64,000 bases of DNA from Bremerella sp. P1 (GTDB lineage Bacteria > Planctomycetota > Planctomycetia > Pirellulales > Pirellulaceae): positions 5,233,814 to 5,297,813 of the forward strand of contig NZ_CP118164.1 in assembly GCF_028748185.1 (NCBI RefSeq), read 5' to 3'. Below, piece after piece: positions 1 to 64,000 of the stretch. A program made the position numbers and the translations under genes. The notes beneath the pieces were generated by a model that searched no databases, was not told the origin of the DNA, and saw nothing but the letters and a program-made list of their open reading frames with translations. Each line of letters starts with the position of its first letter. The stretch's first letter is position 1.

Positions 1-1
1 G

Positions 2-229
2 AAGATCGGTGAAAAGATCATGGAAGAAGCAGCCGAAGTCGTTGAAGCGGCCGGCGAAGAGGGAGAAGAAGGGCGTCAGCATCTGATCTACGAAGCTGGC
101 GACCTGATCTATCACTTGATGGTCATGCTGGGGCATCGCGAGATCTCCCTGGCTGAGGTCGAGAGCGAACTGGGACGCCGGTTTGGCGTTTCTGGTATCG
201 ACGAAAAAGCGGCCCGCGACCCGAAGTAA
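2..229 (+). CDS. hisE: Phosphoribosyl-ATP pyrophosphatase, C-terminal part
   Basis: The reading frame is open from base 2, so the 5' end lies outside the window and 75 residues are visible. HisE hydrolyses phosphoribosyl-ATP to phosphoribosyl-AMP, the second step of histidine synthesis, in the cytoplasm. The visible part shows the family's helical pattern: a KIGEKIMEEAAEVVEAA helix followed by YEAGDLIYHLMVML, whose acidic residues bind Mg2+ in the MazG-like fold. hisG follows 35 bases downstream on the same strand, which supports the call. The ATG at 20 is internal and is not the real start. Confidence 0.9.
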   Translation, partial: KIGEKIMEEAAEVVEAAGEEGEEGRQHLIYEAGDLIYHLMVMLGHREISLAEVESELGRRFGVSGIDEKAARDPK

Positions 230-264
230 TTCTGCAACTACCATCCAACCCCAAGCGAACCATC

Positions 265-1116
265 ATGGAAAACTTCCGGATTGGCATTCCCAGCAAAGGG
301 CGACTCGCGGAAGTCGCCACCGAACTTCTCGGCGACGCCGGCCTGAAATTCCGTCGCCAAGATCGCAGCCTGTTTGCGCGGGTTCGCGATATGCCGATCG
401 ACATCACCTTCCTGCGAACCGACGACATCCCGGTGCTTTGTGCCGAAGGTGCCATCGATATGGGGATCACCGGAAGTGACCTCGTCGAGGAAGCGGAAGT
501 CGAAGTCGATACCCGCATGGAACTGGGCGTCGGCAAATGCCGCTTGGCGTTGTGCGTGCCGGAAGACACCGACTGGAAGAGCGTCGAGGACATGAAGACA
601 TGCCGCGTCGCGACCAGCTTCCCCAATGTGACCAAGAACTATCTGGAAGCCAACGGAGCAAAGCCGCACCTGGTGAACCTGTCAGGCTCGGTGGAAGTGA
701 TGATCTCGCTGGGTATTGCCGATGCGATCGTCGACCTGGTCGAAACGGGCAGCACGTTGGCGGCGAATCGTTTGAAGATCTTCGCCGAGATCGGCAGCTA
801 CCAAACGGTACTCATCCAGAACAAGCAGAAGCGTCAGCCAGAGCTTGCCGATCGGATTGTTCGCCGGTTGGAAGGGGTCGTGATCGCCCGCGACTACTCG
901 CTGCTGGAGTACAACATTCCCCGCGAGAAACTGGCCGAAGCCGAAAAGATCACGCCTGGTTTCAATTCGCCCACGATCAACCCGCTGGAAGACGACGCCT
1001 GGTGCGCCGTGCGGGCCATGGTCAAGCGCAAAGAAGTCATCGACGTGATGGAGAAGCTCGAACAACTCGGTGCGTCGGCGATCCTGCAGACGAACATCGC
1101 CAACTGCCGGCTGTAA
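265..1116 (+). CDS. hisG: ATP phosphoribosyltransferase, long form
   Basis: HisG joins ATP and PRPP to form phosphoribosyl-ATP, the committed and feedback-controlled step of histidine synthesis. The 283-residue protein starts with the typical MENFRIGIPSKGRL. It carries the PRPP-binding stretch at about residues 151-170 (ADAIVDLVETGSTLAANRL). Its length and the tail from about residue 215 match the long form, whose C-terminal ACT-like domain senses histidine, so it should not need HisZ. It sits directly after hisE and probably shares its transcript. The gene ends shortly before a palindrome that separates it from the convergent dsbD-like gene. Confidence 0.96.
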   Translation: MENFRIGIPSKGRLAEVATELLGDAGLKFRRQDRSLFARVRDMPIDITFLRTDDIPVLCAEGAIDMGITGSDLVEEAEVEVDTRMELGVGKCRLALCVPEDTDWKSVEDMKTCRVATSFPNVTKNYLEANGAKPHLVNLSGSVEVMISLGIADAIVDLVETGSTLAANRLKIFAEIGSYQTVLIQNKQKRQPELADRIVRRLEGVVIARDYSLLEYNIPREKLAEAEKITPGFNSPTINPLEDDAWCAVRAMVKRKEVIDVMEKLEQLGASAILQTNIANCRL

Positions 1117-1153
1117 AGTCTAGGATTGGCTGCACCGGCAAGCGTTGTTTAAC

Positions 1154-1197
1154 AAATCTCGTCTCGTCTCCCCTCAGGGGAGAGGGGACTAAGATTT
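1154..1197. terminator. Bidirectional terminator-like palindrome
   Basis: TCTCCCCT (1167-1174) and AGGGGAGA (1176-1183) form a perfect 8-bp inverted repeat around one base, enclosed by AAATCT (1154-1159) and AGATTT (1192-1197). It lies between the convergent ends of hisG and the dsbD-like gene, a natural place for a shared terminator. The inner core belongs to a palindrome family seen in several other gaps of the window. Confidence 0.6.
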
Positions 1198-1227
1198 GCT
1201 AGGTAGCTTAAGAGTTGGGCGGTGGCT

Positions 1228-3855
1228 CTATTCCTGCATCGCCGTTTGCTTGGGCAGGCTGCTTGATTCCTGCTGGGCGGCGTTCAGGCTTTCGATGACC
1301 TTCGATTCGGTCAGCAGGTCGCTCAAGACGTACACCTCGCCTGCTTTCCCACCGGGGAAGATGGCCAGCAGTGGGATGCTGTTGGAGCCCAGTTTGTTGA
1401 TGAACTTCTGAACCTGGGGACTGTTGTCGTGCGTGGTGTTGGTCCAGTCGACCAGCATAGGCACAATCCCGTGTTGGTTCACGACTTCACCCACGCCATC
1501 GGTGTTGATCGCCGTGTAGTAGTTCACCTTGCAGGTCGGGCACCAGTCGGCAGTGAAGTCGACCATGACCGTCTCGCCGGCTTGCTGCCGAGCGTAGATG
1601 TCATTCTCCAGTGCGGGCCAGCGTTCTTCGGCGTACGTGTCCCAGGCAATGCTGCCGTCGTGGGTGTCTCCTTCGATCAGGTTGGTGTACGAGAAGTACC
1701 CGATGCCGATCGCGACGACGAACGCACCAATCGTGGTGGCGATCTTCGAGCTCTTGTGCTCCAGCGTGTGTACCTGACCCAGCATCCAGCAGCCGGCTCC
1801 TAAGCCGACAAGCAGCGTCAGCGTTGGAACGACGTATTCATCCGGCATGGTGTACATCAGGTAGACGACCGTCAGCATCATGACGAAGCCCATCAGCTGC
1901 TTGAAAGCCACCATCCAGTTACCCGGCTTGGGCAGGAAGGAGATCAGACGTGGGTTCATACCGATGATCAAGTAGGGCGAAGCCATCCCTAGACCGATCG
2001 AGCCGAAGACGATAAACGTCGTGATGGGTGGTTCCGCGATCGTATAGCCGAACACGGGACCTAAGAACGGGCCGCTACAAGGAGTCGACAGCAGCGTGGT
2101 GACGATCCCCTTGAAGAACGCGCCGCCGTAGCCTGACTTGTTCGAGGCACTGGCCACGCTGCCACTACCTAGGAAGCTGGGCATTGTCAGTTCCCACACG
2201 CCCAGCATGCTCAGGCCCATCGTGTAAACGAGGATGATCATTGCCAGGATGTATCGCCAGTCGCCGCTCCATTGGCCCCAAGCGAGCCCGTCAGCACCGC
2301 CAGCGGCTGCCTCGCCCGAGCTGAACGATCCGACGATCAGATTCAGCGACGACGAAACGACCGCCAGAATCATGAAGACGAAAATCACACCCAACGAGTA
2401 GATCAAGTTCAGCATGAAGACCTGGCCGCGGTGTTTGCCGGCCTGATTCACAAACGAAAGGATCTTCAAGCCGACCACCGGCAGCACGCACGGCATCAGG
2501 TTGAGGATCGCTCCGCCGATAAAGCTCAGCACGATGATCCAGCCCAGGCTGGCCGATTCAGGCGGGTTGAGCACTTTCCACTGGATGTTGTCATCCAAGG
2601 GAACCGGAGGGGCCATCGCGTTGTGTTCTTCGGGCATCCCACGCGTCGGTGGCTTGGTCAACTGGCTGGTTTTGTCGCCGGTTGCGTCTTGAACTTCTGC
2701 GTGGGTGATCTTGGCTCGTTCAGCGGCTTTGGTGTACTTGGCCGCAGAGAACGCGAACGGAACGGACTCCTCTTTGGTTTTCTCGCCGACTTGAACGATG
2801 CCTTCAAACATTGCTCCGGAAGGGCGATCACAAGTTGTGTCGGTACACGTTTGGTAGCCGACATAGCCGACTAGCGGGTACTTGCCGGGAACGGCATCGA
2901 TGGGAACCTGGACGGTGAACTTCCAGGTCGTTTCTCCTTCGTGGTAAAGCACAGGAGGAAAGCCTTCGATCAAGGCTTTCTCGATGATCGGGTTCTGGGT
3001 CTTGGCTTGCGTAGCCAACCATGGAGTCACTTCCGCCAGGGCAACTTGCGTCGACTTGTAACCGATCGTCGAGTCGGTTGGCGAGTAAGCGTAGACGTGG
3101 TATTCACCTTTGGGCTTGAAGCTCAGCGTCACGGTAACTTCATCGCCTGGCTCAACCGTCGCTGGCTCGAACTTGCCACTCAGGACGCCATGACCACCTT
3201 CGGTCGAGTAGTCTCCCATGGCGCCTTGAATCTTGTAATCGGCTGGAGGAATGGCTCCGCCTGGGGTGGTTGCTTTCTCAGGCAGTAGATTTTCTGGCTT
3301 GGGAACTTCCTGCATGCCGTCGAACATGGCAACGGCTTCGCCTGAGACCGGGAAGCATGTTCCCTTGTCATGGCAGCTTTGCCCGTTCAGCTTGACCTCG
3401 AGCTTCAGTGCGTCCGGCTTGGTGCCAGGGGCAAATAGAATCGGGGCACTCCAGGTGACCTTCTCGTAGAACTTCTCTTGGGCGACGCGAATGATCTTGT
3501 CAGGCGGAACGATCTTGGGCTTATGGTCGGCAGTGAACTCGCCAACGGCTGTTACGCCTGGGCTTTCTTCGACCTTCAGTTTGGTCGGCATCGGCCCGCC
3601 TTTGGGCTGCGTGGTCGAGTAAACGCACCAGCCGCTGCCAACAGTGGCCGTGATGTCGACTCGCCCATGTGTGCCCGAGGGATCGACGACGTACTTGGCG
3701 GTGACCTTCAGATTGGGATCACTTTGGCCGCCCCCGCCGAAATCGTCGAAGCCTTCAATGCCTTGGAACAGATCTCCACCCAATCCTTGGGCCATGATCG
3801 TGGTCGGCACGAGACAAAGAAGCAACGTGAGAGCGATGGGGGCAAAACGCTTCAT
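1228..3855 (-). CDS. dsbD: DsbD-like thiol:disulfide interchange protein
   Basis: DsbD-type proteins carry electrons from cytoplasmic thioredoxin across the membrane to reduce extracytoplasmic disulfides. The 875-residue protein has a signal peptide (cleavage near MAQG). Two N-terminal DsbD-alpha-like domains follow, at about residues 45-190 and 215-360, with a Cys pair in SCHDKGTCFP in the first and YQTCTDTTC in the second. A polytopic region at about 440-740 has the redox cysteines in MPCVLPV (C456) and STPCSGPF (C593). A C-terminal thioredoxin domain carries WCPTC (C772, C775). Having two N-terminal domains is more than in E. coli DsbD. It is transcribed towards hisG and has no obvious operon partner. 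The general DsbD family call is firm; the client proteins are unknown. Confidence 0.92.
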   Translation of the reverse strand: MKRFAPIALTLLLCLVPTTIMAQGLGGDLFQGIEGFDDFGGGGQSDPNLKVTAKYVVDPSGTHGRVDITATVGSGWCVYSTTQPKGGPMPTKLKVEESPGVTAVGEFTADHKPKIVPPDKIIRVAQEKFYEKVTWSAPILFAPGTKPDALKLEVKLNGQSCHDKGTCFPVSGEAVAMFDGMQEVPKPENLLPEKATTPGGAIPPADYKIQGAMGDYSTEGGHGVLSGKFEPATVEPGDEVTVTLSFKPKGEYHVYAYSPTDSTIGYKSTQVALAEVTPWLATQAKTQNPIIEKALIEGFPPVLYHEGETTWKFTVQVPIDAVPGKYPLVGYVGYQTCTDTTCDRPSGAMFEGIVQVGEKTKEESVPFAFSAAKYTKAAERAKITHAEVQDATGDKTSQLTKPPTRGMPEEHNAMAPPVPLDDNIQWKVLNPPESASLGWIIVLSFIGGAILNLMPCVLPVVGLKILSFVNQAGKHRGQVFMLNLIYSLGVIFVFMILAVVSSSLNLIVGSFSSGEAAAGGADGLAWGQWSGDWRYILAMIILVYTMGLSMLGVWELTMPSFLGSGSVASASNKSGYGGAFFKGIVTTLLSTPCSGPFLGPVFGYTIAEPPITTFIVFGSIGLGMASPYLIIGMNPRLISFLPKPGNWMVAFKQLMGFVMMLTVVYLMYTMPDEYVVPTLTLLVGLGAGCWMLGQVHTLEHKSSKIATTIGAFVVAIGIGYFSYTNLIEGDTHDGSIAWDTYAEERWPALENDIYARQQAGETVMVDFTADWCPTCKVNYYTAINTDGVGEVVNQHGIVPMLVDWTNTTHDNSPQVQKFINKLGSNSIPLLAIFPGGKAGEVYVLSDLLTESKVIESLNAAQQESSSLPKQTAMQE

Positions 3856-4060
3856 GAGAATGTTCTATAGCGAGGATAAAGCTGGTGATCACCTAAATAG
3901 CGGTCTTCAACCATCTTCGGAAAAAATGGTGGGTTCGTAAATGCGGAATCTTCAATTCAAGCAATCGGAAATCCGCGGCAGCCAGGGTATTGTTCACCGC
4001 GCCCTGGCCACAGTCTGTGATGTCGGATACGTCCGTTGGTTTCACAAGCATCCGCCCCGA

Positions 4061-5062
4061 TTACCAAGCCGGATGCTTCTCTATTTTCTCTAAACGAGCA
4101 GTAAGATGAGATAGCCGGGCACTGACATGGTCACAGTTGGCGAAGCTGGACCCATCGATCACCAGCCACTGTACCCAGTTTAATCCCGTCAGAAGCACGT
4201 TGGCAGCATCGAAAACGATTGCTAACCGCTCTTCCGAAGGGGTAAGCGGGCGAATCAATTGAACGGCTTGGAAGGCAAAATTCCAGTCAACTTCCCCATT
4301 ATGGGACACTTCGCTGGCCAATCGCGACAAGTCCAACGCGATGTTGTCCCATCGCATCGATCCCAAATCGAACAGCCCGGTAAGGTAGTCTCCGTCGAAA
4401 CGAAAGTTCTCAGGTCGGGGATCCGCGATGCAGTCTTCCAGTAAGTAGGTCTCATGTTCCAACGACAACAACAGCGATCCCAGGCGAGCGTGGTAGTGCA
4501 CAAAACTGTCTAGGAATTCTTCGAGTGCTGGTTTCCATTGCGGATGCCCGAAGCTGTGCAGCGATGGAAGCTGATCGCGTACGTGCTTCAGTCGCCATTT
4601 CTCGCAGAGCTCGATTCGTGTCTTGATGCCCGGCGAAACTTCCGTCTCGCGCGGGGGTGATTCGTGTTTGGCATGAAACTCGGCGATCGCCTCGAACATG
4701 GCCTGCTTTTGCGGGACCGAGTAGGGAACTACCGGCGGCGAGCCATCCATCCAGGTCTGAAGTTCCCACAACCGACCGTCCGCCTGGGCATAGGTTTGTC
4801 CAGTAGATGCCGGGAGGTAATCGGCCAGGTAGGTCATGCCGTGTTCACGACGCTGATGGGCCGCATGATGGGCGGCCAGCAAACGATTGACCGAAAAGTC
4901 GGCCGGCATAAGCTTCAAACAGTAACTTGCCAGAGCCACCTCGACCTTCCATACCTCGCTTCCGCTGAGTCCTCCTTCACACGCGACGATACTGCGAATC
5001 GCAGCCGGCTGAAGCTGAAAGGCAGCGAGAACCTGGGTCAGTGTTGGATCGTAGTCAGGCAT
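4061..5062 (-). CDS. Aminoglycoside phosphotransferase-fold protein
   Basis: A protein of about 333 residues with the layout of the APH/choline kinase fold. I chose the MPDYDPTL start at 5062; an upstream in-frame start at 5107 would add 15 residues. The catalytic-loop equivalent near residue 220 reads ADPRPENF. This keeps the Asp and Asn of the HxDxxxxN pattern but replaces the His. The metal-binding DFG equivalent reads FDLGS. Such proteins phosphorylate small hydroxyl substrates (homoserine, choline, sugars, antibiotics) or act as spore-coat-like proteins; the substrate here cannot be read from sequence. It is divergent from the metalloprotease gene and stands alone. The altered His leaves activity uncertain. 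Confidence 0.75.
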   Translation of the reverse strand: MPDYDPTLTQVLAAFQLQPAAIRSIVACEGGLSGSEVWKVEVALASYCLKLMPADFSVNRLLAAHHAAHQRREHGMTYLADYLPASTGQTYAQADGRLWELQTWMDGSPPVVPYSVPQKQAMFEAIAEFHAKHESPPRETEVSPGIKTRIELCEKWRLKHVRDQLPSLHSFGHPQWKPALEEFLDSFVHYHARLGSLLLSLEHETYLLEDCIADPRPENFRFDGDYLTGLFDLGSMRWDNIALDLSRLASEVSHNGEVDWNFAFQAVQLIRPLTPSEERLAIVFDAANVLLTGLNWVQWLVIDGSSFANCDHVSARLSHLTARLEKIEKHPAW

Positions 5063-5433
5063 TTTTTTGGCGTTTTCCAGCAACTTTTCAGACGGAGTTA
5101 CCAGCAAGCTTACGGGGCGAATCGGTGACTCTAATCGTTTTTATTGGTATAACCGGCTTTTCTTTCCCAAAATCCCATGCGCAGAATAGAACAAATACGG
5201 CAGTCGCTTAGAGTGGGGTATATTTTCCCAGCGATCTAATAATAGCCGTATTGGGAAGTTTTCCGAATTTCGTTGTCTAAATCTCGCAAGATTTCGCGGT
5301 GAGAAACCTCTACCTGAGGGGCGAAGACTGCCGTCGCGGTGTGCAGTCCTCGTCACAGGCAAACCAATGAGAACGATATTCGGATAGCTTATCGCAATCT
5401 CCCTCCCTTATTTTTTGTACGAGAGTTGACCGT
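5063..5433. other. Divergent intergenic region
   Basis: About 370 bases between two divergent genes, so it should hold promoters for both. AATACGGC (5194-5201) and GCCGTATT (5245-5252) form a perfect 8-bp inverted repeat around an AT-rich stretch, and AAATC/GATTT flank TCGCAA near 5277-5292. No open frame here looks like a gene. No promoter could be assigned with confidence. Confidence 0.4.
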
Positions 5434-8382
5434 ATGAAGGTGTTTACATTGTTGCGTTGGTCGACGGCTTGTTGTGCGACGGCGATGCTCGCCTTGGCCG
5501 CAATCAGCTTGGCCATGGCGGACGAAACGAAGGCGGACGGAGACATGGCCGAAGCGGCTGTCCCATCCGAAGTCGCCGCGACGACAGGCGGATCGAGTTC
5601 TTCCAGCTCCGGCGGTGGCAGTTCCAGCGGTTCTGCTTCGCCTGCTCACGCTGCGATCTTGAAGGACTTCAAGAAACAAGACGGGCTGATTCCCACGTAT
5701 CACAAGGGGAATCGGATGTTCTTTGAATTGAACAGCTCGCACTACAACGGCGAGTTCATCGTGCTGATCTCGATTGCCCGCGGTGCCGGGGTCGAGCCGC
5801 TGTACGGCGGTATGTCGTGGGGCTTCGGCGATGACTGGGTTTGGACCTTCCGCAAAGTGGATGATCGCATTCACATCGTTCGTAAGAACGTGCGTTTCAA
5901 GGCCCAGGACGGTAAGCCAGAATCCCGCGCCGTGAAGCATGCCTACAACGACAGCGTGCTGTTCAGCATTCCGATCGCAACCAAGGGGCCCGGTGGTGGC
6001 GACCTCGTGGAAGTGACCCCTGTCTTCATGAGCGACCTGCCGATGATCGGCGATGTGCTGCCAGGCTTCGGCTTCTCGGCCAGCAAATCGATCTTCGGCG
6101 AAGTGAAGGGCTTCGAGAAGAACCTGGAACTTCAGGTCGAAGCAACCTATCAGTCGAGCGGCCGTTCCAACATCGATTCGGTGCCCGACTCGCGTGGTTT
6201 GACGATCGACGTTCACTACTCGATCAGCAAGATCCCAACCGGTGGCTACACGCCGCGTGTTGCCGATGATCGTGTTGGTTACTTCCTGACCGCGGTGAAG
6301 AACTACTCGAAGTCGGACGACAACCAGTTTGTGCGATACGTGAACCGCTGGAAGCTGGAAAAAGCGGATCCATCGGCCAAGATGTCGGAACCCAAAGAAC
6401 CGATCATCTTCTACATGGAAAACACGATTCCGTATAAGTATCGCAAGCCGATTCGCGACGGGATTCTGGAATGGAACAAGGCCTTCGAAAAGGCCGGTTT
6501 CATCGATGCAATTCACGTTCGTCAGCAAGAAGACGACGCCGATTGGGATCCGGAAGACGTTCGCTATAACACGTTCCGTTGGATCACTTCGGACGCCGGT
6601 TTCGCGATGGGTCCAAGCCGTGTGAATCCTTACACGGGCCAAATCCTGGACGCCGACATCATCTTCGACGCCGACTTCCTGAACTACTGGAAGCAGGCCT
6701 TCGAGAACTACAATCCGCAGTCGACCGAAGCCTTGATTGGTGGTCCGCTGGACGTCCACAGCCAGGAAGAATTCCTGAAGCGTGTCGGTTCCATCTCGCC
6801 ACGTCATCAGTGCATGCTCTCGGGCGGTATGTCGCAGCAATTCGCTTTCGGAGCCGCCGCAGTCTTGGCCGATACTGAGAAAGCAAAGACTGCTAAGAAG
6901 AAGAAAAAGAAGAAGGACAAGGAAGAAGCCAAGTCCGACGAAGAAATGAAAGAAGGCGAGAAGTCCGAGGAAAAGGGCGAAAAGGAAGAAGCTTCCGAAG
7001 AAAAGAAGGAAGAAAAGAAGGAAGAAAAGAAGGAAGAAAAGAAGGAAGAAAAGAAGGAAGAAGAAGCCACCGAAGAAGAGAAGAAGCCTTCGGCCGAAGA
7101 GATCAAGAAAGAGCGAGAAGCCTTGCTCGAACGCATGATCATGGAAGGCCTGAAGGAAGTGGCGATGCACGAAGTGGGTCACACGTTGGGCCTGCGTCAC
7201 AACTTTGTCGCCAGTAAGTACCGTAGCCTGTCCGAGATCGCCGAGTTAGACGAAGACGAAGCGACCGTTTCCAGCGTGATGGACTACGTGCCTCCGCATA
7301 TCGCCCCTCCTGGCGAGAAGCAGGGCCAGTTCTTCCCGCAGTCGATCGGTGTCTACGACGTCTGGGCGATTGAATACGGTTATAAGCCACTCAGTGGTGG
7401 AACCGACGGTGAGAAGGGCGAACTGAACAAGTTGGCCTCGAAGAGCACCGAGCCTGGTCTGGCCTTCCTGACCGACGAAGACACGACGAGCATTTCGCCT
7501 GATCCGGATTCGAATCGCTTCGACTTCGGCAAGGATCCACTCGAGTTTGCCAAGAACCAAGCCGAAGTCGTCAAAGCGGCGATGGATGGCCTGGCCGATC
7601 GCGTTGTGGAAGATGGCGAAGACTACTCCCGTGTTCGTCAGGCCTTTAACACGCTGCTGCACACCCATGGTCAAGCGATGTACTTCGCATCCCGCTACGT
7701 CGGTGGTGTGCATGTCAATCGCTCGCACAAGGGTCAGAAGGACGCTCCGGCACCGTTTGTCGTGGTGGATGCGGACAAGCAGCGAGAAGTCATGGAGCTG
7801 ATCAACGAGCAGGTCTTCAGTGACGAGCCATTCCAGTTCGACGCCGAGTTGTACAACAAGTTGGCTCCCTCGCACTGGAATCACTGGGGAACCAGCTTCG
7901 ACATTCGCGGTGACTATCCGATCCACGAAACGATCTCGCGTTGGCAGTCGATGATCCTATCGCGACTGTTCTCGTCGATCACCCTGGAGCGGATGCACGA
8001 CGCCGAGTTGAAGGTCCCAGCCGATCAAGATGCGTACACGACGGCTGAAATGTTCGAGAGCCTGACCGATGCCATCTTCAGTGAACTCGATTCGCTGGAA
8101 GACGGAAAATACTCAGTTCGCGAGCCAGCGATCAGCAGCCTTCGTCGCAACTTGCAGCGAGACTACCTGCAACGTCTGTCGACCTTGGCCATGGGCAACT
8201 CGTTTGCCCCGGCCGATTGCCAGACGATCGCCTACGCTCAGTTGATCGACCTGCACGAAAAGCTGCGGGACCTGGAAGAAAAGGAACTGGAACTCGATGC
8301 CTACACGCGTGCCCACTTGTTGGAAACGACGCGTCGTATCGAGAAGGTTTTGGATGCCGAGCTGACGCTCTCGCGTCCGTAA
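5434..8382 (+). CDS. Secreted zinc-dependent metalloprotease (DUF5117/DUF5118-type)
   Basis: A 982-residue secreted peptidase. It has an N-terminal signal (MKVFTLLRWSTACCATAMLA) and a Ser/Gly linker near residues 50-70. A long beta-rich region typical of the DUF5118/DUF5117 metallopeptidases follows. The zinc site is HEVGHTLGLRH, with H579, H583, catalytic E580 and the third ligand at H589, followed by SSVMDYVPP as the Met-turn of metzincins. Between about residues 486 and 552, just before the active-site helix, there is a Lys/Glu-rich stretch with five exact EEKK units (522-541) that the family does not need. The substrate is unknown. A near-perfect terminator follows the stop codon. The start is supported by the signal peptide; the ribosome binding site is weak (GAGAG). 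Confidence 0.88.
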   Translation: MKVFTLLRWSTACCATAMLALAAISLAMADETKADGDMAEAAVPSEVAATTGGSSSSSSGGGSSSGSASPAHAAILKDFKKQDGLIPTYHKGNRMFFELNSSHYNGEFIVLISIARGAGVEPLYGGMSWGFGDDWVWTFRKVDDRIHIVRKNVRFKAQDGKPESRAVKHAYNDSVLFSIPIATKGPGGGDLVEVTPVFMSDLPMIGDVLPGFGFSASKSIFGEVKGFEKNLELQVEATYQSSGRSNIDSVPDSRGLTIDVHYSISKIPTGGYTPRVADDRVGYFLTAVKNYSKSDDNQFVRYVNRWKLEKADPSAKMSEPKEPIIFYMENTIPYKYRKPIRDGILEWNKAFEKAGFIDAIHVRQQEDDADWDPEDVRYNTFRWITSDAGFAMGPSRVNPYTGQILDADIIFDADFLNYWKQAFENYNPQSTEALIGGPLDVHSQEEFLKRVGSISPRHQCMLSGGMSQQFAFGAAAVLADTEKAKTAKKKKKKKDKEEAKSDEEMKEGEKSEEKGEKEEASEEKKEEKKEEKKEEKKEEKKEEEATEEEKKPSAEEIKKEREALLERMIMEGLKEVAMHEVGHTLGLRHNFVASKYRSLSEIAELDEDEATVSSVMDYVPPHIAPPGEKQGQFFPQSIGVYDVWAIEYGYKPLSGGTDGEKGELNKLASKSTEPGLAFLTDEDTTSISPDPDSNRFDFGKDPLEFAKNQAEVVKAAMDGLADRVVEDGEDYSRVRQAFNTLLHTHGQAMYFASRYVGGVHVNRSHKGQKDAPAPFVVVDADKQREVMELINEQVFSDEPFQFDAELYNKLAPSHWNHWGTSFDIRGDYPIHETISRWQSMILSRLFSSITLERMHDAELKVPADQDAYTTAEMFESLTDAIFSELDSLEDGKYSVREPAISSLRRNLQRDYLQRLSTLAMGNSFAPADCQTIAYAQLIDLHEKLRDLEEKELELDAYTRAHLLETTRRIEKVLDAELTLSRP
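6997..7056 (+). repeat. Five 12-bp tandem repeats within the metalloprotease gene
   Basis: The unit GAAGAAAAGAAG occurs five times in a row without change and in frame, encoding EEKK five times. It lies in a longer purine-rich stretch (about 6885-7090) encoding an acidic/basic linker. Confidence 0.9.
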
Positions 8383-8415
8383 GCTTCCCCTGCTTTCAAG
8401 TCCGTTGAAATCGAG

Positions 8416-8448
8416 AAAACGCCGGAGTGATCACTCCGGCGTTTTTTT
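8416..8448 (+). terminator. Rho-independent terminator of the metalloprotease gene
   Basis: AAAACGCCGGAGTGA is followed immediately by its exact reverse complement and then a run of seven T, 34 bases after the stop codon. It should stop transcription before the DUF1559 gene. Confidence 0.9.
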
Positions 8449-8549
8449 GTGCCTGCTTGGGATCCGAACGGCATGCGATATCGCGCGGAAATCTCGTCCT
8501 AACGGGTGGAGGGTGTTGCAAAATTAATATTCGTGTGGTGGAAAATATA

Positions 8550-8577
8550 TTGATGTGGAATACGGTAACTTTATAGA
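8550..8577 (+). promoter_or_regulatory. Candidate sigma-70-type promoter for the DUF1559 gene
   Basis: TTGATG (8550-8555) and TATAGA (8572-8577) are separated by 16 bases in an AT-rich stretch upstream of the start at 8636. This is inferred from motif match only. Confidence 0.4.
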
Positions 8578-8635
8578 ATGAGTGCGTAGGAGACTTTTCC
8601 TTTATCTATTCTGTTTCCATCTAAAGGACTATGCC

Positions 8636-9589
8636 ATGACGCTCAGGCGGGCGGGGTTCACCCTCGTCGAATTATTGGTTGTCATTGCGATCATCGGGGT
8701 GCTCATTGCGCTTTTACTGCCAGCTGTGCAGCAAGCTCGAGAAGCGGCCCGGCGCATGACATGCTCGAACCATCAAAAACAGTTGGGCTTAGCGATGCAC
8801 AACTATCACGACACGCATCGGGTGTTCCCGCCGGGCGTGTTTGCTAATGGTTTGAATGCAGGGATGCCCACCAATCCGAACAACATGTCTTGGATGCCGA
8901 CTCTGCTCCCATTCCTGGAGCAAGGTCCTTTGTTCGATCAGCTCAAGCCGTATATGGAATCGCGAGCCTCCTCGTCGTTTCCGACCGCGCTGATGAACAC
9001 CAAGATCGAAACGCTCATGTGTCCTTCGGATCCCAACCGAGGCCAGACGGGCGAAGTGCATAACCCCAGCAATCAGGATCCACCGCCGGATTATGACGAC
9101 GGCTTCCACGGCAACTACTTGCTGTGTCACGGTAACCAAGAGATCACCACGACGACCGACAACGATGCCAACGGTATGTTCTACTACCTGTCGAAAACCG
9201 ACTTCTCGTCGTGCACCGACGGTACCGCTAACACGGTGATGGCCGCCGAAATCTTGTTGGTGAAATCGAACGTTTCTGGCAAACGTGACTGGCGTGGTCG
9301 TTACTACCGAGCTGACCATCTCAGCAGTATTGTCAGCACGCGGCTTACGCCCAACACCACCGCATCGGACAAGATGCGAACGTGTGAAGGTTCGCCGACG
9401 AACCCGTCGTACGCTCCATGCGCGCAGGACACCAACACCCAGGTCATTTATTCCCGTAGTCAGCATCCTGGCGGCGTGATGGTGACCTTGATGGACGCCA
9501 GCGTGCAGTTCGTTTCGGAAACGATCAACACGCAAACCTGGCAAGATCTGGGAACGCGAGCTGGTGGCGAAGTTCCTGGCGACTATTAA
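8636..9589 (+). CDS. DUF1559 prepilin-type protein
   Basis: A 317-residue planctomycete pseudopilin-like protein. The N-terminus has the class III/IV prepilin signal [13 protein letters not shown], with the cleavable Gly, Glu at +5, and a hydrophobic helix that runs into [13 protein letters not shown]. The conserved CSNHQKQLGLAMHNYHDTHRVFPPG follows, and the C-terminal HPGGVMVTLMDASVQFVSETI is the DUF1559 hallmark. Such proteins are thought to be processed by a prepilin peptidase and placed in the envelope; their role is not established. I chose ATG 8636, with AAAGGA eight bases upstream, over the longer GTG start at 8582. The lipoprotein gene 59 bases downstream repeats a pairing found again near 54-55.5 kb. 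Confidence 0.92.
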   Translation: MTLRRAGFTLVELLVVIAIIGVLIALLLPAVQQAREAARRMTCSNHQKQLGLAMHNYHDTHRVFPPGVFANGLNAGMPTNPNNMSWMPTLLPFLEQGPLFDQLKPYMESRASSSFPTALMNTKIETLMCPSDPNRGQTGEVHNPSNQDPPPDYDDGFHGNYLLCHGNQEITTTTDNDANGMFYYLSKTDFSSCTDGTANTVMAAEILLVKSNVSGKRDWRGRYYRADHLSSIVSTRLTPNTTASDKMRTCEGSPTNPSYAPCAQDTNTQVIYSRSQHPGGVMVTLMDASVQFVSETINTQTWQDLGTRAGGEVPGDY

Positions 9590-9648
9590 TCGTCGGGCTT
9601 CAACGGACCGTTCTGAATTTGAAAGACTCGTTTCCAGAAAGGTAGACG

Positions 9649-10041
9649 ATGCGATACGCGTGGAAATCGATGGCCCTGCTCGTTGTGCTGGGCCTCATGG
9701 TGCCACTGCTCGGCTGCGGTGGTCCGACCGAAATTGTGGTGAAGGGAACTGTGACCTTCGAGGGGGAACCGGTCGAGACCGGGGAAATCTTGTTTATTCC
9801 CGCCGATGGCGAGGGCCCGGTAGGAGCCGGTCCTATCACCAACGGTGAGTTCTCGTTCGTTGCTACGCCCGGAGCCAAGAAGGTAGAAATCACGGCGAAC
9901 AAGGTCGGCGACAAGCCCGCCCCAGATGGCCTGCCGAACTACATTCCTTACATTCCCAAGAAGTACAACACGGCCACCACACTCACGGCAACCGTGGAGA
10001 ACAAGGCTGAAAACACCTATACGTTCGACCTTGAGAAGTAA
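9649..10041 (+). CDS. Small lipoprotein with carboxypeptidase regulatory-like fold
   Basis: A 130-residue protein with a lipoprotein signal: a hydrophobic stretch ends in the lipobox LLGC, placing the lipidated Cys near residue 24. The mature part starts with VVKGTVTFEGEPVETGEILFIP, a pattern of the transthyretin-like carboxypeptidase regulatory domain that is common in planctomycete lipoproteins following DUF1559 genes. It probably sits on a membrane surface. It is close behind the DUF1559 gene and ahead of a clear terminator, so the two likely form a two-gene unit. The function is unknown. Confidence 0.85.
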   Translation: MRYAWKSMALLVVLGLMVPLLGCGGPTEIVVKGTVTFEGEPVETGEILFIPADGEGPVGAGPITNGEFSFVATPGAKKVEITANKVGDKPAPDGLPNYIPYIPKKYNTATTLTATVENKAENTYTFDLEK

Positions 10042-10056
10042 GAAGACTAAACCATG

Positions 10057-10088
10057 AAAACGCCGGACTGCCTGTTCGGCGTTTTTTT
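10057..10088 (+). terminator. Rho-independent terminator
   Basis: AAACGCCG (10058-10065) and CGGCGTTT (10077-10084) flank an 11-base loop and lead into a T run. It lies just after the lipoprotein gene and closes the DUF1559-lipoprotein unit. Confidence 0.88.
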
Positions 10089-10149
10089 ATGCGCTGTTGG
10101 TCAAGACTGAGGTATCTCAGTAATGTCCAACGGTGACTTTAGGCGCCAA

Positions 10150-10521
10150 GAAAAAGAGAACTCCGCAAGTCCACGGGGGACTTGCGGAGCCTCATTGGTA
10201 GCCTGATCGGATTCTCAACAGAAGAGGTTCCGATAGGAATGTGGTTGCCTACCGGCAACCCGCCGGTAGCCGTTAGGCAGAGCCACCTCTACGGCTGGTA
10301 CAGACATATTCCACTGGAACACCTCCTTTCTACTAAAGCTTACCCTTGGTCGGACAGAACGCCGTGTAGAGCCGACCGCAGGTCTTCAGTAACGTCGCGC
10401 TGCGTTAACGCGACCCTAGGTAAGACTCACTTTGAACCAAGTGTTCTCAAATGACAAGAGCATTTTCAAAAACTCGGTTCTCCGCGAACGCCCCCTTAGG
10501 ACAGGGCAATGAATTGTAGGT
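10150..10521 (-). ncRNA. Unassigned structured RNA candidate or 3' leader region
   Basis: This stretch holds no convincing long gene but many long inverted repeats. Read on the minus strand, in order: a hairpin GAACC...GGTTC (10473 down to 10431); a closing stem CTTACC/GGTAAG (10425 and 10341 areas) around two hairpins, GTCGCG/CGCGAC and GGTCGG/CCGACC; AGCCGT/ACGGCT; a nested hairpin GTGG-GCCTA-CCGGC/GCCGG-TAGGC-CCAC (about 10241-10286); and a terminal hairpin with a T-rich tail. The bases at 10320-10329 read AAAGGAGGTG on the minus strand, a perfect Shine-Dalgarno. An ATG at 10307 opens a 30-codon frame ending at 10215, and a better-spaced GTG opens a 13-codon frame. It matches no RNA class I can recognise. 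The strand is inferred from the terminator. Confidence 0.45.
10155..10189 (-). terminator. Rho-independent terminator on the minus strand
   Basis: CTCCGCAAGTCC (10161-10172) and GGACTTGCGGAG (10178-10189) form a perfect 12-bp stem. On the minus strand it is followed by TTCTCTTTTTCTT, so it should end transcripts coming from the DUF1802 side. Confidence 0.8.
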
Positions 10522-11091
10522 TCACGCCCTTAGCGCGGAAAGTAGTAAATTCTTGCGCACTTCAAAATCGGCGTGGGCAAGAACCGGATGTAAATCGCCC
10601 GTTTCCAGGGCTTCCGGCAACTCGACCCAACTCTTACAACCCGACATGGCTTCGGTCGGTGTGAGGGTGGTTGGCTGGCTTACCTCGTAGGCACGCACAA
10701 CCAATATGTGGATCCCGGGGGCCCGATAGTGGTAACGCATGTGCAGCGCTTCGCGGTTGAGGATTTGCTCGAACAGCGAGGCATCGAGCTTGGCTTCGTC
10801 TTCCAAGTAAATCGCCTCGGCCACTTCGCACACCAGGTGCATCGTCACTTCCGGCGACGTCGGTACCTGGACGAATTCCGGATGTTCTTGCAGCAGCTTC
10901 TTACCCAGGCCGTTGAGCTTCGACTCCGCTTCATGGAAATGCGTGGGATAAAGCCAGAAGCGGTTCTTGGGCAGCTCGAATTCCCCCTCTGGCTCGGCAA
11001 TGCCACCTTTGCGGGCCAGGACAATCTGTTGGCCTCGTGCGACCGCTTCGCAGACGACATTCCACTCTTTCAGGGCAAGTTGGCAGGCCAT
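10522..11091 (-). CDS. DUF1802 family protein
   Basis: A 189-residue cytoplasmic protein. The N-terminal ALKEWNVVCEAVARGQQIVLARKGGI, followed by FWLYPTHFHEAE, matches the conserved pattern of DUF1802, a family of unknown function seen in planctomycetes and cyanobacteria. It has no signal peptide or membrane segment. It is transcribed away from the cytochrome operon, with a shared 154-base promoter space, and towards the structured region downstream. The family call is good; no reaction is known. Confidence 0.8.
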   Translation of the reverse strand: MACQLALKEWNVVCEAVARGQQIVLARKGGIAEPEGEFELPKNRFWLYPTHFHEAESKLNGLGKKLLQEHPEFVQVPTSPEVTMHLVCEVAEAIYLEDEAKLDASLFEQILNREALHMRYHYRAPGIHILVVRAYEVSQPTTLTPTEAMSGCKSWVELPEALETGDLHPVLAHADFEVRKNLLLSALRA

Positions 11092-11245
11092 ACCTTTGGT
11101 CTCACTCGCTAATAAGGTTGACTAATTGAGCACTAAGTTGATTCAGGAGGTAAAATAGAGTGAGGAAATATGGCAATTCAAGGCCCGAATTGCTAAGGTA
11201 AGGGTGTTCCATCCTGCCTTCCCGCCTCCAAATACTCCTGCCTGA

Positions 11246-14200
11246 ATGGAAACGATGGTGCCACTCTTGATACGGTCCAGCTTGGCTGCGTATTTGTTGA
11301 TCACGGTAACAACGCTTAGCGCGGTTGCTGCCGAAGTCGATACACCGCAGTTTGATGCCGCCCAACTCGAATTCTTCGAGAAGGAGATCCGTCCCATTTT
11401 GTCAAAGCGGTGCTACGAGTGCCACGGGCCTGATTCCGAAACTCCTGGGGGTGGCCTTTTTCTCACTTCACGTGGTGCGTTGCTTGAAGGGGGCGACAGC
11501 GGCCCGTCGATCGTCGCAGGCAAGCCCGACGAAAGTCTGCTGATCGAAGCAATCCATTACGACGGCATCTACCAGATGCCACCCAAGTCGCGGATGCCGG
11601 AAGAAGAGATCGCCAAGCTAGAAAAGTGGGTCACCAGCGGAGCAGCGTGGCCGATCAGTGACGAAAAGAACACACCGCGTAAAGAGGTCTTCGATCTCGA
11701 GCAGCGCAAGAGCGAGCATTGGGCCTGGCAACCGGTCGTGAAGCCGGAGTTGCCGTCGGTTAAGAACGAGGCATGGATCAAAGACCCAGTCGATCGTTTT
11801 ATCTTGGCCAAGCTGGAAGAGGCGAACCTCGCACCCAATGGCCCGGCCGAGCCAGCCATTTTGCTACGAAGACTCTACTTCGATCTGACCGGCTTGCCTC
11901 CCACGCCGCAGCAGGTCGAAGCGTTTCTGGCTGATCCTTCACCGGAGGCGATTGAAAAGGTGGTCGACGAGCTACTCGCTTCGCCTCGCTTTGGGGAACA
12001 CTGGGGGCGGCATTGGCTGGACCTGGTACGCTACGCTGAATCGCGAGGTCACGAATTCGACTACGATATTCCCAACGCGTACGAGTATCGCGACTACGTG
12101 ATTCGAGCACTCAATCAGGATCTGCCCTACAACGAGTTGGTTGTTGAACACATCGCCGGCGACTTGCTCGAGCAGCCGCGAAAGAATCCGGAGACCGGCA
12201 GTAACGAGTCGGTTCTGGGCACCGGCTTCTGGCATCTGGGCGATTGGGTGCACTCGCCGGTCGACATTCGCAAGGACGAGACCGATCGCTTCGACAACAT
12301 GCTCGACGTCATGAACAAGGCTTTCCTTGGGCTGACGGTGACTTGTGCTCGATGCCACGACCACAAGTTCGATGCGATCTCGCAGGCCGACTACTACGCC
12401 CAGATGGGCTTCCTGCAAAGCTCCGCCTATCGCCAGGTTCGTTTTGAAACCGCCGAGCACAATCAGCAGATTGCCGACTCGCTGGAAAAACTGAATGAAG
12501 AGTTTCAAACCAAAGCCAAAGCAGCCTACCAAGGCGGCATCGATCAGGCGAACGACCGCTGGGAAAAGGAACTGCTGACGCCTGGTTCGCCGTGGAATCA
12601 GGCTTTGGCTGAAGCAGCCAAAGATGCCAAGCATCCGCTGCACTACTGGGCGAAGTTTTTGAGCGTCGCCGAAGAACAGCGCCCCCAGGTGCTGGATGAC
12701 GCTCACAAGGTTTCCGAGCAGCAACGTTCTGCGGCTGCGGATTACGCAGGACTTGTGATTCATGATTACGCGAACTTGCCTGAGGCGCAGTGGCGAACCG
12801 ATGGAGTTGCTTTTGGAAGCGGCCCGCAAGCGACCGGAGCGTTTCTGTGGAGTACGACGGCTGAGCCTAAGGTTGCCGGTGTTCGAACCGATGGTGCGGC
12901 GGTCTACGACACGCGGTGGAGCGGATTGAAACTGAAGCCAGGCGTTCAGGATGACTTCGGCAAGACACGCGGCTGGAATCGTGCCGGGCGTACGCTTAAG
13001 ACCGACACTTTTACGCTGAAGGATGGACGCGTTCACTACCTGGTGAAAGGGAGTGGCTATGCGTTTGCGGTGATCGATTCACATCGGATGGTTCAAGGAC
13101 CACTGCATGGGAAGTCGGGCAACCGCTGGGAGTCGAAGGACCCGAATCAGGTCCAATGGATCCGGCACGACCTGCGAGATTATCTCGGGCACTCGATTCA
13201 TCTCGAGTTCACGCCGATGGATGACAAGCCGCTGGAAGTCTTGATGGTGGTTGACGGCGAACAGATGCCTCCCACTGCCCGGGACACAACCAGAGCGGCG
13301 ATTGCATTTGATCAGGTTGCGTCTAGCGGTGATGTGAATGCCCAGCGTTTTCTGCAGACACTGAAGAATGCGATTGATACTCCCGAAGACGCACCCCTGG
13401 CCGACTGGTTGGTTCGCAACTGGGAGAAGCTGGCACCAGAAGAGCCCAGTCCGTTTGACGACCTGGCGAAACAATACCGGGAACAATCGCAGGCACTGTT
13501 GGCCAACGTGCAATGGGAATCACGCACGGCCCCAGGGATGTGGGATAACTCGGCAGAAAAAGAACGTCTGCTAATCCGTGGCAATTCCAAGAACCCCGCG
13601 GACCCCGTCGCGCGGCAGTTGCTCACCGCGATTAACGGCAGCGGTGATTCCTTCGATCCTAACGGCAGCGGACGACTGCAATTGGCCCGTCAGGTGATGG
13701 ATGCCGACAACCCATTCGCTTCGCGCGTCGCGGTGAATCGTATTTGGCATTACCTGATGGGACGAGGTATTGTCCGTTCGGTCGACAATTTTGGTGTCCT
13801 CGGAGAGCTGCCAACGCACCCGCAACTGCTGGACTACATGGCATCGGAGTTCGTCGCCGATGGCTGGTCGCTCAAGCGAATGATCCGACGAGTCGTTCTT
13901 TCGCAGACCTACCAGATGTCATCGGTTCAGGCAGGCTCAGCCGAACAAGCCGACCCGAAGAACGACCTGTTTCATCGCGCCGAAGTGAAACGCCTTTCCG
14001 GCGAGGCGATCCGCGACAGCCTGTTGATGGTCAGTGGAAGCCTGAATGAAACGATGTACGGTCCAAGTGTGAAGGTGCATCTGACTTCCTTCATGCAAGG
14101 TCGCGGTCGTCCTGGTCAAAATGGTCCCGTCGATGGGGCAGGGCGGCGAAGCGTGTACCTTGAGGTCCGGCGTAATTTCCTTTCGCCGATGATGTTGGCC

Positions 14201-14551
14201 TTCGATACGCCGCAACCGATTACGACTATCGGTCGACGGAATCAATCGAACGTGCCTGCCCAATCGCTGATTCTGCTCAATGATCCGTTCGTGATCCAAC
14301 AGTGCGAGAATTGGGCCAAGCAGGCCATCGCTCAGACGCCAGAGGATATGCAGCTGCGTATCCAGCGCATGGTCGAGCAGGCCTTCTCACGCAAACCGAC
14401 CGCTGAGGAGCTTACGCTTGCCAATCAGTTTCTGGAAAGCCATCGCCAGACGTTATCGATCGATCCACAGCAAATGGCTTCGTCGGTCGATTTGTGGCGT
14501 GACTTGGCCCACGTGCTGGTGAATGCGAAACCGTTTATTTTTGTTCGTTAA
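11246..14551 (+). CDS. DUF1549/DUF1553 planctomycete cytochrome protein
   Basis: A 1101-residue secreted protein of the PSCyt1-DUF1549-DUF1553 type that is expanded in planctomycetes. After a signal sequence ending near AVAAE there is a c-type haem motif CYECH (C56, C59, H60) in an N-terminal cytochrome domain. DUF1549 follows at about residues 170-380 and contains a second motif, CARCHDHKFD. A middle region of about 400 residues is laminin-G/concanavalin-like in look. DUF1553 lies near the C-terminus (NPFASRVAVNRIWHYLMGRG). The DUF1501 gene starts 15 bases downstream, the usual partner order. The pair is believed to act on extracellular substrates, but no reaction is proven. Confidence 0.92.
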   Translation: METMVPLLIRSSLAAYLLITVTTLSAVAAEVDTPQFDAAQLEFFEKEIRPILSKRCYECHGPDSETPGGGLFLTSRGALLEGGDSGPSIVAGKPDESLLIEAIHYDGIYQMPPKSRMPEEEIAKLEKWVTSGAAWPISDEKNTPRKEVFDLEQRKSEHWAWQPVVKPELPSVKNEAWIKDPVDRFILAKLEEANLAPNGPAEPAILLRRLYFDLTGLPPTPQQVEAFLADPSPEAIEKVVDELLASPRFGEHWGRHWLDLVRYAESRGHEFDYDIPNAYEYRDYVIRALNQDLPYNELVVEHIAGDLLEQPRKNPETGSNESVLGTGFWHLGDWVHSPVDIRKDETDRFDNMLDVMNKAFLGLTVTCARCHDHKFDAISQADYYAQMGFLQSSAYRQVRFETAEHNQQIADSLEKLNEEFQTKAKAAYQGGIDQANDRWEKELLTPGSPWNQALAEAAKDAKHPLHYWAKFLSVAEEQRPQVLDDAHKVSEQQRSAAADYAGLVIHDYANLPEAQWRTDGVAFGSGPQATGAFLWSTTAEPKVAGVRTDGAAVYDTRWSGLKLKPGVQDDFGKTRGWNRAGRTLKTDTFTLKDGRVHYLVKGSGYAFAVIDSHRMVQGPLHGKSGNRWESKDPNQVQWIRHDLRDYLGHSIHLEFTPMDDKPLEVLMVVDGEQMPPTARDTTRAAIAFDQVASSGDVNAQRFLQTLKNAIDTPEDAPLADWLVRNWEKLAPEEPSPFDDLAKQYREQSQALLANVQWESRTAPGMWDNSAEKERLLIRGNSKNPADPVARQLLTAINGSGDSFDPNGSGRLQLARQVMDADNPFASRVAVNRIWHYLMGRGIVRSVDNFGVLGELPTHPQLLDYMASEFVADGWSLKRMIRRVVLSQTYQMSSVQAGSAEQADPKNDLFHRAEVKRLSGEAIRDSLLMVSGSLNETMYGPSVKVHLTSFMQGRGRPGQNGPVDGAGRRSVYLEVRRNFLSPMMLAFDTPQPITTIGRRNQSNVPAQSLILLNDPFVIQQCENWAKQAIAQTPEDMQLRIQRMVEQAFSRKPTAEELTLANQFLESHRQTLSIDPQQMASSVDLWRDLAHVLVNAKPFIFVR

Positions 14552-14566
14552 CTTGGGAGTTGCCGC

Positions 14567-15979
14567 GTGGATTGTTGTCCTCGACCTTCGGGAATGCAGA
14601 GCCGCCGACAATGGTTAGGCCAAGCCGCTTGCGGCTTTGGTGCGGTTGCGCTCAACTGGATGCTGCAGCGAGAGGCCGCGGCAGATGGCCTGGGCCTGTT
14701 AGGGGCTCCTCACGCATCGCCGAAGGTCCGTAGCGTAATCTTCCTGTACATGGACGGAGGACCTTCCCAGGTCGATACGTTTGACCCGAAGCCTCTTTTG
14801 AAGAAGTACGACGGGAAGCCGTTCCCGGCCGAGACAGAGCCCACGCAGTTCAACAACCTGGGCGGGACGCTGGCCAGTCCTTGGAAGTTTCAGAAGTACG
14901 GTCAGAGTGGAATCGAGGTCAGCGAACTCTTTCCCAATGTCGCCCAGCACGTGGATGATCTGGCCGTTATTCGTTCGATGACGTCCAACTTCTCGGAACA
15001 CACCAACGCCAATTACTTCCTGCACACCGGCAGCGGACTGCAGGGGCGACCCAGTATGGGTGCTTGGACAACCTACGGCTTAGGCAGCGAGAACGACAAC
15101 CTGCCTGGGTTCGTGGTGCTTAATGGTGGTCTGGTTCCGCCTGGCGGGCTCGATAACTTCAACAGTGGTTTCCTGCCGGCGGCATTTCAGGGTTCGATCT
15201 TTGCCGCCAGTGATCCACCGGTGGCCAACATCCGCTCGCGTGACAAGAGCCCCGCTGCCCAACGCAGTAAGTTGGACTTGCTCAGCAAGCTTGACCAACT
15301 GACGCTCGATAAGGTGGGCACCAACGATCAGATGGAATCGGCGATCGCCAACTACGAACTTGCCTATCGCATGCAATCGGCTGTGCCGGATCTGATGGAT
15401 CTCGCCTACGAGACCCCGCAGACGCTGGAAGAATACGGCTTGAATCACTCGTTCAATCCCACGAAGACCTTCGGTCGGCTGTGCCTGCTTTCACGGCGAT
15501 TGGTCGAACGGGGCGTTCGCTTTGTTGAATTGACGGTACCCAACGTCGGTCACGATCGCTGGGATCAGCATAGTAATCTGAAGGATGGACACGAGAAGAA
15601 CTGCCTGGCAGTCGACCAGCCGATTGCCGCATTGTTGGCCGACCTGAAGCGGCGCGGCATGCTCGACTCGACTTTGGTCGTGTGGGGAGGCGAGTTTGGC
15701 CGAACTCCGTTTGCCCAAGGCAAGAATGGCCGCGATCACAATCCGTTCGGTTTCACCATGTGGATGGCCGGCGGTGGTGTCAAAGGTGGCACGGTTTACG
15801 GCAGCACCGATGAGTTTGGCTACAAGGTCGTCGAGAATCGCGTCGAAATGCACGATCTCCACGCCACCATGCTGCATCTGCTCGGGGTCGACCACCGCCG
15901 CCTGACCTTCCGCTTCAGCGGCCGGGATATGCGTCTGACCGATGTCCACGGCCACGTGCTGCACGATATTCTCGTCTAA
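14567..15979 (+). CDS. DUF1501 family secreted protein
   Basis: A 470-residue protein from a GTG start, or 461 residues from the ATG at 14594. The N-terminus contains SRRQWLGQAACGFGAVAL, a Tat signal with twin arginine, so it should be exported folded. The body has the DUF1501 pattern related to the sulfatase/alkaline phosphatase fold: FLYMDGGPSQVDTFDPKP near the start, then VWGGEFGRTPF and GRDHNPFGFTMWMAGGG towards the end. It is translated right after the DUF1549/DUF1553 gene, with which it almost certainly works. The metal site and substrate are unknown. Confidence 0.92.
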   Translation: MDCCPRPSGMQSRRQWLGQAACGFGAVALNWMLQREAAADGLGLLGAPHASPKVRSVIFLYMDGGPSQVDTFDPKPLLKKYDGKPFPAETEPTQFNNLGGTLASPWKFQKYGQSGIEVSELFPNVAQHVDDLAVIRSMTSNFSEHTNANYFLHTGSGLQGRPSMGAWTTYGLGSENDNLPGFVVLNGGLVPPGGLDNFNSGFLPAAFQGSIFAASDPPVANIRSRDKSPAAQRSKLDLLSKLDQLTLDKVGTNDQMESAIANYELAYRMQSAVPDLMDLAYETPQTLEEYGLNHSFNPTKTFGRLCLLSRRLVERGVRFVELTVPNVGHDRWDQHSNLKDGHEKNCLAVDQPIAALLADLKRRGMLDSTLVVWGGEFGRTPFAQGKNGRDHNPFGFTMWMAGGGVKGGTVYGSTDEFGYKVVENRVEMHDLHATMLHLLGVDHRRLTFRFSGRDMRLTDVHGHVLHDILV

Positions 15980-16162
15980 CTCTGTTGGAGAATTTCCCAC
16001 CGCAAGGGTGAACATCTCAGTGGCAATGCGGTCTACTGGAAAGAAGCCAGCGAGGATCGTTTTGCAGCAACACGTCCACCGGTCACCAGTTACGACGAGG
16101 ACAGGCTTAACCGCCCCTTGACAATCCTCCCTATCCGGCGGAAACTGGGTCCCTTCCCAAGC

Positions 16163-16235
<73 letters not shown>

Positions 16236-16242
16236 CTTGAGC

Positions 16243-16275
16243 AGCCGCTTCGCCATGTGCGAGGCGGCTTTTTTC
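16243..16275 (+). terminator. Rho-independent terminator of tRNA-Lys
   Basis: AGCCGCTTCG (16243-16252) and CGAGGCGGCT (16260-16269) form a long stem with one wobble, followed directly by a T run, eight bases past the tRNA. Confidence 0.9.
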
Positions 16276-17078
16276 ATTTCTTGGCCTTTTCTGCGTGTTT
16301 CTATACGTCCCCTCTGGAAGGTGTGTTCAATCTCCCACTTAGTTGGTGATTTATTCATCGAAGTTCGTTGACTCGAGTGTGATACCGGGTACAAACGTAT
16401 CCGTGTTCAGTGTCAACCTATAACGATTGTGCAGTTTGCACAGACCTGTAGAGGGCAGCGCGGGCTTCCTCTAAGAAATCGGTGTTTGCCCAGTTTGTTG
16501 GGCTGTTGTGTCTTGTCGGATTCATGAATTCCACATCGCACGATCGCATTTCGAGGAATCTCAGGTCCACGTATTCTCTCGCGAAGGTAACGTCGCTCGC
16601 TGGTTGAAAAGCGAGGTCTTTACGACGTTGCGATTGGGTCTCTGCGAAGTGCTTATGAGATCAGTAGCAAATAGCAACCGCTGTATGCCAGTTTGGTGAA
16701 CTGCAATTGCTCGTTGGATGCAGGAACGAATGCCTCGCGACGTGAAGTAAATCGCCAAACCATTGAATCCTAAGCGGGTCCAGCATTGGACGCGCACAAA
16801 AATGGCCAGTAAGTCCCAGCGCCAACCGGATGGCTTACTGACCGATGTATCGAAGAACGCCATTGGTATGCGCTCATGACACGTAATTTTGATTGTAGCG
16901 CAGGGGCATGGATAGTAAAGATCGAAACCCCTTATTCGATCTTCCCGAAGCGAATGCATCGGCATCGCTTCTCGGGCCCCTTCGTATCGTGACGCTACTC
17001 TCTTTTCTTCGGAGGCAGATCGCCCGCCCACCCCCCTGACTCGCAATTCCACACCTTTGATTTGACTAAATATGCGAG
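16276..17078. other. Long non-coding leader upstream of the first peroxidase
   Basis: About 800 bases without a credible gene; the open frames here have no family likeness. It contains a 40-nt hairpin element (16804-16843) that recurs upstream of the second peroxidase gene. Other shared pieces are CATCGAAGTTCGTTGAC (near 16357), A-rich bases just before the hairpin, and CGCTCATG 28 bases after it. The spacing of these pieces is similar in both copies. Confidence 0.6.
16804..16843 (+). repeat. 40-nt hairpin element, copy 1
   Basis: Left arm GGCCAGTAAG (16804-16813) and right arm CTTACTGACC (16834-16843) pair with one mismatch around a 20-base loop holding AGCGCCAACC (16818-16827). Copy 2 lies at 19215-19254. 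It has the same length, an identical left arm and the same loop core at the same offset. Confidence 0.8.
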
Positions 17079-17105
17079 ATGAATATTTCCCGGGGGAATT
17101 TAGAA

Positions 17106-18539
17106 ATGCCACTTCCATTTAAGCCACTTACGTACTTGCTGAGTGTTTTCGCACTCTTGGCTGGTACCCAGGTAGCCATGGCCCAAGGGCTCTTGGGCTT
17201 TCCGCTAGGTCCTGAGCAGGAAACACTCGATCCTATGGAACAACTCGGTCGCGAGTTGTTCAACGACACCAATCTCTCGACGCCAGCTGGACAAGGCTGC
17301 GTTACTTGCCATGCGCCTGAAGTTGGGTTTGTCAGCCCGAACTTCTTTGTGAATCAGTTTTTTGGTCCCCACTTCGGCGCGATACCTCATCGTTTCGGTC
17401 CTCGTAAGCCGCCGTCGGCCGCCTATGCGGGTGACTCTCCTGACTTGCGATTCGTCGCTGATCCGGCGTTCGCCGTGAACTGGGAAGGGGGCGTTTTCTG
17501 GGATGGTCGCGCTGCTGGCCAGTTGCCACTGTATCCCGAGTCGGACGATAGCCCTGAGTACGATCCACTTGCCGAACAAGCGTTGTTTCCCTTCTTGAAT
17601 CCTGTCGAGCAGAACATTGCCAACGAAAAGATCGTTGTTCGCAAGGTAGCCTTCTCGCGCTATCGCCGCCTGTTCCTGCAGGTTTGGGGTGAAGGTTCAC
17701 TTGACTTCCAGGACAAGGAAGTGGTTTCACGGGCCTACGATCGGATTGTCACGTCGATCGCCGCGTTTGAACGATCGAGCGAGGTGAATCCATACAGCTC
17801 GAAGTTCGATGCCTGGCTTGCAGGCGAGGCCGAACTTACCGAGCAGGAAAAGCTTGGTCTATGGCTGTTCGAGAATCCATTTGATGGTCGATCGTTGCTA
17901 GAGCCTAACGAAGAGAGGACTCCGTTCCCGCGTGGAAATCAGGGCAAGGGACGCTGTGGTATTTGCCACTCCGAACAACCTGGTCCCAACGACGAGCCAC
18001 CCTTGTTCACCGACTTCGCTTACCACAACTTGGGACTGCCGAAGAACCTGAACAATCCGTTCTACTTCATGCCGCGCCGGTTTAATCCTGATGGTCGCGA
18101 TTTCATCGATCGCGGTTTGGCTCCCACCCTAGAGACCCTTGGCCAACCCGCCAACTGGACACCGTCGGGCGACATTACTACCTGGCAGGAGGAAATCGAC
18201 AACGCCGAAGGCCGGCACAAGACGCCGACCCTGCGGAACGTCAACAAACGTCCTTTCCCAGGATTCGTCAAAGCTTATATGCACCACGGCGGGCTAAAGT
18301 CGATGGATGAAGTCGTCCACTTCTACAACACGCGTGACGTGCCGGAAGAAGGATGGGGACCACCGGAGGTCGACTTCGGTAACATCACCGGCGGTATCGT
18401 CGGCGACTTGGGAATGACTGAGGAAGAAGAAGCGGCAATCGTAGCCTTCATGGCGACACTGTCGGATGGGTATCGTCCGCCTAGTTCGCGTCCTCAGTTG
18501 CCACAGCTACCACCGATCTTTCAGTTTCCTTTCCCATAA
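17106..18539 (+). CDS. Di-haem cytochrome c peroxidase / MauG-like protein
   Basis: A 477-residue exported protein. The chosen ATG at 17106 gives a clean signal peptide (MPLPFKPLTYLLSVFALLAG...AMAQG) with GGGGG upstream; an in-frame ATG at 17079 is possible. Two c-type haem motifs are visible: CVTCH in the N-terminal domain and CGICH in the C-terminal one. The FTDFAYHNLGLPKN segment and TPTLRNVNKRPFPGFVKAYMHHG are typical of the CcpA/MauG superfamily. Bacterial members reduce H2O2 in the periplasm or oxidise protein or small-molecule substrates. A close paralogue follows about 1 kb downstream, and a terminator separates the two, so each seems to be controlled by its own long leader. The true substrate is unknown. 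Confidence 0.88.
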   Translation: MPLPFKPLTYLLSVFALLAGTQVAMAQGLLGFPLGPEQETLDPMEQLGRELFNDTNLSTPAGQGCVTCHAPEVGFVSPNFFVNQFFGPHFGAIPHRFGPRKPPSAAYAGDSPDLRFVADPAFAVNWEGGVFWDGRAAGQLPLYPESDDSPEYDPLAEQALFPFLNPVEQNIANEKIVVRKVAFSRYRRLFLQVWGEGSLDFQDKEVVSRAYDRIVTSIAAFERSSEVNPYSSKFDAWLAGEAELTEQEKLGLWLFENPFDGRSLLEPNEERTPFPRGNQGKGRCGICHSEQPGPNDEPPLFTDFAYHNLGLPKNLNNPFYFMPRRFNPDGRDFIDRGLAPTLETLGQPANWTPSGDITTWQEEIDNAEGRHKTPTLRNVNKRPFPGFVKAYMHHGGLKSMDEVVHFYNTRDVPEEGWGPPEVDFGNITGGIVGDLGMTEEEEAAIVAFMATLSDGYRPPSSRPQLPQLPPIFQFPFP

Positions 18540-18569
18540 TGGAGGAAACTACTTGAGATAACTAATAAG

Positions 18570-18603
18570 GACGCCCTCGTATTTGCGAGGGCGTCTTCTT
18601 TTG
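18570..18603 (+). terminator. Rho-independent terminator after the first peroxidase
   Basis: GACGCCCTCG (18570-18579) pairs exactly with CGAGGGCGTC (18586-18595) around six bases, followed by TTCTTTTG. Confidence 0.9.
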
Positions 18604-19515
18604 TACACCCACACAGACGGCGATCAACTTGGCTGAAACATCTTTTGTGTCTGAATATCGTCCGCGGCAGTAAGTCCGAAGTGAATGGGTGTCAATTTGC
18701 TCGACCTGAGATGCAGTATCATCCTCTCGAAAATTTTATTTAACCCATCGAAATTCATTGACATGTTTATCCATAGGTGTAGAAAGAAGTTTGAAGGCTC
18801 TGGTTAATTAGTAGGTCCAGGAGAAATGATCCGATGAGGCAAAATGCATCAAGGTCATGGCATTCCTGGGATATGCTCCTGGCAAGTTGATCCGCCTGAA
18901 AAAGGATGGTTTGAAAGATGACTTCTGGGCAGTTTTCCTACGACGCTGGAACCCTCAATTGTCTCTGAGGGCACAACGAGACTCCTCAATCATCATCAGT
19001 TTGATTTCGGGAGTACGCGATTCTAATCGACGTCAGACTGATAAGTACCATTTCAATCTGAAGGTGATGAGACTTAGTGAAGTTCTCCACGGCTCTCAGA
19101 AAACGACGGCCAGTTATCGGGGGATATTAAGCCAGCATGTCGTTCAAGATGAAACGTTAAGAGGCGGATTTGACCCACGCTTACAAGACACCACGACGAG
19201 CGCAAAAAAAAAGAGGCCAGTAAGCTCTAGCGCCAACCAGAATACTTACCGGCCGGTTTTCGCACGAACGAGTTTTGTGAACACGCTCATGCAAGTGGGA
19301 TTGAATTCTTATTGGGGGAAGACCAACCAAGGTACGAGCAGGATCGCTCGAATTAAAATCGCATACTGTGCTTACCGAAATAGGCACACGGTTGTTAACA
19401 CCTGAACTCTTTGCATGTTTCGCTTCTCTTAGCACGTGCACTGGTGAAGTCTCTTCCGCGACGACCGCCATTTCTCGCATTGGTTTTAACTAACAGATGA
19501 CGAAACGGGAGAGAA
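18604..19515. other. Long leader upstream of the second peroxidase
   Basis: About 910 bases. The only long forward frame (18857-19405, 182 codons) has no signal or family likeness; its middle overlaps the hairpin copy. The region shares pieces with the leader of the first peroxidase: CATCGAAATTCATTGAC near 18746, the 40-nt hairpin at 19215-19254, and CGCTCATG at 19284-19291. This suggests that the peroxidase gene was duplicated together with its upstream region. Confidence 0.55.
19215..19254 (+). repeat. 40-nt hairpin element, copy 2
   Basis: Left arm GGCCAGTAAG (19215-19224) and right arm CTTACCGGCC (19245-19254) pair with one mismatch around a 20-base loop with AGCGCCAACC (19229-19238). 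Compared with copy 1, the right arm differs at two places, yet the stem still pairs over nine of ten positions. Confidence 0.8.
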
Positions 19516-20808
19516 ATGATGTTACGGCGTTTTGCGATGCTATTTGTGCTGACCGGGTTTCTGGCAGCACTCTCGATGACAAGTGAGGGGCTGGCACAAG
19601 CTCCTCCGACGATTGAAGATGTGGAAGACTTAGGTCTAGAGCTCTTCTTCGACGAGAACTTGTCGATTCCGAAAAAGCAAGCCTGTGTAACGTGTCATAG
19701 CCCTGACACAGGCTTTACAAGTTCCGATTCCGATGCCAACGAGATATTCGGAATTCACCCAGGGGCAATTAAACCACGGTTCGGTGCGCGTAAGCCGCCA
19801 TCGGCAGCTTATGCTGGCCAGGCTGGACCGCTACGTCGTGTTCCCCCGGCACCTTTTGTCTTCATCGAGTGGGAAGGCGGGACGTTTTGGGATGGCCGTG
19901 CTACCGGGCATAAGGAATTGGATCCGAGTGTCGCCATCCTTGGTCTATCGAACAAAGATATCTTGGCTGAACAAGCGTTGGCTCCATTTCTGAGTGAAGT
20001 GGAACAGAACGTTCAGGACAAGCAAAAAGTCATCAAGGCAGTTGCCAGAGGTGAATACGCCGACCTCTTCAAAAAGGTTTGGGGCGAAGACTCGCTTGAT
20101 TACAAAGATCCTGAAGTGGTCGAGAAGTCCTACGATAAGCTCGTGATTGCGATCGCTGCGTTTGAACGTTCGGACGGCGTCAACCCCTTCACCTCCAAGT
20201 TTGATTATTGGCTCAAGGGTCAAGCGACATTAACCGCTGACGAGTTGGAAGGACTCGCATTGTTCGAAGGGCAAGGCGCGTGTGCTGGTTGCCACCTTAG
20301 TGGACGAGATCCAAACAACCCTCCTCTTTTCACGGACTTTGCCTACCACAACCTTGGCTTGCCGAAGAACCCGGACAATCCGTTCTACTCCATGCCCAAG
20401 AAGATCAATCCAGATGGAGCTGACTTCATTGATCGTGGTCTCGCCAAGACGTTGGAGGACCTGCACGCCGATGGCAAACTCGTCCCGCTGCTGTTGCCTG
20501 GCGACGTGCCGGAAGACATCATTGCCGATGAGGAAGGCAAGTTTAAGACGCCAACGCTACGAAATGTTACGCGACGTCCCTATCCAGAGTTCGTGAAGTC
20601 GTATATGCACAATGGCATCTTCAAATCGATGGAAGAAGTCGTCGAGTTCTACAACAAGCGGGATCAATTGTTCCCGGCTTCAGTGGCTGAAGTGCCGCAG
20701 ACGAGAATTCCTCCGTTCGCGCCGCCCGTGAACATGGGACTAACGGACGAACAAGAAGCGAAGATTGTCCTCTTCCTGCATACGCTGGAAGATGGATACC
20801 AACCTTAA
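19516..20808 (+). CDS. Di-haem cytochrome c peroxidase / MauG-like protein, second copy
   Basis: A 430-residue exported paralogue of the gene at 17106. The signal peptide (MMLRRFAMLFVLTGFLAALS...GLAQA) is followed by haem motif CVTCH near residue 59 and CAGCH near residue 257. FTDFAYHNLGLPKN and TPTLRNVTRRPYPEFVKSYMHNG are shared nearly word for word with the first copy. It is about 47 residues shorter, mostly in an insert before the second haem and in a proline-rich tail. GGGAG lies eight bases upstream of the start. Like its partner it ends with a strong terminator. The family is clear; the electron donor and substrate are not. Confidence 0.88.
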   Translation: MMLRRFAMLFVLTGFLAALSMTSEGLAQAPPTIEDVEDLGLELFFDENLSIPKKQACVTCHSPDTGFTSSDSDANEIFGIHPGAIKPRFGARKPPSAAYAGQAGPLRRVPPAPFVFIEWEGGTFWDGRATGHKELDPSVAILGLSNKDILAEQALAPFLSEVEQNVQDKQKVIKAVARGEYADLFKKVWGEDSLDYKDPEVVEKSYDKLVIAIAAFERSDGVNPFTSKFDYWLKGQATLTADELEGLALFEGQGACAGCHLSGRDPNNPPLFTDFAYHNLGLPKNPDNPFYSMPKKINPDGADFIDRGLAKTLEDLHADGKLVPLLLPGDVPEDIIADEEGKFKTPTLRNVTRRPYPEFVKSYMHNGIFKSMEEVVEFYNKRDQLFPASVAEVPQTRIPPFAPPVNMGLTDEQEAKIVLFLHTLEDGYQP

Positions 20809-20833
20809 TGCGATAAATCTCACCAGAGTACGA

Positions 20834-20864
20834 AGATGCCCCGCACGTGACGGGGCATCTTTCG
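20834..20864. terminator. Shared terminator between convergent genes
   Basis: AGATGCCCCG (20834-20843) pairs exactly with CGGGGCATCT (20851-20860). T-rich bases follow on the plus side. It lies between the second peroxidase gene and the convergent rsmH. Confidence 0.85.
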
Positions 20865-20885
20865 TTTCTTGAGGTATACGTTCCG

Positions 20886-21773
20886 CTACACGCGTTCTGC
20901 CACACGCAGTTTGGCGGTTCGGCTACGGGGGTTTTGGCGAATCTCTTCATCGCTGGCCGTGATGGGCTTCTTCGTGAGCCGCTTGAGGCGTGGGTCATCG
21001 AGAAACGCTTGCTTCACTGGTCGGTCTTCCAGCGAGTGGAAGCTGATGATGGCCAGGCGACCACCCGGTTTCAAGCGATCCGGCAGCGTTTCCAACGCAG
21101 TCTCCAGCGACGAGAGCTCGCGGTTCACGGCGATCCGCAGGGCCTGAAACGTCCGCGTGGCGGGGTGGATTCTGCCGCGGCCACTTCCAGCCACGGGTGG
21201 GTAACAACTGACGACCACGTCCGCCAACTGCTTGGCGGTGATAAACGGTGTTTCTTTGCGAATGTGGCAAATCTTCTTGGCAATTCGCCGGCTTAGGCGT
21301 TCTTCGCCATTCTGGTAGATCAGGTCGGCCAGGTCCTTCTCTTTCAGATGATTGACCAGGTCCGCCGCCGTTTTCTTGTCACGCAGATCGAACCGTAGAT
21401 CGAGAGGCCCGTCCGACTCGAAGCTGAAGCCGCGTTCACGATCGGCCAGTTGATCGCTCGATAGCCCCAGGTCGAGCAGAATGCCGTCGACCAGGTCGAT
21501 ATCGAGCGAATCGAGAATCTTGGGGATCTCGACGAAGTTGGCGTGTGCGATCTTTACGGGAAGTCCGACCAGGGTTTCTTCTGCCCGCTGCAACGCGATA
21601 ACGTCGCGATCAACCGAAACGACAAAGCCCTTGTCGCCGAGTCTTTCGGCCATCATCCGTGTGTGCCCACCGCCGCCGAGGGTGCCATCGACCAGGATTT
21701 TCCCAGGCTGCGGGTCAAGCCACTCGAGGACTTCTGCCGGTAGAACAGGAATGTGAACGGTAGGTGCGGCCAT
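20886..21773 (-). CDS. rsmH: 16S rRNA (cytosine-1402-N4)-methyltransferase RsmH
   Basis: A 295-residue SAM-dependent methyltransferase of normal family length. It opens with HIPVLPAEVLEWLDPQPGK and the SAM motif VDGTLGGGGHT at about residues 29-39, followed by DGILLDLGLSSDQLADRERGFSF and the C-terminal GRLAIISFHSLEDRPVK. It methylates N4 of C1402 in 16S rRNA near the P site. In most bacteria it leads the dcw cell-division cluster. Here no mraZ, ftsL, ftsI or mur gene is next to it, in keeping with the loss or scattering of division genes in planctomycetes. Confidence 0.96.
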   Translation of the reverse strand: MAAPTVHIPVLPAEVLEWLDPQPGKILVDGTLGGGGHTRMMAERLGDKGFVVSVDRDVIALQRAEETLVGLPVKIAHANFVEIPKILDSLDIDLVDGILLDLGLSSDQLADRERGFSFESDGPLDLRFDLRDKKTAADLVNHLKEKDLADLIYQNGEERLSRRIAKKICHIRKETPFITAKQLADVVVSCYPPVAGSGRGRIHPATRTFQALRIAVNRELSSLETALETLPDRLKPGGRLAIISFHSLEDRPVKQAFLDDPRLKRLTKKPITASDEEIRQNPRSRTAKLRVAERV

Positions 21774-22256
21774 AGGATCGGCTGGGAAAACTCGGGCAAA
21801 ACGTTCAGCTTACCGGAGCAACCGATCGCGGGGCAGGGCGGGAGAGAAAAAATCCGTCGTGGCGCATCCGTGCCCCAAAACGACGGATCTTGTGGAGTCA
21901 CCGCTGCACTAGCGACTTCACAGGGCTTGCCCGACCCGGCGTCAATCTTTGATTCCGTGACGGTACACGTTCTCCCGATAGTGGCCTAATCGGGGCGGCA
22001 TCGTCGTGCGGAGCAAGCTTCGGACGTAAGAAGTTATTCGTTAGTTGATAAAGTGTTATTAATCAAAACATCAACAATCGATGTCGCTTGATGAGCATCT
22101 GATTGAGGATATTCGGTCCGCATTTTTCGTCAATCCAGAAAGCGGCTTTAAAATTTTGCTAGCAAATGACGCTAGCGGATTTAAGGGTTGGCCGTCGCGA
22201 GAGTTGCGATTAAGCCCCCCGGTAGAAAAAGTTTTGCAGCTTACAGAATCTCGCTG
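21774..22256. other. Intergenic region upstream of rsmH
   Basis: About 480 bases between the 5' end of rsmH and the 3' end of the glycosyltransferase gene, both on the minus strand. It should hold the rsmH promoter. The palindrome GCTAGC occurs twice within 20 bases (near 22158 and 22171), and GTTGAT/ATCAAC flank an AT-rich stretch near 22045-22074. No gene or known RNA was recognised. Confidence 0.4.
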
Positions 22257-23378
22257 CTAGCGTTGCGTGGGCGAGGTGGAAATTACGTCGTCCAGCATGG
22301 TTTCGTAAGACTGGATCATTTGGTGAAGGGAGAAGTGTGCTTCGACCTGTTGGCGATTGGCTTGCCCTAGCTGCTGGCGGAGTGCTGCGTCTTCCATCAT
22401 TCGGCGAAGTAGCGTTTCGGCCTCGGGCATCTCCTCGTGGGTGACCCTTTGCTGAGCGAGATCGCCGGAAAGGAGTTCACCAACGCCTTCCACGTCCGTA
22501 GCGATCACCGGTAAGCCGTGTGCCATGGCTTCGATCAATGCATTGGGCATCCCCTCCCAGCGGGAACTGAGAGCATAGATCTCACTCTCGCGAAACCAAC
22601 TCGGGAGGTCGTCCTGCCATCCAACAAGCCGAACCGATTCATTCAGCCCCTCCGATTCGACTTGCATCAACAATTCTGGAAGCTGCTGACCGTCTCCGAC
22701 GATCACGAGTTCCCAATCAGGCTTCTCACGCAGCAGCTCAGCAAGTCGAAAGATCAACCAATCGAATCCCTTTTGCTCATCGAGACGCCCCACGGCGATG
22801 ATCCGGTGCTTGCGGTCGACCGGCTCGGCGTAGGTCGTTGGCTGGATCACGTCGATATCGATGCCGTTGGGTATGACCAGCAACTTCGACTCAGGCACAC
22901 GAAGTGTCTCGGCTGCGAACTGACGAACACCTTCGCTGACGCACAGCACGCGATCAGCACGCTGGGCCGCCCACGATTGAAACCGACGTCGCCAGCTCCC
23001 TTGTTCGATGACCCGCAGCGATTGCAGCCGATGGATGTCCACTGCACGAGTCGCCATCGCGGCGACGATATTGGCGTGGAAAAGAAAGCTCCAAACGACG
23101 TCCGGCTTGGTCTTGCAGATGATGCGTTTCAACCGATCGATGGCAGAAAGGAGCTGCCACTTGGTGCGACAACCCAGAAAGTTGAGCGGTATCTCAGCCG
23201 CTTCAAGCTGCCGAACCAACGCGTCTTTGGGTGGCTCTGGCGGTGGTGCGAGCGCCACGACGTGCACCTCGTACCTGGCCGGATCGAGACGGCAGGCCAC
23301 GTTGGCCACACATCGTTCGGCACCCCCCATGCCCAGTTCCGTGGTGACAATCAAAATGCGTTTGGGGGCTTCAGACAT
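22257..23378 (-). CDS. GT4-type glycosyltransferase
   Basis: A 373-residue GT-B fold glycosyltransferase. The MSEAPKR start at 23378 puts the Rossmann opening RILIVTTELGMGGAERCVANVA at the usual place; an upstream in-frame start would add 27 unlikely residues. The C-terminal donor-binding domain has VGRLDEQKGFDWLI and the retaining-enzyme signature SSRWEGMPNALIEAMAHGLPVIATDVEGVGELL (E-x7-E). It transfers a sugar from a nucleotide donor, probably to an envelope glycan or lipid. No other polysaccharide gene is adjacent, so the acceptor is unknown. It is divergent from queA, with about 130 bases between them. Confidence 0.88.
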   Translation of the reverse strand: MSEAPKRILIVTTELGMGGAERCVANVACRLDPARYEVHVVALAPPPEPPKDALVRQLEAAEIPLNFLGCRTKWQLLSAIDRLKRIICKTKPDVVWSFLFHANIVAAMATRAVDIHRLQSLRVIEQGSWRRRFQSWAAQRADRVLCVSEGVRQFAAETLRVPESKLLVIPNGIDIDVIQPTTYAEPVDRKHRIIAVGRLDEQKGFDWLIFRLAELLREKPDWELVIVGDGQQLPELLMQVESEGLNESVRLVGWQDDLPSWFRESEIYALSSRWEGMPNALIEAMAHGLPVIATDVEGVGELLSGDLAQQRVTHEEMPEAETLLRRMMEDAALRQQLGQANRQQVEAHFSLHQMIQSYETMLDDVISTSPTQR

Positions 23379-23506
23379 GGTGTTGGCAACCAATGACGGT
23401 ACGTGCGGGCCTAGTCGAATTCCCGGTCGGCGGCGTATACTCGACCATGGACGACACAATGGATGGACGTCGACCAGCGGTTTCTCACTGATGTTTTGCG
23501 AGTTCT

Positions 23507-24553
<1,047 letters not shown>

Positions 24554-24804
24554 CGTGGCCGTTAGTGGTGCTTTCCAGCTCTTTAAAAAACTTTTCTCAG
24601 AATTCTGATGATTTCGCGGGTAATTATCGCGGAAAACGGTTATTCTGAGATGAATCCAAGTAAATCTTCTCGCCTGATGCGAAAACATTCCCTTGTCTCG
24701 TAGCGGGGCAGGCGAGAGGGTAGTCGATAGCTTGATAGCAATTGGGTACGATAGCCCCCGTGGAACGTCCCATAGTAAGCCCCCACATGGAAGGGAGAAT
24801 GTAG

Positions 24805-25422
24805 ATGAGCATTGCGGAAGTCGAACAGGTCTTAGTGGTTCCCACTGAGAAATTCCACGAGATCGGGCAATTCCAGGGATTTCACGACGATGTGGAAACC
24901 TACCTGGATCAACTGCTGACGCCAGAGCAGATGAGCTTCCGTCCGCGCGACATCATGGAAAAGTCGCCTGAGTTCAAGCAGCTCATCCCTTACGTCATCT
25001 TTGAGTACAAAGACGACCAAGGCACCAAGCACGTCTTCCAGTACGTCCGTGGTAAGGGACAGGGCGAGTCCCGCCTGCACAGCAAGCGCAGCGTAGGGAT
25101 CGGCGGACATGTCTCCTCCGAAGATGCCCCTAACAGCGACCAGGACCCGTTCCAGCAAGGGATGCGTCGCGAACTGGAAGAAGAAGTCAGCTTCAAGGCC
25201 CCGCACGAGATGGTCTGTGCCGGCTTGATCAACGACGATGAATCGGAAGTTGGTCGCGTGCACCTGGGCGTCGTTTATCTCTGCAAGATCGAACGACCGG
25301 AAGTCATGCCCAACGAAGAAGACATCCTCGACGCCGGATTCCGTCCGGTCGGCGATCTTCTGGCCAAGCTCGAAGAATTCGAGACCTGGTCGAGCATCTG
25401 CCTGAAAGCGATCTACGGCTAA
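24805..25422 (+). CDS. Nudix hydrolase-like protein
   Basis: A 205-residue cytoplasmic protein. The Nudix box is seen at about residues 97-130: GGHVSSED... then FQQGMRRELEEEVSF, giving the REXXEE metal-binding core. An N-terminal extension of about 60 residues precedes the fold. Nudix enzymes cut nucleoside diphosphates linked to another group; the linked group cannot be predicted here. It ends in a clear terminator, so it is probably a single-gene unit. Confidence 0.85.
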   Translation: MSIAEVEQVLVVPTEKFHEIGQFQGFHDDVETYLDQLLTPEQMSFRPRDIMEKSPEFKQLIPYVIFEYKDDQGTKHVFQYVRGKGQGESRLHSKRSVGIGGHVSSEDAPNSDQDPFQQGMRRELEEEVSFKAPHEMVCAGLINDDESEVGRVHLGVVYLCKIERPEVMPNEEDILDAGFRPVGDLLAKLEEFETWSSICLKAIYG

Positions 25423-25435
25423 TCGGCACGGCGTT

Positions 25436-25461
25436 CCCTCTTCGATTGGGAAGAGGGTTTT
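25436..25461 (+). terminator. Rho-independent terminator after the Nudix gene
   Basis: CCCTCTTC (25436-25443) pairs with GAAGAGGG (25450-25457) around six bases, followed by TTTT. Confidence 0.8.
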
Positions 25462-25482
25462 CTGGTGAAGCAATGAAGTACA

Positions 25483-26703
25483 ATGGTGACCGTTGATGTC
25501 CGGTTCACCATTTTGGCTCCCATCGTGCCCATCTACTTCGACAATCACGCTACTACCCAGGTCGACCCTCGCGTCGTCGAGGCGATTCTACCGACCTTTA
25601 CTCAGACCTACGGCAATCCGTCGAGCGTCGGGCATCTGTTCGGGGAAGAAGCCAAGCAGCTTGTCGAAACATCACAGCAATCGATTGCCGCGGCAATTGG
25701 CGCCGAGACCAGCGAGATTGTCTTCACCAGTGGGGCCACTGAAAGCAACAATCTGGCCATCAGTGGCGTGCTGACGCAGCGTCGGCGACGCGGCAATCAT
25801 GTGGTGACGGTCACGACCGAACACAAAGCGGTGCTCGATCCGCTCGAGCAGTGGGAGCACCAAGACTTCGAGGTCACACGGCTTTCGCCGCGTCAGGCCG
25901 GGGACTCGCTGGCCGGAATGCTCGATACGGATCAGGTGCGCGACGCCATTCGCCCTGACACGGCGCTCGTATCTGTGATGCTTGCCAATAACGAGATTGG
26001 CGTGATCCATCCGATCGCCGAGATCGGTCAGATCTGCAAAGAGCAAGGCGTGCTGCTGCACTGCGATGCGACCCAGGCCGTGGGGAAGATTCCCGTTGAT
26101 GTCGAGCATTTGGGCATCGACCTGATGAGCTTCTCCGGGCATAAAATGTACGGGCCCAAAGGGATCGGTGGGCTTTACGTGCGGAAGCGAAATCCGCGGG
26201 TTCGTCTCCAGCCGGCTATCTTCGGCGGCGGCCAACAGCGGGGAATGCGTAGCGGAACGCTGAACGTCCCGGGCATTGTCGGCTTGGCGGAAGCTGTCCG
26301 CTTGAGCCTGGCCGAGATAGACCAGGAGTCGCAGCGGTTGGCCCACTTGCGAGAGCAGTTGTGGTCGGGGCTCAACGAGCGGATCAGTGGCTTGCACTTG
26401 AATGGGCCCGTTCTGGAGGCCGAAAACGCCCGTCTGGCGGGTAATTTGAACTTTGCGGTCGAGAAGGTCGATGGCGAGGCGTTGATGATGAACGTCCGCG
26501 AGATCGCCGTTTCGAGCGGGTCGGCCTGCACTTCGGCTAATCCCCAGCCTAGCCACGTGCTGCGAGCCATCGGACTATCCGAGGATCTGACGCGAAGCAG
26601 CCTGCGATTTGGGATCGGCCGGTTCAATACGGCCCAGGACGTGGAATTTGCCGTTGACGTTGTGGCCAGGGCGGTGGATAAACTGCGGAAGCTGATTGCC
26701 TAG
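25483..26703 (+). CDS. Cysteine desulfurase, NifS/IscS family
   Basis: A 406-residue PLP enzyme that takes sulfur from cysteine for Fe-S clusters and thio-cofactors. [15 protein letters not shown] opens the fold. The PLP lysine lies in [17 protein letters not shown], and the persulfide Cys is in [17 protein letters not shown]. The long loop with GSAC is of the group I (NifS/IscS) type. The start is uncertain: ATG 25483 adds 14 residues to the usual N-terminus, and a GTG at 25525 would start just before [10 protein letters not shown]. An IscA-like gene follows about 165 bases downstream, so the two probably serve the same Fe-S pathway. No IscU scaffold is nearby. Confidence 0.92.
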
Positions 26704-26867
26704 CAAGGGTTTCGGGAGCCCGCACCCTCGATTTTTGGGGTAGAGTTGGTAATAATAGGCCGTTGGAGAAATCCCGAGGAAAATTTGCACCCTTTCCCCG
26801 TTTCGGGGCATCGGTAATAATAAACACATACAAGTTTGCGTTAATTAACGTCTGGAGTGAACAAAAC

Positions 26868-27200
26868 ATGGCAGTCGTCATCACCGAAAAAGCGGCCGGC
26901 GAAGTCAAGCGAATCCTGGAAGATCAGAAGTACGAAGAAGGCACCAAGCTGCGTATTGGCATCACCGCTGGTGGTTGCAGCGGTTTCTCGTACAGCCTGA
27001 CGCTGGAGAAGGAATTCGACGAAGAAAAGGATTCCAAGTACGACTATCACGGCGTTGAAGTCGTTGTCGATAAGAAGCACGCACTCTACCTCGACGGTAC
27101 CACGGTCGACTTCTACGACGGCATCGATCGTCGTGGTTTCGCGTTCAACAACCCGAACGCCACGCGTAGCTGCGGTTGCGGCTCGTCGTTCCAGGCCTAA
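26868..27200 (+). CDS. IscA/ErpA-type iron-sulfur carrier
   Basis: A 110-residue A-type carrier. The three conserved cysteines are present: C37 in GGCSGFSY, and C102 and C104 in [11 protein letters not shown] chose ATG 26868, with GGAG upstream; a longer in-frame start at 26763 would add 35 residues with no family match. Such proteins pass Fe-S clusters to target enzymes. Its place after the cysteine desulfurase supports the role. Confidence 0.94.
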
Positions 27201-27226
27201 GCCTCGATCGAGCGATAAAGCACATG

Positions 27227-27258
27227 AAACGCCCTGGCCAATGCGAGGGCGTTTTTCA
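27227..27258. terminator. Terminator between convergent genes
   Basis: AAACGCCCT (27227-27235) pairs exactly with AGGGCGTTT (27246-27254) around ten bases, followed by a T run on the plus strand. It lies just after the IscA-like gene. Confidence 0.88.
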
Positions 27259-27282
27259 TTTCTTGACTGCGTCCGGCCGCAA

Positions 27283-28257
27283 TTACCACTTCCAGTTCGG
27301 CTGGACTTCGGGATTCACAATGTTTGCCGCCGGCCACTGGCCGTTATGCAGGGCCATGATGTTCTCGGCAGCCATCGTAGCCATGGCTCGTTCCGATTCT
27401 AAATCCATCCCGGCCATATGTGGGGCGAGGATGACGTTGTCGAGTTTCAAAAGTGGATTGTCCGGTCGTGGTGGCTCGTCGTGAAAGACATCCAACCCCG
27501 CGGCAAGGACCTGCCCCGACTGAAGGGCTTCGGCCAAAGCCGCTTCGTCGACCAACCCTCCGCGGGACGTGTTGATGAGAACCATACCACGTTTCATTCG
27601 CTCAAGCGTTACGTGATTGATGATATTCGCGGTTTCTGGAGTGCACGGGGCGTGCAGACTGACGATGTCAGACTGGCTCCAAAGTCGATCGAGTGTCACC
27701 AGTTCAATTTCATCGTGTGGGGCCGCGACAGGGTCGTAGGCAATGACCTTCATACCGAGGCCGAGGGCTTTTTCGGCAACGCAGCGACCGATCAGGCCTA
27801 GTCCTAGAAGGCCTAGCGTTTGTCCTGCCAGTCGTGGCCAGCAGGTTCGTTTCCAATGCCCTTCGCGGACCTGGCGGTCACGTTCGATGACATTCCGAAA
27901 GATCGCAAATAGGAAGGCCAGCGTTTGCTCGGCTGCTGACTCGTGCAGAATGCCTGGTGTACGGCACACGACGATGTTGTTGGCGGTAGCCGCTTCCAGA
28001 TCGATTGAATCGAAGCCCACGCCTAGACGAGATAGGACTCGGACCGAGCACTTGTCGAGCAGATTTGCCGGATAGGGCTCGGTGCTGCACATTACCGCAT
28101 CGCAGCCGGCAAGTTGCTCGAGCAGGACGTCGGACCGGTTGAGATCGTGTTTTACGGGGTCGACAAAGCGAACCTCGTATCCGGCCTTGGTTAACAGGCC
28201 GTGATACTCCTGCTTGGGGAAGTGAAAGTGATCACCGGTAACCGCTACGGTAGGCAT
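27283..28257 (-). CDS. D-isomer-specific 2-hydroxyacid dehydrogenase (SerA-like)
   Basis: A 324-residue NAD-dependent dehydrogenase. I chose ATG 28257 because AGGAGG sits a few bases upstream on the minus strand and because MPTVAVTGDHF fits the family N-terminus. The NAD motif LLGLGLIGRCVAEKALGLGMKVIAYDP lies near residues 145-170. The catalytic Arg is in INTSRGGLVDEAAL and the catalytic His in LAPHMAG near the C-terminus. Members oxidise 3-phosphoglycerate or reduce glyoxylate, hydroxypyruvate or similar acids. It lacks the ACT domain of full-length SerA, so the substrate is left open. Confidence 0.88.
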   Translation of the reverse strand: MPTVAVTGDHFHFPKQEYHGLLTKAGYEVRFVDPVKHDLNRSDVLLEQLAGCDAVMCSTEPYPANLLDKCSVRVLSRLGVGFDSIDLEAATANNIVVCRTPGILHESAAEQTLAFLFAIFRNVIERDRQVREGHWKRTCWPRLAGQTLGLLGLGLIGRCVAEKALGLGMKVIAYDPVAAPHDEIELVTLDRLWSQSDIVSLHAPCTPETANIINHVTLERMKRGMVLINTSRGGLVDEAALAEALQSGQVLAAGLDVFHDEPPRPDNPLLKLDNVILAPHMAGMDLESERAMATMAAENIMALHNGQWPAANIVNPEVQPNWKW

Positions 28258-28382
28258 GATGCGTCCTCCTGGAAAAGATTGGGGCGTCGGGGACTGGGTG
28301 GGTGAACTTTCCAGAGATCGTCGCATCTCGTAAAATCGACGCAAGTCTTTTCTACTTCAGATGCTTGGAATTGGAACAATCG

Positions 28383-29639
28383 GTGAGTAAAACTCCCAGA
28401 ATATTTATCGTAGGTATTGGCGACGATGGTCTCGACGGGCTGACGAGCCAATCGATGAGGATCTTGGGCGATGCTCAAGTCATTATCGGAAACCCTCAGG
28501 TCCTGGTCCACGTCGAGAAGCTTGCCGCCGAAAAGGTCCCTGTAAGTGGCGACCTGACTGAAATCGTGGAAGCGTTGGAAAAGCACAGCGACAAAGATGT
28601 CGTTCTGTTAACCAGCGGCGATCCCTTGTTCTACGGCGTGTCGCGGTACCTGTGCGACAAGCTAGGCAAAGACCGCTTCCATGTCATTCCGCACGTCAGC
28701 AGTATGCAGTTGGCTTTTGCGCGAATTAAAGAAAGCTGGGACGATGCCCATCTGGCCAACCTGGCGAACCAGCCACTCGAATCAGTCGTGGCTGCTGCTC
28801 GGATTTCCGAAGCGATCGGTCTGTTCACGACCGAAGAGATCCCACCGCGGGAAGTTGCCAAGACGCTGCTGGGGCACGATCTCGACTACTTCCATGCCTA
28901 TGTTTGCGAAAACCTCGGTTCGCCCAACGAATGCGTCACGCAAGGTGATCTGAAAGAAATCAGCGAGCAAACGTTTGGCCCGCTCAACGTGATGATCCTC
29001 GTTCGCAAGCCAGACGTGCCGGATCGACCAATGTCGTTGGTGGGCAAGCGTAAGTTCGGTAACCCGGACGACGTCTTCCGTCAGGCCAAGCCCAAGCGTG
29101 GTCTGCTGACGCCGATGGAAGTTCGCTGCATTGCGCTTTCCCTGATGGACCTGGGCGACACGAGTGTCGTGTGGGACGTGGGTGCTGGTAGCGGAAGTGT
29201 CTCGATCGAAGCAGGCATGATCGCGGAAAACGGTTCGATCTATGCGATCGAAATGGATGCCGAAGACCATGGCCTGATTCGCGCCAACATCGAGGCCTTC
29301 GGCGTGAAGAACGTCCAGGCCGTGCTCGGGAAAGCTCCCGATGCCTGGGCCGATCTGCCCGATCCCGATTGTGTCTTCATTGGCGGAACCGGTCGCCAGG
29401 TTCGCGGTATCTGTGAACAGGCCATGACCCGAATTAAGCCGGGCGGGCGAATCGTTTGTAACCTCAGCAGCATCGAAAACCTGGCCGAAGTCCACCAACT
29501 GTTCGACAACGAGATGGAATCGGCCAAGGTCACGATGGTGAACATCTCGCACGCGACCTACCAACTGGAACGCCACCGCTTCGAGGCCTCGAACCCAACG
29601 TTTTTGGTGAGTGCTAAGAAGCCGCTGAAGAAGAGCTAA
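28383..29639 (+). CDS. cobL: Precorrin-6Y C5,15-methyltransferase (CbiE-CbiT fusion)
   Basis: A bifunctional cobalamin enzyme of about 418 residues. The N-terminal half, from PRIFIVGIGDDGLDGLT through LLTSGDPLFYGVSRYL, is the tetrapyrrole methylase fold of CbiE. The C-terminal half, about 245-415, has the class I SAM fold of CbiT (VWDVGAGSGSVSIEAGMIAENG). Together they methylate C5 and C15 and decarboxylate the side chain of the corrin precursor. I favour the GTG at 28383 because the longer frame from 28302 adds 27 unmatched residues. No other cob/cbi gene is adjacent. It is divergent from the dehydrogenase gene, with a short shared promoter space. Confidence 0.93.
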   Translation: MSKTPRIFIVGIGDDGLDGLTSQSMRILGDAQVIIGNPQVLVHVEKLAAEKVPVSGDLTEIVEALEKHSDKDVVLLTSGDPLFYGVSRYLCDKLGKDRFHVIPHVSSMQLAFARIKESWDDAHLANLANQPLESVVAAARISEAIGLFTTEEIPPREVAKTLLGHDLDYFHAYVCENLGSPNECVTQGDLKEISEQTFGPLNVMILVRKPDVPDRPMSLVGKRKFGNPDDVFRQAKPKRGLLTPMEVRCIALSLMDLGDTSVVWDVGAGSGSVSIEAGMIAENGSIYAIEMDAEDHGLIRANIEAFGVKNVQAVLGKAPDAWADLPDPDCVFIGGTGRQVRGICEQAMTRIKPGGRIVCNLSSIENLAEVHQLFDNEMESAKVTMVNISHATYQLERHRFEASNPTFLVSAKKPLKKS

Positions 29640-29652
29640 TAACCTCTTGTTG

Positions 29653-29674
29653 CCTCTCCCCTTAGTGGGAGAGG
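29653..29674. repeat. CCTCTCCC-type palindrome
   Basis: CCTCTCCC (29653-29660) and GGGAGAGG (29667-29674) flank six bases in the gap after cobL. It is one of a family found in several intergenic spaces of this window. Confidence 0.7.
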
Positions 29675-29695
29675 TAGCGGAGAAGAGAGAATCCG

Positions 29696-30487
29696 TTGAC
29701 TGTTGACGTAGAAAAAGAATATCCCCAGATCGAAATCCTGGCTGTGGGTGCCCATCCCGACGACGTCGAAATTGCCTGTGGCGGAACGCTTGCTAAGCTG
29801 GCCGATCTGGGGCATTCAGTGGGGATCATCGATCTGACCGATGGCGAACCCACGCCTCGTTCGCCTGACCCGGAAACACGCTTGGCCGAAGCTGCCGAAG
29901 CCGCCAAGGTGCTGGGTGTGCAGAAGCGAATCACGCTCGATCTACCCAATCGGAAGCTGTTCGACAGCTTTGAAGCACGCGTTGCCCTGGCGAAAGAGTT
30001 TCGCAAGTACCGTCCCAAGGTCGTGATCGGGTTTGGGGATCGTACGCCGATGGCTTCGCCAGATCATTGGCAGGCCATGCAGATCACCGATGCGGCGGTC
30101 TTCTATTCGCGGCTGACGAAGTGGGACGACAAGTTCGATCACTTGCCGGTGCATACGATTGGCCGGCAGTTGTACTATAAGATCGCTTTCGAGCCGATCA
30201 ACAAGCTGGATGCTCCCGGCAGCTTTGTGCACGACATTACCGATTGCCTGGAGCGGAAGCTGGAAAGCATTCGCTGCTACCAGACACAGTTTCCCGAAGA
30301 GAAGGCGTACGTCTTTGAACGCGTGAAGGGGGCTGCGGTCTACCTGGGGGCCACGGCTGGTTACGGGGCCGGCGAGCTGTTCTATACGACGCGGGCCATC
30401 GGGACGCCAGACATGATGCAGCTGTTGTACCCTGGCGATCGGGTCTATACCGAGCGGTACTTACGCAACACAACCAGCGTCGAGTGA
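29696..30487 (+). CDS. bshB1: PIG-L family deacetylase, BshB1-like
   Basis: A 263-residue zinc deacetylase, with a TTG start at 29696 preceded by AGAAGAGAGA. The metal-binding [17 protein letters not shown] lies near the N-terminus, followed by [28 protein letters not shown], which closely follows the BshB1 branch. [20 protein letters not shown] carries the third metal ligand. BshB1 removes the acetyl group from GlcNAc-malate in bacillithiol synthesis. Other LMW-thiol or sugar substrates are possible, and no bshA or bshC gene is visible in the window. Its 3' end overlaps the convergent rluD by 43 bases. Confidence 0.82.
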
Positions 30488-31401
30488 AGGTCTTCAGGGA
30501 TCGGCGCCTTGAATTCGAGCGGTTCGCCGGTCACGGGATGATTAATCTTCAGGCGGTGAGCATGCAGGGCGGTTCGCGAAAGAACTATCTGCTCGTCATC
30601 CGTTCGTGCAATTTCCCCAAGCGTGATGCGGGCTTGGTTTCCATACGCGCGATCGCACAGCACCGGATGCTTGATATGGGCCAGGTGCACACGGATCTGG
30701 TGGGTGCGGCCGGTCTTGGGGAAGACTTTGAACGCCGCGAAGCCGTCAAATCGCTCGGCGACTTCATAGAATGTCTTCGCCTCTTTCGCTTCCGGATCGT
30801 CCCGCACGATTGACATCCGCTCACGAAAACGAGGATGCGGCCCGATTGGTTCGTTGATCACGTCTCGGTCGCGGTCAGGGCAGTTAGCGACGATGGCGAA
30901 GTATTCTTTCTCGGTGATCCGGTCGGCAAACTGCTGCGTGAGGGCCTCGTGGGCTTCGTTGTTCTTGGCGATCACCAGCACGCCGCTCGTATCGCGGTCG
31001 AGCCGATGGACGATGCCTGGGCGTGACGCCCCGCCGATGTCGCTCAGTTGGCTGAACTTCGCGATCAGTGCCGCGGTCAACGTACCGTCCCAGTGGCCCT
31101 TGGCCGGGTGCGTGACCATGCCTGGGGGCTTGTTGATAGCCGCCAGGTGCTCGTCCTGATACAGAATGTCCAGGTCGACATTCTCCGGCGTTTGTTCTTC
31201 CTGCCGGGCATTGATCTCGGGGTACTCGACGACATCGCCGATGCGCAGCTTGTACGATGGCTTCATGGCCTGATCGTTGATGGTGACCTGGCCTTCGTCG
31301 ATCGCTTCGCGTACCTGGGCTCGGCTCGCCTTTTTAATGCGGCGGGTTACGAATTGATCGAGCCGCTGACCGGCGTCTGTTTTGTCGACCGTGTATCGCA
31401 T
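30445..31401 (-). CDS. rluD: RluA/RluD family 23S rRNA pseudouridine synthase
   Basis: A 318-residue pseudouridine synthase with an N-terminal S4 RNA-binding domain (about 13-75, [29 protein letters not shown]) and a catalytic domain. The catalytic Asp lies in [16 protein letters not shown], and [26 protein letters not shown] is also typical. The S4 domain plus overall length point to RluD (23S helix 69), though RluC-like targets cannot be excluded. It is convergent with the BshB1-like gene. A terminator separates it from the upstream repeat-protein gene. Confidence 0.92.
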
Positions 31402-31406
31402 GAAAT

Positions 31407-31449
31407 GACACTCAAGAAAGAAAGCATGGCCACCGGAAAGTGGCCATGC
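31407..31449 (-). terminator. Rho-independent terminator on the minus strand
   Basis: GCATGGCCAC (31424-31433) pairs exactly with GTGGCCATGC (31440-31449). On the minus strand it is followed by TTTCTTTCTTGAG. It ends the transcript of the gene at 31489-32541 before rluD. Confidence 0.88.
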
Positions 31450-31488
31450 AGATATTTTATCGCGTGGACTGCCGAAGGGGAGGAGCTC

Positions 31489-32541
31489 TTATTCGGCGTT
31501 CTCTTCCGCGGCTTCTTCCTTGGCTGGTTCCTCTTCAGCAGGCTTTTCTTCCGCAGGAGCTTCTTCCGCGGATTCGGCCATTGGCTTAGCGGCTTCTTCA
31601 GTCGTCGCCGCGGGCTTGTCTTCTTCGCCCATCGGCTCAGCAGGCTTTTCGGCAGCTTCCTTTTCCTTTTCGGTGAAGGAAGATGGCTTCGGAGCAGGAC
31701 CTTCGCCGTCAGCGCCCTTCAGGTCCATGCTGGGTGTGAAGAGGGGATCGCTGCCTGCGCCTGGCTTAGAAGCGCCTGGTGTATCGAACAGGCCGCCGCC
31801 TGGGGCTTCCAGGTTCATGTCCATGCCTGGCAGTCCGCCTTCCAGCGGAGCCCGGTTCTCGCGTTCGACTTCCGCGGCCCGAGCAGCAAAGTCTTGATCG
31901 CGGTACCAGGCGTAGAAACCGTCAACCCCTTGATTGTTGAGACGCTTGATGCGTTCTTCCGCCAGCATTGAGGTGTTGGTGTCTGGCCAGATAACCAGGA
32001 TTTCTTCGTAGTTGGTTTTGGCCTTACCCAGGGATTCCTTGGTAGCTTGCAGTTCGTAAGCTTCGGCCATACCCCATAGGGCTTTCACCTTGAGAACCGG
32101 CAGGTCAGCCGAGTCGTAAACCTTCTGGAACGACTTCAAAGCTCGCTCGATATCGGCAGCAGCCGATTGAGGATCACTGAACGCCAAGTCGCTGGCTTGT
32201 GTCAGGTTTTGTTGACCGTAGAAGTACTCGGCCCACAATGCAGGACGCGAAGTACCGAAATCGGTCGAGAGCGTAGCGAATTCCTGAGCAACTTCCTGGC
32301 GTTTGACATCGTCTTCGCCGACGCGGAACGACTGGTCGAGTGTCGAATAAACGGCACTCCACTCTTCGTTCTTTACGACGCCGCTATCGGTATTCAGGAT
32401 GACATAACCAACGAACGCCAGCAAAATCGCTAACGCGACCCCGCCGATCATCGTCGCGTGGGGTTTGGCTTGTTCCAGAATACCTTCGAGAAAGTGAGCC
32501 AGGGAATTCTCTTGAATTTCGTGCCGACGTTCCGACTTCAT
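31489..32541 (-). CDS. Membrane-anchored TPR-like protein with acidic tail
   Basis: A 350-residue protein of no assigned function. A short charged N-terminus is followed by one transmembrane helix at about residues 31-50 (MIGGVALAILLAFVGYVIL). A helical region at about 60-215 resembles the tetratricopeptide-like YfgM/TPR_21 layout (WAEYFYGQ..., LKVKALWGMAEAYELQA). The last 100 residues are rich in Glu, Ala and Pro (repeats of AEEKPAEEEPAKEEAAEE) and should be disordered. The topology suggests a small cytoplasmic head and a large outer domain. It may act as a chaperone or scaffold at the membrane; this is inference only. Confidence 0.72.
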   Translation of the reverse strand: MKSERRHEIQENSLAHFLEGILEQAKPHATMIGGVALAILLAFVGYVILNTDSGVVKNEEWSAVYSTLDQSFRVGEDDVKRQEVAQEFATLSTDFGTSRPALWAEYFYGQQNLTQASDLAFSDPQSAAADIERALKSFQKVYDSADLPVLKVKALWGMAEAYELQATKESLGKAKTNYEEILVIWPDTNTSMLAEERIKRLNNQGVDGFYAWYRDQDFAARAAEVERENRAPLEGGLPGMDMNLEAPGGGLFDTPGASKPGAGSDPLFTPSMDLKGADGEGPAPKPSSFTEKEKEAAEKPAEPMGEEDKPAATTEEAAKPMAESAEEAPAEEKPAEEEPAKEEAAEENAE

Positions 32542-32864
32542 CGCTGATTTAACGCTTTAAGAGTGGGGCCTGCGGGAAACGCCGTCGCAGCGTGATTGCT
32601 ACTAAAGCGTTTCATATAAAATGCTTACAAACAAGCGACTGAGTATAGGAGAATGCGGCAAAAAGCGTCAATAGCACTGCCGTCACACCGCACGGGACGT
32701 CATTGCAGCATTTAGGAAAGACAGGGATGATGGAGGGGCTTCGCTTTTGCTCATAACCGACGCCTGTGGTAGTTGTGTTGCGACCATGGTCCAGTCAAAA
32801 CCCCTCACCCTAACCCTCTCCCCTCAGGGGCGAGGGGACAAGAACTATCGTTGAGGAGAAGATC
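32542..32864. other. Divergent intergenic region with palindrome repeat
   Basis: About 320 bases between the TPR-like gene (minus) and mch (plus), so it should hold both promoters and the start of the long oleC/FAS block transcript. A CCCTCTCCCCT/AGGGGCGAGGG palindrome lies at 32814-32836, shortly before the mch start. AT-rich bases near 32610-32660 could serve as the minus-strand promoter. Confidence 0.45.
32814..32836. repeat. CCTCTCCC-type palindrome
   Basis: CCCTCTCCCCT and AGGGGCGAGGG flank a single C, preceded by CCCCTCACCCTAA. This is the longest form of the family in the window, and it lies only about 28 bases upstream of the mch start. Confidence 0.75.
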
Positions 32865-33812
32865 TTGGAATTAAACCAGCGGGCACATGCCCTGGTACAG
32901 CCGATTATTGAAACCCCACGAGAAATCGGAGCGGAACTGGTTCAGCTTGAATGCGGGGCCAAAGTCCTGGATTTGGGGGTGACTGCAGGTCGAGGGGGAT
33001 TGGAAGCAGGCCGTCAGATGGCTGAGATCTGCCTGGCTGGGCTGGGGGAAGTGTCGTTCTCGTTGGGGGATGCCCCGGGCACGCGGACGTTTGTCAACGT
33101 ATGCACCGATCGCCCCGAAATGGCCTGTATTGCTTCGCAGTACGCCGGCTGGCAGATCAAAACCGAGAATTTCTTCGGAATGGGATCGGGGCCGATGCGG
33201 GTAAAAGCCGCCAAAGAGCCCGTCATTCAAGAGCTGAACCTGACCGATGATTACCCCGTTGCGATCGGCATTCTGGAGACGTCTCAGCTTCCGGGAGATG
33301 AAGTTTGTCAGAAAATCGCCGCCGACTGCCATGTGGACCCGAAGAACCTAGTCCTGCTGGTGGCTCGAACAGCCAGCATCGCAGGCCACGTCCAAGTGGT
33401 TGCCCGGAGCGTGGAAACGTGTCTCCACAAGTTGCACGAGCTGAAGTTCGATCTCTCGAAGATCGCCAGTGGCTTCGGGGCTGCCCCGCTGCCGCCGATT
33501 GCCGCCGACGATGTGGTGGGTATCGGCCGTACGAACGATGCCATCTTATACGGTGGCATGGTGACGTTGTGGGTAAACGAAATCTCGGGGCGACTACGCG
33601 AGTTCGGCGAGAAATTGCCCAGCGGAACGTCTTCGATGTACGGGCAGCCGTTTGAAAAGATTCTGCGTGACGCCAAGTTCGACTTCTACCAAATCGACCC
33701 GCTGCTGTTCAGCCCGGCGGAAGTTTGCCTGGTGAGTCTGCAAGATGGCAAATCAACGATCTTTGGCCAGCGGAACCTGGAAGTGCTCGCCAAGTCGTTT
33801 GGGCAAGGTTAA
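32865..33812 (+). CDS. mch: Methenyltetrahydromethanopterin cyclohydrolase
   Basis: A 315-residue protein matching Mch throughout. It starts at TTG 32865 with GAGGAGA upstream. Family segments include GVTAGRGGLEAGRQMAEICLAGLG, FFGMGSGPMRVKAAKEP, VLLVARTASIAGHVQVVARSVETCLHKL and the C-terminal FYQIDPLLFSPAEV. Mch converts methenyl-H4MPT to formyl-H4MPT, a step in formaldehyde oxidation in methylotrophs and planctomycetes. The next gene, a RimK-like ATP-grasp enzyme, is a known companion of mch in such clusters. No other C1 gene lies here. It begins the long same-strand run to 44.5 kb. Confidence 0.95.
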   Translation: MELNQRAHALVQPIIETPREIGAELVQLECGAKVLDLGVTAGRGGLEAGRQMAEICLAGLGEVSFSLGDAPGTRTFVNVCTDRPEMACIASQYAGWQIKTENFFGMGSGPMRVKAAKEPVIQELNLTDDYPVAIGILETSQLPGDEVCQKIAADCHVDPKNLVLLVARTASIAGHVQVVARSVETCLHKLHELKFDLSKIASGFGAAPLPPIAADDVVGIGRTNDAILYGGMVTLWVNEISGRLREFGEKLPSGTSSMYGQPFEKILRDAKFDFYQIDPLLFSPAEVCLVSLQDGKSTIFGQRNLEVLAKSFGQG

Positions 33813-33820
33813 TCGCGGCG

Positions 33821-34765
33821 ATGGATCGAATTGCACGACTACCACGCATCGGCGTGTTGGCCAACGAAGATAGCTGGTATTTCCAGGACCTGCAGCGAGC
33901 GGCGACGGGCAAAGCCAATGTCGAGCGTCTGGAATTCTCGGCTCTGCAGTCCCGTATTGGCGGTGGCGAGTCGATCTCGGCCGATACGATGTTGTCGGAA
34001 AACTTCGACGCGGTAATTGTTCGCTCGATGCCGCCGGGTTCGCTGGAACAGGTCGTGTTTCGGATGGACGCCTTGGCTGGGCTCGAGCGGCAAGGCGTGC
34101 TGATCATCAACCCGCCGAAGTCGATGGAATTGGCGATCGATAAGTACCTCTCTCTTTCCAAACTATCGGCCGCAGGCTATCGAGTCCCCGAGACGCATGT
34201 CTGTCAGACCTGGCAAGATGCGATGGTCGCTTTTGAAGCGATGGGACCCTCGGTGGTGGTGAAGCCGATCTTCGGCGGAGAAGGGCGGGGTATCATGCGG
34301 GTCGAGGATGCCGATCTTGCGCATCGCGTCTTTAAGACCCTGCAGCAGATGGGGCAGATTATTTACCTACAAAGGTTTGTTCCTCACCCTGGCTATGATC
34401 TTCGCGTGTTGGTGCTGGGCGATACTATGTGGGGCATGCGGCGGACCTCGGCCGACAGTTGGCGGACGAACCTCAGTCGAGGTGCCAGCGCCACCCCAGA
34501 GTCGATTCCCGATGAGGTCGCACAGGTGGCACTTCAGGCGGTAAAGACGCTCGATCTGGACATCGCTGGGCTTGACTTTTTGCCGGACGGCGAAGGGGGC
34601 TGGTATTTACTGGAAGCCAACGCTGTCCCAGGATGGAAAGGGCTTTCGGCGGCATGCGACGTGGATGTCGCGGCGAAGCTCGTGGATTACGTGGTGGCCA
34701 AAATTGCCGCAAAACGTCCCTCGAACCCTCTCCCGTCAGGGACCATTGGACCAGAGAGAAGCTAA
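33821..34765 (+). CDS. RimK-like ATP-grasp ligase (H4MPT-associated type)
   Basis: A 314-residue ATP-grasp protein starting at ATG 33821, eight bases after mch. The ATP-binding domain has PSVVVKPIFGGEGRGIMRVED at about 145-165, QRFVPHPGYDLRVLVLGD, and a metal-binding end AGLDFLPDGEGGWYLLEANAVPGW. This branch is close to the ribosomal-S6-modifying RimK family and to MptN-like enzymes that add glutamate to H4MPT or F420. The mch neighbour favours a role in H4MPT synthesis. The last residues (NPLPSGTIGPERS) are encoded within a CCTCTCCC-type palindrome. The stop codon abuts the oleC start. Confidence 0.82.
   Translation: MDRIARLPRIGVLANEDSWYFQDLQRAATGKANVERLEFSALQSRIGGGESISADTMLSENFDAVIVRSMPPGSLEQVVFRMDALAGLERQGVLIINPPKSMELAIDKYLSLSKLSAAGYRVPETHVCQTWQDAMVAFEAMGPSVVVKPIFGGEGRGIMRVEDADLAHRVFKTLQQMGQIIYLQRFVPHPGYDLRVLVLGDTMWGMRRTSADSWRTNLSRGASATPESIPDEVAQVALQAVKTLDLDIAGLDFLPDGEGGWYLLEANAVPGWKGLSAACDVDVAAKLVDYVVAKIAAKRPSNPLPSGTIGPERS
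34726..34745. repeat. CCTCTCCC-type palindrome inside the end of a gene
   Basis: CCCTCTCCC and CAGGGA form a short hairpin inside the 3' end of the ATP-grasp gene. It resembles the intergenic palindrome family, and CCAGAGAGAAG follows, like the tail of other copies. The element seems to have supplied the last residues of the protein. Confidence 0.55.
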
Positions 34766-36454
34766 ATGGCGGATGCCACGATGATATCGACCGTTTTCAA
34801 TGTGGGATTGCTACTGGATGAAGTGGCGACGACCAGGCCCGACGCAACCGCGATTGCCGTTGCTGGAAAGCGAGATGGCCAGGGAAATCGGCAGTACGAT
34901 TCGATCACGTTCGCCAAGCTCGCAGAGGACAGCACGATCATCGCGGCGGGATTGTCGCAGATGGGAGTCGTCCCTGGCACGCGACTGGCACTGATGGTCC
35001 GCCCCGGAATCGATTTTGTTTCGCTCGTATTTGCACTGTTCAAGGTCGGGGCCGTCAGCATCTTGATCGACCCCGGCATGGGGAAGAAGAATGTCCTGTC
35101 CTGTCTCGATCAGGTCAAGCCAGAAGGGTTTGTGGGCATTCCGATTGTCCATGCCGTTCGCAAGCTGTGCGGACGGCGTTACCGCGACGCCAAGCTGAAC
35201 GTGACGGTCGGTCGCACATGGTTCTGGGGAGGTGCGACGCTTGAGCAGCTTCGCCAAACCGATGTCGGGGACTTTCAGCCGTTCGCCGCGACTGCGGATG
35301 ATAAAGCGGCCATCATCTTCACGTCCGGAAGTACGGGGCCTCCCAAGGGTGTTGAGTTCCGGCATGAAGGATTTCGCCGCCAAGTGCAGTTCATTCAAGA
35401 ACGATATGACATTCAACCAGGCGACATCGATGTGCCAGGCTTTCCGCTGTTTGGTTTGTTCAACAGCGCGATGGGGGTGACCTCGGTCATCCCCGATATG
35501 GATTTCAGCCGCCCTGCGACGGTCGATCCGCGAAACATCCTGGAAGCGGTCGCCGATTGGGAAGCGACCCAGTCCTTCGCATCGCCAGCGGTATGGAATG
35601 CCGTCGGCCAGTTCTGCGAACGAGAGAACCTCTGGATGCCGTCTCTCAAACGCGTGCTTTCGGCTGGGGCTCCGGTTCCTCCGCATGTGCTGCGGCGTAT
35701 GAAGAAGGCAGCTCCGAATGCTGAGATGTACACGCCGTACGGAGCAACTGAAGCACTACCTGTGGCTTCGATCTCGGCCAGCGAGGTATTGGGCGAAACG
35801 ATCGAGCGTTCCAATGAAGGGGGCGGTACTTGCGTTGGGTCGCGTTTCGAGGGGATCGATTGGCAGGTGATCGCTATTTCAGACGAAGCCATCGAAACGG
35901 TCGAACAGGTCAATCCGCTTCCACGCGGGGAAATTGGCGAGCTGATTGTCCGCGGTCCTGTGATTACGCGGCGATACGCGACCAGTGACGAGGCGACGCG
36001 TCTTTCCAAGATCTACGATGGGGACGCCGTGTGGCATCGGATGGGAGACGTCGGCTATCTCGATACGCAGGACCGTTTCTGGTTTTGTGGCCGTAAGTCG
36101 CATCGCCTGGAAACGGCCGAAGGCTCGATGTTCACAATTCCGGTCGAATCGATCTTCAATACACACGAAAAAATCTTTCGTAGTGCGTTGGTTGGGATGG
36201 GTGAGCCTGGGGAGCAAATCCCTGTTGTCATCGTTCAGCCGTGGCCTGGGATGTACCCCGATACGCCGCAAGAGATTGACCAACTGATGGACCAACTACG
36301 GGAAATCGGCAATAAAAACGCATTGACCGAGCGAATAGAACATTTCCTGCTGCATCCCAATTTTCCGGTAGATGTACGGCACAATTCGAAGATTTTCCGC
36401 GAAAAATTGAAGGTTTGGGCTGAGGAGCGGCTCGAATCGGTCCTGCCGCATTAA
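34766..36454 (+). CDS. oleC: OleC-type beta-lactone synthetase (acyl-AMP ligase family)
   Basis: A 562-residue ANL-superfamily enzyme. The adenylation motif FTSGSTGPPKG lies at about residues 185-195. YTPYGATEALPVASI (about 327-341) and the C-terminal hinge near GDVGYLDTQDRFWFCGRKSHRLET follow. The sequence fits OleC better than a general acyl-CoA ligase, notably in PVESIFNTHEKIFRSALVG. OleC turns a 2-alkyl-3-hydroxyalkanoic acid into a beta-lactone using ATP, which OleB then decarboxylates to a cis-olefin. Its partner oleD lies one gene downstream, while oleA and oleB are missing here. The start codon touches the stop codon of the ATP-grasp gene, so translation is probably coupled. Confidence 0.87.
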   Translation: MADATMISTVFNVGLLLDEVATTRPDATAIAVAGKRDGQGNRQYDSITFAKLAEDSTIIAAGLSQMGVVPGTRLALMVRPGIDFVSLVFALFKVGAVSILIDPGMGKKNVLSCLDQVKPEGFVGIPIVHAVRKLCGRRYRDAKLNVTVGRTWFWGGATLEQLRQTDVGDFQPFAATADDKAAIIFTSGSTGPPKGVEFRHEGFRRQVQFIQERYDIQPGDIDVPGFPLFGLFNSAMGVTSVIPDMDFSRPATVDPRNILEAVADWEATQSFASPAVWNAVGQFCERENLWMPSLKRVLSAGAPVPPHVLRRMKKAAPNAEMYTPYGATEALPVASISASEVLGETIERSNEGGGTCVGSRFEGIDWQVIAISDEAIETVEQVNPLPRGEIGELIVRGPVITRRYATSDEATRLSKIYDGDAVWHRMGDVGYLDTQDRFWFCGRKSHRLETAEGSMFTIPVESIFNTHEKIFRSALVGMGEPGEQIPVVIVQPWPGMYPDTPQEIDQLMDQLREIGNKNALTERIEHFLLHPNFPVDVRHNSKIFREKLKVWAEERLESVLPH

Positions 36455-36499
36455 ACTACTGCTGACCCCTTGTCTGTCGATCGAAGGCTTTTCCAACCT

Positions 36500-37450
36500 A
36501 TGCATCTCAAGTGCCCTCACTGTTCGACCGTTCTCAATGTAACTAGTCCCGGTGGGACTCAGGTCCAATGTCCTACTTGCCAGGGCCTGTTTGTTGTTCC
36601 CCAGGCGACACCCCAAGTCAGCGCACCGGTGATCACACCGAGGGAGCCCGGCAGTAAACCGCTACGAAAGAAGGCCCAGCCCAAGACTCAGCAGGAAGAA
36701 GGGGCAGAGGACGCCGAAGGGGAAGAAGAACTCGAATCGGGTGGAATCCCGGTCGATCTGATTCTGAAGATCGCCAAAATCGTTGTGCTGCCGATGTTCC
36801 TGGCCGTGGTGCTGTTCTTCGGATTGGTGGCGATGGGCATTCTGGAAATCGGCTCAGGCGATGATGTCGTCGATGAGTCCCCTTACGTGAATGACGGCGT
36901 GGCCAACAGTGGCAACCAGATTCAAGAGGTCATGGAAGCCGCCGAAAAGGGTGATATCTACATCAATTGGGTCCCGGCCAAGAATTCGGCCACCATGGAA
37001 GGCTTCAAGGTAAAGATCAACCACATCGACTGGGGCGAGGTCCGCGGTCGCGACGAGGGAGGCGAACTAGTCACCTCCAATGGTCGGCCTTACATGAACG
37101 TCTATCTAGAGCTGTCAAATCGATCGGACAAGACGTTTGACTTCAAGAGCTGGTATGGGAATCAATTTACTGCGGAAAATGGGGCAATTCGTACGGCCCA
37201 GCTTTCCGACGACGACAAGAACATGTACTATCCCCTCAAGTTTGATGATCTTGCCGACCTGAAATGGTGGACCCCCAGCAAGACGTTCAAGCCTGCGGAA
37301 GAAGGGACCGATGCGATCGTCTTCGACGTGCCAGAAGACTTCGACCCAAGCAAGGTCGAGAATCTGTACCTCGATCTGCCAGGCGAGGCGATTGGCCGAA
37401 GTGGTTCGTACCGGTTCAAGATTCCCAAGTCCATGATTCAGGGCCTCTAA
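36500..37450 (+). CDS. MJ0042-type zinc-ribbon membrane protein
   Basis: A 316-residue protein of unknown function. The first 40 residues form a zinc ribbon, CPHC...CPTC, of the MJ0042 kind (HLKCPHCSTVLNV, VQCPTCQGLFVVPQ). A charged linker of about 50 residues rich in Glu and Gln comes next, then one membrane helix at about 100-120 (ILKIAKIVVLPMFLAVVLFFG). The outer domain of about 190 residues has beta-rich segments such as MNVYLELSNRSDKTFDFKSWYGNQF. It lies between oleC and oleD, which is unusual, and a link to them is only inferred from position. I chose ATG 36500 over an upstream in-frame start. Confidence 0.72.
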   Translation: MHLKCPHCSTVLNVTSPGGTQVQCPTCQGLFVVPQATPQVSAPVITPREPGSKPLRKKAQPKTQQEEGAEDAEGEEELESGGIPVDLILKIAKIVVLPMFLAVVLFFGLVAMGILEIGSGDDVVDESPYVNDGVANSGNQIQEVMEAAEKGDIYINWVPAKNSATMEGFKVKINHIDWGEVRGRDEGGELVTSNGRPYMNVYLELSNRSDKTFDFKSWYGNQFTAENGAIRTAQLSDDDKNMYYPLKFDDLADLKWWTPSKTFKPAEEGTDAIVFDVPEDFDPSKVENLYLDLPGEAIGRSGSYRFKIPKSMIQGL

Positions 37451-37490
37451 ACGCCCCAAGCGACGACAAGATAGGCATCCGGAGCAACAC

Positions 37491-38492
37491 TTGAGCGTGC
37501 TGGTTACCGGCGGAGGCGGATTCCTCGGCCGATATATCGTCGAGCAGCTACTCATGCACGGGGAAACCGTGCGAGTCCTCTCGCGGCAGCGATACCCGGA
37601 ACTCGAAGCACTCCGCGTCGAGTGCATTCAGGGGGATCTTCGCGATCGGGCTGCTGTCGAAGGGGCCGTGAAGGGTTGCGAAGTCGTCTACCATGTGGCC
37701 GCGTTGGCCGGCATCTGGGGACGCTGGGAAGACTACTACGGCATCAATGTCGAAGGCACCCAGAACATTATCGATGCCTGCCTGGCTTGGAATGTTGAGC
37801 GTCTGGTCTACTGCAGCAGTCCCAGCGTGACCTTCAATGGAACCGACCAGAAGGGGGTAGATGAATCGGCCCCATATCCCGAAAAATGGCTGGCCCACTA
37901 TCCCCATTCCAAGGCGATCGCGGAACAGGCAGTGCTTCAAGCGAATCGGCCTGGAGCCCTGGTGACCTGTGCTTTGCGTCCTCATCTCATCTGGGGACCA
38001 CGCGATGGTCACTTGATTCCGCGGCTTATTCAGCGGGCAAAATCGGGAAAGTTGCGGATCGTTGGGGACGGAAAGAACCTGGTCGACATGGTTTTTGTCG
38101 AAAACGCCGCATCTGCCCATATCCAAGCTGCGGGGGCGCTCGCGAACACGCCCGAGAAGGTCGGCGGTAAGGCCTATTTCATTACTCAAGGGGCTCCGGT
38201 TCGTCTGTGGGACTGGATAAACGAGATTCTGGCGATGGAAGGCATTCCCCCGATTCGGAAACGTGTTTCGGCAAACGTTGCCTATTATGCCGGTGCAGCC
38301 ATGGAAACGACCTATAAAATGATCGGTCGAATGCACGAAGAACCACGCATGACTCGGTTCCTTGCCAGGCAACTTGCCACCCATCATTATTTCGATATCT
38401 CCGCTGCTCGACACGACTTGGGCTACTCGCCGAAAGTCTCTACCGAAGAGGGGATGAAGCGTCTGTGCGACGATTTGGCTTCCCGCAGGTGA
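37491..38492 (+). CDS. oleD: OleD-type NAD(P)-dependent dehydrogenase
   Basis: A 333-residue extended short-chain dehydrogenase with a TTG start and GGAG upstream. The nucleotide-binding VTGGGGFLGRYIVEQLL is at the N-terminus. The catalytic Tyr-Lys pair is in YPHSKAIAEQ, and the Ser in VYCSSPSVTF. VRVLSRQRYPELEALRVECIQGDLRD and HVAALAGIWGRWEDYYGINVEGT match OleD. OleD reduces the 2-alkyl-3-ketoacid formed by OleA to the hydroxy acid used by OleC. Steroid-type 3-beta dehydrogenases are the nearest alternative, but the oleC neighbour decides. It leads into the FAS-like genes. Confidence 0.87.
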   Translation: MSVLVTGGGGFLGRYIVEQLLMHGETVRVLSRQRYPELEALRVECIQGDLRDRAAVEGAVKGCEVVYHVAALAGIWGRWEDYYGINVEGTQNIIDACLAWNVERLVYCSSPSVTFNGTDQKGVDESAPYPEKWLAHYPHSKAIAEQAVLQANRPGALVTCALRPHLIWGPRDGHLIPRLIQRAKSGKLRIVGDGKNLVDMVFVENAASAHIQAAGALANTPEKVGGKAYFITQGAPVRLWDWINEILAMEGIPPIRKRVSANVAYYAGAAMETTYKMIGRMHEEPRMTRFLARQLATHHYFDISAARHDLGYSPKVSTEEGMKRLCDDLASRR

Positions 38493-38556
38493 CTTGTCAA
38501 GGTTCCAGGGAATCGGTAGCTTGAACGGTTTCCGTTAAATTGCCGAGGATGGGCAA

Positions 38557-39810
38557 ATGATTGCCACCGCCGAACAACTTCCCGATTCGCAGCGCATTGT
38601 CATTACGGGCATCGGTCTGACCGCGCCTAATGGCAATTCGTATGCCGAGTACCGAGCTGCCCTGCTCGAGGGAAAGAGCGGTGTGCAGAATTACGAGATC
38701 CGCTACGTCGGCGAGACCCTGGCTGGTATCTGCGACTACGAAGCAACCCGTTACCAGAAGAAACGGGAGATCCGCCGCGGAACGCGTGCCGGCAGCATCG
38801 GGATTTACTGTGCCGGCGAAGCGATTGCCGATAGTGGTGTCGACTGGGAAAACACCGACAAAAGCATGGTCGGCGTCTACATCGGCGTCACCGAGCACGG
38901 CAACGTCGAAACAGAAAACGAAGTCTACAACATCAAAGGCTACGACTACGACACCTCGTTCTGGTCGCACCACCACAACCCCCGCACGGTTGCCAATAAC
39001 CCAGCTGGCGAAATTTGCCTGACGATGGGTATTGTCGGCCCGCACTACACGATTGGTGCTGCTTGTGCCGCGGGGAATGCGGGGCTGATCCAGGGTGCCC
39101 AGATGCTGCGTCTGGGGGAATGCGACTTGGCATTGGCCGGTGGCGTGTCGGAAAGTATCCAAACATTTGGGATCTTCGCAGGTTTCAAGAGCCAAGGAGC
39201 CTTGGCCCATCACGAAGACCCTACCAAGGCCTCGCGCCCTTTTGACACCCAGCGAAACGGCATCGTCGTTTCCGAAGGTGGCTGTATTTATACGCTTGAG
39301 CGGTTATCGGATGCGAAAAAACGCGGTGCGAAGATCTACGGCGAACTCGCCGGGTACGCGATGAACACCGACGCGACCGACTTCGTGCTGCCCAACCCCG
39401 AGCGACAAGTACAGTGCATTAACCTGGCTTTAAAGCGAGCTGGGATGAATGTCACGGACATTGATATCGTCAGTACGCATGCCACCGGCACGACGCTCGG
39501 CGATCAACAGGAATGCACGGCGATTCGCGATGTCTTCGGAAAAAGCGAAACAACGTTCGTCAACAATACAAAAAGTTTTATCGGGCACGCGATGGGAGCG
39601 GCTGGGGCTTTGGAACTAGCCGGCAACTTGCCTGCGTTTGAAGATGGCGTTTGTCACGCCACGATCAACGTCGACGAGTTGGATCCTGAATGTGCCATCG
39701 ACGGTTTGGTTTTAAATCAGCCGCGCGAACTCGGAAAAGCTCAGGTCATTCTGAATAACTCGTTCGGAATGCTGGGCATTAACTCAGTAGTAATCATCAA
39801 GAAGCTGTAA
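38557..39810 (+). CDS. Beta-ketoacyl-ACP synthase, FabF-like
   Basis: A 417-residue elongating ketosynthase. The active-site triad is intact: C170 in GAACAAGNAGL, H308 in STHATGTTLGDQQE, and H344 in KSFIGHAMGAAGALE. This Cys-His-His set marks decarboxylating condensation with malonyl-ACP, so it is not a substitute for the Claisen-type OleA. It differs from housekeeping FabF in several places and lies with its own ACP, dehydratase and reductase. This suggests a dedicated chain-building role. No malonyltransferase or ketoreductase gene accompanies it. Confidence 0.9.
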   Translation: MIATAEQLPDSQRIVITGIGLTAPNGNSYAEYRAALLEGKSGVQNYEIRYVGETLAGICDYEATRYQKKREIRRGTRAGSIGIYCAGEAIADSGVDWENTDKSMVGVYIGVTEHGNVETENEVYNIKGYDYDTSFWSHHHNPRTVANNPAGEICLTMGIVGPHYTIGAACAAGNAGLIQGAQMLRLGECDLALAGGVSESIQTFGIFAGFKSQGALAHHEDPTKASRPFDTQRNGIVVSEGGCIYTLERLSDAKKRGAKIYGELAGYAMNTDATDFVLPNPERQVQCINLALKRAGMNVTDIDIVSTHATGTTLGDQQECTAIRDVFGKSETTFVNNTKSFIGHAMGAAGALELAGNLPAFEDGVCHATINVDELDPECAIDGLVLNQPRELGKAQVILNNSFGMLGINSVVIIKKL

Positions 39811-39838
39811 AGCACACGGTTGAAGGAGCCAGATCGGG

Positions 39839-40090
39839 ATGACGCCAGCGGAAATCCGTGAAGAAATTTTGGACATTTTGCGGGACATCGCTCCGGATGA
39901 CGACATCACGGATATCGACGACGATAAGCCCTTTCGCGACCAGCTAGAACTCGACAGCATGGACTTCCTGGACATCGTCATGGAACTCCGTAAGCGTCAC
40001 CGAGTTCAAATTCCGGAAGAAGAATACCCGGAACTGGCATCGATGAGCAGCACGGTTGCTTACCTCGAACCAAAGATGAAAGATCTGTAA
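39839..40090 (+). CDS. Acyl carrier protein
   Basis: An 83-residue acidic helical protein. The phosphopantetheine attachment Ser is S40 in the ELDSMDFLDIVMEL motif. Its length and helix pattern are those of ACP. It lies 28 bases after the ketosynthase gene and likely serves it. The DSMD context differs from the DSLD of housekeeping ACP, fitting a specialised carrier. Confidence 0.92.
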   Translation: MTPAEIREEILDILRDIAPDDDITDIDDDKPFRDQLELDSMDFLDIVMELRKRHRVQIPEEEYPELASMSSTVAYLEPKMKDL

Positions 40091-40104
40091 GTTCGACCAC
40101 CGTT

Positions 40105-40238
40105 CCTTCTCCCTCATCAGGGAGAAGGTGCCCGAAGGGCGGATGAGGGGCGAACCCAATCATCGGTCGATTGATCTCGTCACGCACTAGATAAAACCCC
40201 TCACCCAATCCCTCTCTCCCTTCGCGGACGAGAGAATT
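40105..40238. repeat. Two CCTCTCCC-type palindrome copies in the ACP-CrtI gap
   Basis: CCTTCTCCCT (40105-40114) and AGGGAGAAGG (40119-40128) form a perfect 10-bp stem, followed by GCCCGAAGGGC. A second diverged copy begins with ACCCCTCACCCAATCCCTCTCTCCC near 40195. This is the largest gap (181 bases) in the run of FAS-like genes, and these repeats fill most of it. Confidence 0.7.
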
Positions 40239-40271
40239 CGATTCGGACGCCACAAGGACTTTCTTGTCACG

Positions 40272-41663
40272 ATGTACGACACGATCATTATCGGCGCAGG
40301 CATGTCCGGGCTGGCGGCCGGGATTCGCTTGGCCTACTTCGGTCAGAATGTCTGCATTCTCGAGCGTCACAACACGATTGGTGGGCTGAATTCCTTCTAT
40401 CGCATGGCCGGCCGTGATTTCGATGTCGGCCTGCACGCGGTGACCAACTTCACCAAGAAGGGTGAAAAGAAGGGACCGCTCGGTCGGCTTCTGCGGCAGT
40501 TGCGATTCAAATGGGATGAGTTCGCCTTATGCCCCCAGTTGGGCTCGAAGGTGATGTTTCCGGGCGTTGAGTTGAAGTTCGATAACGACATTGAACTTCT
40601 ACGCAGCGAGATCGCCCAGCGATTTCCGAAGCAGGCCGATAATTTCGATCGCCTGCGTGGGCAGATCATGGACTACGACGACATCACGCCGAACAACTAC
40701 GCAGGCTCGGCTCGCACTCGCTTGTCCGAGATCATCACCGATCCATTGTTGGTCGAGATGCTTCTGTGCCCACTGATGTGGTACGGCAATGCCCGTGAGC
40801 AGGACATGGACTGGGGCCAGTTCTGCATCATGTTCCGCAGCATCTATATGGAAGGCTTCGCCCGTCCGCTCAAAGGGGTGCGGCTGCTGCTGAAGAACCT
40901 GGTCAAGAAATTCCGCGAGCTGGGTGGCGAACTCAAATTACGGACAGGCGTTTCTTCGCTGAAGATCGAAGAAGGGCAGTGCGTTGGGGTGACACTCGAC
41001 GACGGTACCGAATTGATGGGCCGCAAAGTTGTTTCATCCGCCGGTTGGTGGGAAACGATGCGGATGTGCGAGGAAGGCATCAAGCCTCCTGTCGGTCAGC
41101 CAGGCCGATTGAGCTTCGTCGAAACGATCTCGGTCATCAAGAAGCAACCGGTTGAGGTCGGATACGACTCTACGATTGTCTTCTTCAACGACTCGAACAA
41201 GTTTCATTGGGTCAAGCCGGAAGACGAACTGTGCGATGTCCGTACCGGCGTTATTTGCTCGCCGAACAATTTTGACTATCAGGACGGAGCGAACCTGGAC
41301 GAAGGCTACCTCCGTGTTACGGCCCTGGCGAACTACGACCGCTGGGTGAATCTGCCAGAACAGCAGTACCGCTTCGAGAAGAATCGCTGGTACGACCTGA
41401 TCAGCGACAGCGTCGTGCGGTTCATTCCCGAATTTCGCCGGCATGTGGTTGCGGTCGATATGTTCACGCCCAAGACCATTCATCGATACACTTGGCACAA
41501 GAATGGTGCCGTGTATGGCGCCCCTGAGAAGCACCTCGACGGCACCACGCACCTCGATAACCTGTACATTTGCGGAACCGATCAAGGCTACGTCGGGATC
41601 ATTGGTTCCATCATGAGTGGCGTATCGGTCGCCAACCGTTACTGCCTGCAAGACGCTGGCTAA
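40272..41663 (+). CDS. CrtI-like FAD-dependent oxidoreductase, first copy
   Basis: A 463-residue flavoprotein of the phytoene desaturase/carotenoid isomerase type. The FAD-binding [33 protein letters not shown] is at the N-terminus. The C-terminal flavin motif reads [28 protein letters not shown]. No signal peptide is seen. Such enzymes dehydrogenate, saturate or isomerise conjugated double bonds. No carotenoid genes are nearby, and the flanking ACP, dehydratase and enoyl reductase suggest an acyl-chain substrate. The neighbouring second copy is only distantly similar, so the two may have separate tasks. Confidence 0.85.
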
Positions 41664-41745
41664 ACCTCATGCTCAACCCTTTGCACGGCTGGGGCAACTG
41701 CCCTGGCGCAGTCTCCTCGCCTGCGAGGGGACAGGAATAAGAACT

Positions 41746-43197
41746 ATGCCGAAAGACTTTCTGAAAGACACGCAGGACGAGTACGACGTTGTAGTGATCG
41801 GCAGCGGCCTGGCCGGGCTGACCGCCGCCAACACGCTGGCTCGTCAAGGTCGTAGCGTTCTGCTTTGCGAGCAGCACTACAAGCTGGGCGGGATGGCAAC
41901 CTGGTTCAAGCGGCCAGGCGGTCACATCTTCGATATCTCGCTACACGGCTTCCCGATCGGGATGATCAAAAGCTGCAAGCGTTATTGGACTCGCGAAATC
42001 GCCGACTCGATCGTGCAGTTGAAGAACATCCGCTTCGATAACCCGATGTTCTCGCTGTCGACGACCTTCAACCGCGAAGACTTCACGCAGTTGTTGATCC
42101 AAGAGTTCAACGTGCCCGAAGCGACTGTAAAGGAGTTCTTCGACACGGCTCGCAGCATGAACTTCTACGACGATCAGGGGATGACAACGAAAGAACTGTT
42201 CGACAAGTTCTTCCCCGGACGCGAAGATGTCGTGCGGTTGCTGATGGAGCCCATCACGTATGCCAACGGTTCGACCCTGGAAGATCCGGCGATCAGCTAC
42301 GGCATCGTCTTCTCGAACTTCATGAGCAAAGGCGTCTTCACCTTCCAAGGCGGGACCGATCGGCTCATTCAATTGATGCACGAAGACCTGAAGAAGTCAG
42401 GCGTCGACGTGCGGATTAATGTCGATGTCGAGAAGATCAATCTCGAGAACGGCCGAGTTCAGAGCATTGTTGCCAACGGCAAGACGATCAAGTGTAAGTC
42501 GATTGTCTCGAACTCGAACCTGAAGCTGACCATCTTTGATTTGGTTGGCGAGCAGCACTTCGATAAGAAGTTTATCGAAGATGCCAAAGAGGTGCGGCTG
42601 AATAACTCCAGCACCCAGGTCTACATCGCTATGAAACCGGATGAGCAGATTCCCGAGGAAACCGGCGACCTGCTCTTCAGCAGTACGGCTCCGGCGTTCC
42701 GTACCGACCTGCTGCTTAGCCGCGACATTACCAGTCGCACGTACTCGTTCTATTATCCGCACACGCGGCCCGAAGGGCGTCCGCGATCGCTGGTTGTTTC
42801 CAGTACGAATGCTCGGTTTGAAGATTGGGCGAATCTGTCGGAAGACGAGTACAAAGCCAGTAAGGACGATCTCGCCGAGACCACGCTTGATGCGCTTGAA
42901 AAGTACGTTCCCAACGTTCGCGAGCGTATCGACCACGTCGAGGTCTCGACCCCCAAAACCTTCCAGCGGTACACCAAGCATGCCCTGGGCTCAAGCTTCG
43001 GTACGAAGTTTGAAGGTCTGGCTGTGAGCCGGGCTATTCCTGAGCAAGTGCCTGGTTTGTATCACGCCGGTAGCGTGGGCATCATCATGTCAGGTTGGCT
43101 TGGCGCGATTAACTACGGGGTGATCGTCTCGAACGATGTCGACTCGTACCTCATGAAGTCTTCCGCCGGATCGCAGTTGGCCGATAGCACTAAGTAA
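41746..43197 (+). CDS. CrtI-like FAD-dependent oxidoreductase, second copy
   Basis: A 483-residue flavoprotein starting at ATG 41746; an upstream in-frame start would add 43 residues that read through repeat-like DNA. It has the Rossmann motif [39 protein letters not shown] and the C-terminal [29 protein letters not shown]. The middle part contains [21 protein letters not shown], which resembles the substrate domain of carotenoid isomerase and retinol saturase. It pairs with the first copy in the same operon. A saturase or isomerase role on a polyene acyl chain is my inference. Confidence 0.85.
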
Positions 43198-43210
43198 CGC
43201 AGGACACACC

Positions 43211-43642
43211 ATGACGAAGACCGCCATCGAAGACGCCATTCCGCATCGCGGCCCTATGCTGCTGGTCGACGAAGTTGCCGAGCAGTCGGAAGATCACATC
43301 CTCTGCCGCAAGACGTTCACACCGGACGAATACTTCTTTCAAGGTCACTATCCCGACTACCCACTGGTTCCTGGGGTGATCTTGTGCGAAGCGACCATGC
43401 AGGCCGGGGCCATCTTGCTCTCGAAGTTTGTGCAAGACGGGGACGGAGTGCCGGTTGCCACGCGACTGAACGATGTGAAGTTCAAGAAGATGGTACGCCC
43501 TGGCGACACGATCGAAATGAACGTGAAGCTGAACGAACGCATGGCAGACGCGTTCTTTATGACCGGAAAGGTAACCGTTGATGGCAAGCTGGCCATGCGG
43601 TTCAACTTTGCCTGTACTGTAGCGAAGATGGAAAACGCGTAA
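43211..43642 (+). CDS. 3-hydroxyacyl-ACP dehydratase, FabZ/FabA-like
   Basis: A 143-residue hotdog-fold protein. The catalytic His lies in [25 protein letters not shown], where Glu in CEATM is the second catalytic residue. [13 protein letters not shown] opens the fold as in FabZ. It removes water from 3-hydroxyacyl-ACP to give trans-2-enoyl-ACP. It is only two bases from the next gene and 13 from the previous one, so it is part of the same transcript. Confidence 0.9.
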
Positions 43643-43644
43643 CC

Positions 43645-44454
43645 GTGACCGACTTTCTCAAACTTACCGGCAAGAACATCGTCGTCACTGGGGTCGCCAA
43701 TCGCAAAAGCGTTGCCTGGCATATCGCCAAGACCCTGGAAGAAGCTGGGGCCACGGTCATTTACGTGGTCCGCAGCGAGGCCCGTAAGGAGTCGACGGCG
43801 AAGCTGCTAGCAGATCGTCAGGTGCTGGTCTGCGATGTTGAATACCAGGAGCAGATCGATAAGCTCCGCGATGACCTGACCGATCAGGGACTGACGATCC
43901 ATGGCCTGGTCCACTCGATGGCCTTCGCCGATTATTCGGAAGGGATGAAGCCGTTTCACGAAACGACCAAGGCTCAGTTCCTGCAAGCCGTCGACATTTC
44001 CTGCTTCTCGCTGGTAAAGCTATCGAACGCGCTCAAAGACTTGTTCGACGAAGACGCATCAGTCGTGACTGTTTCGATTTCGACAACTACCATGGCCAGC
44101 GAGAACTACGGCTTCATGGCCCCGATCAAAGCGGCTCTCGATTCGTCCCTGGCGTTTTTGACCAAAAGCTTCAGCAGTTTCTCCCGTGTCCGGTTCAACG
44201 CCGTGGGGCCTAGTTTGCTCAAGACTTCGGCTTCAGCGGGTATCCCTGGCTATGTCGACGCGTATCTCTTTGCTGAGAAGGTCATTCCCCGCAAGAGTGC
44301 TGTCACGACGCAGGAAGCAGCTGACGTTGCCGTCTTCCTGTTGAGTCCTCGCTCGAGCGGTATCCAGGCCCAGAACATAGCCGTGGACGCCGGGATGAGC
44401 ATCAACTACTTCGACAAAGACATCATCGCTGGCGTTCTCAAGCACGATTCTTAA
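43645..44454 (+). CDS. Enoyl-ACP reductase, FabI-like SDR
   Basis: A 269-residue short-chain dehydrogenase with a GTG start two bases after the dehydratase gene. The N-terminus ([35 protein letters not shown]) and HSMAFADY are FabI-like. The catalytic Tyr-x6-Lys pattern is seen in [16 protein letters not shown], where the spacing of six residues is that of enoyl reductase rather than ketoreductase (Tyr-x3-Lys). It would saturate trans-2-enoyl-ACP with NAD(P)H. It closes the gene run; no clear terminator follows. Confidence 0.88.
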
Positions 44455-44999
44455 TGTGCTACACGCGATAAGTCACTGAAAACTGAACACTTTAAGCTTC
44501 AAGCGGCTGCCGCGAATTCCCCATCTTTAACCGTTTCCACTCGCTTGGTTACTTCTGCTTAACCGCCGGCGGCCCTGCTATCACTAGACAGTTGGACTCG
44601 AGAAATAAAACTTGAGTCGAATTGCCAAGATTTTCTTCATGCTACCTGAATGCATCGACGCGTGCCATCATGTTGATAAGCAATAGATATCAACGTGTTG
44701 ATAAACTGCACGATAAGTATTCAAGAGTTGTCTCGCCGTTGGACTTACGTCACATCGGAATTCTTTGCCGGTAGCACGAACAAAAAGCTTCGGCTGATGC
44801 GTTACCCCTGAACGCATCCAGGCACAACGATCGCTCGGCAATTTTTGCCACAGCATTGCGGGCGCCATCGGTGGCGAAAGTTTCCGAAAAACGTTTGCGA
44901 CCGTGGAACTTTCTCAAGTCGGACGCACAATGCCACTCGAAGCGGCCACGCATGGGAGCGTGGTCGAAATGATTGCCCATCTAAAAACGGAGATTCTCA
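44455..44999. other. Intergenic region with triple GTTGATA element
   Basis: About 545 bases between the enoyl reductase gene and the surface-protein gene. GTTGATA (44672-44678) and TATCAAC (44688-44694) form a hairpin or operator-like inverted repeat, and GTTGATA occurs again at 44697-44703. The spacing suggests a regulator site for the downstream gene. No gene was recognised. Confidence 0.5.
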
Positions 45000-47900
45000 A
45001 TGCGGTTCAAACGCCCCAAGTTTCAAGCTTCTCTCGGGGAACAACTGGAAGATCGCAGTATGTTGAGTGGAACTCCGCTGGACTTGGATTTGTCAGCGGT
45101 TCCCGCGCAGACGGTGTTCGCCGGCGAGACACTGAGCTTTAACCTCGGTGAACTTGGCGCTACCGTCAGCGAAGGGGAAGATGGGCCAAGGACGGTCATG
45201 TATCAGCTCGACCCCGATGGCGACGAGCGACCAGAGGGAATGTCGATGACATTCTCTGGCGATTTCCAGTGGACCCCCACTGCCGAACAAGAAGGTCTTT
45301 ATAGCGTGAAGATCATTGCCGTCGAGAACGGCGTGCCTTCTAGCGCTGATGTCGAAGAACTGATGATCGACGTTCGTGTCGGTCGCCCGGTTGTCGACCT
45401 CAACGGTGAAGACCAGGAAGGCATCGATTACGATGCCGTCTTTCAAGTAGGTCACGGGGCAGTCAGTGTCGTGGATAGCGACTTGACAGTCTCGGACGAA
45501 AACGACGACATGCTGCAATCGGCGAAGGTCACCCTGACCAACCCGATGGATGGCGCCGAGGAGTCCCTCTCCATCGACGTGGAAGGGACCAATATCAGTG
45601 TGGAATATGCCGATGGCTCGATCATCTTGTCGGGTGAAGATACCGCCGAGAACTATGCCAACGTGCTGAAGACACTGACGTACAACAATACCAGCGAAGA
45701 TGCTGACCCGACCTCTCGGTTAGTTGAAATCACCGTGAGCGACGGCGAATACGAGAGTGAAGTGGCTACCAGCACCATTGCTGTTAACCACGCACCAGAC
45801 TTGCTGCCGATCGCGGGTCAGACGGTTGAGATTGGTCAAACTGAAGAGTTTGTGATCTCGGCCACCGACAAGAACGAGAGCGACGAAATCTACATGTTGC
45901 TCGATGTGGAAACGCCGGAATACGTAACCCTGACTCAGGAAGCGGGTTCGCGGGAAGCGACGCTTTCGATCGCTCCTGGCGATGGTGTCGAACCTGGTGA
46001 ATACACCATCCGTATTCTCGCGGTCGATCAGTATGGACTGGCTGATGCTCAGTACTTCACCCTAAGCGTTTCGGAAGCCGCCAACACTGCGCCTACGATC
46101 AGCCCGGTTGAAGATCAAAGTATTGATCAAGACACCGCGACCGAGCCATTGGCCTTCACCATCGGTGATGCCGAAATGGCTCCAGAAGACCTGATGGTAT
46201 CGGTCGAGTCGGACAACGAAGCGTTGGTGGATGCTGCCGCGATCGTCATGACAGGTACCGGTGCCGATCAGGAGTTGGTCATCACGCCGCTGGCCGGTAT
46301 GACTGGTTCGGCCAACATCACCATCAGCGTGAGCGATGGGGAAATGACGACGACCGAATCGTTTCTGCTGACCGTCAATGAAGTGGTCGCTGAGAATTCG
46401 GCTCCAACCGTTTCGCCGGTTGAGGACATGGCGATTGACGAAGATTCAGCTACCGATCCGTTGACCTTCACCGTGAGTGACGCGGAAACGGCAGTCGAAG
46501 ACCTGGTCGTCAGCGTGGAATCGGACAACCCGGCGTTGGTCGATGCGGCTGGTATTCTCGTTGCCGGTGACGGTGCCGATAAGTCCTTGGTCATCACGCC
46601 GCTGTCTGGTGCGACCGGTTCGGCTACCATCACCATTAGCGTTTCCGATGGTGAGCTGACGACCACCGAGTCGTTCGTTCTGACTGTCAACGAAGTGATT
46701 GCTGGTAACTCGGTTCCCACGGTGACTGCGGTTGAAGATCAGACGATCGATCAAGACTCGGCAACCGTGCCACTGGCCTTCGCGATCGGTGATGCTGAAA
46801 CGGCCGTTGAAGATCTGGCGGTCAGCGTGGAGTCGGACAACCCTGCGTTGGTCGATGCCGCTGGTATCATCGTCGCCGGTGACGGTGCCGATAAGACGTT
46901 GATTGTCACTCCGCTGGCAGGTGCTTTTGGCACAGCCAACATTACCATCAGCGTGAGCGACGGCGAGGACACTGCAACCGAGTCTTTCGTGCTGACGGTA
47001 ACCGAACTGGTGGGGGAGAATACTGCCCCGACGATCAGCGCGGTCGAGGACCAGGTGATCGACCAGGATTCGGCGACTGCCCCGCTCGAGTTTTCCGTTT
47101 CCGATGCTGAGTCGGCCGCGGAAGATCTCGTTGTCAGTGTTGAATCGGACAACCCAGCACTGGTGGATGCCGCAGGTATCATCGTGGCCGGTGACGGTGC
47201 CGACAAGACTTTGATTGTCACGCCGCTGTCTGGTGCGACCGGTTCGGCCAACATCACCATCAGTGTGACTGACGGTGAAGAAACGACGACCGAATCGTTT
47301 CTGCTGACGGTGAACGAAGTAGTTGCCGGTCCAACGGCTGAAGCGGATAGCTTCGCTACCGACGCCAACACGCCAATGGCGATCGAAGCCGCTGGTGTCC
47401 TGGCGAATGACCTGGGTGATGCTCTGGTTGTCTCCGAGGTCAACAGCGATGCAGCCAACGTCGGTGCGGCTATCGAACTGGCTTCCGGTGCGACGATTGT
47501 TATCAACGCCGACGGTAGCCTGAGCTTCGATCCGGTTGGCAAGTACGATGGTTTGGCCGAAGGTGAATCGGCAACGGAAACCGTCTCGTACACTACCTCG
47601 GATTCGGTTGCGGCGATGGCTTCCGCAGACATCGAGATCACCGTTAATGGTGTGAATGATGCACCGGTAGCGGAAGACGATGCCTTCGCGACCGAATCGG
47701 ATACCGCACTGACGTTGACCGTGGCTGGTGTTCTGATGAACGACAGCGACGTCGACAACGGCGATACGATGACCGTTTCGGCGGTCAATGGTGAAGCGGC
47801 AAACGTCGGTCAGCCAGTCGCACTGGATGGTGGCGGCATGTTGACGCTTAACGCCGATGGAAGCATGACCTTCGACCCCAATGGTGAGTTTGAAGACCTG

Positions 47901-48485
47901 GCTGAACCAGCCACGATTCAGTTCGGCTACACTGTTTCCGATGCTCTGGGTTTGACGGCGGATGCGACCGTGACCATCACCATTTCTGCTCCAAGTGGTG
48001 TGGAAAACGAGAATGCGGCACCGATCAATTCGGTGCCAGGCGAGCAGTCGACTGACTCGGCCACGCCGATCGTCTTCGACGAAGCCAACGGTAACGCTAT
48101 CTCGGTTTCCGATCCGGATGCGGCTGATGCCATGGTCCAGGTGACCATCAGCGTCGATAGTGGTGTGCTGACGCTTTCCAACGGTTTCGAGAGTGACCGT
48201 CACAAGCTACTCGGCTCGATCGATCAAATCAACTCGCTGCTGACCGGCCTGGTTTACACGCCAGATTCGGCCTTCGAGGGTAGTGCGACTTTGACGATCG
48301 TGACCGACGACCTGGGCAACACCGGCTTCGGTGGTGCGAAGGCCGACGCCGATAGCATCCTGATCGCGGTTTCTGCCGCAGCGGTCAGCGGTGTAGACGG
48401 TCAGCCAGAAGGTGAAGGTATCGACCTGATCGCCGAGGATGACGACGAAGTCGACGACCTCTTCAATCCTTGTCACATGGCGTAG
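45000..48485 (+). CDS. Large repeat-containing surface protein with LEDR-type N-terminus
   Basis: A 1161-residue secreted or surface protein. A basic N-terminus is followed by LGEQLEDRSMLSG, close to the LE-x-R-x-LLS motif found at the start of many planctomycete extracellular proteins. Cadherin-like and He_PIG-like modules (about 30-360) come first. Four tandem modules of exactly 104 residues (about 362-777) follow. Two bacterial Ig/VCBS-like modules carry ANDLGDALV and NDSDVDNGDTM, and a final module comes before an acidic tail. It contains almost no cysteine. It probably adheres or forms the cell coat. GGAG sits seven bases upstream of the start. No sortase or dockerin signal is seen. Confidence 0.82.
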   Translation: MRFKRPKFQASLGEQLEDRSMLSGTPLDLDLSAVPAQTVFAGETLSFNLGELGATVSEGEDGPRTVMYQLDPDGDERPEGMSMTFSGDFQWTPTAEQEGLYSVKIIAVENGVPSSADVEELMIDVRVGRPVVDLNGEDQEGIDYDAVFQVGHGAVSVVDSDLTVSDENDDMLQSAKVTLTNPMDGAEESLSIDVEGTNISVEYADGSIILSGEDTAENYANVLKTLTYNNTSEDADPTSRLVEITVSDGEYESEVATSTIAVNHAPDLLPIAGQTVEIGQTEEFVISATDKNESDEIYMLLDVETPEYVTLTQEAGSREATLSIAPGDGVEPGEYTIRILAVDQYGLADAQYFTLSVSEAANTAPTISPVEDQSIDQDTATEPLAFTIGDAEMAPEDLMVSVESDNEALVDAAAIVMTGTGADQELVITPLAGMTGSANITISVSDGEMTTTESFLLTVNEVVAENSAPTVSPVEDMAIDEDSATDPLTFTVSDAETAVEDLVVSVESDNPALVDAAGILVAGDGADKSLVITPLSGATGSATITISVSDGELTTTESFVLTVNEVIAGNSVPTVTAVEDQTIDQDSATVPLAFAIGDAETAVEDLAVSVESDNPALVDAAGIIVAGDGADKTLIVTPLAGAFGTANITISVSDGEDTATESFVLTVTELVGENTAPTISAVEDQVIDQDSATAPLEFSVSDAESAAEDLVVSVESDNPALVDAAGIIVAGDGADKTLIVTPLSGATGSANITISVTDGEETTTESFLLTVNEVVAGPTAEADSFATDANTPMAIEAAGVLANDLGDALVVSEVNSDAANVGAAIELASGATIVINADGSLSFDPVGKYDGLAEGESATETVSYTTSDSVAAMASADIEITVNGVNDAPVAEDDAFATESDTALTLTVAGVLMNDSDVDNGDTMTVSAVNGEAANVGQPVALDGGGMLTLNADGSMTFDPNGEFEDLAEPATIQFGYTVSDALGLTADATVTITISAPSGVENENAAPINSVPGEQSTDSATPIVFDEANGNAISVSDPDAADAMVQVTISVDSGVLTLSNGFESDRHKLLGSIDQINSLLTGLVYTPDSAFEGSATLTIVTDDLGNTGFGGAKADADSILIAVSAAAVSGVDGQPEGEGIDLIAEDDDEVDDLFNPCHMA
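46083..47330 (+). repeat. Four 312-bp in-frame tandem repeats
   Basis: Units begin at 46083, 46395, 46707 and 47019, each 312 bases (104 codons). They start with N-x-x-P-T and a VED-x-x-ID core, and end before the next NEVVA/NEVIA-like linker. Near-identical blocks (VSVESDNPALVDAAGI, AGDGADK) show recent expansion or gene conversion. Confidence 0.92.
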
Positions 48486-48535
48486 TCGACGTTCCGACGG
48501 CATTGCTTGTCAGCGGTGACTAGTTAACCGGTACC

Positions 48536-48576
48536 GCAAGGGCACTTCGTAAACGGAGTGCCCTTGCTTCATTTCG
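48536..48576. terminator. Terminator between convergent genes
   Basis: GCAAGGGCACT (48536-48546) pairs exactly with AGTGCCCTTGC (48557-48567) around ten bases, followed by TTCATTTC. It ends the surface-protein gene and may also serve the convergent amidohydrolase. Confidence 0.85.
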
Positions 48577-48590
48577 AAAATGGTGCCGGG

Positions 48591-49493
48591 CTAAGTGAGC
48601 TGATAGACCGTCTTGGCGTTTTCGCTCCACAGACTCTGCTGTTTATCCGGAGACCAATCAGACGTGATCTGCTGCATCGCTTCGATCCACTGCCGGGCAG
48701 TACCGCCGGCATTACAGACTGGCCAGTCGGTGCCGAAGACCAGGCGCTTCTCACCGAACGCTTCGCGACAGTGCTCGACAACCGGACGAAGGTCATCCGG
48801 CGTCCACTCTTTCGGCACGCGTGCGATGATGCCGGAGACTTTGCAGAAGACGTTAGGAAGCTTGGCCAACTGATACATGTCCTCTTGCCAGCGGGCAGCA
48901 TTCTCCGGAGCCGATCCTTCGCGTGGGTCATCTTTGGCGAAGAATGCCTTCGGATCGACATTGCCGCAATGATCCAGTACGAAACGCGTATCAGGACAAG
49001 CGTCCGCCAGGCGAGCGGCATCCTTCAGTTCGGCTGGTCGCATGCACAGATCGAACGTCTTTCCCGTTGCACCGAGATGACGACAGTTGTTGATGAACCT
49101 GGCCTTTAAGCAGTAGCCAGGTGGAGTGTCGCCCCCATGCAGCACCTGGCGATATCCTTTCACCCAGGTCTGAGATTCAAACCGGTCGGCGAACTCACGG
49201 AAGTTATCCTTGCCGGGGTCAACCGAGAGGATCGCCGCCGACGTGACGTACGTGCCGGAATCGATCAACTGGCGGACCAACTCTGCCTCCTGCAGCTTTT
49301 GATCGGGAGCCGCATTCACTTCCATATAGATCGCCGCAGCAATCGGCAGGCCTTCGACCGCCGCATTGTATTCCTCAATGGTGTTCTTGCGATTCAAATG
49401 GGGACCGGCACCGGCGAGCCATGGCAGATTCAGGCGCTTCGGATCCCAAAGGTGCTGGTGCGTATCGATGATCGGGTAGGGCGTTTCAGGCAT
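48591..49493 (-). CDS. Amidohydrolase-family TIM-barrel hydrolase
   Basis: A 300-residue metal-dependent hydrolase of the amidohydrolase 2 type. IIDTHQHLWDPKRLN near the N-terminus carries the HxH metal motif, FVLDHCGNVD holds the next His, and VFGTDWPVCN holds the catalytic Asp. Relatives include 2-pyrone-4,6-dicarboxylate lactonase and L-fucono- or rhamnono-lactonases, so a lactone of a sugar acid is a reasonable guess. I chose ATG 49493 (MPETPYPIIDTHQHLW); the upstream frame adds 34 unmatched residues. It is divergent from the sulfatase gene, which could supply desulfated sugars. Confidence 0.85.
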   Translation of the reverse strand: MPETPYPIIDTHQHLWDPKRLNLPWLAGAGPHLNRKNTIEEYNAAVEGLPIAAAIYMEVNAAPDQKLQEAELVRQLIDSGTYVTSAAILSVDPGKDNFREFADRFESQTWVKGYRQVLHGGDTPPGYCLKARFINNCRHLGATGKTFDLCMRPAELKDAARLADACPDTRFVLDHCGNVDPKAFFAKDDPREGSAPENAARWQEDMYQLAKLPNVFCKVSGIIARVPKEWTPDDLRPVVEHCREAFGEKRLVFGTDWPVCNAGGTARQWIEAMQQITSDWSPDKQQSLWSENAKTVYQLT

Positions 49494-49688
49494 GACGAAG
49501 AGGGGGCACGAGGTTGGAAGGCTGGAATTGAGCCCTATTTTGGTGAAATCCAGCGGAATCAACAAGGAAATTTCGTGATTCGTGAAAAATGACAAACGCT
49601 TGGGGAAGAGGTAATATAGAGAGTCTCAATTGAGAATCTTGTCCATTCCATCCCAGCCCCCAACCTACTTCGTTAAGAGCTTTCCCTC

Positions 49689-51548
49689 ATGATGCGATAT
49701 CTATTGCTGATTACGTTCACCAGCATCTTGGCCTACGGCAGCACGCTCAATGCTGCGGATTTACCCAATATTCTGTGGATCACAAGTGAAGACAACGGCC
49801 CCGAACTGGGGTGCTACGGCGACACGTACGCGGACTCTCCGAATATCGATTCGATCGCTGCCAAAGGGATGAAGTACAAGCGAGCCTGGTCGAATGCTCC
49901 TGTTTGTGCTCCTGCCCGAACGACGATCATTTCCGGCATCTATCCGCCAGCACTGGGTGCCGAGCACATGCGTAGCCAGACGGAACTTCCTGAGGGCTTC
50001 CACATGTTCCCATACTACCTGCACGAGGCGGGTTACTACTGCACGAACAACTCGAAGGAAGACTACAACCTCGCCAAGCATGGCTACGTGTGGGATGAGT
50101 CGAGCCGGAAAGCCCATTGGCGAGGTCGCAAAGACGGACAGCCATTCTTCGCGGTCTTTAACTTCACGGTCAGCCACGAGAGCCAACTGCGCAAGCGGCC
50201 TCATACGCCAGTGCATGATCCGGCTGGCGTCCGCGTGCCAGCGTATCATCCTGACACTCCGGAAGTGCGTCGCGACTGGGCACAGTACTACGACAAGATC
50301 ACCGAGATGGACAAGCAGGTCGGCAACGTATTGGCCCAGCTGAAACAGGACGGCCTGGATGAAGACACGATCATCTTCTACTACGGTGACCACGGCAGCG
50401 GTATGCCGCGCAGCAAACGCTGGCCGTATGACTCGGGCTTGCACGTGCCGATGATTGTTCACGTGCCTGAAAAGTATAAGAAACTGGCCCCGAAAGAGTA
50501 CGAAGTCGGCGGAACGTCCGAACGACTGGTCGGCTTCATCGATCTCGCTCCGACCGTGCTGAGCCTGGCTGGTATTGAGCCGAAAGAGTGGATGCAGGGT
50601 GACGCATTCATGGGGCAATACCAGACGAAGCCACCAAAGTACATGTTTGGTTTCCGTGGCCGTATGGATGAACGGTACGACATGCTTCGCACATGTACGG
50701 ACGGCCAATTTGTCTACGTTAAGAACTACATGCCGCATAAGATCTACGGCCAGCATATCGATTACATGTTCCAGACGCCGACCACCCAGGTTTGGAAGAA
50801 GATGTACGATGAAGGCAAGCTGAACGAAGCCCAAAGTCACTTCTGGCAAGTGAAGCCTTCGCAGGAGCTGTATGACCTGACGACTGATCCTGACGAAGTG
50901 AACAACCTCGCCGGCGATTCCCGGTATGCCGAAAAGCTAAAGGAACTGCGAACGGCTGTTTTGAATTGGCAGAAGGAGATTCACGATATTGGTTTCCTTC
51001 CGGAAAACCAAATCCACTCGCGCAGCGGCAAAAAGTCTCCTTATGAAATGGGACACGATGCTTCGCTTTACGACTTGGATGGCGTCATGAACGCGGCCTT
51101 GTTGGCTTCCTCGCTCGATCCGAAGGCCCTGCCCAAGATCAAGAGTGAGTTTGCTTCAAGTGATGCTGCGGTGCGTTACTGGGCAGCAATGGGTGTGCTC
51201 ATGCAGAGCGAGTCTGGCGTCAAAGCGGCTCACGAGCAGCTGCAAGCCGCGCTTCAGGACGACTCCCCCAGCGTTCGGTGTATCGCCGCCGAGGCCTTGG
51301 GCCGCTACGGCAGCCAAGAGGATGTGAAGCTGGCGCTAGATACGCTCGGCAAATTGGCTGATCCGACCGAGAACGGCGTCTATGTTTCGATGCTGGCGCT
51401 CAATTCGATCGATGCCATGGACGAAAAGGCCAAGCCGCTGGCATCGGTGCTGGCAAAGCTTCCTGATGGGGCAAAACAAGCTCCTCCTCGCACCGGCGGC
51501 TATGTTCCGCGGCTCTTGCAGGACTTAAAGAAAAAGCTGAGTCAGTAA
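49689..51548 (+). CDS. Secreted sulfatase with C-terminal helical repeats
   Basis: A 619-residue exported sulfatase of the N-sulfoglucosamine sulfohydrolase-like group. It has a signal peptide (MMRYLLLITFTSILAYG...NAADLP), metal-binding ITSEDNGPELGCYGD, and the formylglycine signature C73-A-P-A-R77 followed by TTIISG. FYYGDHGSGMPRSKRWPYDSG is the second metal-binding region. Residues about 465-590 form HEAT-like helical repeats (RYWAAMGVLMQ, VRCIAAEALGRYGS), an addition seen in some planctomycete sulfatases. It needs a formylglycine-generating enzyme, which is not in this window. The likely substrates are sulfated polysaccharides from algae. Confidence 0.92.
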   Translation: MMRYLLLITFTSILAYGSTLNAADLPNILWITSEDNGPELGCYGDTYADSPNIDSIAAKGMKYKRAWSNAPVCAPARTTIISGIYPPALGAEHMRSQTELPEGFHMFPYYLHEAGYYCTNNSKEDYNLAKHGYVWDESSRKAHWRGRKDGQPFFAVFNFTVSHESQLRKRPHTPVHDPAGVRVPAYHPDTPEVRRDWAQYYDKITEMDKQVGNVLAQLKQDGLDEDTIIFYYGDHGSGMPRSKRWPYDSGLHVPMIVHVPEKYKKLAPKEYEVGGTSERLVGFIDLAPTVLSLAGIEPKEWMQGDAFMGQYQTKPPKYMFGFRGRMDERYDMLRTCTDGQFVYVKNYMPHKIYGQHIDYMFQTPTTQVWKKMYDEGKLNEAQSHFWQVKPSQELYDLTTDPDEVNNLAGDSRYAEKLKELRTAVLNWQKEIHDIGFLPENQIHSRSGKKSPYEMGHDASLYDLDGVMNAALLASSLDPKALPKIKSEFASSDAAVRYWAAMGVLMQSESGVKAAHEQLQAALQDDSPSVRCIAAEALGRYGSQEDVKLALDTLGKLADPTENGVYVSMLALNSIDAMDEKAKPLASVLAKLPDGAKQAPPRTGGYVPRLLQDLKKKLSQ

Positions 51549-51638
51549 TTCATCGAACTCCATCCCATTGCACGCCGGGGTAGATCGCGGGGATAATGAA
51601 CCGCGACACCGGCGAGTTTTGGGAACAGGGGAGAATTG

Positions 51639-52979
51639 ATGAATCAAGAAGGACTGTCGGTCAAGAAGCTCACCGAAGAACAATCGTGGCTTCAGACAGG
51701 CGCACTTCTCGTGTTGGCTTTCATCGCGTTTTCGTTCGGGCTGATGTATGCCCGAGCGGTGCTCGTGCCGTTCACGTTGGCATTATTCCTGAACTATCTG
51801 GTCGCCCCGATCGTCGACTTTCAGATGATCCGGCTCAAGTTCAGCAAGTTTATCTCCGTCTCGCTGACGCTTCTTCTCGTCGTGCTCGTTCTGGTGCTGA
51901 TGAGCTTTCTGGTAACGACCGTCATCCAGAACGTCACAACGGTTGCCAACGATAAGACCTTCATGACGAAGTTCGAGCAGCGGCTGGAAGGCCCGCTTGA
52001 GGCCGCCTCGAAACTGATGGACCGCATCAGTGGTTGGGAAGAAGGCGAGAAGCCGCCGTTTGTGGGATCGCCAGAGATTGTCCCAGACGAGACGGAACAG
52101 CTGCCACCGGAAGACGTGGGCACCGGCGACCCTATGGAAACGCCGGATGATGCCAGTCAGCCACTGGCAACGGATGAGAAGCCTATCGTCGAGCAAGAAG
52201 TGGAAGCCGATCAGCCAGCGGAAGAGTTGTCGGACGATGTGGTGGAAAATGAGGCCGGTTCGGTAGCCATCCCCATTTCGCCTCGCCAAGATATCAATCG
52301 TACGCAGCAACTACTGCGTACCCTCGTCGCTCAGATTCGCCAAGAGGCACCTCAATTGGCAACACAAGCTGGGGCGACTCTCTTGAACTTGATCAGCAGC
52401 ACGGTTCTGACGTCGATTTTCGTCGGCTTCATGCTCGCCGGTCGCGATCCGTACAAGGTCTCGAAAGGGATCTACGCCGAGATCGACCGCAACGTCCGCA
52501 AGTACATCGCGACGAAGTTCTTTATCTCAGCGATTACCGGGCTTTTGGTTTGGGGATGCCTGGCGATGATTGGGATGCAGTTCGCTTCGATGTTTGGCTT
52601 GATTGCATTCTGTCTGAACTTTATCCCGTCGATCGGTTCGATCATTGCGACACTGCTGCCCATTCCGATTGCCATCGTCCAGTTTGATTCCGCCCTGATG
52701 ATTACCCTGGCGATCGTGCTTCCCGGTGCCGTGCAGATGACGATGGGTAACGTGATAGAGCCCAAGATCATGGGCGATGGACTCCAGTTGCATCCGGCGA
52801 CCATTCTTTTGGCCCTGGCATTCTTCGGCATGCTGTGGGGACCGGTCGGTATGTTGTTGGCCGCCCCCATTACTGCCATCGTGCGGATCGTGCTGATGCG
52901 ATTTAAAACCACCGAACCCATCGGTTTTCTCATGGCAGGTGTCTTGCCGGAAGAAGACGATCACTTGCATCATGTGTAA
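51639..52979 (+). CDS. AI-2E family transporter-like permease
   Basis: A 446-residue polytopic membrane protein of the AI-2E/PerM/YdiK family. Two helices lie near the N-terminus and a conserved C-terminal set has IPSIGSIIATLLPIPIAIVQ and MTMGNVIEPKIMGDGLQLHPATILLALAFFGMLWG. Between about residues 140 and 215 an acidic, proline-rich loop is inserted (EIVPDETEQLPPEDVG...). That is longer than in most relatives. The function varies across the family (signal export, Na+/H+ antiport). I chose ATG 51639, with GGGGAG upstream. Confidence 0.88.
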   Translation: MNQEGLSVKKLTEEQSWLQTGALLVLAFIAFSFGLMYARAVLVPFTLALFLNYLVAPIVDFQMIRLKFSKFISVSLTLLLVVLVLVLMSFLVTTVIQNVTTVANDKTFMTKFEQRLEGPLEAASKLMDRISGWEEGEKPPFVGSPEIVPDETEQLPPEDVGTGDPMETPDDASQPLATDEKPIVEQEVEADQPAEELSDDVVENEAGSVAIPISPRQDINRTQQLLRTLVAQIRQEAPQLATQAGATLLNLISSTVLTSIFVGFMLAGRDPYKVSKGIYAEIDRNVRKYIATKFFISAITGLLVWGCLAMIGMQFASMFGLIAFCLNFIPSIGSIIATLLPIPIAIVQFDSALMITLAIVLPGAVQMTMGNVIEPKIMGDGLQLHPATILLALAFFGMLWGPVGMLLAAPITAIVRIVLMRFKTTEPIGFLMAGVLPEEDDHLHHV

Positions 52980-53027
52980 GTGATCATTGTTAATTTGAAG
53001 GATCCGCTTGTCGTCGAAAGGAAATCG

Positions 53028-53711
53028 ATGCCCCAGCCAGCTTATTCTCCTGGCCCAAGTCAACGTACTGTCCGTGATGCTCAGGGTAATGTCCTTAAGG
53101 TGCCGGCCGAATGGTCGCTTCTGCCACCGGGCGATGCCGGCCTGACGCGGCGAGTCAAAGCTGCCGGCCAATTCTGGGCCGTGCAGGAGAAGAAGGGACG
53201 TCGGATGTTCTCGCGAGGCGTTTGGGCGCCGACGGCTACCATTGGCAAGATCAAGAGCGAGCTCGAAGCCGAACGATCGACCGACGCGTACGCCAAGAAA
53301 CAGAAAGCGGCCGCCGCACGTCGCGACAAGCAACAAGCCGAATACGTTGAAGACTTCTTCGGAGCCGTTGTGGCTTATCTCGACTTTCACCCTGACTACG
53401 CTGACATGGCGAATCATCTGGCGAAGGCCGTGACTTCGCATGCGACGCCAGTGGGAAGCGGCACGGTAGCGCGTACCCAGCGAATTCCTATCGAGCGACG
53501 AGCCGAGTCAGCGGTGATTGCCTGGATGCGGCACCAGACTACCGCTTACGACACGATGAAGATTCCGCGGGTCAAAGGAAAACGACGCGAGGTCCGCCGG
53601 ATGTTAGCCCAACGTTCGAAAGAAGTGCTGCATCAATATCGAATGGGAAGAGAAATCCCACGCAATTGCCCGCTTCGCGCGGCATTGTCGGGGGCCGGAG
53701 CAGGGCGTTAA
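53028..53711 (+). CDS. DUF2293-domain protein
   Basis: A 227-residue basic protein. I chose ATG 53028 because AAAGGAAA is six bases upstream; a frame reaching back to 52980 has no such site. The N-terminal half is basic and starts with VRDAQGNVLKVPAEWSLLPPGDAGLTRRVKAAG. The C-terminal half (about 120-200) matches DUF2293: SHATPVGSGTVARTQRIPIERRAESAVIAWMRHQTTAYD. The family's function is not known. A nucleic-acid link is possible given the charge, but this is inference. Confidence 0.78.
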   Translation: MPQPAYSPGPSQRTVRDAQGNVLKVPAEWSLLPPGDAGLTRRVKAAGQFWAVQEKKGRRMFSRGVWAPTATIGKIKSELEAERSTDAYAKKQKAAAARRDKQQAEYVEDFFGAVVAYLDFHPDYADMANHLAKAVTSHATPVGSGTVARTQRIPIERRAESAVIAWMRHQTTAYDTMKIPRVKGKRREVRRMLAQRSKEVLHQYRMGREIPRNCPLRAALSGAGAGR

Positions 53712-53753
53712 CTAGCAGAGAACGCTTACTGGACCCGCCAGGATCGATTTCTC

Positions 53754-53830
53754 ATTTCGCTGATTCGATGAGCTTTCTGAGGCGAGTCGATTGCCAAGGA
53801 AAATCAGCGAAATAGTGATGTTTTCTATTG
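53754..53830 (+). terminator. Long inverted repeat, terminator-like
   Basis: ATTTCGCTGATT (53754-53765) and AATCAGCGAAAT (53802-53813) are exact reverse complements 36 bases apart, followed by a short T run near 53821. It could end the DUF2293 transcript or act as an operator for the next gene. Confidence 0.5.
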
Positions 53831-53973
53831 TCAAAAGTAGATGGCAGATGAAACAATGCCTTTATAGCCTTGTAGTGTATGTCAGATCTACCAAGAAGTA
53901 CTGATTTCTGCACGGCTCAGACTGCCTGCCTTCATCATTTCTCGCCATCATCTCCTATTGAAAGTCGCTATAG

Positions 53974-55005
53974 ATGTTCCGCGCTCGTCGAGGTCATTTG
54001 GGCTTCACCCTGGTCGAATTGTTGGTCGTCATTGCCATTATTGGCGTTCTGATTGCCTTGTTGCTTCCCGCTGTTCAGCAGGCCCGTGAGGCTGCCCGTC
54101 GGATGAGTTGCTCGAATAACCTGAAGCAACTCGGGATTGCACTGCATAACTATCACGACACGTTTCTCGCCCTGCCTCCGCGACAAGGCGGCCCTGATTG
54201 GACGACAGTAACTGCTGCCCCGGCCACGCGACACAGTGCCTTCGTCAGTTTGTTGCCATTTATCGAGGCCAACGCACGCTACGATCAGATTGTTGCCAAC
54301 ACGCAGATCGCCTGGAGCGGCAGTGCGACCTCAGGCTATGTGGGTGAGATCGATGCGTTCATTTGCCCATCGGATGGCCTGTTCTCGCCATCCGGAGCAG
54401 ATCGAAGCGCCGAGTATTCGCCGCTGAACTATGGCCTTTGCATGGGAGACAACTTCAGCTTTGGAGGATCTTCCACTGCGACCGATCCTGAAACGAATGT
54501 GCGTGGCATCTTTGGGTATCTCATCTACACACGCTTCCGTGATATTACCGACGGGCTAAGCAACACGATGGCCATGTCGGAAACCATCATTGCTCCTCCA
54601 GGCTCTCAATTGGGCCGAGCGGTGGGTGCTTCGACCAACAACCCATTGGCCTGCCGTGCGTATCTAACCGGCAACAATTACACGTCCGGTGCGCTGATCG
54701 CTCAGTACCGTTGCCATGGTCAGCGTTGGCAGGACGGTCGTCCAGGGTATTGCGCGATCACTACGGTTTTGCCGCCCAACAGTGCGACGTGCAGTTCGCA
54801 AGCTGGTGCCGGCATTTACTCGGCATCGAGCCGGCACCCTGGCGGGGTATTGTCGATGTTTGCGGACGGTTCGGTGCGGTTTGTGCCTGAAACGATCGAC
54901 ACCGGCAACTTGTCGACGTCCCCGGTCTCATCCGGCATCAGTCCGTTCGGTGTTTGGGGGGCAATTGGATCGAAGGCTGGTGGCGAAACGAACGCCTCGC
55001 TGTAA
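53974..55005 (+). CDS. DUF1559 prepilin-type protein, second copy
   Basis: A 343-residue protein of the same family as the one at 8636. The prepilin signal is [40 protein letters not shown], followed by [27 protein letters not shown]. The C-terminal [22 protein letters not shown] completes the DUF1559 pattern. A lipoprotein gene follows 29 bases downstream, as in the first copy. Identity to the first copy is high only in the N-terminal part. Confidence 0.92.
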
Positions 55006-55034
55006 CCCGTTGGATCCAAACAGGAGGACGTGCC

Positions 55035-55511
55035 ATGAACCGCATTCCAGAATCCATTAAGTTCGTCGTCATCGCTGCTGTTGGCACTGTGATACTGGTC
55101 GGATGCAGCGGAAAACGTGAAGACAAGTGGACGCGCGGGAGACCGCCTGTCTATGAGGTCACCGGCCAGGTTACTTATCAAGGCAAGCCCGTTGCCGATG
55201 CCGTGGTGACGTTTCAGCCGGTGGACGAAGCAGGCCGTGGTGGCTCGGCGATCACGGATGACCAGGGTTACTTCGAAGCACAAACGTTCGACCCAGGAGA
55301 CGGCCTCACGCCAGGAACGCATCGGGTGGCGGTCCACAAGGTGCAGCTGGTCGACGCAAGTGGAAACGTCGTGACCGAGATCCGCGAACCTGGCGGCCTG
55401 CGTGAAAAGAATCTGGTGCCGAAGAAGTATGCCGATTTTAAGAAGTCTGGCATCGAAATCACGGTCGAAGAAACGGACAACGATGTCGGTGTGATCGACC
55501 TAGTCGATTAG
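55035..55511 (+). CDS. Small lipoprotein, carboxypeptidase regulatory-like, second copy
   Basis: A 158-residue lipoprotein starting at ATG 55035 with AGGAGG upstream. The lipobox ILVGC places the lipidated Cys at about residue 22. VYEVTGQVTYQGKPVADAVVTFQPVDEAGRGGSAITDDQGYFEA is a Cna-B/transthyretin-like pattern that mirrors the lipoprotein at 9649. It forms a two-gene unit with the DUF1559 gene just ahead and ends in a strong terminator. Confidence 0.85.
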   Translation: MNRIPESIKFVVIAAVGTVILVGCSGKREDKWTRGRPPVYEVTGQVTYQGKPVADAVVTFQPVDEAGRGGSAITDDQGYFEAQTFDPGDGLTPGTHRVAVHKVQLVDASGNVVTEIREPGGLREKNLVPKKYADFKKSGIEITVEETDNDVGVIDLVD

Positions 55512-55540
55512 CACGCATCGCTCGCTTCTCATCGAATAAA

Positions 55541-55580
55541 AAAGCGGCCCCGAAACATCGGCTTCGGGGCCGCTTTCATT
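55541..55580. terminator. Terminator between convergent genes
   Basis: AAAGCGGCCCCGAA (55541-55554) pairs exactly with TTCGGGGCCGCTTT (55563-55576), preceded by an A run and followed by T-rich bases. It serves both the lipoprotein and the convergent CAP-domain gene. Confidence 0.9.
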
Positions 55581-55605
55581 TAGATCTGTCAATCAGTCAG
55601 ACGTT

Positions 55606-56133
55606 CTAGTTACCGAACACGCCGACCCAATAGGCAGTACCATTGCGGCCGATCGCGTAGCCGTAGCCAACTTCGCGAGCACCGCTCAGCAGGATGGCTC
55701 GGTGCCCTGGGCTGTTGAGCCAACCGTTAAAGCATTCTGGAATGCTCGGCGAACCGTACAGGATGATCTCACCGTAGGGAGAGCCTGGGTATTGGTGACG
55801 TCGAGCACGCGAAACGAATCCACCGTTGACCGAGTGGCTGAATTGGCCAGTACGGGCCATGTACCAGGCATGGTCCTGGGCGGCTTTGGTCAGTTCCGGG
55901 CTAATTCGCTGAGCCGGCAGTTGATACCGACCGCGAACTTCATTCGAGTGATGCCACATTTTCACCAGGGTCGGGTGCTTGTGGAGAAAGTCGTCGCCGG
56001 GCACTTTGGCGTCCGCTTTCTTGGTTTCTACTTCCTTCTTCTCGTCGGCCTGGGAATCGGTCGTGGTTGGTGCGGCAACGAGCGACGTGGACAAAGACAG
56101 CGTCAACAAAAGGGCTAGGGACAAACGGGTCAT
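55606..56133 (-). CDS. Secreted CAP-domain protein
   Basis: A 175-residue exported protein. The chosen ATG 56133 gives a clean signal peptide (MTRLSLALLLTLSLSTSLVAAP). A short charged linker is followed by the CAP/SCP fold: VKMWHHSNEVRGRYQL, ISPELTKAAQDHAWYMARTGQFSHS, SPYGEIILYGSPSIPECFNGWLNSPGHRAILL, and AYWVGVFGN at the end. CAP proteins bind sterols, lipids or peptidoglycan-type ligands; no exact role is known here. The upstream in-frame start adds 32 residues without a match. Confidence 0.88.
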   Translation of the reverse strand: MTRLSLALLLTLSLSTSLVAAPTTTDSQADEKKEVETKKADAKVPGDDFLHKHPTLVKMWHHSNEVRGRYQLPAQRISPELTKAAQDHAWYMARTGQFSHSVNGGFVSRARRHQYPGSPYGEIILYGSPSIPECFNGWLNSPGHRAILLSGAREVGYGYAIGRNGTAYWVGVFGN

Positions 56134-56610
56134 GGGGGAGAACAACCTCCGTGGGCGGGATATGAAGCGGGTCTTACCATCCGAACTCCGTGTCTGGGAC
56201 GGTAAACGAATCACCGGTTTTAAAGGCATTCCAGGTCGATCGCAAGTGGTTGGATTTAACGATTACGTAAACTTTCATACTGACACTCCCTGACCGTTAA
56301 CCAGCGATCCCCTCGCAATAATGGAGACTTATCGGCCCAAGTTGAGATAGGTTGCGCTGTGAGAAAATAGAGAAAGCAGCCCGTTGCGGGCCAGATTGCG
56401 CTCGGTTACACTCAAAGCTGGTTTAATAGGGATTTGTGGCCGCTTGCAGCCTATCTGCTAAAGTGCCGTTGTCGCTCCTCCCAGCGGCAATTTTTCTTAG
56501 AACAGATCACATGCTGCGGCCCTATCGAACATTTGGGAACCGTGGCGTTCTTGCAAGGCTTACTGCCTTCGATCTGCCACATTCCCGCATCGCTTGCGAG
56601 AACACCCGTC
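56134..56610. other. Intergenic region upstream of the PLP gene pair
   Basis: About 475 bases between divergent genes. A GCCCGTTGCGGGC hairpin lies near 56380-56392. A forward frame is open from 56434 in phase with the PLP gene but has no family match, so it is probably leader. No SAM riboswitch was found in it. Confidence 0.4.
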
Positions 56611-57810
56611 ATGTCAGTGGCTCCAGAACAAAAAGCAAACCAAGGTACCTCCACCACCGCCGTGCAAGGTGGCGAGGCCCGCATGAAGCCGGGCAACGCG
56701 ATCACCGATGCCATCTTCTGTGCGTCGACCTACACCTTCGACAACACCGATTCGATTATTCGCTATATCGAAGAGAATCAGGTACGCGAAGAGTACGGCC
56801 GCTACGGCAACCCCGGTGAGAAGACGGCCGAAGCCAAGCTGGCCGCCATCGAAGGAGGCGAATCGGCTGTACTTTACTCGTGCGGCATGGCTGCGTTCGT
56901 TGGGCTGTTGATGGCGAAAGTCAGCTCGGGCGACAACGTCGTCTTCTTCGACGAGTGTTACCACCGTAGTCGCGAATTCTGCGGCAAGCACCTGGCCCGG
57001 TTCGGTGTCGAAACCAAGACCGTCAAGACCGGTGACTATGAAGCAATGGAAAAGGCAATCGATGCCAATACCAAGATGCTCATCAGCGAGTCGCCGACCA
57101 ATCCGCACCTGAGCTGTGTCGATCTGGAAAAGTTCACCGAGATCGGCAAGAAGCACGGCGTTGAAACGCTGATCGATGCCACGCTGGCGACTCCATACAA
57201 CCTGCGACCGCTGGAATATGGCGTCGACTACGTCCTGCATTCGGCTACCAAGTATCTCGCTGGTCACAACGATCTTCTGGCTGGTGCGATCATCGGCAGC
57301 GAAGAAAAACTAGCCGATGTGCGTCAGCTGCGTGGCGTCATGGGGGGCATCAATGCTCCACACAATTGTTACCTTTTGCTTCGCGGGCTGAAGACGTTCT
57401 CGCTGCGAATGGAACGTCACAATGCGAACGGAATGGCGGTCGCCCAATTTCTCGAAGATCACCCAATGGTCGAGAAGGTTTATTATCCCGGGCTTCCCTC
57501 GCACCCGTATCACGAAATCGCCAAGGCCACGATGCGCGGCTACGGCGGGCTGGTGACATTTAATGTGAAGGAAGCTGACTGGCGGAAGACCGCTAACGTT
57601 GTCGACAACGCGAAGATTTTCAAGATCGCGCCGAGCCTGGGTGGTGTTGAATCGTTGATCGAGCAGCCGCTGGTGATGAGCTACTACCAGCAAACGCCCG
57701 AGAACCGAGCCAAGTTCGGTATCTACGACAACATGATCCGCATCGCCTGTGGTATTGAAGACACGGATGATTTGATCGCAGACCTGAAGCAAGCGTTGGA
57801 CAACGCGTAG
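56611..57810 (+). CDS. Trans-sulfuration PLP enzyme, cystathionine gamma-synthase-like, first copy
   Basis: A 399-residue Cys/Met-metabolism PLP enzyme. The PLP lysine is in VLHSATKYLAGHNDLLAGAIIG (about residues 207-228). AVLYSCGMAAFVGLL holds the phosphate-binding turn. REEYGRYGNPGEKTAEAKLAAIEGG marks the usual N-terminal contact region, and LGGVESLIEQPLVMSYYQQ is C-terminal. The enzyme may join homoserine esters with cysteine or cleave cystathionine. A second member follows 13 bases downstream, and the two are probably co-transcribed. I chose ATG 56611; the upstream frame is likely leader. Confidence 0.88.
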   Translation: MSVAPEQKANQGTSTTAVQGGEARMKPGNAITDAIFCASTYTFDNTDSIIRYIEENQVREEYGRYGNPGEKTAEAKLAAIEGGESAVLYSCGMAAFVGLLMAKVSSGDNVVFFDECYHRSREFCGKHLARFGVETKTVKTGDYEAMEKAIDANTKMLISESPTNPHLSCVDLEKFTEIGKKHGVETLIDATLATPYNLRPLEYGVDYVLHSATKYLAGHNDLLAGAIIGSEEKLADVRQLRGVMGGINAPHNCYLLLRGLKTFSLRMERHNANGMAVAQFLEDHPMVEKVYYPGLPSHPYHEIAKATMRGYGGLVTFNVKEADWRKTANVVDNAKIFKIAPSLGGVESLIEQPLVMSYYQQTPENRAKFGIYDNMIRIACGIEDTDDLIADLKQALDNA

Positions 57811-57823
57811 AAGGGAATCCCCC

Positions 57824-58969
57824 ATGCAGTTTCGCACCAAGGCCATCCATGTTGGCAACAAGAAGGATCCGCAGACCGGGGCCGTTGTTCCGCCGATTCA
57901 CGTCGCTTCCACGTTCGTGCAGCCTGGAGCAGGGGAGTGGGGCGAGTTTGACTACTCACGCAGCGGGAATCCGACTCGCAAGAATTTAGAGACCACCCTC
58001 GCTGAGTTGGAAGGGGGCTGTGGAGCTCTCGCGTTTGCCTCTGGAATGGCTGCGACGCACTGTGCGACGATGCTGTTGGAAGCCGGCGATCATATCGTCG
58101 CCGGCACCGATATCTATGGCGGCACCTACCGTTTGCTGCACAAGATCACGCAGAAGAGCAACATCGGGATTACGCTGGTCGATGCGACCAATCCCGAAAA
58201 TCTCGCTGCCGCGATTCAACCTAATACGAAGATGATGTGGGTCGAGAGTCCCGGCAACCCGCTGATGTCGATTACCGATTTGGCCGCGTGTGCCAAGGTG
58301 GCGAAAGAACATGGCGTTTTGCTCGGAGTCGACAGCACGTTCGCGACGCCTGTGTTGACTCGGCCGTTGGAACTGGGCATCGATATCGTGCAGCACTCGG
58401 TCACCAAGTACCTGGCTGGTCACAGCGATGTACTGGGCGGGGCATTGGTGGTGAAAGATAAGGAATTGTACGATCGGCTCTACTTCATTCAGAACGCAAC
58501 CGGTGCCGTACTCGACCCGTTTGGCTCGTTCCTGGCATCTCGCGGGATTAAGACGCTTGAGCTACGGGTTCACGAACAGTGCCGCACGGCCCAGAATATC
58601 GCCGAGTACTTGAACGAGCATCCCAAGGTTACCCGCGTTCTTTATCCCGGTTTGAAGACGCACCCCGGGCACGAGATTGCTGCGAAGCAAATGGATGGCG
58701 GATTCGGGGCCATGATAAGCTTCGAAGTCGAAGGTGGGTTCGCGGCCGCGAAGAAGGTATGCGACGACACAAAACTGTTCCAACTCGCCGTGAGCTTGGG
58801 GGCGGTTGAATCATTGATCGAGCAACCGGCCTCGATGTCGCACGCTAGCTATGACAAAGCCGACCGCCTGGCCCATGGGATCAAAGACGAACTGATCCGG
58901 ATTTCAGTCGGGCTGGAAGCAGCGGAAGATCTGATTGCGGACCTGAGCCAGGTACTCGATCAGATTTAG
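57824..58969 (+). CDS. Trans-sulfuration PLP enzyme, cystathionine gamma-synthase/lyase-like, second copy
   Basis: A 381-residue enzyme of the same superfamily. QFRTKAIHVGNKKDPQTGAVVPPIHVASTFVQ opens it. The PLP lysine lies in HSVTKYLAGHSDVLGGALVV. GTDIYGGTYRLLHKI and LGAVESLIEQPASMSHASYD follow the gamma-synthase/gamma-lyase pattern. It is closer to the classical MetB/MetC/CGL type than the first copy. The pair could run successive steps (cystathionine made, then cleaved) or supply both directions of trans-sulfuration. A strong terminator ends the unit. Confidence 0.9.
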   Translation: MQFRTKAIHVGNKKDPQTGAVVPPIHVASTFVQPGAGEWGEFDYSRSGNPTRKNLETTLAELEGGCGALAFASGMAATHCATMLLEAGDHIVAGTDIYGGTYRLLHKITQKSNIGITLVDATNPENLAAAIQPNTKMMWVESPGNPLMSITDLAACAKVAKEHGVLLGVDSTFATPVLTRPLELGIDIVQHSVTKYLAGHSDVLGGALVVKDKELYDRLYFIQNATGAVLDPFGSFLASRGIKTLELRVHEQCRTAQNIAEYLNEHPKVTRVLYPGLKTHPGHEIAAKQMDGGFGAMISFEVEGGFAAAKKVCDDTKLFQLAVSLGAVESLIEQPASMSHASYDKADRLAHGIKDELIRISVGLEAAEDLIADLSQVLDQI

Positions 58970-59010
58970 ATCTTCGTCCTACGAAATAGATCGCATCAGC
59001 GCAAGCAAAA

Positions 59011-59040
59011 AAGGGGAGTCCAAGTGGACTCCCCTTCTTT
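59011..59040 (+). terminator. Rho-independent terminator after the PLP gene pair
   Basis: AGGGGAGTCC (59012-59021) and GGACTCCCCT (59026-59035) form a perfect 10-bp stem with a 4-base loop, then TTCTTTTAG. It also lies before the end of the convergent cysteine-rich gene. Confidence 0.88.
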
Positions 59041-59081
59041 TAGTTTGGCAGGACGCCTATTCGCTAACCATGTAGGGGCGA

Positions 59082-59642
59082 TTACTTGGCTGGCGTGGGA
59101 GCGTAGTAGGTAGCTTGTCGCGTCGTCGGTTTCGCTGCGACTCGCTTCGAGTAGTGGGGAACCTGGTTGCTTGCTCGCTTGGACTCGGTGCCAACGGGCT
59201 GCCATTTGCCTGGTTCACGCATTGGGGCGTGTTCGTTGGTTGGGGTCATCGGCGGGCCGGGGATGGTCGGCACGGATGGAGGACCTTGCTCAATGTATTC
59301 GACGCCGGGGTGATGCGACTCATAGCCATCCCAGTTCGAGCTGCAGCCACAGGTATCACATCCACACGAAGGAGTCGTATCGCATCCGCATCCATTGAAG
59401 CGGATCGGGTGGAACAGGCTATGAACCGTGCGTTTGACGGCACATGCACCGTGCGTCAGGGTGAAGCCAACCCCTTGTACCAGTTCGCCCAGTGGATTGA
59501 AGCATGGAGTGCAGCAGTGATCACACCCACAGCTAGCAACGGAGTGGGTGACAACATGATTGCTTTCACAGCCACACGATTGTCCGTAGGCCTGGATGCT
59601 GGTAGCCAGCACGACAGCGGCAGCCAGAAGTTGCGTTTTCAT
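59082..59642 (-). CDS. Secreted cysteine-rich protein of unknown function
   Basis: A 186-residue exported protein with signal MKTQLLAAAVVLATSIQAYGQ. The mature N-terminal half is rich in cysteine (CGCESN, CGCDHCCTPCFNP, CGCDTTPSCGCDTCGC), and the C-terminal half is proline-rich and low in structure. The cysteine clusters could bind metal or form disulfide cross-links. A divergent neighbour at 60008 also carries a cysteine cluster. No family is recognised. Confidence 0.68.
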   Translation of the reverse strand: MKTQLLAAAVVLATSIQAYGQSCGCESNHVVTHSVASCGCDHCCTPCFNPLGELVQGVGFTLTHGACAVKRTVHSLFHPIRFNGCGCDTTPSCGCDTCGCSSNWDGYESHHPGVEYIEQGPPSVPTIPGPPMTPTNEHAPMREPGKWQPVGTESKRASNQVPHYSKRVAAKPTTRQATYYAPTPAK

Positions 59643-60007
59643 CGGTTGAGATCCTTCTCGAAAATTAAAGCGTCAGGGTGACGCGGCATGCCGGAGGCAA
59701 AGTTTTCGTTGACGGAACTGTTTATCGAGCCGCTACTAAGCAAAAAAACAGAATAACCCGATCAACCGGCAATCCTCTTGTATCTTGCCTAGTGCCCCAG
59801 AAGATGGTTGTTTGGGAGAAGTACGTCGAGTGCATAGCTGCTGTCGCGGCTCGCAGGCGGAGGGCTGGGAAAACTTTGCGGATTATCTCGACTTTTCTGA
59901 AAGTGGGGACTTTGCCGGTGACGATACGCAGATATGGACAGCGCAGTCTTGCGCCGCCGTTAACCGTCTCCCCCCCGGTATTTCAATTGTCGAAGGAAGG
60001 AAAGGCC
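59643..60007. other. Divergent intergenic region
   Basis: About 365 bases between two divergent cysteine-rich envelope genes. Forward frames are open here but do not resemble protein families. It should contain both promoters. GAAGGAAGGAAAGG just before 60008 is a strong ribosome binding site. Confidence 0.4.
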
Positions 60008-61297
60008 ATGCGAGTCTTCCCCTGGATTCTGACTTTGCTCACCGCAGCGTGCGGAAGTGTTATTGCGGATCTCGCGACCGCAGCAGAACCTCGTGAACCT
60101 GCCAAGCTGCAGCACGTGGTTTCCGATGATTACAATCGTCCACCGTCGCCTGCCAAGGCGATTCGGAGTCTCTTCTCGACCGATCAAGATCGTGTCTTCG
60201 CAGCCCGGCAACGTGTTGCGCGGGCAAGTTATGTCGCATCGAAGGTGCAAGCCGGCGACATCGAACAAGTGGACTACTCTGTCTTGAGCGAAACGTCCGG
60301 TACGATGCCTATGGAAGGCGAGATCGTGATGGAAGGCCACGCTGTGGCCGGCATGCATGATCCAATGACCTACCACGGCGGCCCAGGCTGCACGTCATGC
60401 CAGGGTGGTAGCAACTGTGGCGGCTCGTGTGATTCGTGCGGTGTGTGTGGTCCATGCGATTCGATTTGCTTTCCCCTCTGTTTCCGTTTGAACCTGGAAA
60501 ACCTCTCGGTCCGGGCCGGCGTTCAGGGCTTCAAAGGGCCTATGAATCTAGGCATGGATGGTAGCTTTGGCTTTCTGTACGGCGTGAACTGGGGTGTTCC
60601 ACTGTTCTCGCGTGATCACGGTTTCGGCTTTCAGCTGGGTGTGAATGGGACCAACGCTAACTTGCATGGTGCTAGTTTCACCGACGATCATCGTGACCAG
60701 TTCTTCCTGACGACCGGTTTCTTCCGTCGCGTCGACTGGGGCTGGCAAGGTGGTCTGGTTTACGACCACATGAGCGATCACTGGTACTACGACGTCGATG
60801 CCAGCCAGATTCGCGGCGAACTCAGCTGGAAATTCCAGTGTAAAGGTGAGTTTGGCTTCTGGTTCACCGCATCGGATGAAACAAGCGACATTGACGAACA
60901 GATCATTCTGCCTGGTGATACGGCTCCAACCTTCGTCAATGGCTCGTACCAGCCACACAACATGTTTGCGTTCTTCTACCGAACGCCGCTCGAAGTATGT
61001 GGTGGTGAAATGCGTTTCTCCGGCGGCTGGACCGACAACGAACTCGGTTTGATTGGTGCCGACGCGAACGTGCCGATCACCAAGTGTCTGTCCCTGGAAA
61101 CGAACTTCCTCTACCTGATTCCTCGCAACGACAACGACGGCAACTTGGATGAAAGCCTAAGTGAATCCTGGAATATTGGAATCAACCTGGTTTGGTACCC
61201 TCGTGCATGCAGTTCCGCGAGTGCGGGCAAGAACTACTACCGTCCACTGTTTAACGTGGCACATAACGGTACGTTCTCGATGTATCCAACCGAGTAA
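60008..61297 (+). CDS. Predicted outer-membrane beta-barrel protein with cysteine cluster
   Basis: A 429-residue exported protein. I chose ATG 60008 for its signal peptide (MRVFPWILTLLTAACGSVIADLATAAE) and strong ribosome binding site. Residues about 110-160 hold a cluster of about ten cysteines (GCTSCQGGSNC, CDSCGVCGPC). The rest shows alternating amphipathic strands with many Gly, Trp and Tyr residues (VDWGWQGGLVYDHMSDHWYYDVDASQIRGELSWKF), as in beta barrels. It may belong to the planctomycete family called DUF6666, recalled from memory and not checked. The role is unknown. Confidence 0.7.
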   Translation: MRVFPWILTLLTAACGSVIADLATAAEPREPAKLQHVVSDDYNRPPSPAKAIRSLFSTDQDRVFAARQRVARASYVASKVQAGDIEQVDYSVLSETSGTMPMEGEIVMEGHAVAGMHDPMTYHGGPGCTSCQGGSNCGGSCDSCGVCGPCDSICFPLCFRLNLENLSVRAGVQGFKGPMNLGMDGSFGFLYGVNWGVPLFSRDHGFGFQLGVNGTNANLHGASFTDDHRDQFFLTTGFFRRVDWGWQGGLVYDHMSDHWYYDVDASQIRGELSWKFQCKGEFGFWFTASDETSDIDEQIILPGDTAPTFVNGSYQPHNMFAFFYRTPLEVCGGEMRFSGGWTDNELGLIGADANVPITKCLSLETNFLYLIPRNDNDGNLDESLSESWNIGINLVWYPRACSSASAGKNYYRPLFNVAHNGTFSMYPTE

Positions 61298-61630
61298 TCG
61301 ACAATCCGTTGGGGGATTTAGCAGGCCGAGTCCTTTGCGAGGGGACTCGGCTTGCTGTCGTTCTTGGGGGATTGCGAAGCCTTTTTCGGTTGCCTGGTGT
61401 TTGCCGTATCTTCAAACAGCGAATCACCTTCCCAAGATTCTGCCGCCGCGGTATGATAGGCGAGAATATGCAAGCATCCCCGCCATGAGGGTTGGCGACC
61501 ACTGAAATTGTCGTAGGTAGCGTGAGGTCGCCGCGAAGAGCCGTCTAAAGGCCCGCAATTACCCAGGCCGGGGGGTCCCCTTTATGCAGGAAGGCATGGC
61601 CCGTTAACCGGGCAATCGTTGATTTAATAC
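61298..61630 (+). other. Structured leader upstream of the disordered-protein gene
   Basis: About 330 bases. GGCGACC (61494-61500) and GGTCGCC (61526-61532) are perfect complements. GGCC/GGCC enclose GGGG-GT-CCCC near 61566-61600, and GCCCG/CGGGC form a small hairpin near 61599-61613, 20 bases before the start codon. The stack of stems suggests a folded 5' leader. No riboswitch class fits. Confidence 0.45.
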
Positions 61631-63043
61631 ATGAGCAATTCGAACAAAGCTGGGCACTGGCGATCTCTCGCCGCCGAAATTGGCGCCATCTCGCAAGACG
61701 AACTCGAAAAGGCCGAAGCAGCGGAAGCCGCTGCGAAAGAGGCTGAGCAAAAAGCCGCGGAAGAAGCAGCAGCAAAAGAAGCTGCCGAGAAAGCAGCGGC
61801 CGAGGAAGAAGCGGCCGAAGTAGAAGTCGCTGAAGAATCTGCAGAACCATCAGCAGAGGAAGCGGCCTCCGATATTGAAGCGGCGGAAGACGCGTTTCAA
61901 GATGCTGTGGAGCCAGAGGACGAGCTTTCGCAGGTTTCCGACGGCCCCGTCGATAATGAAGAGATTGTCGAGCCGCCACACGAAGAGATCGTAGCGGCAA
62001 CCGAGGAAGTCGTCGCGGAAGAGCCTCCGAAGCCGAAAAAGAAGAAAGCGAAGAAACGCAGCCACTGGGCGTCTCTGTCCTCGATGCTCGGCCTTGCCTC
62101 TCCTGAAGAAGAAGAGGAGGAGGATGAAGAGGAGGACGAGGAAGAAGCACAGGCTGAAGAAGAGATCAAGGTAACGGTCAAAGAGGAACAGCCTGTTGCC
62201 AAGAAGGACGAAGGCAAAGAGGAAAGCCCTCATCTGGCTGCTTTCAAGAAACCGCTAGAGCGTTCGCCCGAAGAGGCCCGGGCATCCGAGATCATCGGCA
62301 GTCCTGCTGCTAAGTCTCGTCCGACAAGTGATGACGACTTCGAAGGTTTCGACGGTATCTTTCTGGACGAAGGAACTCGCGAAACGGATGCCATGGACGC
62401 TGATGTCGGCGAAGACGATCAGGACGAAGAAGAGGAACGCGCTCCGCGAAAAGAGCGTCGCGGACGAACACGTGGTCGCCGACGCGGACGACGCTCTCGC
62501 AGCGATGAAGATGTAAAGGTTCGCGAAGCTACTCCCGAAGACGAAGATCGCGACGAAGACCTGGAAGACGAAGTTGAGAGCCGCGATTCTCGTTCCGACC
62601 AGGACGAGGGCGACGAAGAGCAACGACCAACACGCCGCCGCCGCCGCCGTCGTCGTTCACGTAAGGCATCCGACTCGGAGTCGACGCAGGAAGAAGCCCC
62701 GCGTAGTCGCCGCTCGAGTCGCTCGGAAGATGAAGACTACGACGATGATGACGACGATGACTCGGATATCGATGTCGACAACGAGGATGATCGCGAAGAT
62801 GCCCCGCGTGGTCGTCGTCGACCCTCACGTCGCCGTCGTAGCGATTCCGACGAGGAGGATAAGCCGAAGGACAAGCACAAGAAGATTCCTTCGTGGACCG
62901 ATGCCGTGACTGCAATGGTTGATAAGAACATCGAGCGTCACGAGAATGCCCCACCATCCCGCCCACATGAACGGGGTGGTCGTAACAGTGGCGGTCGTCG
63001 TCGCCGAGGAGGCAGCGGCGGTGGCGGACGTGATCGACGCTGA
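61631..63043 (+). CDS. Highly charged, intrinsically disordered protein
   Basis: A 470-residue protein almost wholly of low complexity. Residues about 23-65 are Ala/Glu-rich. From about 155 to 440, acidic blocks alternate with arginine-rich runs (RRGRTRGRRRGRRSR, RRRRRRRRSRK). The tail is RGG-like (GGRRRRGGSGGGGRDRR). Short conserved-looking motifs stand out: GHWRSLAAEIGA (8-19), SHWASLSSMLGLA (about 144-156), and PSWTDAVTAMVDKNIERH near the C-terminus. Such mixes occur in RNA-binding scaffolds such as the C-terminal parts of RNase E. No catalytic domain is present. The function is unknown. Confidence 0.7.
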   Translation: MSNSNKAGHWRSLAAEIGAISQDELEKAEAAEAAAKEAEQKAAEEAAAKEAAEKAAAEEEAAEVEVAEESAEPSAEEAASDIEAAEDAFQDAVEPEDELSQVSDGPVDNEEIVEPPHEEIVAATEEVVAEEPPKPKKKKAKKRSHWASLSSMLGLASPEEEEEEDEEEDEEEAQAEEEIKVTVKEEQPVAKKDEGKEESPHLAAFKKPLERSPEEARASEIIGSPAAKSRPTSDDDFEGFDGIFLDEGTRETDAMDADVGEDDQDEEEERAPRKERRGRTRGRRRGRRSRSDEDVKVREATPEDEDRDEDLEDEVESRDSRSDQDEGDEEQRPTRRRRRRRRSRKASDSESTQEEAPRSRRSSRSEDEDYDDDDDDDSDIDVDNEDDREDAPRGRRRPSRRRRSDSDEEDKPKDKHKKIPSWTDAVTAMVDKNIERHENAPPSRPHERGGRNSGGRRRRGGSGGGGRDRR

Positions 63044-63063
63044 GCCGGTCTGCGAAGTCTAAG

Positions 63064-63552
63064 CTAAGTAGAAATGGCCTCTTCCTGATGGCAGGAAGAG
63101 GTTGTCTCGGGCGTCGTTTTTGACGCGGTTTCTTCCAGCTCTTCCATACGCAGGGCGATGCGATTGAATTGGTCTGCCATGTCCTGCCAGCTATCCCCAT
63201 CGCGTAGGATCAGTGGACCGGTTTTTTCTCCGTCGGCAAGTTGTTGCATCGCACGACGGAAGCGTACGACTGCTCCGACCAATTGATTGCTATGCCGTAT
63301 GGTGTCTACCAGGATGATCGGCAGCACCAATAGGCTTACCAAAACGGCTGGAACGAAGTAGTTCCACAGCATTTGTGATATGGCCGCGACAGGAGCATTC
63401 AGATCGCTAAGCGCTGCACCTAAAAGTAGAACCACACCGACACTCAAAAGGTAAGCAGCCCAGTGCATTATCGCGCGCAGGACGAGACGTCCTTGCAGGA
63501 TCGGATCTACCCAAAACAATCGGCGGCGTTGTTGCTTTACTTGCTTCGACAT
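63064..63552 (-). CDS. Small membrane protein with HAMP-like region
   Basis: A 162-residue protein with two membrane helices at about 26-47 (MHWAAYLLSVGVVLLLGAAL) and 64-84 (FVPAVLVSLLVLPIILVDTI). The next region, about 85-145, resembles a HAMP-type coiled coil (RFRRAMQQLADGEKTGPLILRDGDSWQDMADQFNRIALRMEELEE). No kinase or receptor output domain follows. It lies upstream-adjacent, on the same strand, to the DUF3365-like gene and may form a sensor pair with it. Confidence 0.7.
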   Translation of the reverse strand: MSKQVKQQRRRLFWVDPILQGRLVLRAIMHWAAYLLSVGVVLLLGAALSDLNAPVAAISQMLWNYFVPAVLVSLLVLPIILVDTIRHSNQLVGAVVRFRRAMQQLADGEKTGPLILRDGDSWQDMADQFNRIALRMEELEETASKTTPETTSSCHQEEAIST

Positions 63553-63705
63553 TCGTTAGCTCCCAAGGTGCCAGTAAGGTCCTTGGGAAGCTTACGACGT
63601 GCCGGTCTATATGCCAGCAATAAGCCGTCCGTATGGCCTTCGCTACAGCAACCTCTCGTGTAGCGAATCGATTCGAGCGGATCGTAACGATTATGATGGT
63701 GCGTT

Positions 63706-64000
63706 TTAGTCCAATGGAATCCGGACAACAACGCCGCCCATGACGTCCCCTTCTTTGAATTCCGGGTAATCGTCGCCACGATCGGAGTGATTGTTGTGGC
63801 AATCCCAGCAAGCTTTGGCGACGGCCTTATCGGCATATACGGCGGTGAAGTAGGTCTTGTCGCCTAGCTTTTCTTCGCCGTAGAAGTTTTCGTCGGGATG
63901 ATCAACGATGTACTTGAGGCCTTCGATTTCCTGCGGAGACTTTGGTTCGTTCTGTGGGTTCAATGGCCAGAGCGACTTCAAGGCATAAGAGAAGCCCGCT
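63706..64000 (-). CDS. DUF3365-like c-haem sensor protein, C-terminal part
   Basis: The frame is open to the window edge, so the start lies beyond 64000; the TTG at 63981 is internal. About 98 residues are visible. GFSYALKSLWPLN leads in, then NPQNEPKSPQEIEGLKYIVDHPDE, then YTAVYADKAVAKACWDCHNNHSDRG-like sequence with the c-haem motif CWDCH. The end GGVVVRIPLD is typical of DUF3365 (Tll0287-like) domains. These are periplasmic haem sensor domains. The next minus-strand gene encodes a HAMP-like membrane protein, which suggests a split redox or gas sensor. Confidence 0.8.
   Translation of the reverse strand, partial: AGFSYALKSLWPLNPQNEPKSPQEIEGLKYIVDHPDENFYGEEKLGDKTYFTAVYADKAVAKACWDCHNNHSDRGDDYPEFKEGDVMGGVVVRIPLD

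Follow-up and report, generated by a model that had tools for sequence, protein, structure and literature searches.

A cassette of genes for a ketosynthase (KS), an acyl carrier protein (ACP), two CrtI-like flavoproteins (Crt1 and Crt2), a FabZ-type dehydratase and a FabI-like reductase was found beside oleC and oleD in Bremerella sp. P1. It is probably a dedicated type II system that makes a polyunsaturated chain for OleA, replacing the type I Pfa synthase of other planctomycetes. The model is built on what the genome sample shows: which genes are present, that the cassette is inherited together with OleA, OleB and OleC, and that it does not occur alongside PfaD; from these we infer the product, the substrate and the order of reactions.

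Locus and protein families

Proteins of the window (the whole stretch of DNA analysed, 64,000 nt) were assigned to families using Pfam and NCBIfam profiles. Nine open reading frames, all on the + strand, occupy positions 34766-44454 in the order oleC, zinc ribbon, oleD, KS, ACP, Crt1, Crt2, FabZ, FabI. Intergenic gaps calculated from the ORF coordinates are 2-82 bp, except for 181 bp between ACP and Crt1. The nine-gene, one-strand run with small gaps described in the original prediction was confirmed by these coordinates and the profile matches, and the residues named there were present (KS C170/H308/H344, ACP S40, FabI Y155-x6-K).

34766..36454, +, oleC, beta-lactone synthetase-like AMP ligase (NF006754, NF045786; ATP-binding motif)
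36470..37450, +, zinc-ribbon protein (Pfam Zn_ribbon_4, below cut-off)
37491..38492, +, oleD, 2-alkyl-3-oxoalkanoate reductase-like SDR (NF042423, NF042422, both below cut-off)
38557..39810, +, dedicated FabF-like ketosynthase, KS (TIGR03150 below cut-off; Cys-His-His)
39839..40090, +, dedicated acyl carrier protein, ACP (PF00550; Ser40 attachment site)
40272..41663, +, CrtI-like flavoprotein 1, Crt1 (best NCBIfam model TIGR02730, far below cut-off)
41746..43197 (ORF opens at 41617), +, CrtI-like flavoprotein 2, Crt2 (TIGR02730 below cut-off; start from orthologue alignment)
43211..43642, +, FabZ-type dehydratase (NF000582 over cut-off; Glu in active-site motif)
43645..44454, +, FabI-like enoyl-ACP reductase (NF005615 below cut-off; Tyr155-x6-Lys)

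OleC passed NF006754 (683.6 bits, cut-off 478), scored 577 bits against the olefin beta-lactone synthetase model NF045786 (cut-off 900) and carries the ATP-binding motif TSGSTGPPKG at residue 186. OleD scored 426.9 bits with NF042423 and 374.9 bits with NF042422, each under a cut-off of 580; the equivalog models matched OleC and OleD over nearly their full length at sub-cut-off scores. oleA and oleB were sought in the full genome, as proposed with the original prediction, and both were found by sequence outside the window. OleA (G000:C1:5448148-5449191) scored 444.5 bits with NF006720, above the cut-off of 285, and its best PDB matches were 3fk5, 3row and 3s21, which we take to be Xanthomonas OleA. 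OleB (G000:C1:6847621-6848487) shared 60% identity with its OleB-like counterpart in locus L067 and matched haloalkane dehalogenase models, all below their cut-offs.

The zinc-ribbon protein (Zn_ribbon_4, 22.3 bits, below the Pfam cut-off) had been counted as a member of the set. Its gene was present in 1/27 fetched relatives' loci (L036) and in 2/80 named loci (L067, L095), many of the 80 being short; owing to this rarity it was rejected as a pathway part and placed outside the conserved set, and the protein is lineage-specific and probably no pathway enzyme. 23 matches to oleD were obtained among the 80 named loci, three of them weak (27-29%). The upstream ATP-grasp and mch genes were also rejected as cassette parts, being tetrahydromethanopterin genes by family that adjoin the cassette in some relatives only.

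KS scored 311.4 bits with TIGR03150, below cut-off. Residues C170, H308, K339 and H344 were invariant across 20 aligned rows, the Cys-His-His set is retained, and the gate loop reads GMLGIN, with GM(L/V/I/F)GIN in 48 of 49 KS of more than 60% identity. ACP matched PF00550 at 35.4 bits, with an LDSM motif at the Ser40 site. FabZ scored 114.1 bits with NF000582, just over the cut-off of 113. Asp in the active-site motif marks FabA and Glu marks FabZ; the FabA-type Asp was absent from the window FabZ, which has Glu, and from all 71 FabZ matches of all loci, anammox included (Glu motif 65, Asp motif 0, neither pattern 6). The FabI-like protein scored 180.6 bits with NF005615, under its cut-off of 391, and Tyr-x6-Lys was found in 52/52 FabI-like matches taken.

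The best profile for both flavoproteins was the carotenoid isomerase model TIGR02730 (Crt1 94.5 bits, Crt2 109.3 bits; cut-off 586.9). Scores with TIGR02734 were 54.5 and 91.3 bits (cut-off 238.1), and neither protein passed a curated cut-off for carotenoid CrtI or CrtISO. They share the FAD-binding fold and the best profile family with CrtI and CrtISO, but their scores lie far under the family cut-offs, and the genes around them encode ACP-based enzymes instead of carotenoid enzymes. 17 aligned Crt2 orthologues (53-68% identity) start at about 41746. Predicted structures had a pLDDT of 88.8 for Crt1, nearest to phytoene desaturase 4dgk and gamma-carotene desaturase 4rep, and of 85.5 for Crt2, nearest to 4rep; the closest solved folds are desaturases, not isomerases. 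A plasmid search with Crt2 gave no match.

Distribution of the cassette, ole genes and PfaD

The sample comprised 149 genomes of the phylum. Thresholds were E <= 1e-30 for Crt2, 1e-70 for OleC, 1e-40 for OleA and Crt1, and 1e-20 for OleB, and PfaD was called by its curated cut-off. Crt2 was found in 27/149 genomes, every match being below 1e-160, and OleA, OleB, OleC and Crt1 were each present in all 27. None of the 94 OleC-negative genomes of the sample carried the cassette. PfaD (TIGR02814) was over cut-off in 27/149 genomes and, in the same search, in 0/27 cassette genomes, home genome included. Of the 55 OleC-positive genomes, 27 carry the cassette, 26 carry PfaD and two carry neither; no genome carries both. 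By family, nine had the cassette and 17 PfaD, with no overlap. The Fisher test on these counts ignores kinship among genomes. One PfaD genome (G123) has a weak Crt2-like gene (26%) and was left out of the 27 Crt2-positive genomes. Genome G003 has OleA and lacks OleC, cassette and PfaD.

50 named Crt2-positive genomes (L067-L111, L122, L127, L133, L137 and L140, from 80 loci) were also searched, with OleC in 47 and no OleC match in three. Cultured planctomycetes with Crt2 include Rhodopirellula rubra, Neorhodopirellula pilleata and Bythopirellula polymerisocia. The original prediction was to be abandoned if most relatives kept the FAS-like half without oleC/oleD; this test was run for OleC and gave no refutation (27/27 in the sample, 47/50 named). 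Its central claim, an unusual and probably polyunsaturated acyl chain feeding the Ole route, is supported by OleA and OleC in 27/27 Crt2 genomes and PfaD in none. Since cassette and PfaD do not co-occur, a polyunsaturated chain feeding Ole is the most economical reading.

Two genomes were omitted from the tree of OleA proteins: G003, and G043, which is closely related to G015 and G083. The tree has two clades that match feeder type, split by a 100/100 branch: one side holds 27 cassette genomes and one PfaD genome, the other 22 PfaD genomes and one with neither. The lone exception, G005, is a PfaD genome on a long branch inside the cassette clade. Only two feeder changes are needed on this tree, and the exclusion of cassette and PfaD therefore rests on few independent events.

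Conserved synteny was searched in relatives, as the original prediction had advised. KS-ACP-Crt1-Crt2-FabZ-FabI was complete and in the same order in 12/26 relatives' loci, several others being cut by contig ends, and the gene order is on this account beyond chance. Crt2 had oleC or oleA at 25 kb or less in 14/27 genomes and lacked such a neighbour in 13/27; in 9/27, Crt1 was on a different contig from Crt2 or separated from it by more than 5 kb (some contigs are short). In all seven genomes of family f24 (L046, L049, L053-L057; ends of L046 filled in from OleA and OleB searches), oleABCD, a regulator and the cassette are ordered on one strand. oleABCD adjoins the cassette in the opposite direction in L048 (f20), and L058 (f29) has the order KS-ACP-Crt1-Crt2-FabG-FabZ-FabI-oleA-oleB-oleC. 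FabG adjoins the cassette in 6/27 fetched loci. PfaD was within 25 kb of ole genes in 12 of the 23 PfaD genomes checked (23/27; G065, G071, G079 and G123 left out).

Proposed pathway and alternatives

The polyunsaturated acyl chain would be assembled by KS-ACP-Crt1-Crt2-FabZ-FabI on the cassette's own ACP before transfer to OleA; OleA, OleD, OleC and OleB would then couple two chains head to head. The product would be a long hydrocarbon with many double bonds, C31:9 or one like it. In each round KS would extend the chain, and a ketoreductase and FabZ would yield trans-2-enoyl-ACP, the ketoreductase being FabG, which lies beside the cassette in some loci and otherwise presumably comes from elsewhere in the genome. 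By chain arithmetic, a methylene-interrupted polyene built in two-carbon steps needs three enoyl fates in rotation (reduction, cis-2 and cis-3), a count that FabI and two flavoproteins fit. FabI would reduce the trans-2-enoyl-ACP, one flavoprotein would convert it to the cis-2 and the other to the cis-3 isomer; we infer this assignment. Carotenoid isomerase works with reduced flavin, and the flavoproteins may isomerise in that manner. Put in full, a type II synthase would make methylene-interrupted PUFA chains without oxygen-dependent desaturases or Pfa: FabI would alternate with two CrtISO-like flavoproteins that isomerise enoyl-ACP position-specifically (one trans-2 to cis-2, the other trans-2 to cis-3). 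We put this scheme forward tentatively, at somewhat under an even chance.

Within the same feeder role, Crt1 and Crt2 could instead be acyl-ACP desaturases that oxidise a chain built by the cassette to introduce its double bonds; we give this a probability of about one in three. Rattray 2009 (PMC2649909) presents FASII with phytoene-dehydrogenase-like genes as a proposed anaerobic PUFA route and suggests such a mechanism for Desulfotalea psychrophila and anammox bacteria, and among solved structures the closest in fold are desaturases of carotenoids and phytoene. A desaturase of ready-made chains would, however, need no dedicated KS, FabZ and FabI, and the best profile of both flavoproteins is a carotenoid isomerase. 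It is unlikely that Ole and the cassette belong to separate pathways found in the same lineages, with the cassette serving to make a membrane lipid or a different polyene and with co-occurrence reflecting nothing but shared descent. The absence of close linkage in 13/27 genomes and the small number of feeder changes fit such a history, but it sits poorly with the one-strand clusters containing all four ole genes in 7/7 f24 genomes, the near neighbours in f20 and f29, the joint presence in 27/27 against 0/94 OleC-negative genomes, and the exclusion with PfaD, the other Ole feeder.

A beta-lactone or ketone as end product instead of an olefin is very unlikely: the window holds no OleB, and OleA, OleC and OleD yield beta-lactones according to part of PMC7064751, but an OleB-like hydrolase is present in 27/27 cassette genomes, the home copy being the one that resembles the L067 protein. 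Least probable, and hardly to be expected, is a ladderane-like or otherwise cyclised chain subsequently joined by Ole. Anammox-like genomes have ACP-FabZ-KS-KS-CrtI clusters, the same kind of parts, but their CrtI (~24% identity) and KS (28-31%) are distant from those of the cassette, and anammox CrtI forms its own clade in the CrtI tree. No radical SAM gene was found in the window cassette with Pfam and NCBIfam, and no genome of f43 was among the 55 OleC-positive ones. The treatment of family f43 as probable anammox relies on copies of ~820 residues, one or two in number, together with a cluster order resembling that of the Kuenenia genes in PMC4790861; PF18582 was discarded as an anammox marker, being unspecific (76/392 genomes). 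Exclusion with PfaD also points to an ordinary linear polyene rather than a cyclised chain. The ladderane parallel of the original prediction thus holds as a distant analogy of parts and was rejected as orthology.

Relation to known systems

The locus differs from the known OleABCD pathway, whose four members are all represented in the home genome, in that its ole genes are accompanied by a dedicated type II cassette and would not draw on ordinary fatty acids or Pfa. It resembles the Pfa and Ole pairing of Shewanella and Geobacter, where a maker of polyunsaturated chains is inherited together with ole genes and often lies close to them, but consists of stand-alone type II proteins and two flavoproteins. 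Experiments with Shewanella genes, in which a polyunsaturated ketone served as read-out, support the feeding of OleA by Pfa (PMC6463001), and Pfa dehydratases are proposed to isomerise trans-2 double bonds either to cis-2 or to cis-3 (PMC4882568). The Kuenenia and D. psychrophila clusters, as described in portions of PMC2649909, likewise bring FASII and CrtI-like genes together; the anammox CrtI and KS are no orthologues of those here, and the cassette lacks radical SAM and lies beside ole genes. The same portions report C31:8 and C31:9 hydrocarbons in D. psychrophila, described there without a PUFA polyketide synthase, and state that planctomycetes make C31:9. oleC is noted in planctomycete MAGs in a section of PMC10176705 that does not mention feeder genes, and ole genes in Planctomycetes are noted in one of PMC7158056.

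The general idea of a FASII and CrtI-like PUFA route is anticipated by Rattray 2009 (PMC2649909), and mutual exclusion with PfaD makes that 2009 proposal directly testable. No report of the cassette beside ole genes in planctomycetes was found among the open-licence papers listed. Polyunsaturated chains are known from desaturases or type I Pfa synthases; if the model is true, the cassette would be a third, modular type II route and would explain Ole supply in planctomycetes without Pfa. It would also offer a small, separable enzyme set for studying double-bond position and geometry and, in organisms available as pure cultures, a tractable relative of the ladderane clusters, themselves unsolved.

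The ole locus and cassette of Bremerella sp. P1

The home genome (G000) is that of a planctomycete and consists of one contig of 6.96 Mb. The gene set reported in the original prediction was confirmed, and the active-site residues listed there were found in the window genes. The relevant window features are as follows.

32865-34765: mch and a gene for an MptN-like ligase of the ATP-grasp type (both tetrahydromethanopterin genes), upstream of oleC, their end abutting its start
34766-44454, + strand: nine genes (oleC, zinc-ribbon, oleD, KS, ACP, Crt1, Crt2, FabZ, FabI)
45000-48485, downstream of the cassette: large Ig/cadherin-repeat protein of 1161 residues (Big_9 and cadherin-like repeats)

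KS is a FabF-like ketosynthase, Crt1 and Crt2 are CrtI-like flavoproteins, and KS to FabI is referred to as the cassette. The start of Crt2 is probably 41746, rather than the first possible start at 41617, because most orthologues start there. The mch/MptN-like pair was also seen upstream of oleC in 4 of the best 80 named loci (described below).

The whole genome was searched for oleA and oleB, as had been proposed, and both were located outside the window. OleA lies ~170 kb from the cassette (G000:C1:5448148-5449191) and scored 444.5 bits against NF006720; its closest solved structures were 3fk5, 3row and 3s21, which we take to be Xanthomonas OleA. An OleB-like hydrolase is at G000:C1:6847621-6848487. 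By sequence, the home genome therefore encodes all four Ole proteins.

Gene order and co-occurrence among relatives

Crt2 was searched in a phylum-wide sample of 149 genomes, yielding 27 positives at 54-100% identity, home genome counted; a weak match (G123, 26%) was left out of the 27. Neighbourhoods were scanned in the 26 other Crt2 genomes and G123, giving 27 fetched loci. The expected synteny was borne out, with KS-ACP-Crt1-Crt2-FabZ-FabI whole and in the same order in 12/26 relatives' loci. All seven genomes of family f24 (L046, L049, L053-L057) carried oleA-oleB-oleC-oleD-regulator-KS-ACP-Crt1-Crt2-FabZ-FabI on a single strand. In L048 the cassette was adjoined by oleABCD in opposite orientation, and the order in L058 was KS-ACP-Crt1-Crt2-FabG-FabZ-FabI-oleA-oleB-oleC. 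FabG stood next to Crt2 in 6/27 fetched loci (L043, L045, L050, L052, L058, L061), between Crt2 and FabZ wherever the contig holds both, and so completes the elongation cycle at the cassette. Crt1 was present in 27/27 Crt2 genomes and within 5 kb of Crt2 in 18/27; oleC or oleA was within 25 kb in 14/27, where chance predicts ~1% per gene (random place, 5 Mb genome).

Among named genomes, at least 565 relatives were recovered. The best 80 all had planctomycete names except one titled 'bacterium'. Crt1 was found in 42 of these 80 loci, FabZ in 53, FabI in 40, KS in 34, oleD in 23 (three weak, 27-29%) and oleC in 5; many of the loci are short contigs.

Three further observations were made at these loci. 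Of the 27 fetched loci, 9 (e.g. L053 5571-6173) encode a helix-turn-helix regulator of MarR/ArsR-like type, a candidate operon switch; it lies between oleD and KS in all seven of them that have oleD in place. In two f2 genomes (L177 10523-11740, L178 10998-12209) Crt1 adjoins a divergent KS (27-28% identity), not the cassette KS. The cassette FabZ of 5/7 f24 genomes holds an in-frame insert of ~200-300 codons, with the frame open throughout; FabZ of L056 and L046, also f24, has no insert.

L049 7587-8681: FabZ with insert
L053 10846-12045: FabZ with insert
L054 13774-14928: FabZ with insert
L055 8076-9158: FabZ with insert
L057 10666-12081: FabZ with insert

Profiles were scanned for the L053 insert, the other four being alike by eye. 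It matched a REP-associated/IS200-like Y1 transposase (PF01797, 30.6 bits, cut-off 23) and scored 68.3 bits against NF047646, under the cut-off of 80.

The 149-genome sample was also searched for OleC (55 positives), OleA (53 positives) and PfaD, the marker of the type I PUFA synthase Pfa (27 genomes above cut-off). The 55 OleC genomes comprised 27 with the cassette, 26 with PfaD, two with neither (G076, G141) and none with both. The remaining PfaD genome (G072) carries OleA. PfaD was found in 0/27 cassette genomes, and the cassette in 0/94 OleC-negative genomes. The case of a FAS-like half kept without oleC was also considered, and the contrary was found: OleC, OleA and OleB were present in 27/27 cassette genomes of the sample, and OleC in 47/50 genomes from the best 80 named loci. 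One of the three misses (the L122 genome) has an oleD match ahead of KS. No family had both; 9 had the cassette and 17 had PfaD. Fisher values were ~1e-13 to 1e-15, kinship ignored; few independent changes lie behind the exclusion, so these are to be read as a strong pattern and not as 55 independent trials. The original prediction that the cassette builds an unusual or polyunsaturated chain feeding Ole is well supported.

OleA and flavoprotein trees

A tree of 51 OleA proteins was divided by a 100/100 branch. Every one of the 27 cassette OleA fell on one side, joined by a single PfaD genome (G005) on a long branch; the other side held 22 PfaD and one 'neither' genome. As judged from this split, OleA follows the type of feeder, its supplier of acyl chains.

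In the flavoprotein tree, clades were recovered for Crt2 (100/100), Crt1 (90/89) and the anammox CrtI (100/99); their branching order is unsure because of long branches. A CrtI-KS-KS-CrtI cluster with 24-30% identity to the window genes was observed in L062 (1438-6697; G123, PfaD-positive and outside f43, the family taken as anammox), and its one CrtI in the tree groups with anammox CrtI (99/98). PF18582 (hydrazine synthase alpha domain) was rejected as an anammox marker, since 76/392 planctomycete genomes match above cut-off, with up to 12 matches each.

Proposed mechanism and relation to known work

When Shewanella pfa genes were expressed together with oleA in E. coli, the 31:8 ketone is reported to have formed, Pfa feeding OleA (PMC6463001). 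In another report, C31:9 is predicted from two 16:4 n-3 chains, and Pfa dehydratases are described as producing cis-2 and cis-3 isomers (PMC4882568). By chain arithmetic, 16:4 n-3 from an acetyl primer needs the rounds reduce, cis-3, cis-2, reduce, cis-3, cis-2, reduce; the same three enoyl fates are required in either of the remaining start phases. Besides a single FabZ and a single FabI, the cassette has two flavoproteins, both with carotenoid isomerase as best profile. Carotenoid isomerase is a flavoprotein altering double-bond geometry without net oxidation. We therefore propose that FabI, Crt1 and Crt2 would decide among reduce, cis-2 and cis-3, the roles of Crt1 and Crt2 being left unallotted. 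The numerical fit is suggestive, not proof. The closest folds to the predicted Crt1 and Crt2 models were desaturases. The cassette KS retains the Cys-His-His triad, and its gate loop is GM(L/V)GIN in 48/49 orthologues (one, L120, a 126-residue fragment), compared with the GFGGTN-like loop that acts as gate in FabF. This loop could reflect an unusual acyl chain.

FASII and phytoene-dehydrogenase-like genes of Kuenenia and Desulfotalea psychrophila were tied to PUFA synthesis, and C31:8 and C31:9 were detected in the latter, by Rattray et al., 2009 (PMC2649909). The two Kuenenia homologues gave no lycopene, and the pathway was left unsolved, in Javidpour et al., 2016 (PMC4790861). Pfa-like synthases were suggested as Ole feeders in Deltaproteobacteria and planctomycetes (Shulse and Allen, 2011; PMC3098273). 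As far as the open-licence papers listed show, four things are new: the joining of the conserved cassette to oleABCD, its full co-occurrence with Ole in the sample, the mutual exclusion of cassette and PfaD, and the proposed three-fate mechanism. The pathway falls within known Ole hydrocarbon synthesis, with a probable new feeder; should the flavoproteins turn out to be enoyl-ACP isomerases, the underlying chemistry would also be new.
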